Shown: positions 1 through 35,323 of the stretch, piece after piece | Position numbering within the stretch: the first letter of the stretch is position 1 | Layout: the number at the start of each line of letters is the position of its first letter | Made by a program: the position numbers and the translations under genes | Notes under the pieces: model-generated | Seen by the model: the letters and a program-made list of their open reading frames with translations, nothing else | The model's database searches: none | What the model was told of the DNA's origin: nothing | Virus record (IMG/VR): IMGVR_UViG_3300036398_003301 | Coordinates: 1 to 35,323 of that record | Length of the DNA: 35,323 nt | Reading direction: 5' to 3' (one strand) | DNA from: a virus

Positions 1-1
1 A

Positions 2-178
2 ACTGCCGAAGGTGACATCAACTCCATCGAATCCGCAGCGACAGCCCTCACAGGCCGCGTCTCCACTTTGGAGACCACCGCAGCAGGACTCGGCACGATG
101 TCCACGCAGAATGCCAACAATGTCGCAATCACCGGCGGCAGCATCGACGGCATCAGCTTCGACGGCGGCAGCTTCTAA
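2..178 (+). CDS. Tail-fibre-type structural protein, C-terminal fragment (5' end outside window)
   Basis: Reading frame 2 is open from the first base to a TAA at 176-178, giving the last 58 residues of a protein that starts upstream of the window. The end contains NANNVAITGGSIDGI, a string typical of the C-termini of phage tail-fibre and tail-appendage proteins, and finishes GISFDGGSF. The residues before it (ALTGRVSTLETTAAGLGTM) look like a short coiled-coil stalk. The gene opens the tail/appendage cluster that follows. The exact fibre function cannot be assigned from this fragment. Confidence 0.7.
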   Translation, partial: TAEGDINSIESAATALTGRVSTLETTAAGLGTMSTQNANNVAITGGSIDGISFDGGSF

Positions 179-242
179 TCAGCTCCCTCCCCCCCACAGC
201 GGCGGTGCGGTTCCAGCCCGCGCCGCCGCCACGGGGACACTG

Positions 243-272
243 CTTAAAACTTAATTCTTAAAACTTAAAACT
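243..272 (+). repeat. Short AT-rich direct repeats (CTTAAAACTT-type)
   Basis: The gap between the first two genes holds three closely spaced copies of a CTTAAAAC/CTTAATTC-type word just upstream of the ATG at 278. The rest of the gap (179-242) is GC-rich, with runs of C and GCCGCC. No Shine-Dalgarno sequence is visible before the next start. The AT-rich tract may simply keep the start region unstructured. Confidence 0.4.
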
Positions 273-277
273 TCTCC

Positions 278-646
278 ATGGCCACGGTCATCCAGCTCCT
301 CCGCTCCACGGTTCCAGGCCGAGTCCCTACAGCCGCGCAAGTGGCCCAGGGTCAACTCGCCCTCAACCTCTCCGACCGACGCCTCTATAGCAAAGACCAC
401 ACCAACGAAGTTTTCCGCCTCGCCCGCCCCCGCGACCCGAGCGACTACCAGATCCTCCACGCCGTGGACGGCGACGATCTCTACCTCGGCCGCCTGGCTT
501 GGGAAGACTACCCCGCCTCCGGCCCCGCCGAGGACTCCACTGCCTGGACCATTTACAAAATCACCACCAACTCCGCCGGCGATGTCGTCTCGGAGCAATC
601 CGCCACCGGCGCGTGGTCGAACAAGCAAAACCTGACCTTCGCATGA
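278..646 (+). CDS. Phage tail/appendage protein with fibre-type N-terminus
   Basis: This is a 122-residue protein. Its N-terminus (RSTVPGRVPTAAQVAQGQLALNLSDRRLYSKD, residues about 9-40) follows the pattern P-x-A-x-x-x-x-G-x-L-A-L-N-x-x-D-x-x-L-Y common at the start of phage tail fibres and receptor-binding proteins, where it usually docks to the virion. The remainder is short and beta-rich (YKITTNSAGDVVSEQSATGAW), so it may be a stand-alone adaptor rather than a full fibre. Its stop overlaps the start of the next gene as ATGA, implying translational coupling. Confidence 0.6.
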   Translation: MATVIQLLRSTVPGRVPTAAQVAQGQLALNLSDRRLYSKDHTNEVFRLARPRDPSDYQILHAVDGDDLYLGRLAWEDYPASGPAEDSTAWTIYKITTNSAGDVVSEQSATGAWSNKQNLTFA

Positions 647-1461
647 TATCGCCACTCTACGGCCAACTCTCGCCCCTGCGCGTCCCGACCTCGATGCGCT
701 TCATCTCGAATGACGCGGATGTCGTCGCCTATGTCCTCGCCGTCGAGGCCGCTGATGGGCAGCGATTGGAAGACGGCGTGATTTCCGCTTACGAATCCTT
801 CATCACCGGCTGCAAAACCGACAGCATCTGGACCGCCATCAAAGCCTCCTGCATTCTCGCAGGCGCTCGCACGCTTTCTGGTGCGCTCGTCCCACTCGTC
901 GGCACGGCTCCGACCAACGCAAATTTTGTAAGCGGTGATTACAACCGAGAAACCGGACTACTTGGAAACGGTTCGACTAAATATCTGAATGCAAATCGAA
1001 ACAATAATGCAGACGATAGATCAAACCGCCACGGGGCTGTATTTACGACGCAAACAGCAACAACAAATAACAGAATTTTATATGGTGCCGCATGGACTTC
1101 AAACAATGGGAACTTAATTCAACGCAGCTCATCGACATCTTACAACACACGAGCGAGTAGCGGCATGTCTAATATTACCGTTCCGTCCGCCGCAACAAAT
1201 GGGTTGGTTGGAATAACAAGATCTTCTTCATCTGGTTATGTTTTTTTGCATGGGGGGATTCTTTATTCGTTAGCTGTATCATCTTCAAATCCATTTTCCT
1301 CAAATTCAACTATTTTTGCAGGCATTGACGCTTTAGGGACTATATCTGGATACAACGCCAGCCGGATTTCCTTTTACAGCATTGGTTCAGGTCTCGACCT
1401 CGCCCTCCTCGACACCCGCGTGACCACCCTCATGACCGCCCTCGCCGCCGCCATCCCATGA
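643..1461 (+). CDS. Putative distal tail / receptor-binding protein
   Basis: The start is the ATG at 643, which overlaps the previous stop; an upstream in-frame extension is possible but would overlap the preceding gene for 145 bases. The 272-residue product is rich in Ser, Thr, Asn and Gly in its middle (about residues 90-245, e.g. LLGNGSTKYLNANRNN), consistent with a beta-sandwich (LamG-like) carbohydrate-binding domain, but I see no diagnostic motif. The DNA encoding this middle (about 920-1380) is much more AT-rich than both flanks, as expected for an exchanged host-range module. The protein ends LDTRVTTLMTALAAAIP and its stop is again ATGA-coupled to the next gene. Confidence 0.5.
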   Translation: MISPLYGQLSPLRVPTSMRFISNDADVVAYVLAVEAADGQRLEDGVISAYESFITGCKTDSIWTAIKASCILAGARTLSGALVPLVGTAPTNANFVSGDYNRETGLLGNGSTKYLNANRNNNADDRSNRHGAVFTTQTATTNNRILYGAAWTSNNGNLIQRSSSTSYNTRASSGMSNITVPSAATNGLVGITRSSSSGYVFLHGGILYSLAVSSSNPFSSNSTIFAGIDALGTISGYNASRISFYSIGSGLDLALLDTRVTTLMTALAAAIP

Positions 1462-1775
1462 CACTCGCCGCCCTCATACAACAGCCCGTGAGCTACGAGA
1501 CCGCAAAAGACCTCGCGCTTGTTTTCAGCTCCGAACTTGCCGCGCAACTCGCCGCCGTCCAAGCCGAGCATGGCAACCCGCGCCATGTCGCCAGCCCCGT
1601 CGATCTCGTCGATGGCCGCAAAATGCTCTGCGCCGACCTCCTGACCGAAGTCGGCCCCGGCGGCCTCTACTCCGGAGGGTTCGCGCATTTGCCATCCGAG
1701 CTTTTCGCTCAAGTCGAAGTCCTCCCCATGTCCCAAGTCCTCCCGCTCCTGCCTCAACCCGAAGAAGAAATCTAA
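1458..1775 (+). CDS. Small virion-region protein of unknown function
   Basis: This 105-residue protein is not recognised. The ATG overlaps the previous stop (ATGA). It has no signal peptide or membrane segment, is predicted mostly helical, and ends with an acidic tail (PQPEEEI). Its position between the putative receptor-binding protein and another appendage protein suggests a chaperone or minor tail component, but that is inference from context only. Confidence 0.55.
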   Translation: MTLAALIQQPVSYETAKDLALVFSSELAAQLAAVQAEHGNPRHVASPVDLVDGRKMLCADLLTEVGPGGLYSGGFAHLPSELFAQVEVLPMSQVLPLLPQPEEEI

Positions 1776-1789
1776 ACCCAACACCAACC

Positions 1790-2569
1790 ATGCTCGAACA
1801 AGTCTCCAACTCCGTTAAATTCCTCGCCTTTTTTTCGGCGTCAAAACAAGGCAAAACCGGTTTAACCGTAACCGTTGACATATACGACCCATCCGGTTCG
1901 CAGATCGTAACCGGCGGCAGCGCCACCGCCATCGGCGGTGGTCTCTACAGCTACACTCTTTCCACCAACAACAGCGCCGAGGGCGAATACGCCGCCGTAT
2001 TTAAGACCACCGACAGCACCGTCGATTCCCAGCACATCCCGTCTCTGTGGGTTCTCGGTCGCGCCGGAGTCGAAAACCTCGACGCCGCAACCAGCTCGCG
2101 CCTTGCCAGCAGCGCCTACACAGCCCCCACGGCAGCGCCAACGGTCACTGCAATCCGGCAGGAGATGGATTCCAACTCAACTAAACTTTCAAATCTCGAT
2201 GCCGCCGTATCAACCCGCTCGACCCTCACCGCAGCGCAAGTGAACGCCGAAGTGGACACCGCACTCTCTGATGTTGGCCTCACCACCACAATCACAGGCC
2301 GCATCGACCAAGCCATCAGTTCGCGCCTTGCCTCGGCCTCCTACACCGCGCCAGCCAATAGCGATGTCTCAGCAATCAAATCCAAGACCGACGCGCTCCC
2401 TGCCTCACCCGCAGCGACCGGAGACATCCCTACAGCCGCGCAGAACGCCACCGCCGTCTGGTCTAAACCGGCAAATGAATTGACGGTGGCAGACTCCATC
2501 GGTGAACGCGCAAAGCAACAAAGCACGGTAGCAATTACTGGCGCTCAACTCGCAGCCGCCCTCAGCTAA
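1790..2569 (+). CDS. Tail appendage protein with Ig-like N-terminus and fibre-like repeats
   Basis: The 259-residue protein begins with a beta-rich segment (residues about 15-90: TVTVDIYDPSGSQIVTGG, GGGLYSYTLS, GEYAAVFKT) resembling an Ig-like or BppU-type baseplate domain. Then follow repeated elements of the type NLDAA-(V/T)-S-(T/S)-R with SSRLASS(A)YTAP, seen twice (about residues 100-115 and 175-190), which are common in phage fibre stalks. A structural, surface-exposed role is likely. The stop TAA overlaps the ATG of the next gene by one base. Confidence 0.55.
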   Translation: MLEQVSNSVKFLAFFSASKQGKTGLTVTVDIYDPSGSQIVTGGSATAIGGGLYSYTLSTNNSAEGEYAAVFKTTDSTVDSQHIPSLWVLGRAGVENLDAATSSRLASSAYTAPTAAPTVTAIRQEMDSNSTKLSNLDAAVSTRSTLTAAQVNAEVDTALSDVGLTTTITGRIDQAISSRLASASYTAPANSDVSAIKSKTDALPASPAATGDIPTAAQNATAVWSKPANELTVADSIGERAKQQSTVAITGAQLAAALS

Positions 2570-2751
2570 TGGACACGCACCAAGCCACCGCCTCGTTCAC
2601 CGGCCTTCTTGCTACGGCGAGCGGCATCACGCTCTCCATGCTCCCCGAGCTTGAGGCGTGGCTTCGTATCGCGTCCTTGCTCATCGGCTGTGCCGTCGGA
2701 CTCGCCTCCCTTTACGCAATCCTCCGCAACAAAAAACACCCCCATGAATAA
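2569..2751 (+). CDS. Small membrane protein, putative holin
   Basis: The 60-residue protein has one strong hydrophobic segment (about residues 34-52, LRIASLLIGCAVGLASLYAIL) and a weaker, more amphipathic one before it (about 12-27), then a basic/polar tail (RNKKHPHE). Small size, membrane topology and position at the head of a cluster with a lipoprotein and a putative peptidoglycan enzyme fit a holin or antiholin. There is no sequence motif that proves it. The gene overlaps the next by 8 bases. Confidence 0.5.
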   Translation: MDTHQATASFTGLLATASGITLSMLPELEAWLRIASLLIGCAVGLASLYAILRNKKHPHE

Positions 2752-2908
2752 AATCCTCTCGCACTTAAAACAACCGTCCACCTTTCGCGGTTTGGCCGTG
2801 CTCGGCGGCCTCGCTGGTTTGAGCCTTTCTCCCCAGCATTGGGAAAGTATTGGCAGCGCCGTGGCGGCGGTCATAGCCCTCATCGAGATTTTCCGCAACG
2901 AGAAGTAA
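2744..2908 (+). CDS. Small holin-like membrane protein (54 aa)
   Basis: The start is the ATG at 2744, overlapping the end of the preceding gene. The protein begins MNKILSHLKQPSTFRGL, followed by a hydrophobic stretch with LSPQHWESIGSAVAAVIALI and a charged end (FRNEK). The layout (a short polar head with a PSTFRG/PSTWRG element, then one or two membrane segments) matches a class of very short phage proteins often annotated as holins. With the preceding gene it would form a two-component holin pair. Confidence 0.5.
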   Translation: MNKILSHLKQPSTFRGLAVLGGLAGLSLSPQHWESIGSAVAAVIALIEIFRNEK

Positions 2909-3075
2909 TGATCCACCCCGCCCAGATCGTCACCGGCCTCCTGGCGACCGCGTTTGCCGTAGGAGCCCTCCTGCTCCTCGGTGGATGCAGCACGCTGGGC
3001 ATCTCGCTCCAGACTGACTACGGGCAATTCAGCTACACGCTGCCGGAGCTGCCAAAGCCTACATCGAGCAAATGA
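2908..3075 (+). CDS. Small lipoprotein, candidate outer-membrane spanin
   Basis: The product is 55 residues, with a hydrophobic signal sequence (residues 6-24) ending in a lipobox LLGGC; Cys27 would be the lipidated residue. The mature part is only 29 residues and ends LPELPKPTSSK, short and proline-containing like Rz1-type o-spanins. It sits between two holin-like genes and a putative endolysin, which supports a lysis role. There is no obvious partner i-spanin with a coiled coil, so the spanin assignment remains tentative. The ATG overlaps the preceding TAA by one base. Confidence 0.5.
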   Translation: MIHPAQIVTGLLATAFAVGALLLLGGCSTLGISLQTDYGQFSYTLPELPKPTSSK

Positions 3076-3097
3076 CCCATAAATTTTAATCCTCCCG

Positions 3098-3643
3098 ATG
3101 CTCCCCCCGAGCCGTCCACAACAAGCCAAGTCCAAGACGCAAGCCCTGCTCACCAAGGCCCGCGTGGATGATGCCGTGGCGCTTGTGGGCATTCGAGGCT
3201 ACTACCGCGACAGTATGGGCAAAGTCGGTAAGAACGACCGAGGCATCTACGACGACGCCATTTTCCTCGTCTCGCCAAACGCCTACGCCACCTTCAACGC
3301 CAACACCGATCCCTCGATCCGCCGCGCAGGCATCGCCGTCCTCAAGCCCGGCGTTCATCGCTACCGCAAAGGCAAACACGGCCTCAGCAAGCCTGGCGGC
3401 GGCTACCCCGCCCTCCGCCCCGCCACGCCTAGCGAACAACTCCCCGTCCACCGCGACGACGAAGGCGACAGCATGGGCATCGCCATCAACATCCACAAAG
3501 GCGGCTTCCGCACGACCAGCAGCGAGGGCTGCCAGACGATCTACCCCAGCCAGTGGGAGTCTTTCATCTCCTTAATCTATTCCGAAATGGACCGCGCCGG
3601 TCAAAAGACAATTCCCTACCTACTCATGGAGGAAGAAGTATGA
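3098..3643 (+). CDS. Putative endolysin with YkuD-like (L,D-transpeptidase fold) active-site motif
   Basis: The 181-residue protein carries an H-x(8)-S-S-E-G-C-Q-T pattern: His133 in INIHKGG and Cys145 in SSEGCQT. This is the His/Cys arrangement of the YkuD (L,D-transpeptidase) fold, which uses the Cys to attack peptidoglycan cross-links. There is no signal peptide, so it would need the upstream holins to reach the wall. Downstream of a holin pair and a lipoprotein, an endolysin role is the best reading. The enzyme type (peptidase, transpeptidase or hydrolase) is not settled by sequence alone. Confidence 0.55.
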   Translation: MLPPSRPQQAKSKTQALLTKARVDDAVALVGIRGYYRDSMGKVGKNDRGIYDDAIFLVSPNAYATFNANTDPSIRRAGIAVLKPGVHRYRKGKHGLSKPGGGYPALRPATPSEQLPVHRDDEGDSMGIAINIHKGGFRTTSSEGCQTIYPSQWESFISLIYSEMDRAGQKTIPYLLMEEEV

Positions 3644-3876
3644 GCAAATCTAAGCAACAATCTCGCAAGGCAGTGCTCGAGCGCATTCGCAAGGAACTCG
3701 TCGATCAATTTGATTGCGGCCTCGCGGTGGTGAGCTGGGAGGAAGGCGGCACGACCTACCACATGGATTTAAAATTCGGGAACCAATACGCCGTCGAAGC
3801 ACTGGCCGACAGGACCAGCGACATTTTGTTCCCTATGGAAGACGACGAAGAAGAAGAGGAGGAAGAAGCATCATGA
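3640..3876 (+). CDS. Small acidic-tailed protein of unknown function
   Basis: The ATG at 3640 is chosen because a clear purine-rich Shine-Dalgarno (GGAGG) lies just upstream and the start overlaps the previous stop. The 78-residue protein has a basic N-terminus (SKSKQQSRKAVLERIRKEL), a compact beta-rich middle, and a C-terminus of almost continuous Asp/Glu. Highly acidic tails of this kind can mimic DNA or bind basic partners, but no family is recognised. Its codons for the Glu run also supply the GGAGG used by the next gene. Confidence 0.5.
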   Translation: MSKSKQQSRKAVLERIRKELVDQFDCGLAVVSWEEGGTTYHMDLKFGNQYAVEALADRTSDILFPMEDDEEEEEEEAS

Positions 3877-4880
3877 AAACATCCTGGAGTTCCATAGCCC
3901 GCGAGCAAGCTGACAAGGCGCACAAAACCGAGGTCGATGCGCTCAAAGCCAAGCTCGCTCAATACCAAGCCAGCGTCGAAAGCCTGGAGAAGCAACTCGG
4001 CATCGCGCTATCGCTCGGCAAGACCCGCATCCGCCCGCAGCCGCTCTCCGTCTCGATGAACGACAAAGCCGAAGCCGTCGCCATCGCGCTCGCCAGCGAT
4101 TGGCATGTGGAAGAAACCGTGGAAGCAGCATCGGTCAACGGCCTCAACGAATACCGCCTCTCCATCGCCAAGACCCGCATCGAGAAATTTTTCAGCACCA
4201 TTTGCCGCCTCACCGAAATTGAGCGCGGCGGGGCCAAGATCGATGATCTCATCCTCTGGCTCGGCGGCGACCTAATGACCGGGATGATCCACGAAGAACT
4301 CGCCGAGTCGAACAGCAAGACGCCCACGCAAGTCATCCTCTGGCTGCAAGACCGCCTCGCAGACGGCCTCGCCACCCTCAAGCCGCATTTCAAGCGCATC
4401 CTGATCCCGACCTCTTACGGGAACCACGGACGCACCACCGTCAAGCCCCGCCACGCCACCGGAGCCGCGCACAGCTACGAGTGGCTTCTCTACAAAATCC
4501 TCGAAGGCCGCTTTCACGGCGACCAGCAGATCGAATGGCAGATTGCGGATTCCTACTTCAACTTCATGACGGTCTATGACCGCCGCCTGCGCTTCCACCA
4601 CGGCGATGGACTCAAATTTCAAGGCGGCATCGGGGGCCTCACGATCCCTACCGAAAAGGCAATAGCTTCATGGAATAAGTCGCCGAACCGAGCCGACCTT
4701 GATCTCTTCGGCCACTGGCACCAATACCAGCAGAACCGCCACTGGCTCTGCAACGGAAGCCTCATCGGCTACAACGCCTACGCCCTCTCGATCAAAGCCA
4801 GCTACGAGCCACCGACGCAGACCTATTTTCTGCTCGATAAGAAACGCGGCCGCACCATGACCTCCCCCATCTACCTATGA
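3873..4880 (+). CDS. Calcineurin-like metallophosphoesterase
   Basis: The start at 3873 follows a GAGGAGG-type ribosome site and overlaps the previous stop. The 335-residue protein has a coiled-coil N-terminus (about residues 8-48) and then the metal-binding motifs of the calcineurin-like phosphoesterase superfamily in order: D-x-H (Asp76, His78), GGD (Asp133), GNH (Asn184, His185), a later His (HHGDG), and G-H-W-H (residues 280-283). Members cleave phosphodiester or phosphomonoester bonds using two metal ions, and phage homologues are often compared with SbcD/Mre11-like nucleases. Substrate is unknown. Location inside the late cluster is unusual for a DNA-repair enzyme. Confidence 0.8.
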   Translation: MKTSWSSIAREQADKAHKTEVDALKAKLAQYQASVESLEKQLGIALSLGKTRIRPQPLSVSMNDKAEAVAIALASDWHVEETVEAASVNGLNEYRLSIAKTRIEKFFSTICRLTEIERGGAKIDDLILWLGGDLMTGMIHEELAESNSKTPTQVILWLQDRLADGLATLKPHFKRILIPTSYGNHGRTTVKPRHATGAAHSYEWLLYKILEGRFHGDQQIEWQIADSYFNFMTVYDRRLRFHHGDGLKFQGGIGGLTIPTEKAIASWNKSPNRADLDLFGHWHQYQQNRHWLCNGSLIGYNAYALSIKASYEPPTQTYFLLDKKRGRTMTSPIYL

Positions 4881-5317
4881 CCTGGAAACACCTCGCCAAA
4901 AAGTCCAACTCCCTCCCGCCCGGCTGGAGCACCGCCGACGAAATCGCCGCCGACCTCGACTGCGAACCAAGCGAAGTCCCAAAAATCCTCGCCGCCTCGA
5001 TCCGCGACGGCCTCGTCGAGAAACAAAACTTCCCCCACTGGCAACCCGGCAGCCGCCAGCTCCTCTACCAGACCGGCTACCGGCAAAAGACCGGCAAGGT
5101 TATCTCCGAAAAAAGCCCACAAGTTTCTGACAAAACCCCAGACTCCATCCCCGGCATCCCTGACGATCTCCTGCCCAAGGTGCGAGATAAAATCCTCGCC
5201 CACCCGCACAAAACCGCCAGCGCCATCAAAGATCTGTTCAGCACAAACAACCGCATGCGCCTGAGCGTAGCTGCCATCCGCAGCCTACTTGACAAGGCTC
5301 CGCACAATAGAAGGTAG
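4877..5317 (+). CDS. Protein with two helix-turn-helix-like segments
   Basis: The 146-residue protein is ATGA-coupled to the phosphoesterase. Residues about 18-48 (STADEIAADLDCEPSEVPKI) resemble a winged-helix DNA-binding segment, followed by an aromatic wing-like region (NFPHWQPGSRQLLYQ). A second helical set near the C-terminus (residues about 97-140, with TASAIKDLF and LSVAAIRSLL) resembles another HTH. A DNA-binding role is plausible, perhaps late regulation or cooperation with the phosphoesterase. No named family is recognised. Confidence 0.5.
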   Translation: MTWKHLAKKSNSLPPGWSTADEIAADLDCEPSEVPKILAASIRDGLVEKQNFPHWQPGSRQLLYQTGYRQKTGKVISEKSPQVSDKTPDSIPGIPDDLLPKVRDKILAHPHKTASAIKDLFSTNNRMRLSVAAIRSLLDKAPHNRR

Positions 5318-7204
5318 ATGCCAGATGACCAAACAATCGTAGAAGGCGATGCCGGATTCCTCGGCATGGCCTCCCGCTTGAACCCGCTGCAATTGCAGCC
5401 GGGCATGGTCCAATACGCCGAAAACATGCGGCTTGACCGAGGCGTGGCGCAGACACGCAAAGGCGCGAAGCGGCTGGGTGATGGCATCTCGGCAGGCACT
5501 CAGCCTCTCACTCTCCCATTTGTGCTGGATGCCAATGCCCGCGTGCGCACGATCTACAGCGGCGGCATCTTCGCCAGCGGCGTTTTCAGCTCGCCGAACT
5601 ACGACGATGAGAATGAATACATAATCCTCTGCGGGCCTTCCTCGGCATTTCTCTACCGGCAGGACGAGCCCATTGAAGAAATAAGCTATCCACCTGACGA
5701 GATCATCGACCCCTCAGATAGCGTTTCAACGATCCAAGCATTCAATCGTTTCTACCTTCTGCGCGAGGCCGACATGACGCTGCCTGGCTGGGATTGGCAA
5801 TACACCACCGCCAGCGGCATCGCGGTCTCCGGCACCACGGCTACCGTCCACATCGCCGCCCATGGTTTCGCTGCTGGACAGCGCGTGCGGATAGAGGAGG
5901 GGAGCGAAGCGGTATTTCAAGGGCATGAGTATGACATCCTCACAGCTACGGCCAATGCCTTCAGCATCTCCGTGCCTGCTGGCACAGCGCCGGATGTCTC
6001 GGCCGACATCGCAGTCCGCCGCGTCAAAGCCCCGCTGTGGTGGGATGGCTCGACGATGGACTTTCAACGCGCCGCCGCTGGCGTGCCGCTTGATAATGCG
6101 TCTTTTAAAACCCTGCGCTCCACCGGCTGGGCCAGCTACATCGGAAACCGCCTCTGGATCCCCGACGGCCGCGACACCGTGGCGATCTCGGATGTTCTTG
6201 ACCCCGACCTCTACGATCCGTTTTTCCAAAGTTTCCGCGCCAACCAGGGAAGCAACGACTACCTGGTGGCAATCCACCCATGGGTCGAGGGCCAAGCACT
6301 GGTCTTCATGCGCAACTCGATCTGGCTTGCCAACCTCGCCGACACCGTAAACGCAACAGGAGACACTATCACGGTGGACCCTGCCGTTTCCCGCCTCACG
6401 CTGCTCACCGACGAGATCGGCTGCGTAGCCCGCCGCTCGATCCAGACGGCCGGTCAGTTTGTTTTCTTTCTCTCCGACGCCGGAGTTTACAGGCTGGACA
6501 CTCAGCTCGACCTCAAGCTCCGCGCCAACACCCAGCCTCTCTCGGACCCTATCGCCGACCAGTTCGACGAGATCAATACGGACTACGCTCACCTCGCCGT
6601 AGGCCGGTGGTGGAACAATCGCTACTACCTCGCCGTGCCCATCGGCGAGAACGCTACGGCCAACAACACGCTATTCCTGTGGAACGCCCTCAACTCGCAG
6701 TGGGAAAGCCGCGACACCTACGCCATAAATATCGACGAGCTACTGGTCGCCACCTACTCCAGCCAACGCCGCCTCTTCGCAGCGAGCCGCGCCGGAACGC
6801 TCTTTTTGCTCGATGAGCTGGACTACGGCGACGAGGTGCCCTACGCGAACGCGCAAGACCTCTACACCGAAATCCTCTCCGAACTCATCACCCGCCGCTA
6901 CGGCTGGGGAAGCCTCAACACAAAACGCCTCACCCGCGCCAAAGCCAGCGTGCTCCTGCCAGACGCCTCCGCCTGCACGCTCGATGCCTTGACGACTGAC
7001 TACGATGCGGACTTCCAAGTCGCCGCCCTGGAGAACACCACCAGTGAGGAGGAAGACTACACGCTCAAAGCCCCCCTGCGCTGCAAAGCCACCGGCCTCG
7101 ACCTCCGCTTCCGCACGCAAAGCGGCCGCCCCATTCTGCGTCAAATCAGCGCCGAGGCTACTCGCTCCGGTTTTGACCCCACCGAAACCCGCACCCTAAA
7201 CTAA
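5318..7204 (+). CDS. Large virion structural protein, probable tail nozzle/neck protein
   Basis: The start follows the preceding stop with no gap. The 628-residue protein begins with a motif seen in several podovirus-like tail proteins (ASRLNPLQLQPGMVQYAENM, then RGVAQTRKG). An inserted beta domain (about residues 165-230) precedes repeated aromatic beta blades such as NRLWIPDGRD, GRWWNNRYYLAVP and NTLFLWNALNSQWES. Those blades suggest a propeller-like body, as in the T7 gp12 tail nozzle. There is no signal or membrane segment. Exact placement in the virion is inference. Confidence 0.6.
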   Translation: MPDDQTIVEGDAGFLGMASRLNPLQLQPGMVQYAENMRLDRGVAQTRKGAKRLGDGISAGTQPLTLPFVLDANARVRTIYSGGIFASGVFSSPNYDDENEYIILCGPSSAFLYRQDEPIEEISYPPDEIIDPSDSVSTIQAFNRFYLLREADMTLPGWDWQYTTASGIAVSGTTATVHIAAHGFAAGQRVRIEEGSEAVFQGHEYDILTATANAFSISVPAGTAPDVSADIAVRRVKAPLWWDGSTMDFQRAAAGVPLDNASFKTLRSTGWASYIGNRLWIPDGRDTVAISDVLDPDLYDPFFQSFRANQGSNDYLVAIHPWVEGQALVFMRNSIWLANLADTVNATGDTITVDPAVSRLTLLTDEIGCVARRSIQTAGQFVFFLSDAGVYRLDTQLDLKLRANTQPLSDPIADQFDEINTDYAHLAVGRWWNNRYYLAVPIGENATANNTLFLWNALNSQWESRDTYAINIDELLVATYSSQRRLFAASRAGTLFLLDELDYGDEVPYANAQDLYTEILSELITRRYGWGSLNTKRLTRAKASVLLPDASACTLDALTTDYDADFQVAALENTTSEEEDYTLKAPLRCKATGLDLRFRTQSGRPILRQISAEATRSGFDPTETRTLN

Positions 7205-7206
7205 AC

Positions 7207-8430
7207 ATGGCAACTCTTACTAAAGGCAAAACATTTACCGAAGGCGAAATCGTTACGCCTCAGAAACTTCACGATCTCGTTGGTCTTGGCTCGGTGTCAA
7301 ATATTGTCAATTCCGACATTTCCGCCGCCGCTGCTATTGCCGACACGAAGCTGGCCACCATTTCCACGGCTAACAAAGTCTCCCAATCCGCCGTGACCAA
7401 TCTCACGACCGACCTGGCTGGGAAAGCTGCTTCCTCGCACACGCACGACGATCGCTATTACACAGAGACGGAGATGAATACTCTGTTGGCAGGCAAGCAG
7501 GCGTCTGGAAGCTATGCGCCTGCAACGGGTATTGCCCAATCCGCCGTAACCAATCTCACGACTGACCTGGCTGGGAAGGCTGCTTCCTCGCACACGCACG
7601 ACGACCGCTATTACCAAAAGACGGAGGTAAATATTCTGCTCGATGGCAAGCAGCAGGTTGGCTCTTATGCCGATGCTACGCACACGCACGGGAATATCAC
7701 CAATACTGGTGCTATTGGCTCCACTGCAAATTTGCCAGTTGTAACAGGTTCCGCTGGCCAATTGACAACAATCAACGCTGGTCAAAGTGGGCAAATCTTG
7801 TATTCAAGTGGAGGAAATTCAGCCCCATTTTGGGGTAATCCTTTAGGGGCAGGTAATACAGTAATAACTAACTTAAATCAACCAAATACTGTTGTTCAAA
7901 GAGACCCTGTTGGAAGTTTTTATGCCAACACTGGAATATTTAATTCACTTAATTGCCAGGACTCTTTTACTGGTGACATCTTGTTTTCAATAGCTCCGAG
8001 CAATAGTGGAAATACGGCAATTGGTTTGCCTAATGTTGCAAATTCTACTCCGTTTATAGAATTTTACCGAAATGGAACAGAGGTTGGAAAAATTGTAACA
8101 AGCGGCACAAGCAGTATCTCTTACAACACCTCCTCCGACTACCGCCTCAAAACCAACATCGAGCCACTGACAGACGCTTTAGCTCGCCTGCTCCAAATCC
8201 CCGCCCACCGCTTCAACTGGCTTGCCGATCCGAATGGCCAGAAAGTCGATGGCTTCCTCGCCCACGAAGCCCAGGCCGTCGTGCCCGAATCCGTCGCCGG
8301 CACCAAAGACGCCGTGGATGCAGATGGCAAGCCAATCTACCAAGGCATCGACCAAAGCAAGCTCGTCCCCCTCCTGGTCGCTGCCGTCCAAGAACTCGCT
8401 GCCCGCGTCGCCGCCCTCGAAGCCAAATGA
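7207..8430 (+). CDS. Tail fibre with S74 intramolecular chaperone autoprocessing domain
   Basis: The 407-residue protein has a collagen-free stalk with two copies of a 51-residue repeat containing TNLTTDLAGKAASSHTHDDR (HxH motifs that can bind metal in trimeric fibres). A Ser/Asn/Gly-rich central domain encoded by AT-richer DNA (about 7700-8110) follows. The C-terminus is a peptidase S74 chaperone: SSDYRLKTNI with predicted cleavage at Ser310-Asp311, then FLAHEAQAVVPESV and a final coiled coil ending AARVAALEAK. S74 domains help trimeric fibres fold and then cut themselves off. A host-recognition fibre or spike is the likely role. Confidence 0.85.
   Translation: MATLTKGKTFTEGEIVTPQKLHDLVGLGSVSNIVNSDISAAAAIADTKLATISTANKVSQSAVTNLTTDLAGKAASSHTHDDRYYTETEMNTLLAGKQASGSYAPATGIAQSAVTNLTTDLAGKAASSHTHDDRYYQKTEVNILLDGKQQVGSYADATHTHGNITNTGAIGSTANLPVVTGSAGQLTTINAGQSGQILYSSGGNSAPFWGNPLGAGNTVITNLNQPNTVVQRDPVGSFYANTGIFNSLNCQDSFTGDILFSIAPSNSGNTAIGLPNVANSTPFIEFYRNGTEVGKIVTSGTSSISYNTSSDYRLKTNIEPLTDALARLLQIPAHRFNWLADPNGQKVDGFLAHEAQAVVPESVAGTKDAVDADGKPIYQGIDQSKLVPLLVAAVQELAARVAALEAK
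7384..7671 (+). repeat. Two-copy in-frame tandem repeat (153-bp period) in tail-fibre gene
   Basis: Two near-identical segments start at 7384 and 7537 and run for about 135 bases each, differing mainly at third codon positions. The 153-base spacing equals 51 codons, so each copy adds one stalk module to the fibre. Synonymous divergence between the copies indicates selection at the protein level rather than a very recent duplication. Confidence 0.75.
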
Positions 8431-8825
8431 CCACCGCCCCCACCATGCTCCGTCCCGAGCCCTACCACGCGACCAAGCTCGCCGTGCGCCGGTCCCCGTT
8501 GCACCGGTGGGGCGTCTTCGCCACGGCCCCCATCGCCAAGCACGAAGTGCTGGAAGAGGCCCCCTACGCCACCGTGCCCAAGAAGCAACTCGCCAAAGCC
8601 CCAGCCTGCGAGACCTACAGCTACTATCTGGACGACGCCACCAGCATCCTCGGCTTCGGCCTCGCCCCCCTCTACAACCACCACGACACCCCCAACGCCT
8701 CCCACGAGATCGACCAGGTAAACGAACTCATGCGGCACTACGCCCTGCGCGACATCGCCCCAGGCGAAGAGATCACCCTCAACTACGGCGAAGAAAACGC
8801 CAAGCACTTCTTAGAAAAGGAATAA
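8427..8825 (+). CDS. Small SET-domain protein (lysine methyltransferase-like)
   Basis: The 132-residue protein is essentially a bare SET domain. An N-terminal RWGVFA (canonical G-x-G-x-F-A) follows a typical R-S-P-x-H start; NHHDTPN (residues 84-90) corresponds to the NHSxxPN cofactor-binding motif with Ser replaced by His; GEEITLNYG (113-121) is the GEELTxDYG motif with Asp replaced by Asn and with the key Tyr120. SET proteins transfer methyl groups from S-adenosylmethionine to lysine side chains. Targets might be host or virion proteins. The gene overlaps the fibre stop (ATGA) and precedes the internal virion protein genes. Confidence 0.75.
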   Translation: MTTAPTMLRPEPYHATKLAVRRSPLHRWGVFATAPIAKHEVLEEAPYATVPKKQLAKAPACETYSYYLDDATSILGFGLAPLYNHHDTPNASHEIDQVNELMRHYALRDIAPGEEITLNYGEENAKHFLEKE

Positions 8826-8829
8826 TCCT

Positions 8830-11487
8830 ATGGCAATGAACATGAGCAACAGCGGCGGAGGAGGGGGAATGTCCGGCGGAGGTGGTGGCGGTGGCGCGAT
8901 GAGCGCAGCCCCCGCGATGAGTGCAGCCATGTCCGACAACAACATGGGCGGCAACGCCATGTCCGGCGGCAACAACAACGCCATGTCAACAGGGTCAACA
9001 GGGTCAGCAATGTCCAACGCCATGAGCGGCGGCAACAACGCCATGTCCGGCGGAGGAATGTCCACCGGCGGCATGGGTATGGGCGGCATGAGCGCCCCGC
9101 CAGCCCCGCAGCAGCGCAGCCTCTCCGAAGAAATGGCCGCGATCTCAGGCTACGCCCAAGCAAACGCCCAGGCTCAAGCCAACACGGTTGTCGATACCGC
9201 AGGCCGCCTCAGCGACCAAGCCATCGAGAACACCGGCGACATCGCCAAGAAGCTCGAAGACAGCACCTACACCGCAGCCGCCAACCAAAACATCCGCGAC
9301 GCTGGAACCTCAGCCGCCCAGCTCGGCCAGAGCTACAACCAAGTCGGCCAGACTGCCGACCGCGTAGCCGCCTACAACGACCCCGCCCAAGCCCGGCTCA
9401 ACGAGATGGCTCTCGGCCAGCTCTACCGGCCCGACCAGATTTCCTCCCAAAATGTCGCCGCCGATCAGGCACAAGGTGCCCGCGTTGCCAATGTGGGCCA
9501 GATGGACTACGCCCGCCTCGGCCAAGTTGCCGATGTCCAAGGCCCAGCAGGCTACACGCCTGACCAAATCCGCGCCCAACGCATCCGCGCCGCTCAAGCG
9601 GGGGCCGTGGCCGATGTCAACGCCCAGCAAATAAACGCCGCCAGCACCGGAGGCATCGAGCGTGTTGGAGGCACACAGGTATCCTCGGTGGACCCCATGC
9701 AAGCCGCTCGCATCCGCCGCACGCAGGATGTCGCATCCCGAGATATCCGCGCCAGCGCCGCCGAGCGTGGCCTTATGGACGAAGCCCGAGGCAATGGACT
9801 CTATGGGCAACTCCGCGATCAAGCCAGCAACGACCTCGCCCTCGGCCGGTCTCTCTCCGCCGAGCAGAGCCGCGACGCCATCCAATCCTCCCGCGCCGCA
9901 TCCTCCGCCCGTGGCCTTGGCCTCGGCCAATCCGCCATGGCCGCCGAGCTTCTCAACCGCGACCGCTTCGCTACTGCCAGGGAAAACGAACGCCGCACCT
10001 TCGCTGGCAATGTCCTTGGACAAGGCACCGCCGTCCAGCAAGCCGCCAACCAAGCCTACATGGGCCGCCAAGAAAGCAATGTCGGCCGCTCACTCCAAGC
10101 AGGGCTCGCCAACCAATCCGTCGCTGCCAACCGATCTCTACAGCAAGCCCAGCTCCAGCAGCAGGCCAACCTCACCACCAACCAAAACGAACAACAGCGA
10201 GTGCTCGCCGAGGCCGGTTACGCACAACAGGCCGGTCTTTCCAACCAAAGTTTGGGTTTCCAAAGCGCAAGTCAGGACGCTCAATTTTCCCAAGCCGCAG
10301 CCCTGGCAAATCAAGACGCCTCACTTCGAGCCGCTCTGGCAAACCAATCCGCCGGTCTTAATCTCGGCCAAACAAACGCCCAGCTACGGCAAGCCGCCTC
10401 TATCCAATCGGCCCAAAACCAACTCGCCGCACAGCAAGCCAACCAAGCCGCCAACGCCCGAGCCCTTGAATTTGCGCAGCAGGGCGGGCTTCAAGCCTCC
10501 TTGGCAAACCAGCAAGCCGGACTCTCCCAAGCCGCCGAGCAGGCCCGCCTGCAACAAACCGCCATTGGCGCGTCCTACGACGCCTCGCAACAACGCGCCA
10601 TGGCCGATGCAGGCTACGCCCAGCAGGCTAACCTCGCCAACCAATCGGCCAACCTCAACGCCGCCCAATACAACAGCAGCCAAAACCTCGCCGCCCAGCA
10701 GGCGAACCAATCGGCAAACTACAACGCGAATTACGCCAATCAGAATTTCCTGCAAGGCGTCGCCAGTCAGAACTTCAACCAATTCAGCGGCCAGCAAAGC
10801 ATGCTCGGGAGCCTCTACGGCCAGCAAGCAGGCATCGCCCAAAATCAATACGCGAACAACCTCGGCCTCGCCCAAGCCAATGTGGCCCTCGACCCCTACC
10901 AACGCGCCCTCGGATCCAACATCCCCATAGCCAGCCAAGGCAACGCCGCCAATATGATCGGCACAGCCTACGGCCAGACCATGAACTACGGCAACGACCT
11001 CTTCAACACCAACACCAACATGCAGGCGTCGATCTACAACTCTTGGATGAACAACCAAGCCGCCCTGCGAGGAGCAGGAGTCGTGGGTGGGTCAACAAAC
11101 AGAGCAGGCAATGCCGCCATTGGTGCAGGCGTAGGCATGGCCGGTGGAGCTTTAGCTGGCGCAGCCATGGGAAGCGTAGTCCCTGGAATAGGCACATTAG
11201 CTGGTGCTGTGATAGGTGGAGCAATGGGAGCAGCCGGTGGCGGTGGAGCTGGTTACATGTGCTGGGTAGCCCGCGCCGCTTGGGGAGAAGACAATCCCCG
11301 CTGGATCGACTTCCGCGACAGCATGCTCACCCACGCCCCCGAATGGTTTGTCGCCGCCTACATGCAGCACGGCGAATCCATCGCCTGCCACATCAACACT
11401 CCGGCCCGCCGAGCCCTCGCCCGCCTCGTCCTTTCCACCCTCCAGCACCTCTGGACCCCGGCTAAATCCAACCTCCAACCCGCCTAA
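8830..11487 (+). CDS. Gln/Ala/Asn-rich internal virion (ejection) protein with glycine zipper
   Basis: An AAGGA ribosome site precedes the ATG. The 885-residue protein opens with a low-complexity Gly/Met/Ser/Asn tract (about residues 1-90, many AMSGG-like units). It continues with a long Ala/Gln/Asn-rich helical region carrying repeated ANQSA/AQQANL words (about 100-740), then a glycine-zipper membrane-active segment (about 759-808, AIGAGVGMAGGALAGAAMG). The C-terminus begins CWVARAAWGEDNPRW (Cys811), a domain related to the CFI-box found at the ends of many phage proteins. Such architecture suits a DNA-ejection protein that inserts into the host envelope. The function is inferred. Confidence 0.65.
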   Translation: MAMNMSNSGGGGGMSGGGGGGGAMSAAPAMSAAMSDNNMGGNAMSGGNNNAMSTGSTGSAMSNAMSGGNNAMSGGGMSTGGMGMGGMSAPPAPQQRSLSEEMAAISGYAQANAQAQANTVVDTAGRLSDQAIENTGDIAKKLEDSTYTAAANQNIRDAGTSAAQLGQSYNQVGQTADRVAAYNDPAQARLNEMALGQLYRPDQISSQNVAADQAQGARVANVGQMDYARLGQVADVQGPAGYTPDQIRAQRIRAAQAGAVADVNAQQINAASTGGIERVGGTQVSSVDPMQAARIRRTQDVASRDIRASAAERGLMDEARGNGLYGQLRDQASNDLALGRSLSAEQSRDAIQSSRAASSARGLGLGQSAMAAELLNRDRFATARENERRTFAGNVLGQGTAVQQAANQAYMGRQESNVGRSLQAGLANQSVAANRSLQQAQLQQQANLTTNQNEQQRVLAEAGYAQQAGLSNQSLGFQSASQDAQFSQAAALANQDASLRAALANQSAGLNLGQTNAQLRQAASIQSAQNQLAAQQANQAANARALEFAQQGGLQASLANQQAGLSQAAEQARLQQTAIGASYDASQQRAMADAGYAQQANLANQSANLNAAQYNSSQNLAAQQANQSANYNANYANQNFLQGVASQNFNQFSGQQSMLGSLYGQQAGIAQNQYANNLGLAQANVALDPYQRALGSNIPIASQGNAANMIGTAYGQTMNYGNDLFNTNTNMQASIYNSWMNNQAALRGAGVVGGSTNRAGNAAIGAGVGMAGGALAGAAMGSVVPGIGTLAGAVIGGAMGAAGGGGAGYMCWVARAAWGEDNPRWIDFRDSMLTHAPEWFVAAYMQHGESIACHINTPARRALARLVLSTLQHLWTPAKSNLQPA

Positions 11488-11492
11488 TTCCC

Positions 11493-11969
11493 ATGCCATA
11501 CAACCCCTCAGTCAACGACCGCTCCGGCGAAATCCTCGCAGCATATCAAATAAAAGCCGCCGAACAAGATATGCAAACCAAGCAATTTTTGGGCGAGCAA
11601 ATTGGCAATGTAGGCACAGCTCTCACGGGAGTCCTTGCAAAAAAGCAGGAAGACGCCAGCAAAGCCACCAGCATTGGCGAAGCCCTTAATACGATGCAGT
11701 CCACCCTGCCTACTTACGGGCCTGAAGGAGTAGCGCTGCAAGAAATTATAACCAAACGAATGGCTAGCGCTGGAAACAACCTTGATAAAATGTCCGGAAT
11801 TTACATGGCCTCGGTGCCTGCCATGGAAAGTCTCCGCAGTCGTTTTATTCAAAACGCCCAATACAACAACGCCATCCAGCTCGCCAAACAAAAGGCTGCA
11901 CTTAGCGGCGGAGGTTCCAATCCAGCCCTCTCGGTGGAAGTCGCCGATGGTATTGACATCTGGCAGTAA
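11493..11969 (+). CDS. Small virion-associated protein of unknown function
   Basis: This 158-residue, mostly helical protein is not recognised. It lacks a signal peptide or membrane segment and is relatively rich in Gln, Ala and Met (e.g. NNLDKMSGIYMASVPAMESL). It lies between two large putative internal virion proteins, so an internal-core or chaperone role is likely by context. The gene starts 6 bases after the preceding stop. Confidence 0.5.
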   Translation: MPYNPSVNDRSGEILAAYQIKAAEQDMQTKQFLGEQIGNVGTALTGVLAKKQEDASKATSIGEALNTMQSTLPTYGPEGVALQEIITKRMASAGNNLDKMSGIYMASVPAMESLRSRFIQNAQYNNAIQLAKQKAALSGGGSNPALSVEVADGIDIWQ

Positions 11970-11978
11970 AATATTGCC

Positions 11979-13007
11979 ATGTCCTCCCGCGCACAAACTG
12001 CTTTCGTAAACACCGTGCCGTTGCCGTCGATTACCAACGACCCGGACCCGAACAGCATCCTTCCTACCGGCCCGGCGCTATCGGCTCTCGACCCCAGCGA
12101 TCCCGCCACGGCACAACAGCCTGTCGGCAGCGCGATGGATGCCATGGACGGTCAGGAAGAGGAACCGTTGGACGACTTGGCCGCACAGCTTGCCGCAGGC
12201 CGTCGCATTCGCATTACAAGCAAAGAGCAATGGGCGGCCATGTCTCCGCACCAGAAGGAAGTCGTCCGCGCTGCCATGTCTTCCGGCGGTCAGATTACTT
12301 CCAACAACGCCGTGCGCATCTACCAGGACAGCGTGAAACGCGCCCGCGCCAACCAGGTGCAGTCCGTATCGTTACCCGATGGCCGCACGGTGAACATGGT
12401 GAATAACCAAATCATCCCCGAAGCCAAGCAGCCCGAGCCGGTAAAGTTGGAAAGAGAGAAAGCGGAAGATGGCACAATAATGATGATCGACCCGCTCACC
12501 GGACGCAGCTTCCCGGCATGGAATGAAGCCAGTGGTGAACCCGTGCGCGGCCCAGCCAAGCTCTCAGCCACGCAAGAGGACAACATCAAGCGCCTGCAAA
12601 TGCAGAGTGAAAACATCGGCGCACGCCTTAACGCCCTCACAAGCTTCACCGAAAACGACAAGGTTGAATATGACAACCAGACCGGCAGCTATGCTGCTGC
12701 GCCGTTTATGGGAACAAAGGTAAAGGCTCTGCGCACCCAACTGGAGAAGGAGAAAAGCGACTACGACAAGCGCATTGAAATCTCCCTGCGACCCGTGCGC
12801 CGTTCTGATTCTGCCCAAACTCAAGCCTCGCAACCCGCCCCTACGCCACAGGCTACGCCATCCCCCACGCCCAGCGTGACGCCATCCCCGACTCCCCGCC
12901 CGAACCCTATGCCCACTCCTTCTGGAAACATTAGCAAGGCTCAATACGACGCCCTTGCACCAGGATCTACCTTTACCTGGAACGGCAAGACCTACACCAA
13001 GAAATGA
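11979..13007 (+). CDS. Putative virion-associated protein with Pro/Thr-rich linker
   Basis: The 342-residue protein has a disordered Pro/Asp-rich start, a helical body (about residues 65-285), then a Pro/Ser/Thr-rich spacer (about 285-315, repeated TPSPTP words). It ends in a short module SKAQYDALAPGSTFTWNGKT followed by YTKK. Similar terminal modules (a Y-D/N-A-L-x-x-G-x-x-F core) recur at the C-termini of virion proteins in unrelated phages and may be virion-docking tags. The stop overlaps the next start (ATGA), coupling it to the giant downstream gene. Confidence 0.55.
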   Translation: MSSRAQTAFVNTVPLPSITNDPDPNSILPTGPALSALDPSDPATAQQPVGSAMDAMDGQEEEPLDDLAAQLAAGRRIRITSKEQWAAMSPHQKEVVRAAMSSGGQITSNNAVRIYQDSVKRARANQVQSVSLPDGRTVNMVNNQIIPEAKQPEPVKLEREKAEDGTIMMIDPLTGRSFPAWNEASGEPVRGPAKLSATQEDNIKRLQMQSENIGARLNALTSFTENDKVEYDNQTGSYAAAPFMGTKVKALRTQLEKEKSDYDKRIEISLRPVRRSDSAQTQASQPAPTPQATPSPTPSVTPSPTPRPNPMPTPSGNISKAQYDALAPGSTFTWNGKTYTKK

Positions 13008-16000
13008 GTTGGGCACCCGCTGAAGTTCTTGAAGAGGATTTTACCCCTCCAGAAGTTTTCAATGCTGCTGAAGATTTTGTTCCTCCCGAAACTCTTGACC
13101 CCGCACTTCCCGCCGCTGTGCCATCCGCCGTGCCGCAGCCGGATGAGGCGATTGATTTCCTGCGCGATGCCGAGCGCAACGGCCAAGCCGCCGACGACCA
13201 AGGCATAAAGGAAGGTATCTTCCCTCAAGGCAGCACGCCGTGGAAGACCCTCGATGGCCGCCTCTACATAGACCCCGCCCGCTACAACATGGCCGTGGAG
13301 CAAATGTGGAACCTCGGCGTAATCGACTCCACGAACTACACCGAACTCCTTAAAGGCACGGTGGACCAATGGGACGAAGCCAGCCAGAGCTACATTCCAA
13401 GCGTCGAGAAAGCCACCGCCGCCCGCCGCGACCTGGAGCGCCGCGCCGGTGCCTACCCCGAAGCCAAAGCCGCCGCCTCCGGCCTCCTCAAGGGAGCCAT
13501 GCAGACGGGAGCCGCCCTTGTCGCAGGCCCGGCCACCGCCGCTCTCACTATCCCCACCGGCCCTGGTGCAGTGGTTGCCGGTATTGCCGGAGGCACAGCC
13601 GCCGCCCTCGGCACAGGAGCGGCCTACGATAAAGCCCTCGAAGCCTCGGCCAAGGAGAGCGAACTACTCGATAGCTTCTACGCCGCCAACCAACTTGCCC
13701 CTGGCTACAACTCCGCCGGCCAACTCGTCTCGATCCTCGCCCCGACTCCCGTATCGGTCTCGCGCCTGGCTAACGCCGCCAACCTCATCCGCGCCGAGAA
13801 GGGCGGAGCCGAAGCTGCCAAGTTTATCAGCGGAGCCCTCGGCACCGGAGCCGCTATAGGCGTGGGAACGGATGTTGCAATCCAAGCCGCCAACATCGGC
13901 CTGGATAAACTCATCCACCCCGAGATCAACCCCCTCATCGCCGCCGAGCAATACCGCCAGACAGGCCAGCAGCCACCGCAACGCCCCGAGTTTGACCCCG
14001 CCAGCACCGCCATATCCGGCACCCTCGGCGCACTCACCGCAGGCATCGGCGTGAAGGCTCGCAACCGCGTTTACTTTGCCGACGAGCTGCCCTTGGTAGA
14101 GCAGAAGGTAAAACTCGGCACGGCCACTCGGGAAGAAGCGGCGGATTACTTCTCTATGCGGCGCACCGTGGAAATCCTACGCGAAGACCAGCGCCTCATC
14201 GACGCCGGAGCTATCGCCAAGAGCACCGTGGACTTCATGGGCAAGCGCGTGCTGGATACCAACACCGTCATCAATCCCCGCTTCCAACGCGACATCCTCA
14301 CGCAAGCCGGATTCGAGCCACCAGTTCCCGCTACCCCCCGCCCAAGCCAGCCCGCCATACCCTACGCCACCGAGAATCCCCAAGCCGCCATCCCTCTCCA
14401 AGGCCAACCTGCCGCCTACACCGGCCAAGCGTTCCTCAACCGAGGCGGCGCAGCCCCCGCCTTCCAAGGCGGCAGCAACGCCCTGCCCGGCCCCGAGGGG
14501 ATTCAAGCCCTGCCAGGACCGGCCGTGGTATCAAATGATACCTTCGACCCTTCGACCGCTACCGAAATTCCCCCAACGGCCTCTGCTCCCGTAGCAAGCA
14601 CACTCAGAGCGCCTGAAGCGACAGGCTCACCCGAAGTGATCAGCGGGGAGGGGGCCTCTGTTTCCAAGCCAAAGCGCCGGTTCCCTCGCATATCCTACGA
14701 TCCCGGCACCTTTCCTATCCTCTCCGCCCTCCAAGAATCTCCCGTGCGCACCAGCGCCAGCGGCAAAGCAGGCGGGGAGAATGACAACTGGAATGAGATA
14801 CGCCGCACCGGCAGGCACTTTGCCGAGACGCACCGCTCCACCGGCACGCCCTACGATGTCCGCGCCCAGGAACTCTACGACCTTGGCCTGATCGCTGACC
14901 CGTATCCCGACACCCTATTCAACGCCTACATGGCCGAGGTGAACAGCTACCGGCAGCTCAAGGATGGCGACCCGCAAGAAGCCGAATACAACAAGCTGCA
15001 AAAGCAATACGACAATTTCTCAAAAGCCGCCCTCGACCCATCCGACTCCAAGAAAGCAAAGCTGCAACCCATCTCTGCAAACTCGCTACAAATCGGCGAC
15101 AAGGTGAAGATCGGCGACGAGTGGCTCAATGTGAAAGCCATCGACCCCGAGACATTCACCATCTCCCTGCAAGACGGTTCAAAATTTGGCCTCCAGAAAG
15201 TGGAAGACGGCACGCAAATGTGGGTGCAGGAAGCCGAGCTTGCCGCCCCGCCCACCGGCGACATAGACAACTTCTTTGGCGAACCCATCGACACGCCTGC
15301 CCCTGCCAAACAGGACGATCCTTTCTCCGGCAATATCTTTAGCCCGTCCGAAATGCCATTCAGCCTCGACCGCCCGGTGCTGGACGACAGCCTCACAATT
15401 CAACGCGAAGCCGACGAAGCCAAGCGCCAACAAGCGGCCTACGAGGAAGCGCAAAAGGGACAAACCAAAATGGCATTTGCCGACGCCGGACCGCAAGGGC
15501 CGGTCATGCCCGCAGCGGCCACCATCCCAAAGCCCGCGCTCAATACCTACAACGACGCCCAAGTCTTCGCCGACTACCCCGACGCCGTGGGCGTAGTGCG
15601 TGCCATGAATGGCACTTGGACCATGCCGCTTATCCTCGGCGGCCTTGACAAGGTGCCGGTGGTGGAGATGCCCGAGGCCGTGGAGTTTGTCAAAGCCCTC
15701 TCCGGCGGCAGCCCCACGGTGCAAATTCCTCGCAAGCGCAATGCGCTGGGGAGCTTCAGCCCGAACGGCCAAGGCGTCATCACCCTGCATCCCGACCTCA
15801 TCAAAGCCGGTGGAGAAGCCTCGGCCATGATGACCTTCATGCACGAGATCGGGCACAATATCCAATTCATGGACGACTTCCGCATGGAGAAGGGGAATCT
15901 CCTGGGAATCATTTCTGGAAACCCAACGCTCAAGCAAAGCATTCCGCTCGATCCCAACCCCGCGCCGGTGGAAGGCTGGGCCTACAGCGAGCAGCCCATC

Positions 16001-19000
16001 ACCAGCAAGCAACGCGAGGGCATCCGCCAGAAAGCCGAGGCCGACCTCCGCGCCTCCCTCGAAGGCGAAGTGCGCAAGGTCATCGTCAACGAGCCCATCT
16101 ACGCACAGAGCGGAGTCACCCCCGAGATCGTCAAAGGACTCTTCGGCCTCGACGCCCGCGAGCAATGGCCGGAGCTCTACGATTGGTTCGCCCGGCAAGA
16201 TGGAGCCACCAAAGCCAACATCGTCAAGCAGGCCATGAAGGGAATCCTCGACAGCCGCCTGGCAAAGTTCCAAGTGCAAGGCGAGCAGATCGGCACCAAT
16301 ACCCGCGAGGAAACGCAGACCGTTGGCGGCCGCGAGCCAACTCAAGACGAACTTCGCGAAGCCTTCCACGCCGCCATGCGCAGCGAGATGAACGCCCGAA
16401 ATGTGGCGGACCTCAAATACATCCGCCAAGAACTCATCGACCTGACCAAATGGTGGAAGCCCTTCGACATTACCCGCGCCACGCCGCAACACCTCGCCTA
16501 CCGTTTCAGCTCCGAGGAACTCTTCGCCGACGCCATGAGCGTGCTCCTCAACAGCCCGGCTGACCTTAAAGCCCGCGCCCCTATTTTCTACGAAACCTTC
16601 TGGAACAACCTCGACTCCCGCCCCCAAGTCAAAGCCAAGCTGGCAGAAATCTACGACCGGATCAGCAAAGGCCGCGACGCCGTGCTGGATAAGCGCCTCG
16701 CCCGAGACATGGAAGCATTCAAAGCCGGTGCCGAGATTTTCATTAGCAAAAGCGCCGCCGCTCAAGCCCGCCGCGCAAGCCTCACCGGATGGTGGGAGAA
16801 TCTTAAAGACCAGTATTGGAATATCTACCAGCCGATCATTGATTCTGCCGCAAAGGCACGCGCTGCCGGGAAGATCACGCCAGCCCAAGAAGACAGCATC
16901 CGCTGGCTCACCGAGGAGCATCCGCTCGCTGAAAGCAAGCTCCAAGTCAAGCTGGCCGACATAGGCCGCCTCTACCAAAGCCTCGATGCAGCCGGTGTAG
17001 CCCGCGAAAATTTCGGCATCTTCCTCAAATACCATCGCATCGCCAATGAGCGCCTCGAAGTAACCCGAGAGATAGACGGGCAAATGGAAGTCGTCGGCGA
17101 GACCGGCCGGGCAGTCATGTTCAACCCCGGCGGCGAGACAGACCGGACAGCTCGGGAGGCGCTTGCCAGGCTGCAAGCAACGCTTGGTCCCGAGGGCTAC
17201 GCCGCGCTGGAGACCGCTGTTAGTGGGTTTCGTGATGTTATTTATTCCATCATGGAAGACGCCAATCAATCCGGCCTTTTTTCAGCAGAGCTGTGGAAGA
17301 CGATCAGCACAAACAAGGACAACTACGCCGCGTTCACTCCGCTGGAATATGTCCAAGAGTATCTTCCTTCAACGATCCGCAAGCAGGTAGGCACCTTTAA
17401 GGAAATCGCCGACCCTCTTCAGCAAACGGTGCTCAAGGTCATAAGTATCCACCGCGCCGCACAGAACAACAGGTTTACTCGGGAGGCCGTGCGGGTAATC
17501 GGGCAGACATCGCCCGAACTCGTCACCACCGCGCCCATGAAATACAACGGCAAAACCATGGAGCCTCAGCCTCCAAAGGATTCGGCCTTGTCTATGGTGG
17601 AGTGGAAAGTAAATGGCCAGCGTGTGGGCGCTCATATCCCCAAACGCTACGCCGCCATGTGGGAAGACAAGTCGCCCGCCGAGCGTGATGCGATCCTCCG
17701 CCTGCTCTCGACAGGGTTTCAACGCCTCGTTTATGGAGCCATCATTCGCTACAACCCGGCATTCCAACTTTTCATGTCTCCCGCCCGCGACTTGCAACGC
17801 TCGCTCACCAACATGCCAGGCGGCATTAAAGGCCGAGCAAGGTTTGTCATGCGTCTCCTCGACCCCGAGGCCTGGGGAGCGTCCATTGATTGGGCGCAAG
17901 GAGATGTGGGCAAGACTCAACTCATGCGCGAGATGGTTGAGAGCGCCGCCACGGGCGGCCCGCACTCGGCCTTCGGTGGACGCATGGGAAGCGATGATGA
18001 CAGCATCGATGCCATCCTGCGGAAGTTTCACCTTCAAGATTCCAAGAGTCGTAATCTTTTAACCAGGGCAATCATGGGTCCGCTGAAAGCCATCGAGTTT
18101 GCAGGGCAGATTCTCCAAATGCTTCCCAAGGCGTCGGCCTACAAGGTGCTCGTCAAGGATATGGGAATGCCCGCGCCGCAAGCGGCCAACACGATCCGCA
18201 ACCACATCGGCATCCCCAACTACTACAAGAAAGGCCGCCACGCTTCATCAGCCGGGGCCATTGTGCCGTTCCTCAACATTTTTCTCCGCTCCTACGAATC
18301 GCTCCAACGCAATTTCCGTGGGGCCGAGCGCAACATGAACGCCAAGGAATGGTGGCTCGCCTGGCTCTTCACCGGCGGCGGACTGATAGCCGTCATGCAA
18401 ACACTCGCCAAGGAAGGCGTCCTCGGCGAAGAACTGCAAAAACTCTACTCCCGCGTGCCGAACTGGGACATGACCAACTTTGCCGTCCTTCCCCTGGGGA
18501 ATGTCTCCACCGGCGACACCGGCGGCAAGACAGCCTACCTCCGCCTGCCGCAGGATGAAGGGCTGCGCGTCATCAATGGCGTCGTCGGCAAAGTCCTAAG
18601 CGCTTCGATCCGCTCCGCCAAAGGCGACCCCACCGCGCCCCAGCTCGGCGATGTCTTCGCAGGCATCAGCTCGCAAGTGCCAGGGCAAAACACGCTCATC
18701 GAGGTCGGCCAAAACTGGACAACCTTCTTGGCCGGCCGAAACCCACGCGATGATTTCCGCAACCGCAACATCCTCTCCGAAGATCAATGGCTCGCCGGGG
18801 GATGGGAAGCAACCAAGCCCATGCTCGGCTGGACCCTCGGCGCCACCGGCATCACAAACTTCTTCAACTACGACACCGAGGCCGACACCCTCACCGAAAT
18901 GACAATCAGCGCCACGCCGGTGCTGAATAAATTTCTCAAGATCAGCGACAGGGGAGTTTACCAAAACGATCTCAAGCTTAACCAGGCCGACGAGCGCGAC

Positions 19001-19252
19001 ATGGCCAAGGTCCGCCTCTCGCTGCCAGATTTCGTCAACGGGCTCCGCACCGAATACAACTACCTTAAAACCCGCAGCGAGCAACGCAGCGAGCGTGAGG
19101 AATTTAGATACCAAGAACTCGGAATGTGGAACCGAGCCTATCGAAACGCCATGGACGAAGTGGAGACATCCATGGAACTCGGCAACCGCTCAAGCGCCCA
19201 AAGCGCCATCCGCTCCCTCGTCCAAGAAAGCGAATACTACAAGCAACGCTAA
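13004..19252 (+). CDS. Giant polyvalent protein with metallopeptidase motif, probable ejected virion protein
   Basis: The 2082-residue protein is the largest in the window. Residues about 160-215 are Ala/Gly-rich and hydrophobic, a possible membrane-active zipper. Residues 947-951 are HEIGH, a zinc-metallopeptidase motif, and EELFAD near residues 1171-1176 could give the third metal ligand. The last third (NPAFQLFMSPARDLQRS near residue 1585, then a VPFLNIFLRSYESLQRN segment near 1750) resembles LPD38-type domains of large polyvalent phage proteins, which are injected with DNA and act early in infection. The start is ATGA-coupled; the stop overlaps the convergent integrase stop. A role as an internal core protein with protease activity is inferred. 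Confidence 0.65.
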   Translation: MSWAPAEVLEEDFTPPEVFNAAEDFVPPETLDPALPAAVPSAVPQPDEAIDFLRDAERNGQAADDQGIKEGIFPQGSTPWKTLDGRLYIDPARYNMAVEQMWNLGVIDSTNYTELLKGTVDQWDEASQSYIPSVEKATAARRDLERRAGAYPEAKAAASGLLKGAMQTGAALVAGPATAALTIPTGPGAVVAGIAGGTAAALGTGAAYDKALEASAKESELLDSFYAANQLAPGYNSAGQLVSILAPTPVSVSRLANAANLIRAEKGGAEAAKFISGALGTGAAIGVGTDVAIQAANIGLDKLIHPEINPLIAAEQYRQTGQQPPQRPEFDPASTAISGTLGALTAGIGVKARNRVYFADELPLVEQKVKLGTATREEAADYFSMRRTVEILREDQRLIDAGAIAKSTVDFMGKRVLDTNTVINPRFQRDILTQAGFEPPVPATPRPSQPAIPYATENPQAAIPLQGQPAAYTGQAFLNRGGAAPAFQGGSNALPGPEGIQALPGPAVVSNDTFDPSTATEIPPTASAPVASTLRAPEATGSPEVISGEGASVSKPKRRFPRISYDPGTFPILSALQESPVRTSASGKAGGENDNWNEIRRTGRHFAETHRSTGTPYDVRAQELYDLGLIADPYPDTLFNAYMAEVNSYRQLKDGDPQEAEYNKLQKQYDNFSKAALDPSDSKKAKLQPISANSLQIGDKVKIGDEWLNVKAIDPETFTISLQDGSKFGLQKVEDGTQMWVQEAELAAPPTGDIDNFFGEPIDTPAPAKQDDPFSGNIFSPSEMPFSLDRPVLDDSLTIQREADEAKRQQAAYEEAQKGQTKMAFADAGPQGPVMPAAATIPKPALNTYNDAQVFADYPDAVGVVRAMNGTWTMPLILGGLDKVPVVEMPEAVEFVKALSGGSPTVQIPRKRNALGSFSPNGQGVITLHPDLIKAGGEASAMMTFMHEIGHNIQFMDDFRMEKGNLLGIISGNPTLKQSIPLDPNPAPVEGWAYSEQPITSKQREGIRQKAEADLRASLEGEVRKVIVNEPIYAQSGVTPEIVKGLFGLDAREQWPELYDWFARQDGATKANIVKQAMKGILDSRLAKFQVQGEQIGTNTREETQTVGGREPTQDELREAFHAAMRSEMNARNVADLKYIRQELIDLTKWWKPFDITRATPQHLAYRFSSEELFADAMSVLLNSPADLKARAPIFYETFWNNLDSRPQVKAKLAEIYDRISKGRDAVLDKRLARDMEAFKAGAEIFISKSAAAQARRASLTGWWENLKDQYWNIYQPIIDSAAKARAAGKITPAQEDSIRWLTEEHPLAESKLQVKLADIGRLYQSLDAAGVARENFGIFLKYHRIANERLEVTREIDGQMEVVGETGRAVMFNPGGETDRTAREALARLQATLGPEGYAALETAVSGFRDVIYSIMEDANQSGLFSAELWKTISTNKDNYAAFTPLEYVQEYLPSTIRKQVGTFKEIADPLQQTVLKVISIHRAAQNNRFTREAVRVIGQTSPELVTTAPMKYNGKTMEPQPPKDSALSMVEWKVNGQRVGAHIPKRYAAMWEDKSPAERDAILRLLSTGFQRLVYGAIIRYNPAFQLFMSPARDLQRSLTNMPGGIKGRARFVMRLLDPEAWGASIDWAQGDVGKTQLMREMVESAATGGPHSAFGGRMGSDDDSIDAILRKFHLQDSKSRNLLTRAIMGPLKAIEFAGQILQMLPKASAYKVLVKDMGMPAPQAANTIRNHIGIPNYYKKGRHASSAGAIVPFLNIFLRSYESLQRNFRGAERNMNAKEWWLAWLFTGGGLIAVMQTLAKEGVLGEELQKLYSRVPNWDMTNFAVLPLGNVSTGDTGGKTAYLRLPQDEGLRVINGVVGKVLSASIRSAKGDPTAPQLGDVFAGISSQVPGQNTLIEVGQNWTTFLAGRNPRDDFRNRNILSEDQWLAGGWEATKPMLGWTLGATGITNFFNYDTEADTLTEMTISATPVLNKFLKISDRGVYQNDLKLNQADERDMAKVRLSLPDFVNGLRTEYNYLKTRSEQRSEREEFRYQELGMWNRAYRNAMDEVETSMELGNRSSAQSAIRSLVQESEYYKQR

Positions 19253-20343
19253 AGCGGCTTCGGGCGGTTAATGAGATTGTGGTAGTGATTGAATGTGGTT
19301 TGGATGTCCCTGTGCCGCAGTAACCGGCTCGCCACCTCGATGCCATCCCTCGCCGCAATCTGAGCGCCGTATTCTTTACGCAGGTTATAAGCGCCCTTCT
19401 CACCGTCAGGAATGTAGAGCCTTACAAATTCATTGATTCCGTAGTGCGTCAGGTCAAAAGCCTCCGTTTTGCTTGTCCTGGGAATGACATACTCGCTCTC
19501 GCCTGCAAGCGCCTTCTGGATCAACCGCAGCAACCGCGCCCGCATCGGCACGCGGCCGCTCCGGCCTTTGGGAGCCCAGTCGTCGCGCTTAATCAATACC
19601 AGGTCCGCCGTGCCATCCTCCTGCCAATCCACCCAGCTCCACTTGAGATATTGCACCTCGTCATTGCGCAAGCCCGCCTTGCGCATCAGCCAATAGATAG
19701 CCCAGACCCGAGCATTTTGACGCCGCAGCGGGATCCTCGCCGCCCGATCCATACGCCGAAGCGCCTCGCGGTCGATAGGCTGATAGCCCTCCGTCGTCGC
19801 CGAGCCCCCCGACACCGCCCAGAAATCCGTCAGATTCGGCAGCTTCAATTTTTCAAACAGGTAGAATCTTTTGCGGGCCACCACGCTCTTGATGGTCTGA
19901 ACATCGGTATGGATGCCGCTCTCCGAGCGCCCCGCCCGTTTCTGCGTCTCAATCCATCCCCGCAGCGCCGAGGCCGTCAGCACCTGGTGCGTGCTCTGCT
20001 CCTGCCAGTCCTGCCGCTCTGTCACCTCCTTAACAAAAGCCGCAAACCGGCTCAGGCTCTTCGTCACCGACGCCGCCGGTCCATGCACCTTGTAAATCTC
20101 CGCCACCTCGCCGCACTTCGCAAAGCCCGGCCGCTTCACCACCGCCGCAATCTTGTGCTCGTCCGCCGTAGCCAGCGCCAAGGCAATCGCCTTAGCCCTC
20201 ACCAGCGCCGCCGCCTTCCCTGCCGCCGAGTGCACATGCACGCCCGTGCTCTTGCTCACCCGCTCGCCATCTACCTGGACGCGGAAATACCAAGTATTTT
20301 TCGCCGCAATCCAATCAACCGAAATCTCGCCATGTTTTCTCAT
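19249..20343 (-). CDS. int: Tyrosine-recombinase integrase
   Basis: The 364-residue protein has an N-terminal arm-binding-like region (WYFRVQVDGERVSKSTG), a SAM-like core-binding domain (about 75-165) and a C-terminal catalytic domain. Visible active-site elements are Arg226 in AGLRNDEV, basic PKGRSGRVPM with a candidate Lys, NLRKEYGAQ with the second Arg (the usual preceding His is replaced by Tyr/Asn), LLRHRDIQTT with the second His, and the nucleophile Tyr354 in NHYHN. It would catalyse site-specific integration and excision. It is transcribed towards the late genes and lies next to the tRNA-like att core at 20497-20538. Confidence 0.9.
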   Translation of the reverse strand: MRKHGEISVDWIAAKNTWYFRVQVDGERVSKSTGVHVHSAAGKAAALVRAKAIALALATADEHKIAAVVKRPGFAKCGEVAEIYKVHGPAASVTKSLSRFAAFVKEVTERQDWQEQSTHQVLTASALRGWIETQKRAGRSESGIHTDVQTIKSVVARKRFYLFEKLKLPNLTDFWAVSGGSATTEGYQPIDREALRRMDRAARIPLRRQNARVWAIYWLMRKAGLRNDEVQYLKWSWVDWQEDGTADLVLIKRDDWAPKGRSGRVPMRARLLRLIQKALAGESEYVIPRTSKTEAFDLTHYGINEFVRLYIPDGEKGAYNLRKEYGAQIAARDGIEVASRLLRHRDIQTTFNHYHNLINRPKPL

Positions 20344-20353
20344 AATAGGGACA

Positions 20354-20371
20354 CCACTTTGGACACCACTT
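20354..20371 (+). repeat. Candidate integrase arm-type site, left copy
   Basis: CCACTTTGGACACCACTT is an 18-base element containing two CCACTT words 12 bases apart, immediately upstream of the integrase start. A copy differing at two positions lies at 20584-20601 on the other side of the att core, and a partial GACGCCACTTT lies at 20470-20480. Flanking direct repeats are typical of integrase arm-binding sites, but binding is inferred. Confidence 0.45.
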
Positions 20372-20496
20372 CGACCCTAAAAACAAAGCAAATCGCGCAA
20401 GCATTGCAAGCCATCAAAAATCCAACAAGCAGCAATCTTCTGAGTGCTACAGAGGGAAAACGGCGCAAGGACGCCACTTTAAGAGAAGAGGGGGAG

Positions 20497-20538
20497 TGCA
20501 GCCATGAGGAGTCGAACCTCAAACCTTCTGATCCGTAG
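20497..20538 (-). other. attP: attP core: 3' half of a tRNA-Arg(ACG)-like gene
   Basis: Read on the minus strand, the segment folds as the 3' part of a tRNA. It gives an anticodon loop CTACGGA (anticodon ACG), 3' anticodon stem TCAGA, variable loop AGGTT, a perfect T-arm TGAGG/CCTCA around TTCGACT, then acceptor strand TGGCTGC and discriminator A. Upstream of the loop the bases (ACAAA) do not pair with TCAGA, and there is no D-arm or 5' acceptor strand, so this is not a complete tRNA. Integrating phages often carry exactly this half to restore the target gene. Phage genes on both sides mean it is attP rather than attL or attR. Confidence 0.8.
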
Positions 20539-20583
20539 TTTGTAGATGGTGCGTTCATTATTAGTGAGTTGTGTTTAAGGCCG

Positions 20584-20601
20584 CCACTTTGGAGGCCACT
20601 T
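20584..20601 (+). repeat. Candidate integrase arm-type site, right copy
   Basis: CCACTTTGGAGGCCACTT matches the element at 20354-20371 at 16 of 18 positions in the same orientation. It lies 45 bases beyond the anticodon-loop end of the att core. The adjoining stretch 20344-20602 carries no convincing gene and is read here as the attP region. Confidence 0.45.
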
Positions 20602-20602
20602 G

Positions 20603-20845
20603 CTACTTTCGGATTTGTCGCCATTCTTCGGGGTCGGGGCGTTCGGGGCGGCCGGTGGCTTGGTTGAGTTGGCGGCGGATCCAGGCGCTGAGTTTTTCGG
20701 GCTTGGCGGCTCGGACCCAGGCGGATTTTTCTTCGGGGTAGCAGAAGAAGAGGATTTTGCTCGTCATGTTTTCGGCTCCTTCGGGGTCGCGTGCGTTGTT
20801 GCGGTTTCCGGTGTTGCCGTGGGGTTCGTTGAGGTCGGGTGTCAT
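20603..20845 (-). CDS. Small protein of unknown function, last gene of leftward operon
   Basis: The 80-residue reading starts at an ATG overlapping the previous gene's stop (ATGA). An internal start at 20767 would give a 54-residue protein beginning MTSKILFFCYPEEKSAW. The conserved-looking part is a short strand followed by helices (PEKLSAWIRRQLNQATGR), suggestive of a small DNA-binding (Arc/CopG-like) fold, but this is weak. It is the gene nearest attP. Confidence 0.5.
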   Translation of the reverse strand: MTPDLNEPHGNTGNRNNARDPEGAENMTSKILFFCYPEEKSAWVRAAKPEKLSAWIRRQLNQATGRPERPDPEEWRQIRK

Positions 20846-21015
20846 TGATTAAATGGGATGGGATGTTTTAACAGGATTTTCTCGGCGCTGGCTACAGCTT
20901 GGGCTAAAAAGTTGAGGTTGGCGGCGAGGCTGGAGGGGTTTTCTATGTCGCGCAAGACGAGCTTGGCCGTGTCGGTGAGCAATGCCAGGGCGTTGTAGAT
21001 TTTTAAGGTTTCCAT
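20842..21015 (-). CDS. 57-aa protein of unknown function
   Basis: The minus-strand frame reads METLKIYNALALLTDTAKLV and continues through a mostly helical protein ending KHPIPFNQ. Its TGA overlaps the ATG of the downstream 80-residue gene as ATGA, the coupling pattern used throughout this operon, which is the main support for it being real. No domain is recognised; the Ala/Leu-rich helices could form a small bundle. Confidence 0.55.
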   Translation of the reverse strand: METLKIYNALALLTDTAKLVLRDIENPSSLAANLNFLAQAVASAEKILLKHPIPFNQ

Positions 21016-21078
21016 TGATGAGGTGCCGGAAATCGTCCGGCGCGGGTTGAGTTTTTATGGGGTGGGGTGAGTTTGGGT

Positions 21079-21273
21079 TTAAATTTTGCGCCCTTCAGAC
21101 ATGCCGGAATTAGCCTCGGGGGTAATTACCGGCTGGCCATCCACCAGGGCGGGCAGGATTTCGGCGTCGTCGTCGGCCAGCTCGGCCGCCGTGGTGATGC
21201 CGGGCTCGATGTCGAGACGGGCAAGCGCCGCCTCCATCGAGGAGGCGGCGCGGTTGAGTTGCTCGGGGGTCAT
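21079..21273 (-). CDS. 64-aa acidic protein of unknown function
   Basis: The protein starts MTPEQLNRAASSMEAALARL and has an acidic centre (AAELADDDAEILP). The ATG overlaps the stop of the upstream gene (ATGA). No family is recognised. The gap to the next gene (21016-21078) is short and carries nothing I can name. Confidence 0.5.
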   Translation of the reverse strand: MTPEQLNRAASSMEAALARLDIEPGITTAAELADDDAEILPALVDGQPVITPEANSGMSEGRKI

Positions 21274-21650
21274 TCGATTATTAGCGGTTCGGATTTATCA
21301 ATTATCAGATGAGTTTTTGCCCATTCGGGGTTGATGCCGCCTTTTTCAATGAGCTGGCGTTTGAGCTCCGTTTCAAATGAAGATTCGACGGCCTCCTCTG
21401 CGTAAACGCTGAAGCGGATGTTCCCTCCAACCGTTGTGCCTCGGTTGTGTTTGCCTGCGGGAGTGTAGCCGATGAATGCGCTGTATTCGCCGAGCGTTTG
21501 ATCCTGGCTCCAGGATTCCAAGTTGCAGGTGCGGGCATAACCGGTTTTGCCGTATTTTCTGCGGGCCATGCGGTCCGCAAAGATTCCGGCTGCCTCGCTC
21601 ATGTTTTCTGCCGTTACTGCTCGGCAGCCTGCTGTTGTGTATTTTTTCAT
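21270..21650 (-). CDS. Early-region protein of unknown function (126 aa)
   Basis: I start it at the ATG giving MKKYTTAGCRAVTAENMSEA. A TTG at 21689 overlapping the upstream stop would add 13 polar residues and is a real alternative because of the coupling. The protein is a compact mixed alpha/beta sequence (IFADRMARRKYGKTGYARTC, later GGNIRFSVYAEEAVE) without membrane segments. It is reminiscent of small phage proteins of unknown function; nothing points to an activity. Confidence 0.5.
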   Translation of the reverse strand: MKKYTTAGCRAVTAENMSEAAGIFADRMARRKYGKTGYARTCNLESWSQDQTLGEYSAFIGYTPAGKHNRGTTVGGNIRFSVYAEEAVESSFETELKRQLIEKGGINPEWAKTHLIIDKSEPLIIE

Positions 21651-21685
21651 TTTGTGGTTTGGTTTGGTTGGTTTTTGGCTTTGTG

Positions 21686-22015
21686 TCAATAGTCGGCTGG
21701 CTCGCCGGTGGCGGCGGCGATGGCTTCGGCGATCTGGTCGCGGAGCTGCTCGCCCTCGGTCTCGGGCGTCGTAGGTTCAAGGGCGGCGCGGAGTGCTTCG
21801 AGCATCTGCGGAGCGGCGGCGATCAAGCGGGCGTTGGCAAGCGGTTCCTCTAAATGTGGGGCGTGGGCTGCAACATTGATATTTGCGATTGAAAGGGGCC
21901 CTTGCGGGTGGTCGTCTCCCCTTGGGTCAATTATTCGGAGGATGCTTTGCGCAGAGTCAAATGCATCCGATTCAAAGTAAACGCGCCAAGGGCCGGGTGT
22001 GTGTTGCGTGCTCAT
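21686..22015 (-). CDS. Conserved phage protein of the TPGPW / NARLIAAAP type
   Basis: The ATG at 22015 is chosen because it overlaps the upstream stop (ATGA) and yields the typical start MSTQHTPGPWRVYF. The 109-residue product carries the second hallmark NARLIAAAPQMLEALRAALE. Proteins with this pair of motifs are very common in phages and prophages, especially in early operons. Their function is unknown to me. Confidence 0.7.
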   Translation of the reverse strand: MSTQHTPGPWRVYFESDAFDSAQSILRIIDPRGDDHPQGPLSIANINVAAHAPHLEEPLANARLIAAAPQMLEALRAALEPTTPETEGEQLRDQIAEAIAAATGEPADY

Positions 22016-22206
22016 AGGTTGGCGGAGATTTCGTGGGCTGCTTCTTTGTTTGTTTTGAGGTCGGCGATTTTTGCTGGCGGGTTGGCGGCGTTTACAAATT
22101 CCAGGATGACCTGGGGACATGTAACGCGGCCGGCTTCGATGAGTTGGGCCAGCGTCAAGCCGGTCCAGTTTTTAAATTCCAATGTTTTTAGTGCTGTGGT
22201 GCTCAT
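22012..22206 (-). CDS. 64-aa protein of unknown function
   Basis: This small protein (MSTTALKTLEFKNWTGLTLA at the start) is mainly helical, with no cysteine cluster beyond a single TCP. It is coupled by ATGA to the next gene. It is preceded by a hairpin (22219-22241) that separates it from the DUF932 gene. Confidence 0.5.
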   Translation of the reverse strand: MSTTALKTLEFKNWTGLTLAQLIEAGRVTCPQVILEFVNAANPPAKIADLKTNKEAAHEISANL

Positions 22207-22218
22207 GTTTTGAAAGGT

Positions 22219-22241
22219 GGCGAGGGGATCGGACCCTCGCC
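22219..22241 (-). terminator. Intergenic stem-loop downstream of the DUF932 gene
   Basis: GGCGAGGG and CCCTCGCC form a perfect 8-bp GC-rich stem with a 7-base loop. It lies between the DUF932 stop and the start of the next leftward gene. No T-run follows on the minus strand, so full termination is doubtful; it may attenuate transcription or protect the upstream message. Confidence 0.4.
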
Positions 22242-22250
22242 GGGTTGAGA

Positions 22251-23117
22251 TTAGGCGGTTTTCAGTTTCTTCATTTCCTCAGCCAGTGCCCACAGGGCGC
22301 GGTTGATGTTGGTGTTTTGGTCGATGCCTCCGATTTCGCGGGTGCGGCGGCGGGCTACGAGGCGGCCGTTTTCGTTGCGTTGGACATAGCCAAGGCCGCC
22401 ACGGACCAGGTTTTCTTGGACTGCGTTTAATGTGTTCCACATGGTCGGGGCTGCGTCCTCATGGCGCCGGAGGGTAAGGATCTGCTCGGCTTTGACGGGT
22501 GCGGGCTTCTCGGGGTCGTCATACCTGGCAACCAAGGCGGCGCGGGCAAATGCTTGTTGCTCGCCTGGGGTAAGTCGGAGGGCGTCCATTTCGCGGATGC
22601 TCTCGGAGACCTCGGGGAGCCGGTCGAGGATGCTGATGCAGCCTTCGATGACTTGGCCCTCGATGTTTCCCTTGTGCGGAATGCGGATGTCGTCAATGAG
22701 GTTTTGAGCTACTACCATCCCGTTGCCGCAAATGAGGCGGAAAACTCCGGCCATGAGGCGGTATGAGGAGGTCCCGTCATGCGAGTTGAGGAGGACGATC
22801 TCGTTGTGCGTGCCGCCAACTTCGAGGGGCTGGCTATCGTGGCGGAGGCGGAGAAGGTGTTTAGTGAACCCGCGTTTTTCTTCTTCTCGGCTGCCTCCCT
22901 GCATGACGGCGTATGGGCGGAATCCCTGCCGGGCAAGGCCGGTGAGAATTTCGCTCGTTGGAATGTATTTGTATGCGGCGGATCGGCTGCCGTGGGCCTG
23001 CTCGGCGAATACCGATGGCGCAATCTGGCGGAGGCGTTCGGGCTCGATAGATCCGGTGCGGCTGGTGAAGTTTACCGCGCCGTTGCTGCGTGTCCTGGCG
23101 AATCGTGTGATTGTCAT
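22251..23117 (-). CDS. DUF932 family protein
   Basis: The 288-residue protein has the features of the DUF932 family found on plasmids and phages. These include an N-terminal region with FAEQAHGSRSAAYKYIPTSE, a central signature HNEIVLLNSHDGTSSYRL, and then GVFRLICGNGMVV. The C-terminus is helical and basic. Function is not established; links to anti-restriction or DNA metabolism have been proposed from neighbourhood. It is one of the largest genes on the leftward arm, consistent with an early or lysogenic role. Confidence 0.8.
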   Translation of the reverse strand: MTITRFARTRSNGAVNFTSRTGSIEPERLRQIAPSVFAEQAHGSRSAAYKYIPTSEILTGLARQGFRPYAVMQGGSREEEKRGFTKHLLRLRHDSQPLEVGGTHNEIVLLNSHDGTSSYRLMAGVFRLICGNGMVVAQNLIDDIRIPHKGNIEGQVIEGCISILDRLPEVSESIREMDALRLTPGEQQAFARAALVARYDDPEKPAPVKAEQILTLRRHEDAAPTMWNTLNAVQENLVRGGLGYVQRNENGRLVARRRTREIGGIDQNTNINRALWALAEEMKKLKTA

Positions 23118-23132
23118 AATATGGGGCCTTTC

Positions 23133-23300
23133 TTAGATGGTGGGGTTGAGGGTTGCGGCGAACCCAGCGAATGCCAGGAAGAGGGCGAGGCCGCCGATAA
23201 ATGCGGCGGGGCCGTGGGTGAGGGTGAAAGCCGCGCCGAGGGCGAGGCTGAGGATGGCGGCGGTGGCGACTGCTACCGCAAGGATGGTTTTTAGTTTCAT
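23133..23300 (-). CDS. Small two-segment membrane protein
   Basis: I use the ATG giving MKLKTILAVAVATAAILSLA; a start at 23327 would add nine polar residues. Two hydrophobic segments (about residues 5-25 and 30-50) separated by THGPA make a hairpin in the inner membrane. Function unknown; small membrane proteins near repressors in temperate phages sometimes act in superinfection exclusion, but there is no direct evidence here. Confidence 0.5.
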   Translation of the reverse strand: MKLKTILAVAVATAAILSLALGAAFTLTHGPAAFIGGLALFLAFAGFAATLNPTI

Positions 23301-23384
23301 TTTTCGTTCCCGGATGTGCCGGGCCATTTTTTATTTTCCAGTTTCGCTGGACCGAGGCGGGCCGTGGTTGGCTCGCTTGAAAGT

Positions 23385-23400
23385 GAATCTATAAAGATTC
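23385..23400. promoter_or_regulatory. Perfect inverted repeat, candidate operator
   Basis: GAATCTATAAAGATTC has 6-bp arms (GAATCT/AGATTC) around ATAA, in an AT-rich stretch upstream of the leftward membrane-protein gene. The arm word AGATT/AATCT also recurs in the 24323-24427 control region, so one regulator could read both places. Regulatory function is inferred. Confidence 0.4.
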
Positions 23401-23498
23401 AAAATGGGCGCAAGAATTATTTTTATTTTTTTTGAAAATATTTTTTCAGAAAGTGCTTGACACTCGCGGAGGCTGATAAAATGAGGCTCTGCGGGTGG

Positions 23499-23897
23499 CT
23501 ATGGAAATTTAGCCAGCGGTTTTTTCTTTTCGTATCCCCAGAAAAGTTCTTGGACGGGGGAAATGATTGCGATGCGTTGCGGGGGCATTTCGTCGGGTAG
23601 AAATATCTCGGCGGTGCGGTCGCCGTTGGGCCAGCGGGCGCGGAAAATGTGACTGAGTGCGCCGGTCTCGGGCCAGCGTGGGCGGCCGCTTGCGGTGAGG
23701 TCTGGCCGTATTTTTAGCGTGACGGGGGCAGCGCCCAGGACATTGCCATTCCAATCAACGATGCCGCCGGGTGGGCTGGTTTCAATGAGGATTTCCATGG
23801 GCGGCGCAACTGGGCGGGCTCGCGGGGCGAAGGTCTCAGGCTCAGGGCTGGCGCAGGCCGCAAGGAGAAGGGCGAGCAGGGCGAGGAGTGGTTTCAT
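23499..23897 (-). CDS. PEGA-like phage lipoprotein
   Basis: The 132-residue precursor begins MKPLLALLALLLAACAS, a signal peptide with lipobox LAAC, so Cys15 would be lipidated. After a Pro/Arg-rich spacer comes a segment IETSPPGGIVDWNGNVLG that resembles a PEGA domain, a small beta fold used in surface proteins. The product would sit in the envelope and could change the surface of a lysogen. There is no normal ribosome site: the bases directly before the ATG are a heptamer array. The gene lies between a small membrane-protein gene and an RHH-like gene. Confidence 0.65.
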   Translation of the reverse strand: MKPLLALLALLLAACASPEPETFAPRARPVAPPMEILIETSPPGGIVDWNGNVLGAAPVTLKIRPDLTASGRPRWPETGALSHIFRARWPNGDRTAEIFLPDEMPPQRIAIISPVQELFWGYEKKKPLAKFP

Positions 23898-23898
23898 G

Positions 23899-23996
23899 GG
23901 CTGGTGGCTGGTGGCTGGTGGCTGGTGGCTGGTGGCTGGTGGCTGGTGGCTGGTGGCTGGTGGCTGGTGGCTGGTGGCTGGTGGCTGGTGGCTGGT
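23899..23996. repeat. Fourteen perfect tandem copies of GGCTGGT
   Basis: The 98-base array is exactly 14 x 7 bases with no mismatch. On the minus strand it reads ACCAGCC and ends one base before the ATG of the lipoprotein gene. No frame on either strand contains a stop, and because 7 is not a multiple of 3 each gain or loss of a unit shifts the frame. It lies between the stop of the RHH-like gene and the lipoprotein start, filling most of that space. Confidence 0.95.
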
Positions 23997-24013
23997 GAGG
24001 TCGTGGATTTCTG

Positions 24014-24322
24014 CTATCCAGCCCGGCGGGAGCTCGGGCGATTCGCTGTTGAGGATCCAATACCTGAGTTGGTTGATGGTGTTATGACATTCTGGGCAAT
24101 ATCCTGGGGCGTGGCTTTTCCCGTTTTCTCGAAGCTGGTTGTTTTTTGTTGGGTGAAAACGGCGTGTTCTTTTGCTGCGTCCGTTAGCGCTGCGCGAGCC
24201 CAGCCGCCTTTGGTCATGCCGCTTTCAGCGGCCAAGCGGCTTATCTCCTGAAATGTCGAGTTATCCACGGAAGTGCTGATAATCACTGAGTCCTTGCCGG
24301 GGCTGTTGGTTTTTTTAGCCAT
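24014..24322 (-). CDS. Ribbon-helix-helix-like regulator candidate
   Basis: The 102-residue protein has a strand-helix-helix pattern near its start (residues about 12-50: SVIISTSVDNSTFQEISRLA followed by ESGMTKGGWARAALTDAAK), which fits an Arc/CopG-type DNA-binding fold. The C-terminal half is polar and probably disordered. It is transcribed leftward, divergent from the 49-residue RHH gene at 24428, across an intergenic control region with palindromes. By position it could be a lysogeny repressor. The fold call is moderate. Confidence 0.5.
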   Translation of the reverse strand: MAKKTNSPGKDSVIISTSVDNSTFQEISRLAAESGMTKGGWARAALTDAAKEHAVFTQQKTTSFEKTGKATPQDIAQNVITPSTNSGIGSSTANRPSSRRAG

Positions 24323-24335
24323 AAAATCAATTTCA

Positions 24336-24351
24336 AAGATTTTCCAAGATT
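24336..24351. promoter_or_regulatory. Direct AAGATT half-sites, candidate RHH operator
   Basis: Two AAGATT words start at 24336 and 24346, exactly 10 bases apart, one DNA turn. RHH dimers commonly bind such direct or inverted short half-sites side by side. They lie just upstream of the leftward RHH-like gene. A related AATCTT sits at 24394-24399. Confidence 0.35.
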
Positions 24352-24370
24352 ATCAATTTTTTTGTTTGAC

Positions 24371-24392
24371 TCTTAAAAGAATTCTTTTAAGA
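24371..24392. promoter_or_regulatory. 22-bp perfect palindrome, candidate operator of the divergent switch
   Basis: Half-site TCTTAAAAGAA followed by its exact reverse complement gives a 22-bp perfect palindrome centred on GAATTC. It is midway between two divergent RHH-type genes. A TTGACT at 24366-24371 overlaps its left edge, as a -35 box under an operator would, but no good -10 at normal spacing is seen. A second short inverted repeat, TGGGG/CCCCA, lies at 24404-24419 just before the rightward ATG. Confidence 0.6.
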
Positions 24393-24427
24393 AATCTTCC
24401 AAGTGGGGTGATTGCCCCATTGCACAC

Positions 24428-24577
24428 ATGAGAACAATACAAACTCAAATTCCCGCAGAGGTTGACGAAATCATCACCGCCCTGGCCAAAAGCCAGATGG
24501 TGAGCCGGGCCGCCATCGTGCGGCAGTTGCTGGTAAAGGCCGTGGCAAAAGCCAAAGCTCAGGAGGGCCAGATATGA
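24428..24577 (+). CDS. 49-aa ribbon-helix-helix transcriptional regulator
   Basis: The protein starts MRTIQTQIPAEVDEIITALA and continues through SRAAIVRQLLVKAVAKA. The pattern is a beta-strand with alternating polar residues (TIQTQIP), a helix (EVDEIITALAKS), a turn and a second helix, the classic Arc/CopG fold. Such proteins dimerise and bind operators through the strand. It is the first gene of the rightward operon and faces the leftward RHH-like gene. Its TGA overlaps the next ATG. Role as Cro-like or antirepressor-like control is inferred. Confidence 0.7.
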   Translation: MRTIQTQIPAEVDEIITALAKSQMVSRAAIVRQLLVKAVAKAKAQEGQI

Positions 24578-24720
24578 GCCGCCTTTTTTTGTGCCGGGCG
24601 ATGGATCCGCTGCGCGGTCCTTTCGGCGACTATGTGAGGGCGACATCCGCAAAGGCTGCGCGGGCGCGTTTTTTTGAAATTTTTGGACTTAGGCCGTTTT
24701 CGGTGGAGGTGGACAAATGA
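24574..24720 (+). CDS. 48-aa basic protein of unknown function
   Basis: The gene is held between two ATGA overlaps. The product (MSRLFLCRAMDPLRGPFGDY at the start) is Arg/Phe-rich with a helical middle (ATSAKAARARFFEIFG). No family is recognised. Overlap on both sides is the main support. Confidence 0.45.
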   Translation: MSRLFLCRAMDPLRGPFGDYVRATSAKAARARFFEIFGLRPFSVEVDK

Positions 24721-24824
24721 ACACCCCGGATGCGATTCATTTCATCGGTTGGACCTGGGAGGCGCTCTGTGCCCTCGGGCCTGCGGCTTTTTTGGCAATC
24801 CTGGCTTGGAGGATCGGAGAATGA
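24717..24824 (+). CDS. 35-aa putative single-pass membrane peptide
   Basis: The reading frame MNTPDAIHFIGWTWEALCAL then GPAAFLAILAWRIGE is bounded by ATGA overlaps at both ends. Residues about 12-31 are hydrophobic enough for a membrane helix. Function unknown. Confidence 0.4.
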   Translation: MNTPDAIHFIGWTWEALCALGPAAFLAILAWRIGE

Positions 24825-25045
24825 TCGAGCAGCATTATTCACCGGCGCAGCTCTGCAAGCTCCTGAGTCTGTCAAGGTCGGCGGTTCAGTCGAGACTTTA
24901 CGATGGCACATTTCCCCATGTGCGCCTCGGGGATCGCATTTTGATTCCGGAATCCAGCATCAAGCGGGTGCTCGAGGAAGGCCGGATCGGTGGCTCGGTG
25001 TATCTCCGCCCTGGTCGCAAACCGTGGGCCGCGTCACTCACTTAG
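24821..25045 (+). CDS. Excisionase-like MerR/HTH_17 DNA-binding protein
   Basis: The start at 24821 overlaps the previous stop. The 74-residue protein has the layout of small MerR-type (excisionase family) proteins: YSPAQLCKLLSLSRSAVQSR is the helix-turn-helix, followed by the wing FPHVRLGDRILIPESSIKRV. The C-terminus (GRKPWAASLT) is basic. It may be the excisionase partner of the integrase or a regulator of early transcription. A second, shorter relative lies at 33397. Confidence 0.65.
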   Translation: MIEQHYSPAQLCKLLSLSRSAVQSRLYDGTFPHVRLGDRILIPESSIKRVLEEGRIGGSVYLRPGRKPWAASLT

Positions 25046-25066
25046 CGCCGCCTTTTTTGTTTTTTT

Positions 25067-25903
25067 ATGGAATCCCCTTTGATGAAAGCCGACGCCTTAG
25101 AATCTGCCGCGCCTTTTCTTTTTGCGGAGGCGGAAATCGGGGCTGAGAAGCTCGAAGTTACTGGAGAGTTTAGCGGTGAGCGGTTGCTTGCCCGCCGGCC
25201 GGAGGTTTACCGGGCGATCTGTCGCATGAGCGCCGAGGGGCTGAGTATGTCGGCCATGGCTCGGGCGTTGGGAGTAAGCAGGAACACGGTGGCGGCCGTC
25301 CAAGAGCGGGAACAATTTCCTATAGAGCAGCAGAAAAAGGAGTTGCTCAAGAATGTGAGGACTGCGGCCCGCCTTTCGGTGGAGCGGGTCGTTGAGTTGG
25401 TGCCTTCCATCAACAATGCCAAGGATGCTGCCATTGTTGCGGCCGTGATGGTGGACAAGCTCCAGCTCCTCAGCGGTGAGGCAACGAGCCGGGTCGAGAA
25501 GGTGGAGGTTAACCAGGACAAACTCTCTGAGATGCTGGCCTCGCTGCCGGTCCTCGAAGCTGAGGTGCTGCCGCTAACCGGTCCACACGGGAGCGGGTCG
25601 GGACAAAAGGGGCCGGACGGATCGGGCGGATTGGACGGATCTGGGAGCGCTGCCGATGCGGTCTCTGATACCGAATCAGAAGTCTCTGCCTACGCAGACA
25701 GCCAGCGGGACACCACTTTGGATGCCACCTGCGCCGTCGAGCCGGTCGAGGCCGACGCCCGGCCGGTCGATCAGGAGGGGGGGAGGGGGTCTGGATTTTC
25801 GGACACCCCCCCTATGACACCCACTGATTTGGGTGCACAGAAAATTTTATGCAAAGGGGTCTCTTCGTCGCAGGAGGCCGCTGAGGAGCTTTCAACTAAC
25901 TAA
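25067..25903 (+). CDS. HTH protein with long disordered C-terminus
   Basis: The 278-residue protein has a helix-turn-helix around residues 45-82 (RPEVYRAICRMSAEGLSMSA, then ARALGVSRNTVAAVQ). A helical region (about 85-165) follows, then a disordered Gly/Ser/Asp/Glu/Pro-rich tail. Early position suggests a transcription regulator or replication-associated protein; a small-terminase-like fold is another option, though it is far from the terminase gene. No ribosome site is clear; a second Met at residue 6 could be the true start. The tail contains a third copy of the att-flanking repeat (25713-25730). Confidence 0.5.
   Translation: MESPLMKADALESAAPFLFAEAEIGAEKLEVTGEFSGERLLARRPEVYRAICRMSAEGLSMSAMARALGVSRNTVAAVQEREQFPIEQQKKELLKNVRTAARLSVERVVELVPSINNAKDAAIVAAVMVDKLQLLSGEATSRVEKVEVNQDKLSEMLASLPVLEAEVLPLTGPHGSGSGQKGPDGSGGLDGSGSAADAVSDTESEVSAYADSQRDTTLDATCAVEPVEADARPVDQEGGRGSGFSDTPPMTPTDLGAQKILCKGVSSSQEAAEELSTN
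25713..25730 (+). repeat. Third copy of the att-flanking CCACTTTGGA repeat
   Basis: The segment begins CCACTTTGGATGCCACC and matches the elements at 20354 and 20584 apart from the two variable spacer bases and the end. It lies inside the coding sequence of the HTH protein, more than 5 kb from attP. It may be chance, a relic of rearrangement, or a distant integrase or regulator site. Confidence 0.4.
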
Positions 25904-25906
25904 CCT

Positions 25907-26179
25907 ATGGCTGACTCAAAAAATAAAAAAAACGCGGCGGTGGCCGCTGCTGTGACGCCGGAGCCTGTGAAGGTGAAGGTGTATCGCCCGACTCCGAACC
26001 GCTACTTGGTGCAGGTGCAAATTCCTACGGGCGAGGCGGGCACGATGCGCGTGGCGCTCATGCGCGTGAAGGACAGCCGGTTCTACCGCCCTGGCGAGAT
26101 GATTCCGGCGCTGCCTGGAGATCGGGACATTTGGGCTCCTCTCAAACAACGGTTCTCCCCTGCTATTGGCACTTTATGA
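25907..26179 (+). CDS. 90-aa early protein of unknown function
   Basis: The protein has a Lys/Ala-rich disordered start and a beta-rich body (VKVKVYRPTPNRYLVQVQIP, then GTMRVALMRVKDSRFYRPG). No family is recognised. It starts 3 bases after the preceding stop and overlaps the next small gene, so it belongs to the same operon. Confidence 0.5.
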   Translation: MADSKNKKNAAVAAAVTPEPVKVKVYRPTPNRYLVQVQIPTGEAGTMRVALMRVKDSRFYRPGEMIPALPGDRDIWAPLKQRFSPAIGTL

Positions 26180-26271
26180 AAAAAACAACAACCCTGTTTC
26201 AGTCTGCGGCTGTGAGCGTTGCGCTCTATCGCCGTTTTCTTGAGCAAAAAAAAACGGCCCCGAAAAAATGA
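26176..26271 (+). CDS. 31-aa basic peptide
   Basis: The frame MKKTTTLFQSAAVSVALYRR then FLEQKKTAPKK is bounded by a start that overlaps the preceding stop and by an ATGA overlap with the exonuclease gene. It is strongly basic. Whether it has a function, or only couples translation to the exonuclease, is unclear. Confidence 0.35.
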   Translation: MKKTTTLFQSAAVSVALYRRFLEQKKTAPKK

Positions 26272-26846
26272 AATCACGACTCATTGTCATCGACACGGAG
26301 ACGGGGGGCTTTGACCCCTCGAAGAATGCGCTTCTTAGCGTGGCGGCGGTGGATTCCATGGATAATGAGGCTTTTACTGCGATTATCCGGCCGAATCCTG
26401 AGTGGCTTTGCGAGCCGGATGCGCTGGCGAAGAATGGCTTTACCCTCGATTTTCTGGAAAAAAACGGGCGGCCGGAGCGCGATGTGATGCAGGACTTGGC
26501 CCTCTGGCTGGGTGAGCGGCGCTACTCGGTGCTGGCGGGCTGCAATGTGGCGTTCGACCGCGACTTTCTGAGGGCGGCATTTGCTCGGAATGAACTGACT
26601 TGGCCGATGGGCAAGATGGTGGACCTGCAAGCGACGGCGTGGCTGGCCTACGAGGTGGGGGCTCTCACCCTGCCGGTGGGCAAGGATGGGCAGCCTCGAC
26701 TGAATCTCGACCATATCGCGGCGGCGCTGGGCTTCTCCCGCTCGGGAAAAATCCACAATGCGCTGGAAGATGCGCTGATGACGCTGGCCTGCTTTCACCG
26801 GCTGCGTCGGCGAGTGGAGATGGCACCGGAGACCATCACCGCATGA
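26268..26846 (+). CDS. DnaQ-like 3'-5' exonuclease (DEDDh)
   Basis: The 192-residue protein shows the three exonuclease motifs: IDTETGG near the N-terminus (Asp9 and Glu11), NVAFDRDFL in the middle, and HNALEDALMTL near the C-terminus with the catalytic His and Asp. This is the proofreading-type fold of DNA polymerase III epsilon, and free-standing phage versions process DNA ends or RNA. It lies before the DUF1376 and helicase genes and probably serves replication or recombination. The start overlaps the preceding mini-gene. Confidence 0.8.
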   Translation: MKSRLIVIDTETGGFDPSKNALLSVAAVDSMDNEAFTAIIRPNPEWLCEPDALAKNGFTLDFLEKNGRPERDVMQDLALWLGERRYSVLAGCNVAFDRDFLRAAFARNELTWPMGKMVDLQATAWLAYEVGALTLPVGKDGQPRLNLDHIAAALGFSRSGKIHNALEDALMTLACFHRLRRRVEMAPETITA

Positions 26847-27055
26847 AAGAAATCCATCAAGACGAGTTTCGGGCTCTGGTCAGAGACAATGGTTCCATGA
26901 AGGCGCTGCACAACTCCGATGCACGGGTGGGCGGAATTTCCATGCTGCAGGCGCTAGAAATATCGGTGGCCTGCGAACGGTGGCTGGCCAGTCGGGGGCT
27001 CCGGACGGGGGGCGCTTGGGGAGAAAATAGAATCCAATTTGGGAAGAAAAAATAG
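26843..27055 (+). CDS. 70-aa protein of unknown function
   Basis: The ATG overlaps the exonuclease stop (ATGA). The protein (MKEIHQDEFRALVRDNGSMK at the start) is helical and ends in a basic RIQFGKKK. Nothing identifies its activity. It ends three bases before the DUF1376 gene. Confidence 0.5.
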   Translation: MKEIHQDEFRALVRDNGSMKALHNSDARVGGISMLQALEISVACERWLASRGLRTGGAWGENRIQFGKKK

Positions 27056-27058
27056 AAA

Positions 27059-27931
27059 ATGCACTTTTACAGATTTAATATCAAGGACTATGCGGTTAAT
27101 ACAACGCATCTCACTAATGAGGAAGATTTAGCGTATCGCAGGCTTCTTGACCTCTACTACACTGACGAACAACCTATACCAAACAATAACCAATTGGTTA
27201 GCCGTAGGATTCGTATTGCGGCAGAAGTTGTCGATGTTGTGTTGAACGAGTTCTTCGTGCTCACGGAAAATGGCTGGATTTGCGGCCGAGTAGAGGAAGA
27301 AATCGAAGGTTACCGGAATCTTTGCCGTAAGCGTAAAGAGGTGGGGGCCAGTGGTGGACGCCCTCCAAAAAAACAAGCTAAACCAAAAGGAAAGCAAGAT
27401 GAAACCAATAGGTTAGCAATTGCGCCGATACCAGTAACCAATAACCAGTATATATCCCCTATAGTCCCCACAGGGGACATGGAGTTGGAAATCGAAGAAA
27501 CTCCAAAGCCAGAAACGACGCATCCTGTCCTGACCCGCTTCCGAAATCTCTTCAACCTTCGAGACTCGACTCCTCTTGACTCCTCCTCCTCCCGTGCTTG
27601 GGAGAAAAATAAAAAGGCGGCGGCGGCCGTGAGCGAAGACGAATGGCGCTTCCTGGAGTGGGCCTATCGCCAAAAAGAAGGCGCGGCGGCGCAGTTTCGC
27701 CGCAAGGACTTAGCTACGCTTTTGAATAACATTCTCACCGAGGTGAGCCGGGCGCGGGATTGGGCAGGGCGCAGCGGGGTGAGCGTGAGCGGTTCGGCTC
27801 CTGCATCCATGGAACCGCACGGCTGGCAAGACCTTGTGACCTCCGAATTTCCCGAATGCAACCTCTCCACCTGGGCACTTCTCCCCGATTCCATGAAAGC
27901 ATGGGTTCGAGAAAAACAATCCGCAGCATAA
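27059..27931 (+). CDS. DUF1376 (YdaU-like) replication-region protein
   Basis: The N-terminal 65 residues carry the DUF1376 pattern, FYRFNIKDYAVNTTHLTNEE then AYRRLLDLYYTDEQPIP. These proteins sit beside helicase genes in many phages and plasmids and are thought to act in replication initiation. A basic linker (GGRPPKKQAKPKGKQ), a flexible acidic part, and a helical C-terminal domain follow. DNA inside the gene between 27400 and 27480 is AT-rich with repeats and a hairpin, a common place for a phage origin. The DnaB gene is two genes downstream. Confidence 0.75.
   Translation: MHFYRFNIKDYAVNTTHLTNEEDLAYRRLLDLYYTDEQPIPNNNQLVSRRIRIAAEVVDVVLNEFFVLTENGWICGRVEEEIEGYRNLCRKRKEVGASGGRPPKKQAKPKGKQDETNRLAIAPIPVTNNQYISPIVPTGDMELEIEETPKPETTHPVLTRFRNLFNLRDSTPLDSSSSRAWEKNKKAAAAVSEDEWRFLEWAYRQKEGAAAQFRRKDLATLLNNILTEVSRARDWAGRSGVSVSGSAPASMEPHGWQDLVTSEFPECNLSTWALLPDSMKAWVREKQSAA
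27430..27478. other. Candidate replication origin region inside the DUF1376 gene
   Basis: The segment has repeated ACCAGTA/ACCAATA-type words in tandem (27430-27450), then an AT-rich TATAT, then a perfect 6-bp hairpin GTCCCC-ACA-GGGGAC (27464-27478). Origins in lambda-like phages lie inside the initiator gene with short iterons next to an AT-rich stretch. Evidence is by analogy only. Confidence 0.3.
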
Positions 27932-27947
27932 AAACAAAAAAACCAAC

Positions 27948-28274
27948 ATGATAATCGAAACACTTCAATTAAAATCCACTGAATCCGGTGAAATCTGCAT
28001 TGTCACTCGGCACTACGAAGAAGCCAAAAACGACTTTCTGCAATGGCAGGTAGGCGTCTATGAGAGCCGTCCTATCGAAGACCCTATCTATGGTCTTATG
28101 ACTCATCCGGATGGATCGCCTGTCCTGAGCGAGGACGGGGCGCAGCTCTTTCGCCTCCTCGGACATGAGGTGAATCCTGCCGTGTGCTGCAAGGTATTCC
28201 ATCTCCTTGGGTTTGGTGCAAATCTTAAAAAAGCCCGCGCTATGGCTGCGGAGAAACTCCCTGCCGTAAAATGA
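27948..28274 (+). CDS. 108-aa protein of unknown function
   Basis: The protein (MIIETLQLKSTESGEICIVT at the start) is alpha/beta and ends with a helical KKARAMAAEKLPAVK. It sits between the DUF1376 gene and the DnaB-like helicase gene and overlaps the helicase start (ATGA). Its order suggests a helper of replication, such as a loader or accessory, but no motif supports that. Confidence 0.5.
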   Translation: MIIETLQLKSTESGEICIVTRHYEEAKNDFLQWQVGVYESRPIEDPIYGLMTHPDGSPVLSEDGAQLFRLLGHEVNPAVCCKVFHLLGFGANLKKARAMAAEKLPAVK

Positions 28275-29638
28275 AAAACATCCTTCCCGAAAATCAAATC
28301 GCCGAAAAAGCAGTGGTCGGCGCGGCGATCACCGATGGGCGCACGGCGGATAGCGTGCTGGAGGCGCTGTCGCCCGAGCAGTTTGTGTTGCCAGCGCATC
28401 AGACGATCATGGGTATCGTCGCCACCATGCGACAGGCCGCCCGGCCGGTGGACCTCATCCTGGTCACGACTGAGTTGGAGAAGGTAGGCCAGCTTGAGGA
28501 GGTGGGCGGCTATGCCTATGTGACTGAGCTGGTGCAGGAACTATCTATCACGATGAACTGGCGGCACTACGCTGCCGAGGTGCTGGATGTGTGGAAACGC
28601 CGAGCCATGCGCCAAGCGGCCCTCGCCATGGCCGAGGCGGCAAACGACTATGCACTCACCACGGAGGATGCCCAAGAACGCTGCGAGCAGGCGCTGTATG
28701 CCCTCCGCGACCACTCGACAAGGGAAAACCCTGTCTTGCACTGCAAAAACGCCGTGCTGGCCGCCGTAGAGCATATCGAGAATGTGCATCGCCACAGAGG
28801 AGAAACGGTAGGGCTTACGACTGGCGTCCACGATCTGGACCGCTCCACCGGCGGGCTTCTTGGCGGTCAGATGATCGTCATTGCAGCTCGGCCTGCCTGC
28901 GGCAAATCGGCGCTTGGCATGCAGATAGCCTTGCATTGTTCCATGGAAAAAGCTCTTCCCACTCTTGTTTTTAGCGTGGAAATGCCAAGCCAAGAATTGA
29001 TGGTGCGGGCTATTTGCTCGGAGGCGTGTGTTGATCTTCAGCGCGTGCGCGACGGTTTTTTCAAGTCTGGAGATTTGAATACGGTGTCCGCTGCAGCCTC
29101 TCGCCTTACGAAAACGCCTCTTTACCTCGACGACACGCCGGGGCTTACCGTGGCGCAGTTCCGCTCCCGTGCGCGTCGCGCTAAAGCCCAGCATAATATC
29201 GGTCTAATCGTGGTCGATTACCTGCAATTTATGGCAGGATCGTCCAAGCGAGCAGGTGATTCCCGTGCTCTTGAGGTCTCTGAGATTTCCAGGGCAATTA
29301 AGCAGACAGCTAAGGAACTTGATATTCCCATCATAGCCTTGGCGCAGCTCAACCGTGACGCTGAGGAAAGCGCCAAGCCTAAGCTCTCGAACCTTCGTGA
29401 ATCCGGAAGCATCGAACAGGACGCTGATATTGTGCTCTTAATCCACCGCTTGGATAAAAACAAAAAACGCGATGAAGAAGAAGAGCCTCTTGAATACAAT
29501 ACACTTCTGATTGTGGCAAAAATAAGAAACGGGAAGTCCGGCGACATTAAGCTCAATTTCAAGGGCGAGCATACGGTTTTCCGAAATGTCACTGAAAAAC
29601 TTTACAGCAACAACCAGAACGAAAGGCAGAAACAATGA
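28271..29638 (+). CDS. dnaB: DnaB-like replicative helicase
   Basis: The 455-residue protein has the two DnaB parts. Residues about 1-150 are the helical N-terminal domain (ENQIAEKAVVGAAI, later DLILVTTELEKVGQLEEVGG). Residues about 175-440 are the RecA-fold motor with Walker A PACGKS (Lys212), a SVEMP segment, Walker B LIVVDYLQFM, and LNRDAEESAKPKLSNLRESG then IEQDADIVLLIHR. It unwinds the phage DNA ahead of the host polymerase. The Walker A has Cys at a normally small position but keeps GKS. Length is typical. Confidence 0.93.
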   Translation: MKNILPENQIAEKAVVGAAITDGRTADSVLEALSPEQFVLPAHQTIMGIVATMRQAARPVDLILVTTELEKVGQLEEVGGYAYVTELVQELSITMNWRHYAAEVLDVWKRRAMRQAALAMAEAANDYALTTEDAQERCEQALYALRDHSTRENPVLHCKNAVLAAVEHIENVHRHRGETVGLTTGVHDLDRSTGGLLGGQMIVIAARPACGKSALGMQIALHCSMEKALPTLVFSVEMPSQELMVRAICSEACVDLQRVRDGFFKSGDLNTVSAAASRLTKTPLYLDDTPGLTVAQFRSRARRAKAQHNIGLIVVDYLQFMAGSSKRAGDSRALEVSEISRAIKQTAKELDIPIIALAQLNRDAEESAKPKLSNLRESGSIEQDADIVLLIHRLDKNKKRDEEEEPLEYNTLLIVAKIRNGKSGDIKLNFKGEHTVFRNVTEKLYSNNQNERQKQ

Positions 29639-29889
29639 ATGAAAGCGAGTTAGATGACTTAATGGTTCTTACTTACTGCAAAGAACAAGGTCAATTTCAA
29701 GTTGGCTCTGTAGTAGAAGAGCGAATTCAATCAATCAGAAAATGTAAAAACAAAAATAAAATCCCAAGTTACTTATTCTTATGTGTTTTTCCAAAAGACA
29801 AATCACCCTCTATTTATATTAGGGCTTTTTCAAAAATGCTTAACATTAAATGGGATGAGAAGAAAATCCGCTGGATATCAATAAAATAA
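29635..29889 (+). CDS. AT-rich small gene, unknown function
   Basis: The 84-residue protein (MNESELDDLMVLTYCKEQGQ at the start) is Lys/Ile-rich and encoded by DNA clearly more AT-rich than the helicase gene. It is ATGA-coupled to the helicase. The composition suggests recent acquisition. No domain is recognised. Confidence 0.5.
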   Translation: MNESELDDLMVLTYCKEQGQFQVGSVVEERIQSIRKCKNKNKIPSYLFLCVFPKDKSPSIYIRAFSKMLNIKWDEKKIRWISIK

Positions 29890-29893
29890 CACT

Positions 29894-30130
29894 ATGATCA
29901 TTAAACTAAAATCCACCCGCAATTTCACGGAATATCATTTCCAACTCAGCTCAGGTTCAGAATCCCCAAACTATCCGGACACTTTGGGTAAGGTTTTGAT
30001 TACCTTTGAGAACGGCAAATTTTCTCGGTGCGATTTCCCGTTTAAGGGCACCTATAACCGCGAGCAGTGGTCGATGCTGGCGGAGATCGAGAGCGAGATT
30101 CACCGCATCGAGCTAAGTCTTTTGCGATGA
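29894..30130 (+). CDS. 78-aa protein of unknown function
   Basis: A beta-rich first half (NFTEYHFQLSSGSESPNYPD, later GKVLITFENGKFSRCDF) precedes a helix (WSMLAEIESEIHRIELSLL). The stop overlaps the start of a further 35-residue reading frame. Not recognised. Confidence 0.5.
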   Translation: MIIKLKSTRNFTEYHFQLSSGSESPNYPDTLGKVLITFENGKFSRCDFPFKGTYNREQWSMLAEIESEIHRIELSLLR

Positions 30131-30234
30131 GCGAATCGGTAAGCCGTGAGTGCCAGTCGGTGAGAGTCACGCGAGGAGGCCGCAGTCTGAACGGAATTTG
30201 CGCGGATGGCTCAAAACTAACGACCTCCCTCTGA
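30127..30234 (+). CDS. Possible 35-aa coupled mini-ORF
   Basis: MSESVSRECQSVRVTRGGRS then LNGICADGSKLTTSL is coupled by ATGA to the previous gene. It has no other support. The stretch 30131-30318 also contains inverted repeats (CTCTGA/TCAGAG at 30229-30262 and a GCGCG/CGCGC hairpin at 30268-30284), so it may be non-coding instead. Confidence 0.25.
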   Translation: MSESVSRECQSVRVTRGGRSLNGICADGSKLTTSL

Positions 30235-30318
30235 ATGGTCTCCACAAACCACGGACTCAGAGCCGGGGCGCGACGGATACGCGCATTCACCCTTTAACCC
30301 CATACAACACCCATAAAT

Positions 30319-30564
30319 ATGTCAATAGTATCTGATTCAGCGATAGCCTGCCCCGCCTGTCACCGCGAGTGGCAGGATCACCCTGGCGTTGCACATTGTT
30401 GCAAGCTCTCGGTCGAGCTGGCCGCCAACCTCCGCGCCGTCCTCACCTATGTGAAACCACCGGAATACACCCGAGACATCGGCGAGCAGGAGGTTTTCTT
30501 CGACCTCATGGAAAATGCCCGGAGGCTCATCGTGAAAGCGCGGACTTTTGAAAGTGAATTATGA
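30319..30564 (+). CDS. Small cysteine-containing protein, possible zinc-binding
   Basis: The 81-residue protein has CPACH near residue 11 and HCC near residue 26, a possible partial zinc knuckle, then a helical C-terminus (QEVFFDLMENARRLIVKART). Function unknown. The stop overlaps the next start (ATGA). Confidence 0.5.
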   Translation: MSIVSDSAIACPACHREWQDHPGVAHCCKLSVELAANLRAVLTYVKPPEYTRDIGEQEVFFDLMENARRLIVKARTFESEL

Positions 30565-31043
30565 CCACAGAGGACACAGATAACACGGAGAGGGAAAATG
30601 ATTTGCAATGCGAACTTGCGGCGTGGGAGCTTTTGCGTGAGGCAACGCATAAATACGACAACCTCGCAACAGAGCATATGCTGACAATGAATAAACTCGC
30701 CGAAGAACGCGACGAGGCGATAGCAGCGCGGAAAGCATCTGCTGCCGATTGGCTTTTACAAGTAGAAAATGCTGACAAGCGCGTGTCTGAGGCTAAGAAA
30801 ATGGCGGCGAGAGCTGTGCAGGATGCCGCTGCGCTGGCGGACAAATTATCTGGATTGGAACTCCGTTCGACTGAGGAGCTGGCGAGGCTGGAGCAAGAAC
30901 GCAATGAGGAGCGGGCTGTTGCCGACGAGTTGGCCAGCGTTGCTGCGAGTTGCCTTGGATGGCATGACCACGAATGTCCTGACGCGGCCATAAAAATTGC
31001 CGCCGCATTGAAGCGCTGGAAGAAAATGAGGAGGGAGCTATGA
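30561..31043 (+). CDS. Coiled-coil protein of unknown function
   Basis: The 160-residue protein is almost entirely alpha-helical with long charged heptads (about residues 40-125, e.g. EERDEAIAARKASAADWLLQ), ending with a short Cys/His stretch (CLGWHDHECPDAA) and a basic tail. Its first residues, MTTEDTDNTEREN, are encoded by a copy of the 27-base repeat described separately, so that repeat has been captured as coding sequence or created the start. Confidence 0.5.
   Translation: MTTEDTDNTERENDLQCELAAWELLREATHKYDNLATEHMLTMNKLAEERDEAIAARKASAADWLLQVENADKRVSEAKKMAARAVQDAAALADKLSGLELRSTEELARLEQERNEERAVADELASVAASCLGWHDHECPDAAIKIAAALKRWKKMRREL
30564..30590 (+). repeat. 27-base dispersed repeat, copy 1 (sense)
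   Basis: Three 9-base units of the type NNCACRGAG (ACCACAGAG, GACACAGAT, AACACGGAG). It lies at the 5' end of the coiled-coil gene. Related copies in the opposite orientation are at 31628-31654 and 34147-34173. Confidence 0.7.
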
Positions 31044-31234
31044 CGCCAAACGAAATGCTTTCTATGATTGCGCAGCTACGGCGCGAGCGCAATGAGGCTT
31101 TGGCTCAAGTCAAAGAGTTAATTTATATTTCAGAACGCGCTATTGCGTTGGCTGAAATAGATTTTGAGAACGACAAATTCGGCGTTGTATCTGAACTCCG
31201 GGATGATTTGGCAAAAATAAAGAAATCCAAATGA
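31040..31234 (+). CDS. 64-aa helical protein of unknown function
   Basis: The protein (MTPNEMLSMIAQLRRERNEA at the start) is a charged helix followed by a short acidic/basic end. It is ATGA-coupled on both sides. Not recognised. Confidence 0.45.
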   Translation: MTPNEMLSMIAQLRRERNEALAQVKELIYISERAIALAEIDFENDKFGVVSELRDDLAKIKKSK

Positions 31235-31413
31235 ACTCCCTCCGCGACTACATCGCTCACCGCCGAATCGACGCCACCCATGCGCTGAACCTCCTGCAAG
31301 ATGCCGGGGTTATCTCCGACCTGTGCGTCACGGTCGATGATGTCGGCGATGCTGGGAAGGCCGTCGCCTGGTTGAGCCTCCATGAAGATGAACTGAAGCC
31401 TGCTCGACTATGA
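31231..31413 (+). CDS. 60-aa protein of unknown function
   Basis: The protein (MNSLRDYIAHRRIDATHALN at the start) is alpha/beta and acidic towards its end (SLHEDELKPARL). It is ATGA-coupled to both neighbours. Not recognised. Confidence 0.45.
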   Translation: MNSLRDYIAHRRIDATHALNLLQDAGVISDLCVTVDDVGDAGKAVAWLSLHEDELKPARL

Positions 31414-31664
31414 AACAAAATCCCTTTTTTGATGGTGCAGTAAATATTGGACGTGAAACGGATCCTCCGTTGAAACTGAAATTGCTTCAATCTGGAGAGT
31501 CATTTTTCAAACAAATGCACATACCCAAAGCAAATCAACTTCTTTGGAACTCTGAAGAGAAAGTATTGTATTATCTGAACAAGGATAGGGTTTTGTTTGA
31601 AGTTTTATTCAAAGAAGTCCCGACCTCCTCCGTGCCCTCTGTGTCCTCCGTGGTTAAATCATGA
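31410..31664 (+). CDS. 84-aa protein of unknown function with repeat-encoded C-terminus
   Basis: The AT-rich gene encodes a Lys/Leu/Phe-rich protein. Its last residues (SSVPSVSSVV) are encoded by the reverse copy of the 27-base repeat at 31628-31654, so the original end of the gene may have been altered by repeat insertion. Its stop TGA overlaps the terminase ATG. Confidence 0.45.
   Translation: MKQNPFFDGAVNIGRETDPPLKLKLLQSGESFFKQMHIPKANQLLWNSEEKVLYYLNKDRVLFEVLFKEVPTSSVPSVSSVVKS
31628..31654 (-). repeat. 27-base dispersed repeat, copy 2 (reverse orientation)
   Basis: On the minus strand this reads ACCACGGAG, GACACAGAG, GGCACGGAG, again three 9-base units. It ends 6 bases before the ATG of the terminase gene, so it occupies the terminase translation-start region. 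Confidence 0.75.
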
Positions 31665-33370
31665 TCCCCCAAACGCAAAACCCAGTTATCCCGCTCATCG
31701 AGGTTGAAGGCCGGTTGGCCGATGGGCGGTTTGTTGTTCGGTATCAAGGCCAGAAAGTCGCCGCCACCGAGGCGCAGTTGCTGGCCATCCACCGCGAGCG
31801 GGAGGAGCAGATCGCCCGCATGGTGGAAGACCCTTGGCGCTATGGCTGGCTGAATCCAGCCTGGGAGCGGGCGGATGCGGCTTATGCGGAGCTGCGGGAG
31901 AAGTTTCGGAAAGGCGTCACGGAGCTGCTTATCCTCGGCGGCAACCGCTCGGGCAAGTCGCGTTACTTTGCACGGAAGGCGATGCAGCATTTGGTGAACA
32001 CGCCGGGCGCGAAGGTGTGGTGTTTGCAATCCACCGAAGCGGCATCCATCCAAAACCAGCAGCCCTATTTGTGGGAATACCTGCCGAAAGAATGGAAACC
32101 CTCCGCCAGCGGCAAGCTCAAGAAGGGCGCGGTGGCGAATATCACCTACTCTCAGAAGGGCGGTTTCACCGAGAACAGCTTCGTGCTGCCGAATGGCTCG
32201 CAGTGTTGGTTCAAGTTCTATTCGATGGATGTTTCCTCGATTGAAGGTGCCGAGTTGAATTTTGTATGGGCCGACGAATTGGTGACGCCGGATTGGTTGG
32301 AGGCGTTGCGTTTTCGTTTGCTCACGCGAGACGGCGAACTCGGCATCGGCTTCACTCCGGTCGAAGGCTACACCACCACCGTCAAAGAATACCTCGACGG
32401 CGCGAAGACGCTGGAGGAATGCGACGCCCCGCTCCTGCCGCGCTACCGCGATGGCAACTTGATCGGCTTGGAGACCGTTCCCCGCATCCAGCAATGCACC
32501 CGCGAGAAAGCCCGTGTCGTTTATTTCCACACCTCGGACAACCCCTACGGCAACCCCGAGGCCATGGAGACGGAGCTACGCGGCAGCAACCGCGAGCGAA
32601 TCTTGATGCGTGCCTACGGCGTGCCGACCAAGGCGAGGATGTCGATGTTTCCGAAATTCCGCGAGAATGTGCATGTCGTCCCGCACGACAAAATTCCCAA
32701 GGAGGGAACCGTCTTCCATTTCGTCGATCCCGGCGAAGGCAAAGCGTGGGCTATGTTGTGGATTCGATTTACTCCAGACAACCGTTGCTGGATTTACCGC
32801 GAATGGCCAAACCAACTGGAATACATCGAAGGCGTCGGCTACCCCGGCCCGTGGGCTGAGGCTGATGGCAAGCTCGAAGACGGCCGCCCTGGTCCCGCAC
32901 AAAAAGCCTGCTGCTGGTTTGGATTCAAAGAATACAAAGCCGTCATCGAAGCTGCTGAGAAAGCCGATGAAATCGCCAAGGTCGAAGAACGCTGGATGGA
33001 TTCTCGCTACGGCAATACGCCCACCATGACGGAGGAAGGCGTTCGCACCCTCATCGAACAATGCGACGACCGTATGGGCTTAGACTTCAAGGCCACCTCC
33101 GGCAAAGCCATCACCGAAGGCGTCGGCATCATCAACGATTGGCTCGCATTTGACGAGGAGCGCCCGCTTGGGTCGGATAACTCCCCGAAGCTCTACATCA
33201 GCGAGCGGTGCAAAAACCTCATCTACTCGCTTAAAACTTGGACCGGCAAAGACGGCAAGCACGGCGCAACCAAAGACTGGATCGATGTTCTCCGCTACAT
33301 CGTTCTCGCCAGGGATGTCGAGTATGTGGATCCAGAATCACTCCGCACCCGAGGAGGCGGCTGCTATTGA
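31661..33370 (+). CDS. terL: Terminase large subunit
   Basis: The 569-residue protein has an ATPase domain with Walker A GGNRSGKS (Lys99), a Walker-B-like NFVWADELV, and a nuclease domain beginning near Asp356 (FHFVDPGEGKAWAMLWIRF), then WMDSRYGN and IDVLRYIV with further acidic residues for metal binding. It cuts concatemeric DNA and pumps it into the prohead. The start overlaps the preceding stop; the gene is followed by small genes, not by a portal gene, which is unusual. Confidence 0.9.
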   Translation: MIPQTQNPVIPLIEVEGRLADGRFVVRYQGQKVAATEAQLLAIHREREEQIARMVEDPWRYGWLNPAWERADAAYAELREKFRKGVTELLILGGNRSGKSRYFARKAMQHLVNTPGAKVWCLQSTEAASIQNQQPYLWEYLPKEWKPSASGKLKKGAVANITYSQKGGFTENSFVLPNGSQCWFKFYSMDVSSIEGAELNFVWADELVTPDWLEALRFRLLTRDGELGIGFTPVEGYTTTVKEYLDGAKTLEECDAPLLPRYRDGNLIGLETVPRIQQCTREKARVVYFHTSDNPYGNPEAMETELRGSNRERILMRAYGVPTKARMSMFPKFRENVHVVPHDKIPKEGTVFHFVDPGEGKAWAMLWIRFTPDNRCWIYREWPNQLEYIEGVGYPGPWAEADGKLEDGRPGPAQKACCWFGFKEYKAVIEAAEKADEIAKVEERWMDSRYGNTPTMTEEGVRTLIEQCDDRMGLDFKATSGKAITEGVGIINDWLAFDEERPLGSDNSPKLYISERCKNLIYSLKTWTGKDGKHGATKDWIDVLRYIVLARDVEYVDPESLRTRGGGCY

Positions 33371-33396
33371 CACCCTCACCCTATAATCAAAAAAGC

Positions 33397-33549
33397 ATGA
33401 AACTTCTCCGCCGCCGCGATGTCATGGCCCGCCTGGGCGTCACTGCAAAGCAAATCACTAAACTCATCGACTCGGGCATTCTTCGCCCGATCTGCAAACG
33501 CGGCTGCCGCGCTTGGTATCGCGCCGCTGATTTAGAAAAACTCGCATGA
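33397..33549 (+). CDS. 50-aa MerR-like HTH protein
   Basis: MKLLRRRDVMARLGVTAKQI and the following GILRPICKRGCRAWYRAADL fit a minimal MerR/HTH_17 DNA-binding unit. At 50 residues it lacks any effector domain. It could regulate late genes or help terminase recognise DNA; placement next to terL favours the second idea slightly. It is ATGA-coupled to the next gene. Confidence 0.6.
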   Translation: MKLLRRRDVMARLGVTAKQITKLIDSGILRPICKRGCRAWYRAADLEKLA

Positions 33550-33812
33550 ACGAAAAACGAATCCGATTTGATGGCACCCTGAGCCGAAACAAAAAACAGG
33601 AAAAGTCAACGCAGCCTTCGCATAAAGGCTCCTGCACCATTGAGGGCGTTGCCTACTGGATCAGCGGGTATGTGAACGAAAGCCGCGACAGCGGAGAAAA
33701 ATATTTCAAGCTCTACTTCGAGCCAAAGAAAACCGAAGCAGCAAGCGAAGCCGCGCCCGCCGCAGAGCCAATCGCCGTGCCGCTCTCCGAGTCTCCTGAC
33801 ATTCCTTTTTGA
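33546..33812 (+). CDS. Small OB-like protein with SSB-type acidic tail
   Basis: The 88-residue protein has a compact beta-rich core (GSCTIEGVAYWISGYVNESR, then GEKYFKLYFEPKK), an Ala/Pro/Glu-rich spacer and a C-terminal SESPDIPF. Single-stranded-DNA-binding proteins end in a similar DDIPF tip used to recruit partner enzymes. It could be a minimal phage SSB or an SSB mimic. The core is too short for a classical SSB, so confidence is moderate. Confidence 0.45.
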   Translation: MNEKRIRFDGTLSRNKKQEKSTQPSHKGSCTIEGVAYWISGYVNESRDSGEKYFKLYFEPKKTEAASEAAPAAEPIAVPLSESPDIPF

Positions 33813-34048
33813 TGAGTGCCGAAGACCTACAAGCCGCATGGTGCGTGCCACCCGAGGAACTCTGGTTCCGCAGCGTCATCGCAAAAATAAACGACGCCAT
33901 CGAAGACGCCGCCGAGATCACCTGCATGCCGCAAACCGCACAGAACCCCGGCCTGCTCGCCCACAGCGCAGGCGGCTTGGAAGCCCTTCGCACCTTGCGC
34001 GAAGAGATCGAGCGCACCCGCGCCGAGGCATTCGAGTCGAAGAAATAA
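33812..34048 (+). CDS. 78-aa protein of unknown function
   Basis: I use the ATG at 33812, which overlaps the previous stop as TGATG; a TTG one codon earlier is possible. The protein (MSAEDLQAAWCVPPEELWFR at the start) is helical and acidic and ends in a charged helix. It is the last small gene before the non-coding stretch. Not recognised. Confidence 0.45.
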   Translation: MSAEDLQAAWCVPPEELWFRSVIAKINDAIEDAAEITCMPQTAQNPGLLAHSAGGLEALRTLREEIERTRAEAFESKK

Positions 34049-34051
34049 ATA

Positions 34052-34071
34052 TTTTCCTGACGCCAGGAAAA
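34052..34071. promoter_or_regulatory. Perfect 8-bp stem-loop
   Basis: TTTTCCTG and CAGGAAAA pair perfectly around ACGC, four bases after the preceding stop codon. It could end or stabilise the upstream transcript; there is no downstream T-run on the plus strand. Confidence 0.5.
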
Positions 34072-34072
34072 C

Positions 34073-34137
34073 GACCGGCCTAAGTGGGGGAGGTGTGCTG
34101 TGCCTCCCTTAAACCGCTCACCACCTCTAGGCCGGTC
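34073..34137 (+). ncRNA. Candidate structured RNA element with mutually exclusive stems
   Basis: GACCGGCCTA (34073-34082) pairs perfectly with TAGGCCGGTC (34128-34137). Inside, GGGAGG (34088-34093) can pair with CCTCCC (34103-34108). Alternatively GAGGTG (34090-34095) can pair with CACCTC (34122-34127) and lengthen the outer stem. The two inner pairings exclude each other, as in attenuators and riboswitches. It lies before the scaffold gene. At DNA level it could instead be a terminase recognition site. Confidence 0.4.
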
Positions 34138-34146
34138 AACTCCTTC

Positions 34147-34173
34147 CTCCGTGTCCTCCGTGCTCTCCGTGGT
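34147..34173 (-). repeat. 27-base dispersed repeat, copy 3 (reverse orientation)
   Basis: On the minus strand this reads ACCACGGAG, AGCACGGAG, GACACGGAG, three 9-base units like the other two copies. GATTT(C/T)A-type bases follow both reverse copies, so the shared segment is slightly longer than 27 bases. Confidence 0.75.
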
Positions 34174-34182
34174 GAAATCTTT

Positions 34183-34231
34183 TTAGCGCCCGTTAGCGCC
34201 CATTTAGTCCCGTTAGCACCCGTTGCGCCCG
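34183..34231. repeat. Degenerate tandem array of about five 10-base units
   Basis: Units are TTAGCGCCCG, TTAGCGCCCAT, TTAGTCCCG, TTAGCACCCG and TTGCGCCCG. Regular helical-turn spacing and position upstream of head genes suggest repeated protein contacts, but no function is known. Confidence 0.55.
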
Positions 34232-34371
34232 CAGCCTCTTCCGCTCTGCAAATTTGGCGGGCAGATTCCGATTCAAGGCGAGTGCTGAACTACTCGCCGC
34301 CAGTGCGTGGAACCCGTGCGTGCTGGCAACCACCTTAGTTCTGACACCGCGACTTGGACGCAACACAAACC

Positions 34372-35323
34372 ATGGAACAGACAGAAACAGCATTCAGCAT
34401 CGGCGAAGTCATCGACGCGCTGGGAGTCAAGCTCCCGACCATTGATGAGACTCCGGCGGCCCCCGAGGCCGACCAGGAAGCAGTCGCGGATGAGACCCCT
34501 ACTGACAACACCCCAGAAGATCAGCCCGAAGACGCCGATCCCGCCGAGTCCACCGAGGATTCGTCTGATCCGTCCGATTCGACTGAACAACCCGAAGACG
34601 CCACCGAGGAAGACGCCGACGAGACCGCCGAGGAAGACCCTGAGTCTGCCGAAGCCCCCGCCGTGAAGAAGCTCGCCAAGCGAGTGGACAAGCTTACCGC
34701 CCGCGCCAAAAGCGCCGAGGAGCAAGCCACCAGCCTGCAAGCCGAACTCGCCGCCGCTAAGGATGCGCTCACCCGCGCCCAGCCTATCGTGGTGCAAGAT
34801 GCCGCCGACCCATTGGCGGATGTCACCACGCCCGAAGCCCTCGAAAGCCGCCTCGCCGCAGCCAATACCGTGCTCGACAATGTGCCCGATCTCATTGCAA
34901 AGGCCGACTACGAAGGCGGCGAAGTGGAAGTGCCTATGGGAGACGGCAGCACCCGCAAATTCACGAAGTCCGAACTTCAAGAACGCCTGCGAGTCGCCCG
35001 CCAGATTCTCAAGGCCGAGCCAGCCCGCCGGAACTACCTCGCCCAGCGCGAGACCTTCCAGCAAGAAGCCCGGCAGGTTTACCCCGAGTTGTTCCAAGAA
35101 GAATCCCAGGCCAGGCAAATGATGATGGCTACGCTGCAAGCGTATCCCGGCATCGCTAAGCTACCGAATCTGGAGCTGATCATTGGTGACGCCATTCGTG
35201 GACAAGCCCTCCGCTTCCAGCAAGCCGAGGCCATCCAAAAGAAAGCCGCCACAGCCAAGGCCAAGCCTGCCGCACCGGCAGCCGCCAAGCCAGCCGTAGC
35301 CCCGAAGGTTGTCAGTCCCTCAG
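34372..35323 (+). CDS. Putative capsid scaffold protein (3' end outside window)
   Basis: From the ATG at 34372 the frame stays open to the window end (317 codons). The N-terminal third is extremely acidic (many Asp/Glu/Pro/Thr, residues about 28-95). A coiled coil follows (about 100-145, KKLAKRVDKLTARAKSAEEQ), then a mixed region (with PMGDGSTRKFTKSELQERLR) and an Ala/Pro/Lys-rich end. This layout is typical of phage scaffolding proteins that guide prohead assembly. A portal gene would normally precede it but is not seen here. Confidence 0.65.
   Translation, partial: MEQTETAFSIGEVIDALGVKLPTIDETPAAPEADQEAVADETPTDNTPEDQPEDADPAESTEDSSDPSDSTEQPEDATEEDADETAEEDPESAEAPAVKKLAKRVDKLTARAKSAEEQATSLQAELAAAKDALTRAQPIVVQDAADPLADVTTPEALESRLAAANTVLDNVPDLIAKADYEGGEVEVPMGDGSTRKFTKSELQERLRVARQILKAEPARRNYLAQRETFQQEARQVYPELFQEESQARQMMMATLQAYPGIAKLPNLELIIGDAIRGQALRFQQAEAIQKKAATAKAKPAAPAAAKPAVAPKVVSPS

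Follow-up and report, generated by a model that had tools for sequence, protein, structure and literature searches.

A tRNA-Arg(ACG) 3' half as the attP of a temperate phage predicted to infect Verrucomicrobia

The window analyzed here, a virus contig of 35,323 bases that is classed as linear in its IMG/VR record, carries half of a tRNA gene in the midst of phage genes, which raises the question of what such a fragment is doing there. On the minus strand, positions 20538 to 20497 read CTACGGATCAGAAGGTTTGAGGTTCGACTCCTCATGGCTGCA (42 nt), the 3' half of a tRNA-Arg(ACG) gene from the anticodon loop to the discriminator base, as judged from the sequence, its conservation among close relatives (group A), and its match to host tRNA genes. 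The loop residues C32-T33-A34-C35-G36-G37-A38 are followed by the 3' side of the anticodon stem, the variable loop, the T stem (TGAGG/CCTCA, 5/5 pairs), the acceptor strand, and A73. ARAGORN reported 0 complete tRNA genes in the window, where no full cloverleaf is formed, and none of the first 60 loci fetched from the viral collection contained a complete tRNA. The 3' half, the perfect T arm, and the missing 5' half described in the first-pass annotation were thus all confirmed. When the window half was joined at the sequence level to a host 5' half, the reconstructed chimera folded as tRNA-Arg(acg). The exact 42-mer was present in 18 further IMG/VR contigs, every one of which (18/18) encodes a relative of the window's integrase; these contigs, together with complete host genes of the same allele, argue against a chance match. 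Identity between phage and host DNA starts at the loop CTACGGA (20532–20538, minus strand), beyond which the flanks vary among phages, and this loop is probably the strand-exchange (overlap) segment. Overall, positions 20497–20538 are a temperate phage's attP, in which one end of a host tRNA gene is present without interruption.

The attP adjoins a gene for a tyrosine integrase of 364 aa (19249–20343, minus strand), whose start codon lies 154 bp from the tRNA half, so that the earlier observation of an integrase beside the half tRNA was borne out. The protein is PF00589-like, its 25.4 bits falling just short of the 27.1-bit Pfam cut-off, and matches the PHROG integrase at 8e-11. The conserved catalytic R, K, R, and Y (R226, K259, R322, and Y354) were invariant among 15 aligned integrases, with the other catalytic positions assigned without certainty. 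A repeat scan placed arm-type sites on either side of the core, all on the minus strand: AAGTGGCCTCC (20591–20601) as the outer site on the far side of the core, AAGTGGCGGCC (20579–20589) 12 bp from it, AAGTGGCGTCC (20469–20479) between the tRNA half and the integrase, and two copies of AAGTGGTGTCC (20361–20371 and 20349–20359), the latter of which stops 5 bp short of the integrase start codon. These AAGTGG repeats occur 5 times in 465 b, compared with 0.11 expected and a maximum of 2 in 2000 shuffles. Their minus-strand offsets (-63, -51, +59, +167, and +179) are fixed in the nearest relatives, and the spacing is largely retained in other relatives even where the arm sequence differs. Because the last site ends so close to the start codon, the integrase likely autoregulates through it, as far as the sequence can indicate.

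A natural two-by-two swap among four integrases, those of the window, L195, L189, and L199, relates the arms to the protein. The window and L195 have a common N-terminus (residues 1–64, 95%) and AAGTGG-type arms, while L189 and L199 have another common N-terminus (residues 1–64, 81%) and AAGTTGTCCCC arms; the catalytic parts pair the opposite way (82% for the window and L189, 87% for L195 and L199). The arm-site sequence therefore tracks integrase residues 1–64 independently of the catalytic domain. This pairing is as would be expected if the N-terminus binds the arms, and it may also be maintained by co-transfer, since the arms adjoin the integrase gene at its 5' end.

The arrangement is conserved throughout group A, where the tRNA-Arg 3' half precedes the integrase in 44/44 phages, the distance to the start codon being 154 bp in the nearest relatives and 145–193 bp in the others. 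A segment of the half tRNA, CTACGGATCAGAAGGTT, is invariant among relatives. The T arm comes as allele blocks that are all 5/5 paired, namely TGAGG/CCTCA, GAAAG/CTTTC, TGTGG/CCACA, GAAGG/CCTTC, and AAAGG/CCTTT, with a further fully paired allele, ATAGG/CCTAT, in a single phage (L194). On the group A integrase tree, these alleles need 12 changes as against a minimum of 5, which indicates that the half tRNA is swapped as a single block, presumably against host genes.

Which hosts are involved was addressed with a degenerate half-tRNA search of one-per-species genomes, which returned 45 stretches, nearly all labelled Verrucomicrobia, Spartobacteria, Chthoniobacterales, or Terrimicrobiaceae and most of them containing a complete tRNA-Arg(ACG). 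The window's T-stem allele was found in 13 of the 33 complete host genes; in these 13, A at position 7 always faces T66, while C66 alleles face G7. The proposal that tRNA-Arg(ACG) is the integration target was upheld by exact matches of the 42-mer in complete genes of Spartobacteria/Chthoniobacterales. In the order of G062, a genome labelled Spartobacteria, the tRNA-Arg 5' half was detected in 138 of 213 genomes and was single-copy in 131 of the 138, counts that are limited by pattern exactness and assembly incompleteness. The predicted host is given above the species level, as Verrucomicrobia of the Spartobacteria/Chthoniobacterales kind. The assignment comes mainly from tRNA identity, which resolves to broad groups only. 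More broadly, uncultured soil and freshwater Verrucomicrobia are the predicted hosts of these viruses, and a metagenomic phage lineage is thereby linked to hosts with few known phages.

Several genomes of these hosts have a second, 3'-only copy of tRNA-Arg(ACG), which is the trace of other integrated elements. In a Spartobacteria MAG (CANIVT010000033.1, 1038–6211), a complete tRNA-Arg(ACG) and an additional 3' half flank a 5.1-kb element with genes for an integrase, a DnaB-N/AAA_25 protein, and a Terminase_2 small subunit; this element is likely a phage satellite in the same attB. In JAFKMU010000047.1 (about 240165–279112; L065 and L106), 39 kb separate a 3' half from a complete tRNA-Arg(ACG), and the two probably bound an integrated island at this gene. 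A complete tRNA-Arg(ACG) with the GAAGG allele also occurs in a 48 kb IMG/VR contig (L133, in G046, 7876–7952); the window's proteins had no match in the first 20 kb of that contig, which indicates a different element.

The phage genes that the first-pass annotation had placed on both sides of the half tRNA were recovered, with structural genes and an exonuclease to the left and a primosomal protein, DnaB helicase, and terminase to the right; no host genes were recognized in the window. The gene before the integrase is an open reading frame for a 2082-aa protein (13004–19252, plus strand), whose counterpart by position ends the run of phage genes ahead of the integrase in the lysogen described below, and the large terminase gene (31661–33370, plus strand), identified by profile and homology searches, served as the marker of the phage lineage. 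Among the relatives of at least 40 kb, 10 of 11 had overlapping ends (about 93–339 b, 92–100% identical) at different map positions, which indicates circular maps of 41–43 kb that were opened arbitrarily, and the attP is intact inside these circles. Compared with two relatives, the window lacks an arc of ~6.0 kb between 35323 and 1 (30815 to 36773 in G024) and is thus ~35.3 of ~41.3 kb, a fragment rather than a complete circle. Joining of the window's own ends was not achieved, and its circularity is deduced from the overlapping contig ends of relatives rather than from read pairs of the IMGVR record. Since phage genes flank an intact attP, the sampled DNA represents the unintegrated form, supporting an excised circle or virion DNA. 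The earlier reading of an excised, circular or permuted genome is accordingly supported, with the refinement that the window covers part of the circle. A short tandem repeat at 23904–24060 encodes GGWWLVA units on one strand, and the circular assemblies G007 and G020 open near its counterpart.

The window could instead be an integrated prophage or a tandem pair, in which case the half tRNA would be left over inside it from an earlier integration and would no longer serve as attP. Islander documents tandem islands at a single tRNA, and half tRNAs from other elements are common at the tRNA-Arg(ACG) host gene. We nevertheless regard this as very improbable, as the window is without a recognized host gene, the intact T arm, the arm repeats, and their spacing are all retained in 44 phages, and the relatives close as single-unit circles.

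The first-pass annotation had proposed looking for lysogens split in the target tRNA. No lysogen of the window phage or of other group A phages was found in the genomes searched: an integrase search of genome contigs yielded none, and 33 candidate host genomes contained only distant integrases. A relative's lysogen was recovered at tRNA-Thr(CGT). A terminase search in the Spartobacteria/Chthoniobacterales order led to two genomes, including G161. Its contig C4 carries the host gene smc (SMC_N, SMC_hinge) and a thioredoxin-reductase-like gene, then the tRNA-Thr(CGT) 3' half at 44.4 kb, and phage genes arranged as in the window (p25067, polymerase exonuclease, p27059, dnaB, terL at 75%, a post-terL ORF, and tail genes). 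Its contig C94 carries, in order, a 1689-aa open frame, the integrase, the complete tRNA-Thr(CGT), and a host GH5 cellulase gene; position alone links the 1689-aa frame to the window's 2082-aa ORF, as tblastn gave no match between them. The two junctions have a common core of 48 bp, and joining the host flanks restores an intact tRNA-Thr. We infer that C4 and C94 are joined; on this sequence-level reconstruction, the G161 prophage corresponds to a circle like the window's that has been cut at the attP point, with both junctions present, although its integrase and target tRNA differ from the window's. In G202 and G175, distant integrases lie beside complete tRNA-Lys genes, and no displaced half was found in the DNA fetched.

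A wider integrase search with reading of the attP sites revealed three attP types, each forming one integrase clade (100/100 support). Type A (n = 44) has the tRNA-Arg(ACG) 3' half, and type B (n = 12; L218-L227, L229, and L172) has the 3' half of tRNA-Lys(CTT), with one member in G158 of the Spartobacteria/Chthoniobacterales order. Type C (19 phages, among L228 and L230-L250) has a flipped tRNA-Arg(ACG) 5' half upstream of the integrase, its attP being the reverse complement of GC(A/G)GCCATAGCTCAATTGGATAGAGCATCTGACTACGGA. Among contigs with a terminase, identity to the window's terminase was 78–95% for type B and 57–62% for type C (68% over one partial match); in two type B members, the terminase is 94–95% identical and the integrase about 39%. 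The combination of a common terminase with differing attP and integrase types indicates that the integration module has been swapped within one phage lineage. It is fairly probable that one integrase family has turned its attP around in the tRNA-Arg(ACG) anticodon loop, with the 3' half in clade A and the 5' half in clade C. If so, the two clades would insert at the same site in opposite orientations, and a clade C phage would sever the tRNA from the host promoter and need its own. A TTGAC element lies upstream of 25 of 32 host tRNA-Arg genes compared with 0 of 17 clade C attP sites. When clade C was scanned for phage-borne tRNA promoters of the sigma-70 type, the scores were no better than those of shuffles; because host tRNA genes fared no better by the same score, only the TTGAC count is informative. 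One phage with a distant integrase (L173; G250:C56) has an upstream flipped 5' half resembling tRNA-Thr(CGT), with GTATCA repeats, apparently another 5'-half attP. A second core-like site between the core and the integrase, tracking the tRNA target, was a by-eye impression that we dropped, as scores with the matching probe barely exceeded shuffles (6.66 vs 6.16 for A, 6.82 vs 6.39 for B); the TCTGAT repeats of clade C were the only ones to stand out in that scan.

That the half tRNA acts as an RNA, either a transcribed tRNA fragment or a regulatory RNA, rather than as a recombination site is the least probable explanation, for although the block is conserved and structured, an Rfam scan gave no match above the cut-off (one sub-threshold, chance-like match), the block ends exactly at the gene-half boundaries and is kept together with the integrase arm sites, and the sister integrase clades carry a tRNA-Lys half or a flipped 5' half instead.

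We are therefore highly confident that the 42 bases are the tRNA-derived attP core of a temperate tailed phage of ~41 kb that infects Verrucomicrobia (Spartobacteria/Chthoniobacterales) and was sampled unintegrated. Integration of the window phage itself would proceed with the integrase bound to the core at the anticodon-stem half-sites and, via its N-terminal domain, to the AAGTGG arm sites on both flanks. The attP would recombine with the host tRNA-Arg(ACG) gene inside the anticodon loop, which would contain the exact crossover. The 5' half of the host gene, which brings its own promoter, would then join the phage-borne 3' half, so that the gene is rebuilt beside the integrase (attL), and the original host 3' half would be displaced to the other prophage end (attR). 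During target switching, arm specificity may move separately with the integrase N-terminus, and a half-palindromic anticodon stem would permit attP flips. The family can be regarded as a natural experiment, with one core combined with two arm sequences, the same arms with two catalytic domains, one tRNA in two orientations, and half-tRNA alleles swapped about a dozen times on the tree; this natural variation makes target switching by tRNA integrases directly testable.

Rebuilding of the target tRNA gene by the inserting phage is a well-known strategy. As in lambda-type heterobivalent systems, the window has a core with arm-type repeats on both sides and an adjacent integrase gene; it differs in that the arms are of the AAGTGG type, the core is a tRNA anticodon stem-loop, and no IHF or Xis sites were identified in the window. 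Mizuno et al. (2013) assigned metagenomic phages to hosts by attP identity to a host tRNA, and their set includes a marine Verrucomicrobia phage (PMC3861242); there, as here, an integrase-adjacent tRNA match led to a verrucomicrobial host, in another setting and for another phage. In Islander, anticodon-centred crossover is a main site class (2083 islands), and 3760 of 3919 islands displace a 3' fragment, the 5'-fragment type being known but rare (159 of 3919) (PMC4383910). The window does not differ from these tRNA islands: its attP tRNA fragment would rebuild the gene, and it falls in the anticodon-loop class, while the sister clade C is of the rarer 5'-fragment type. Overall, the window itself is an ordinary, well-supported case of tRNA integration; less ordinary are the three attP types, including a flipped clade, among phages with a common terminase, and the swap of arms with the integrase N-terminus.
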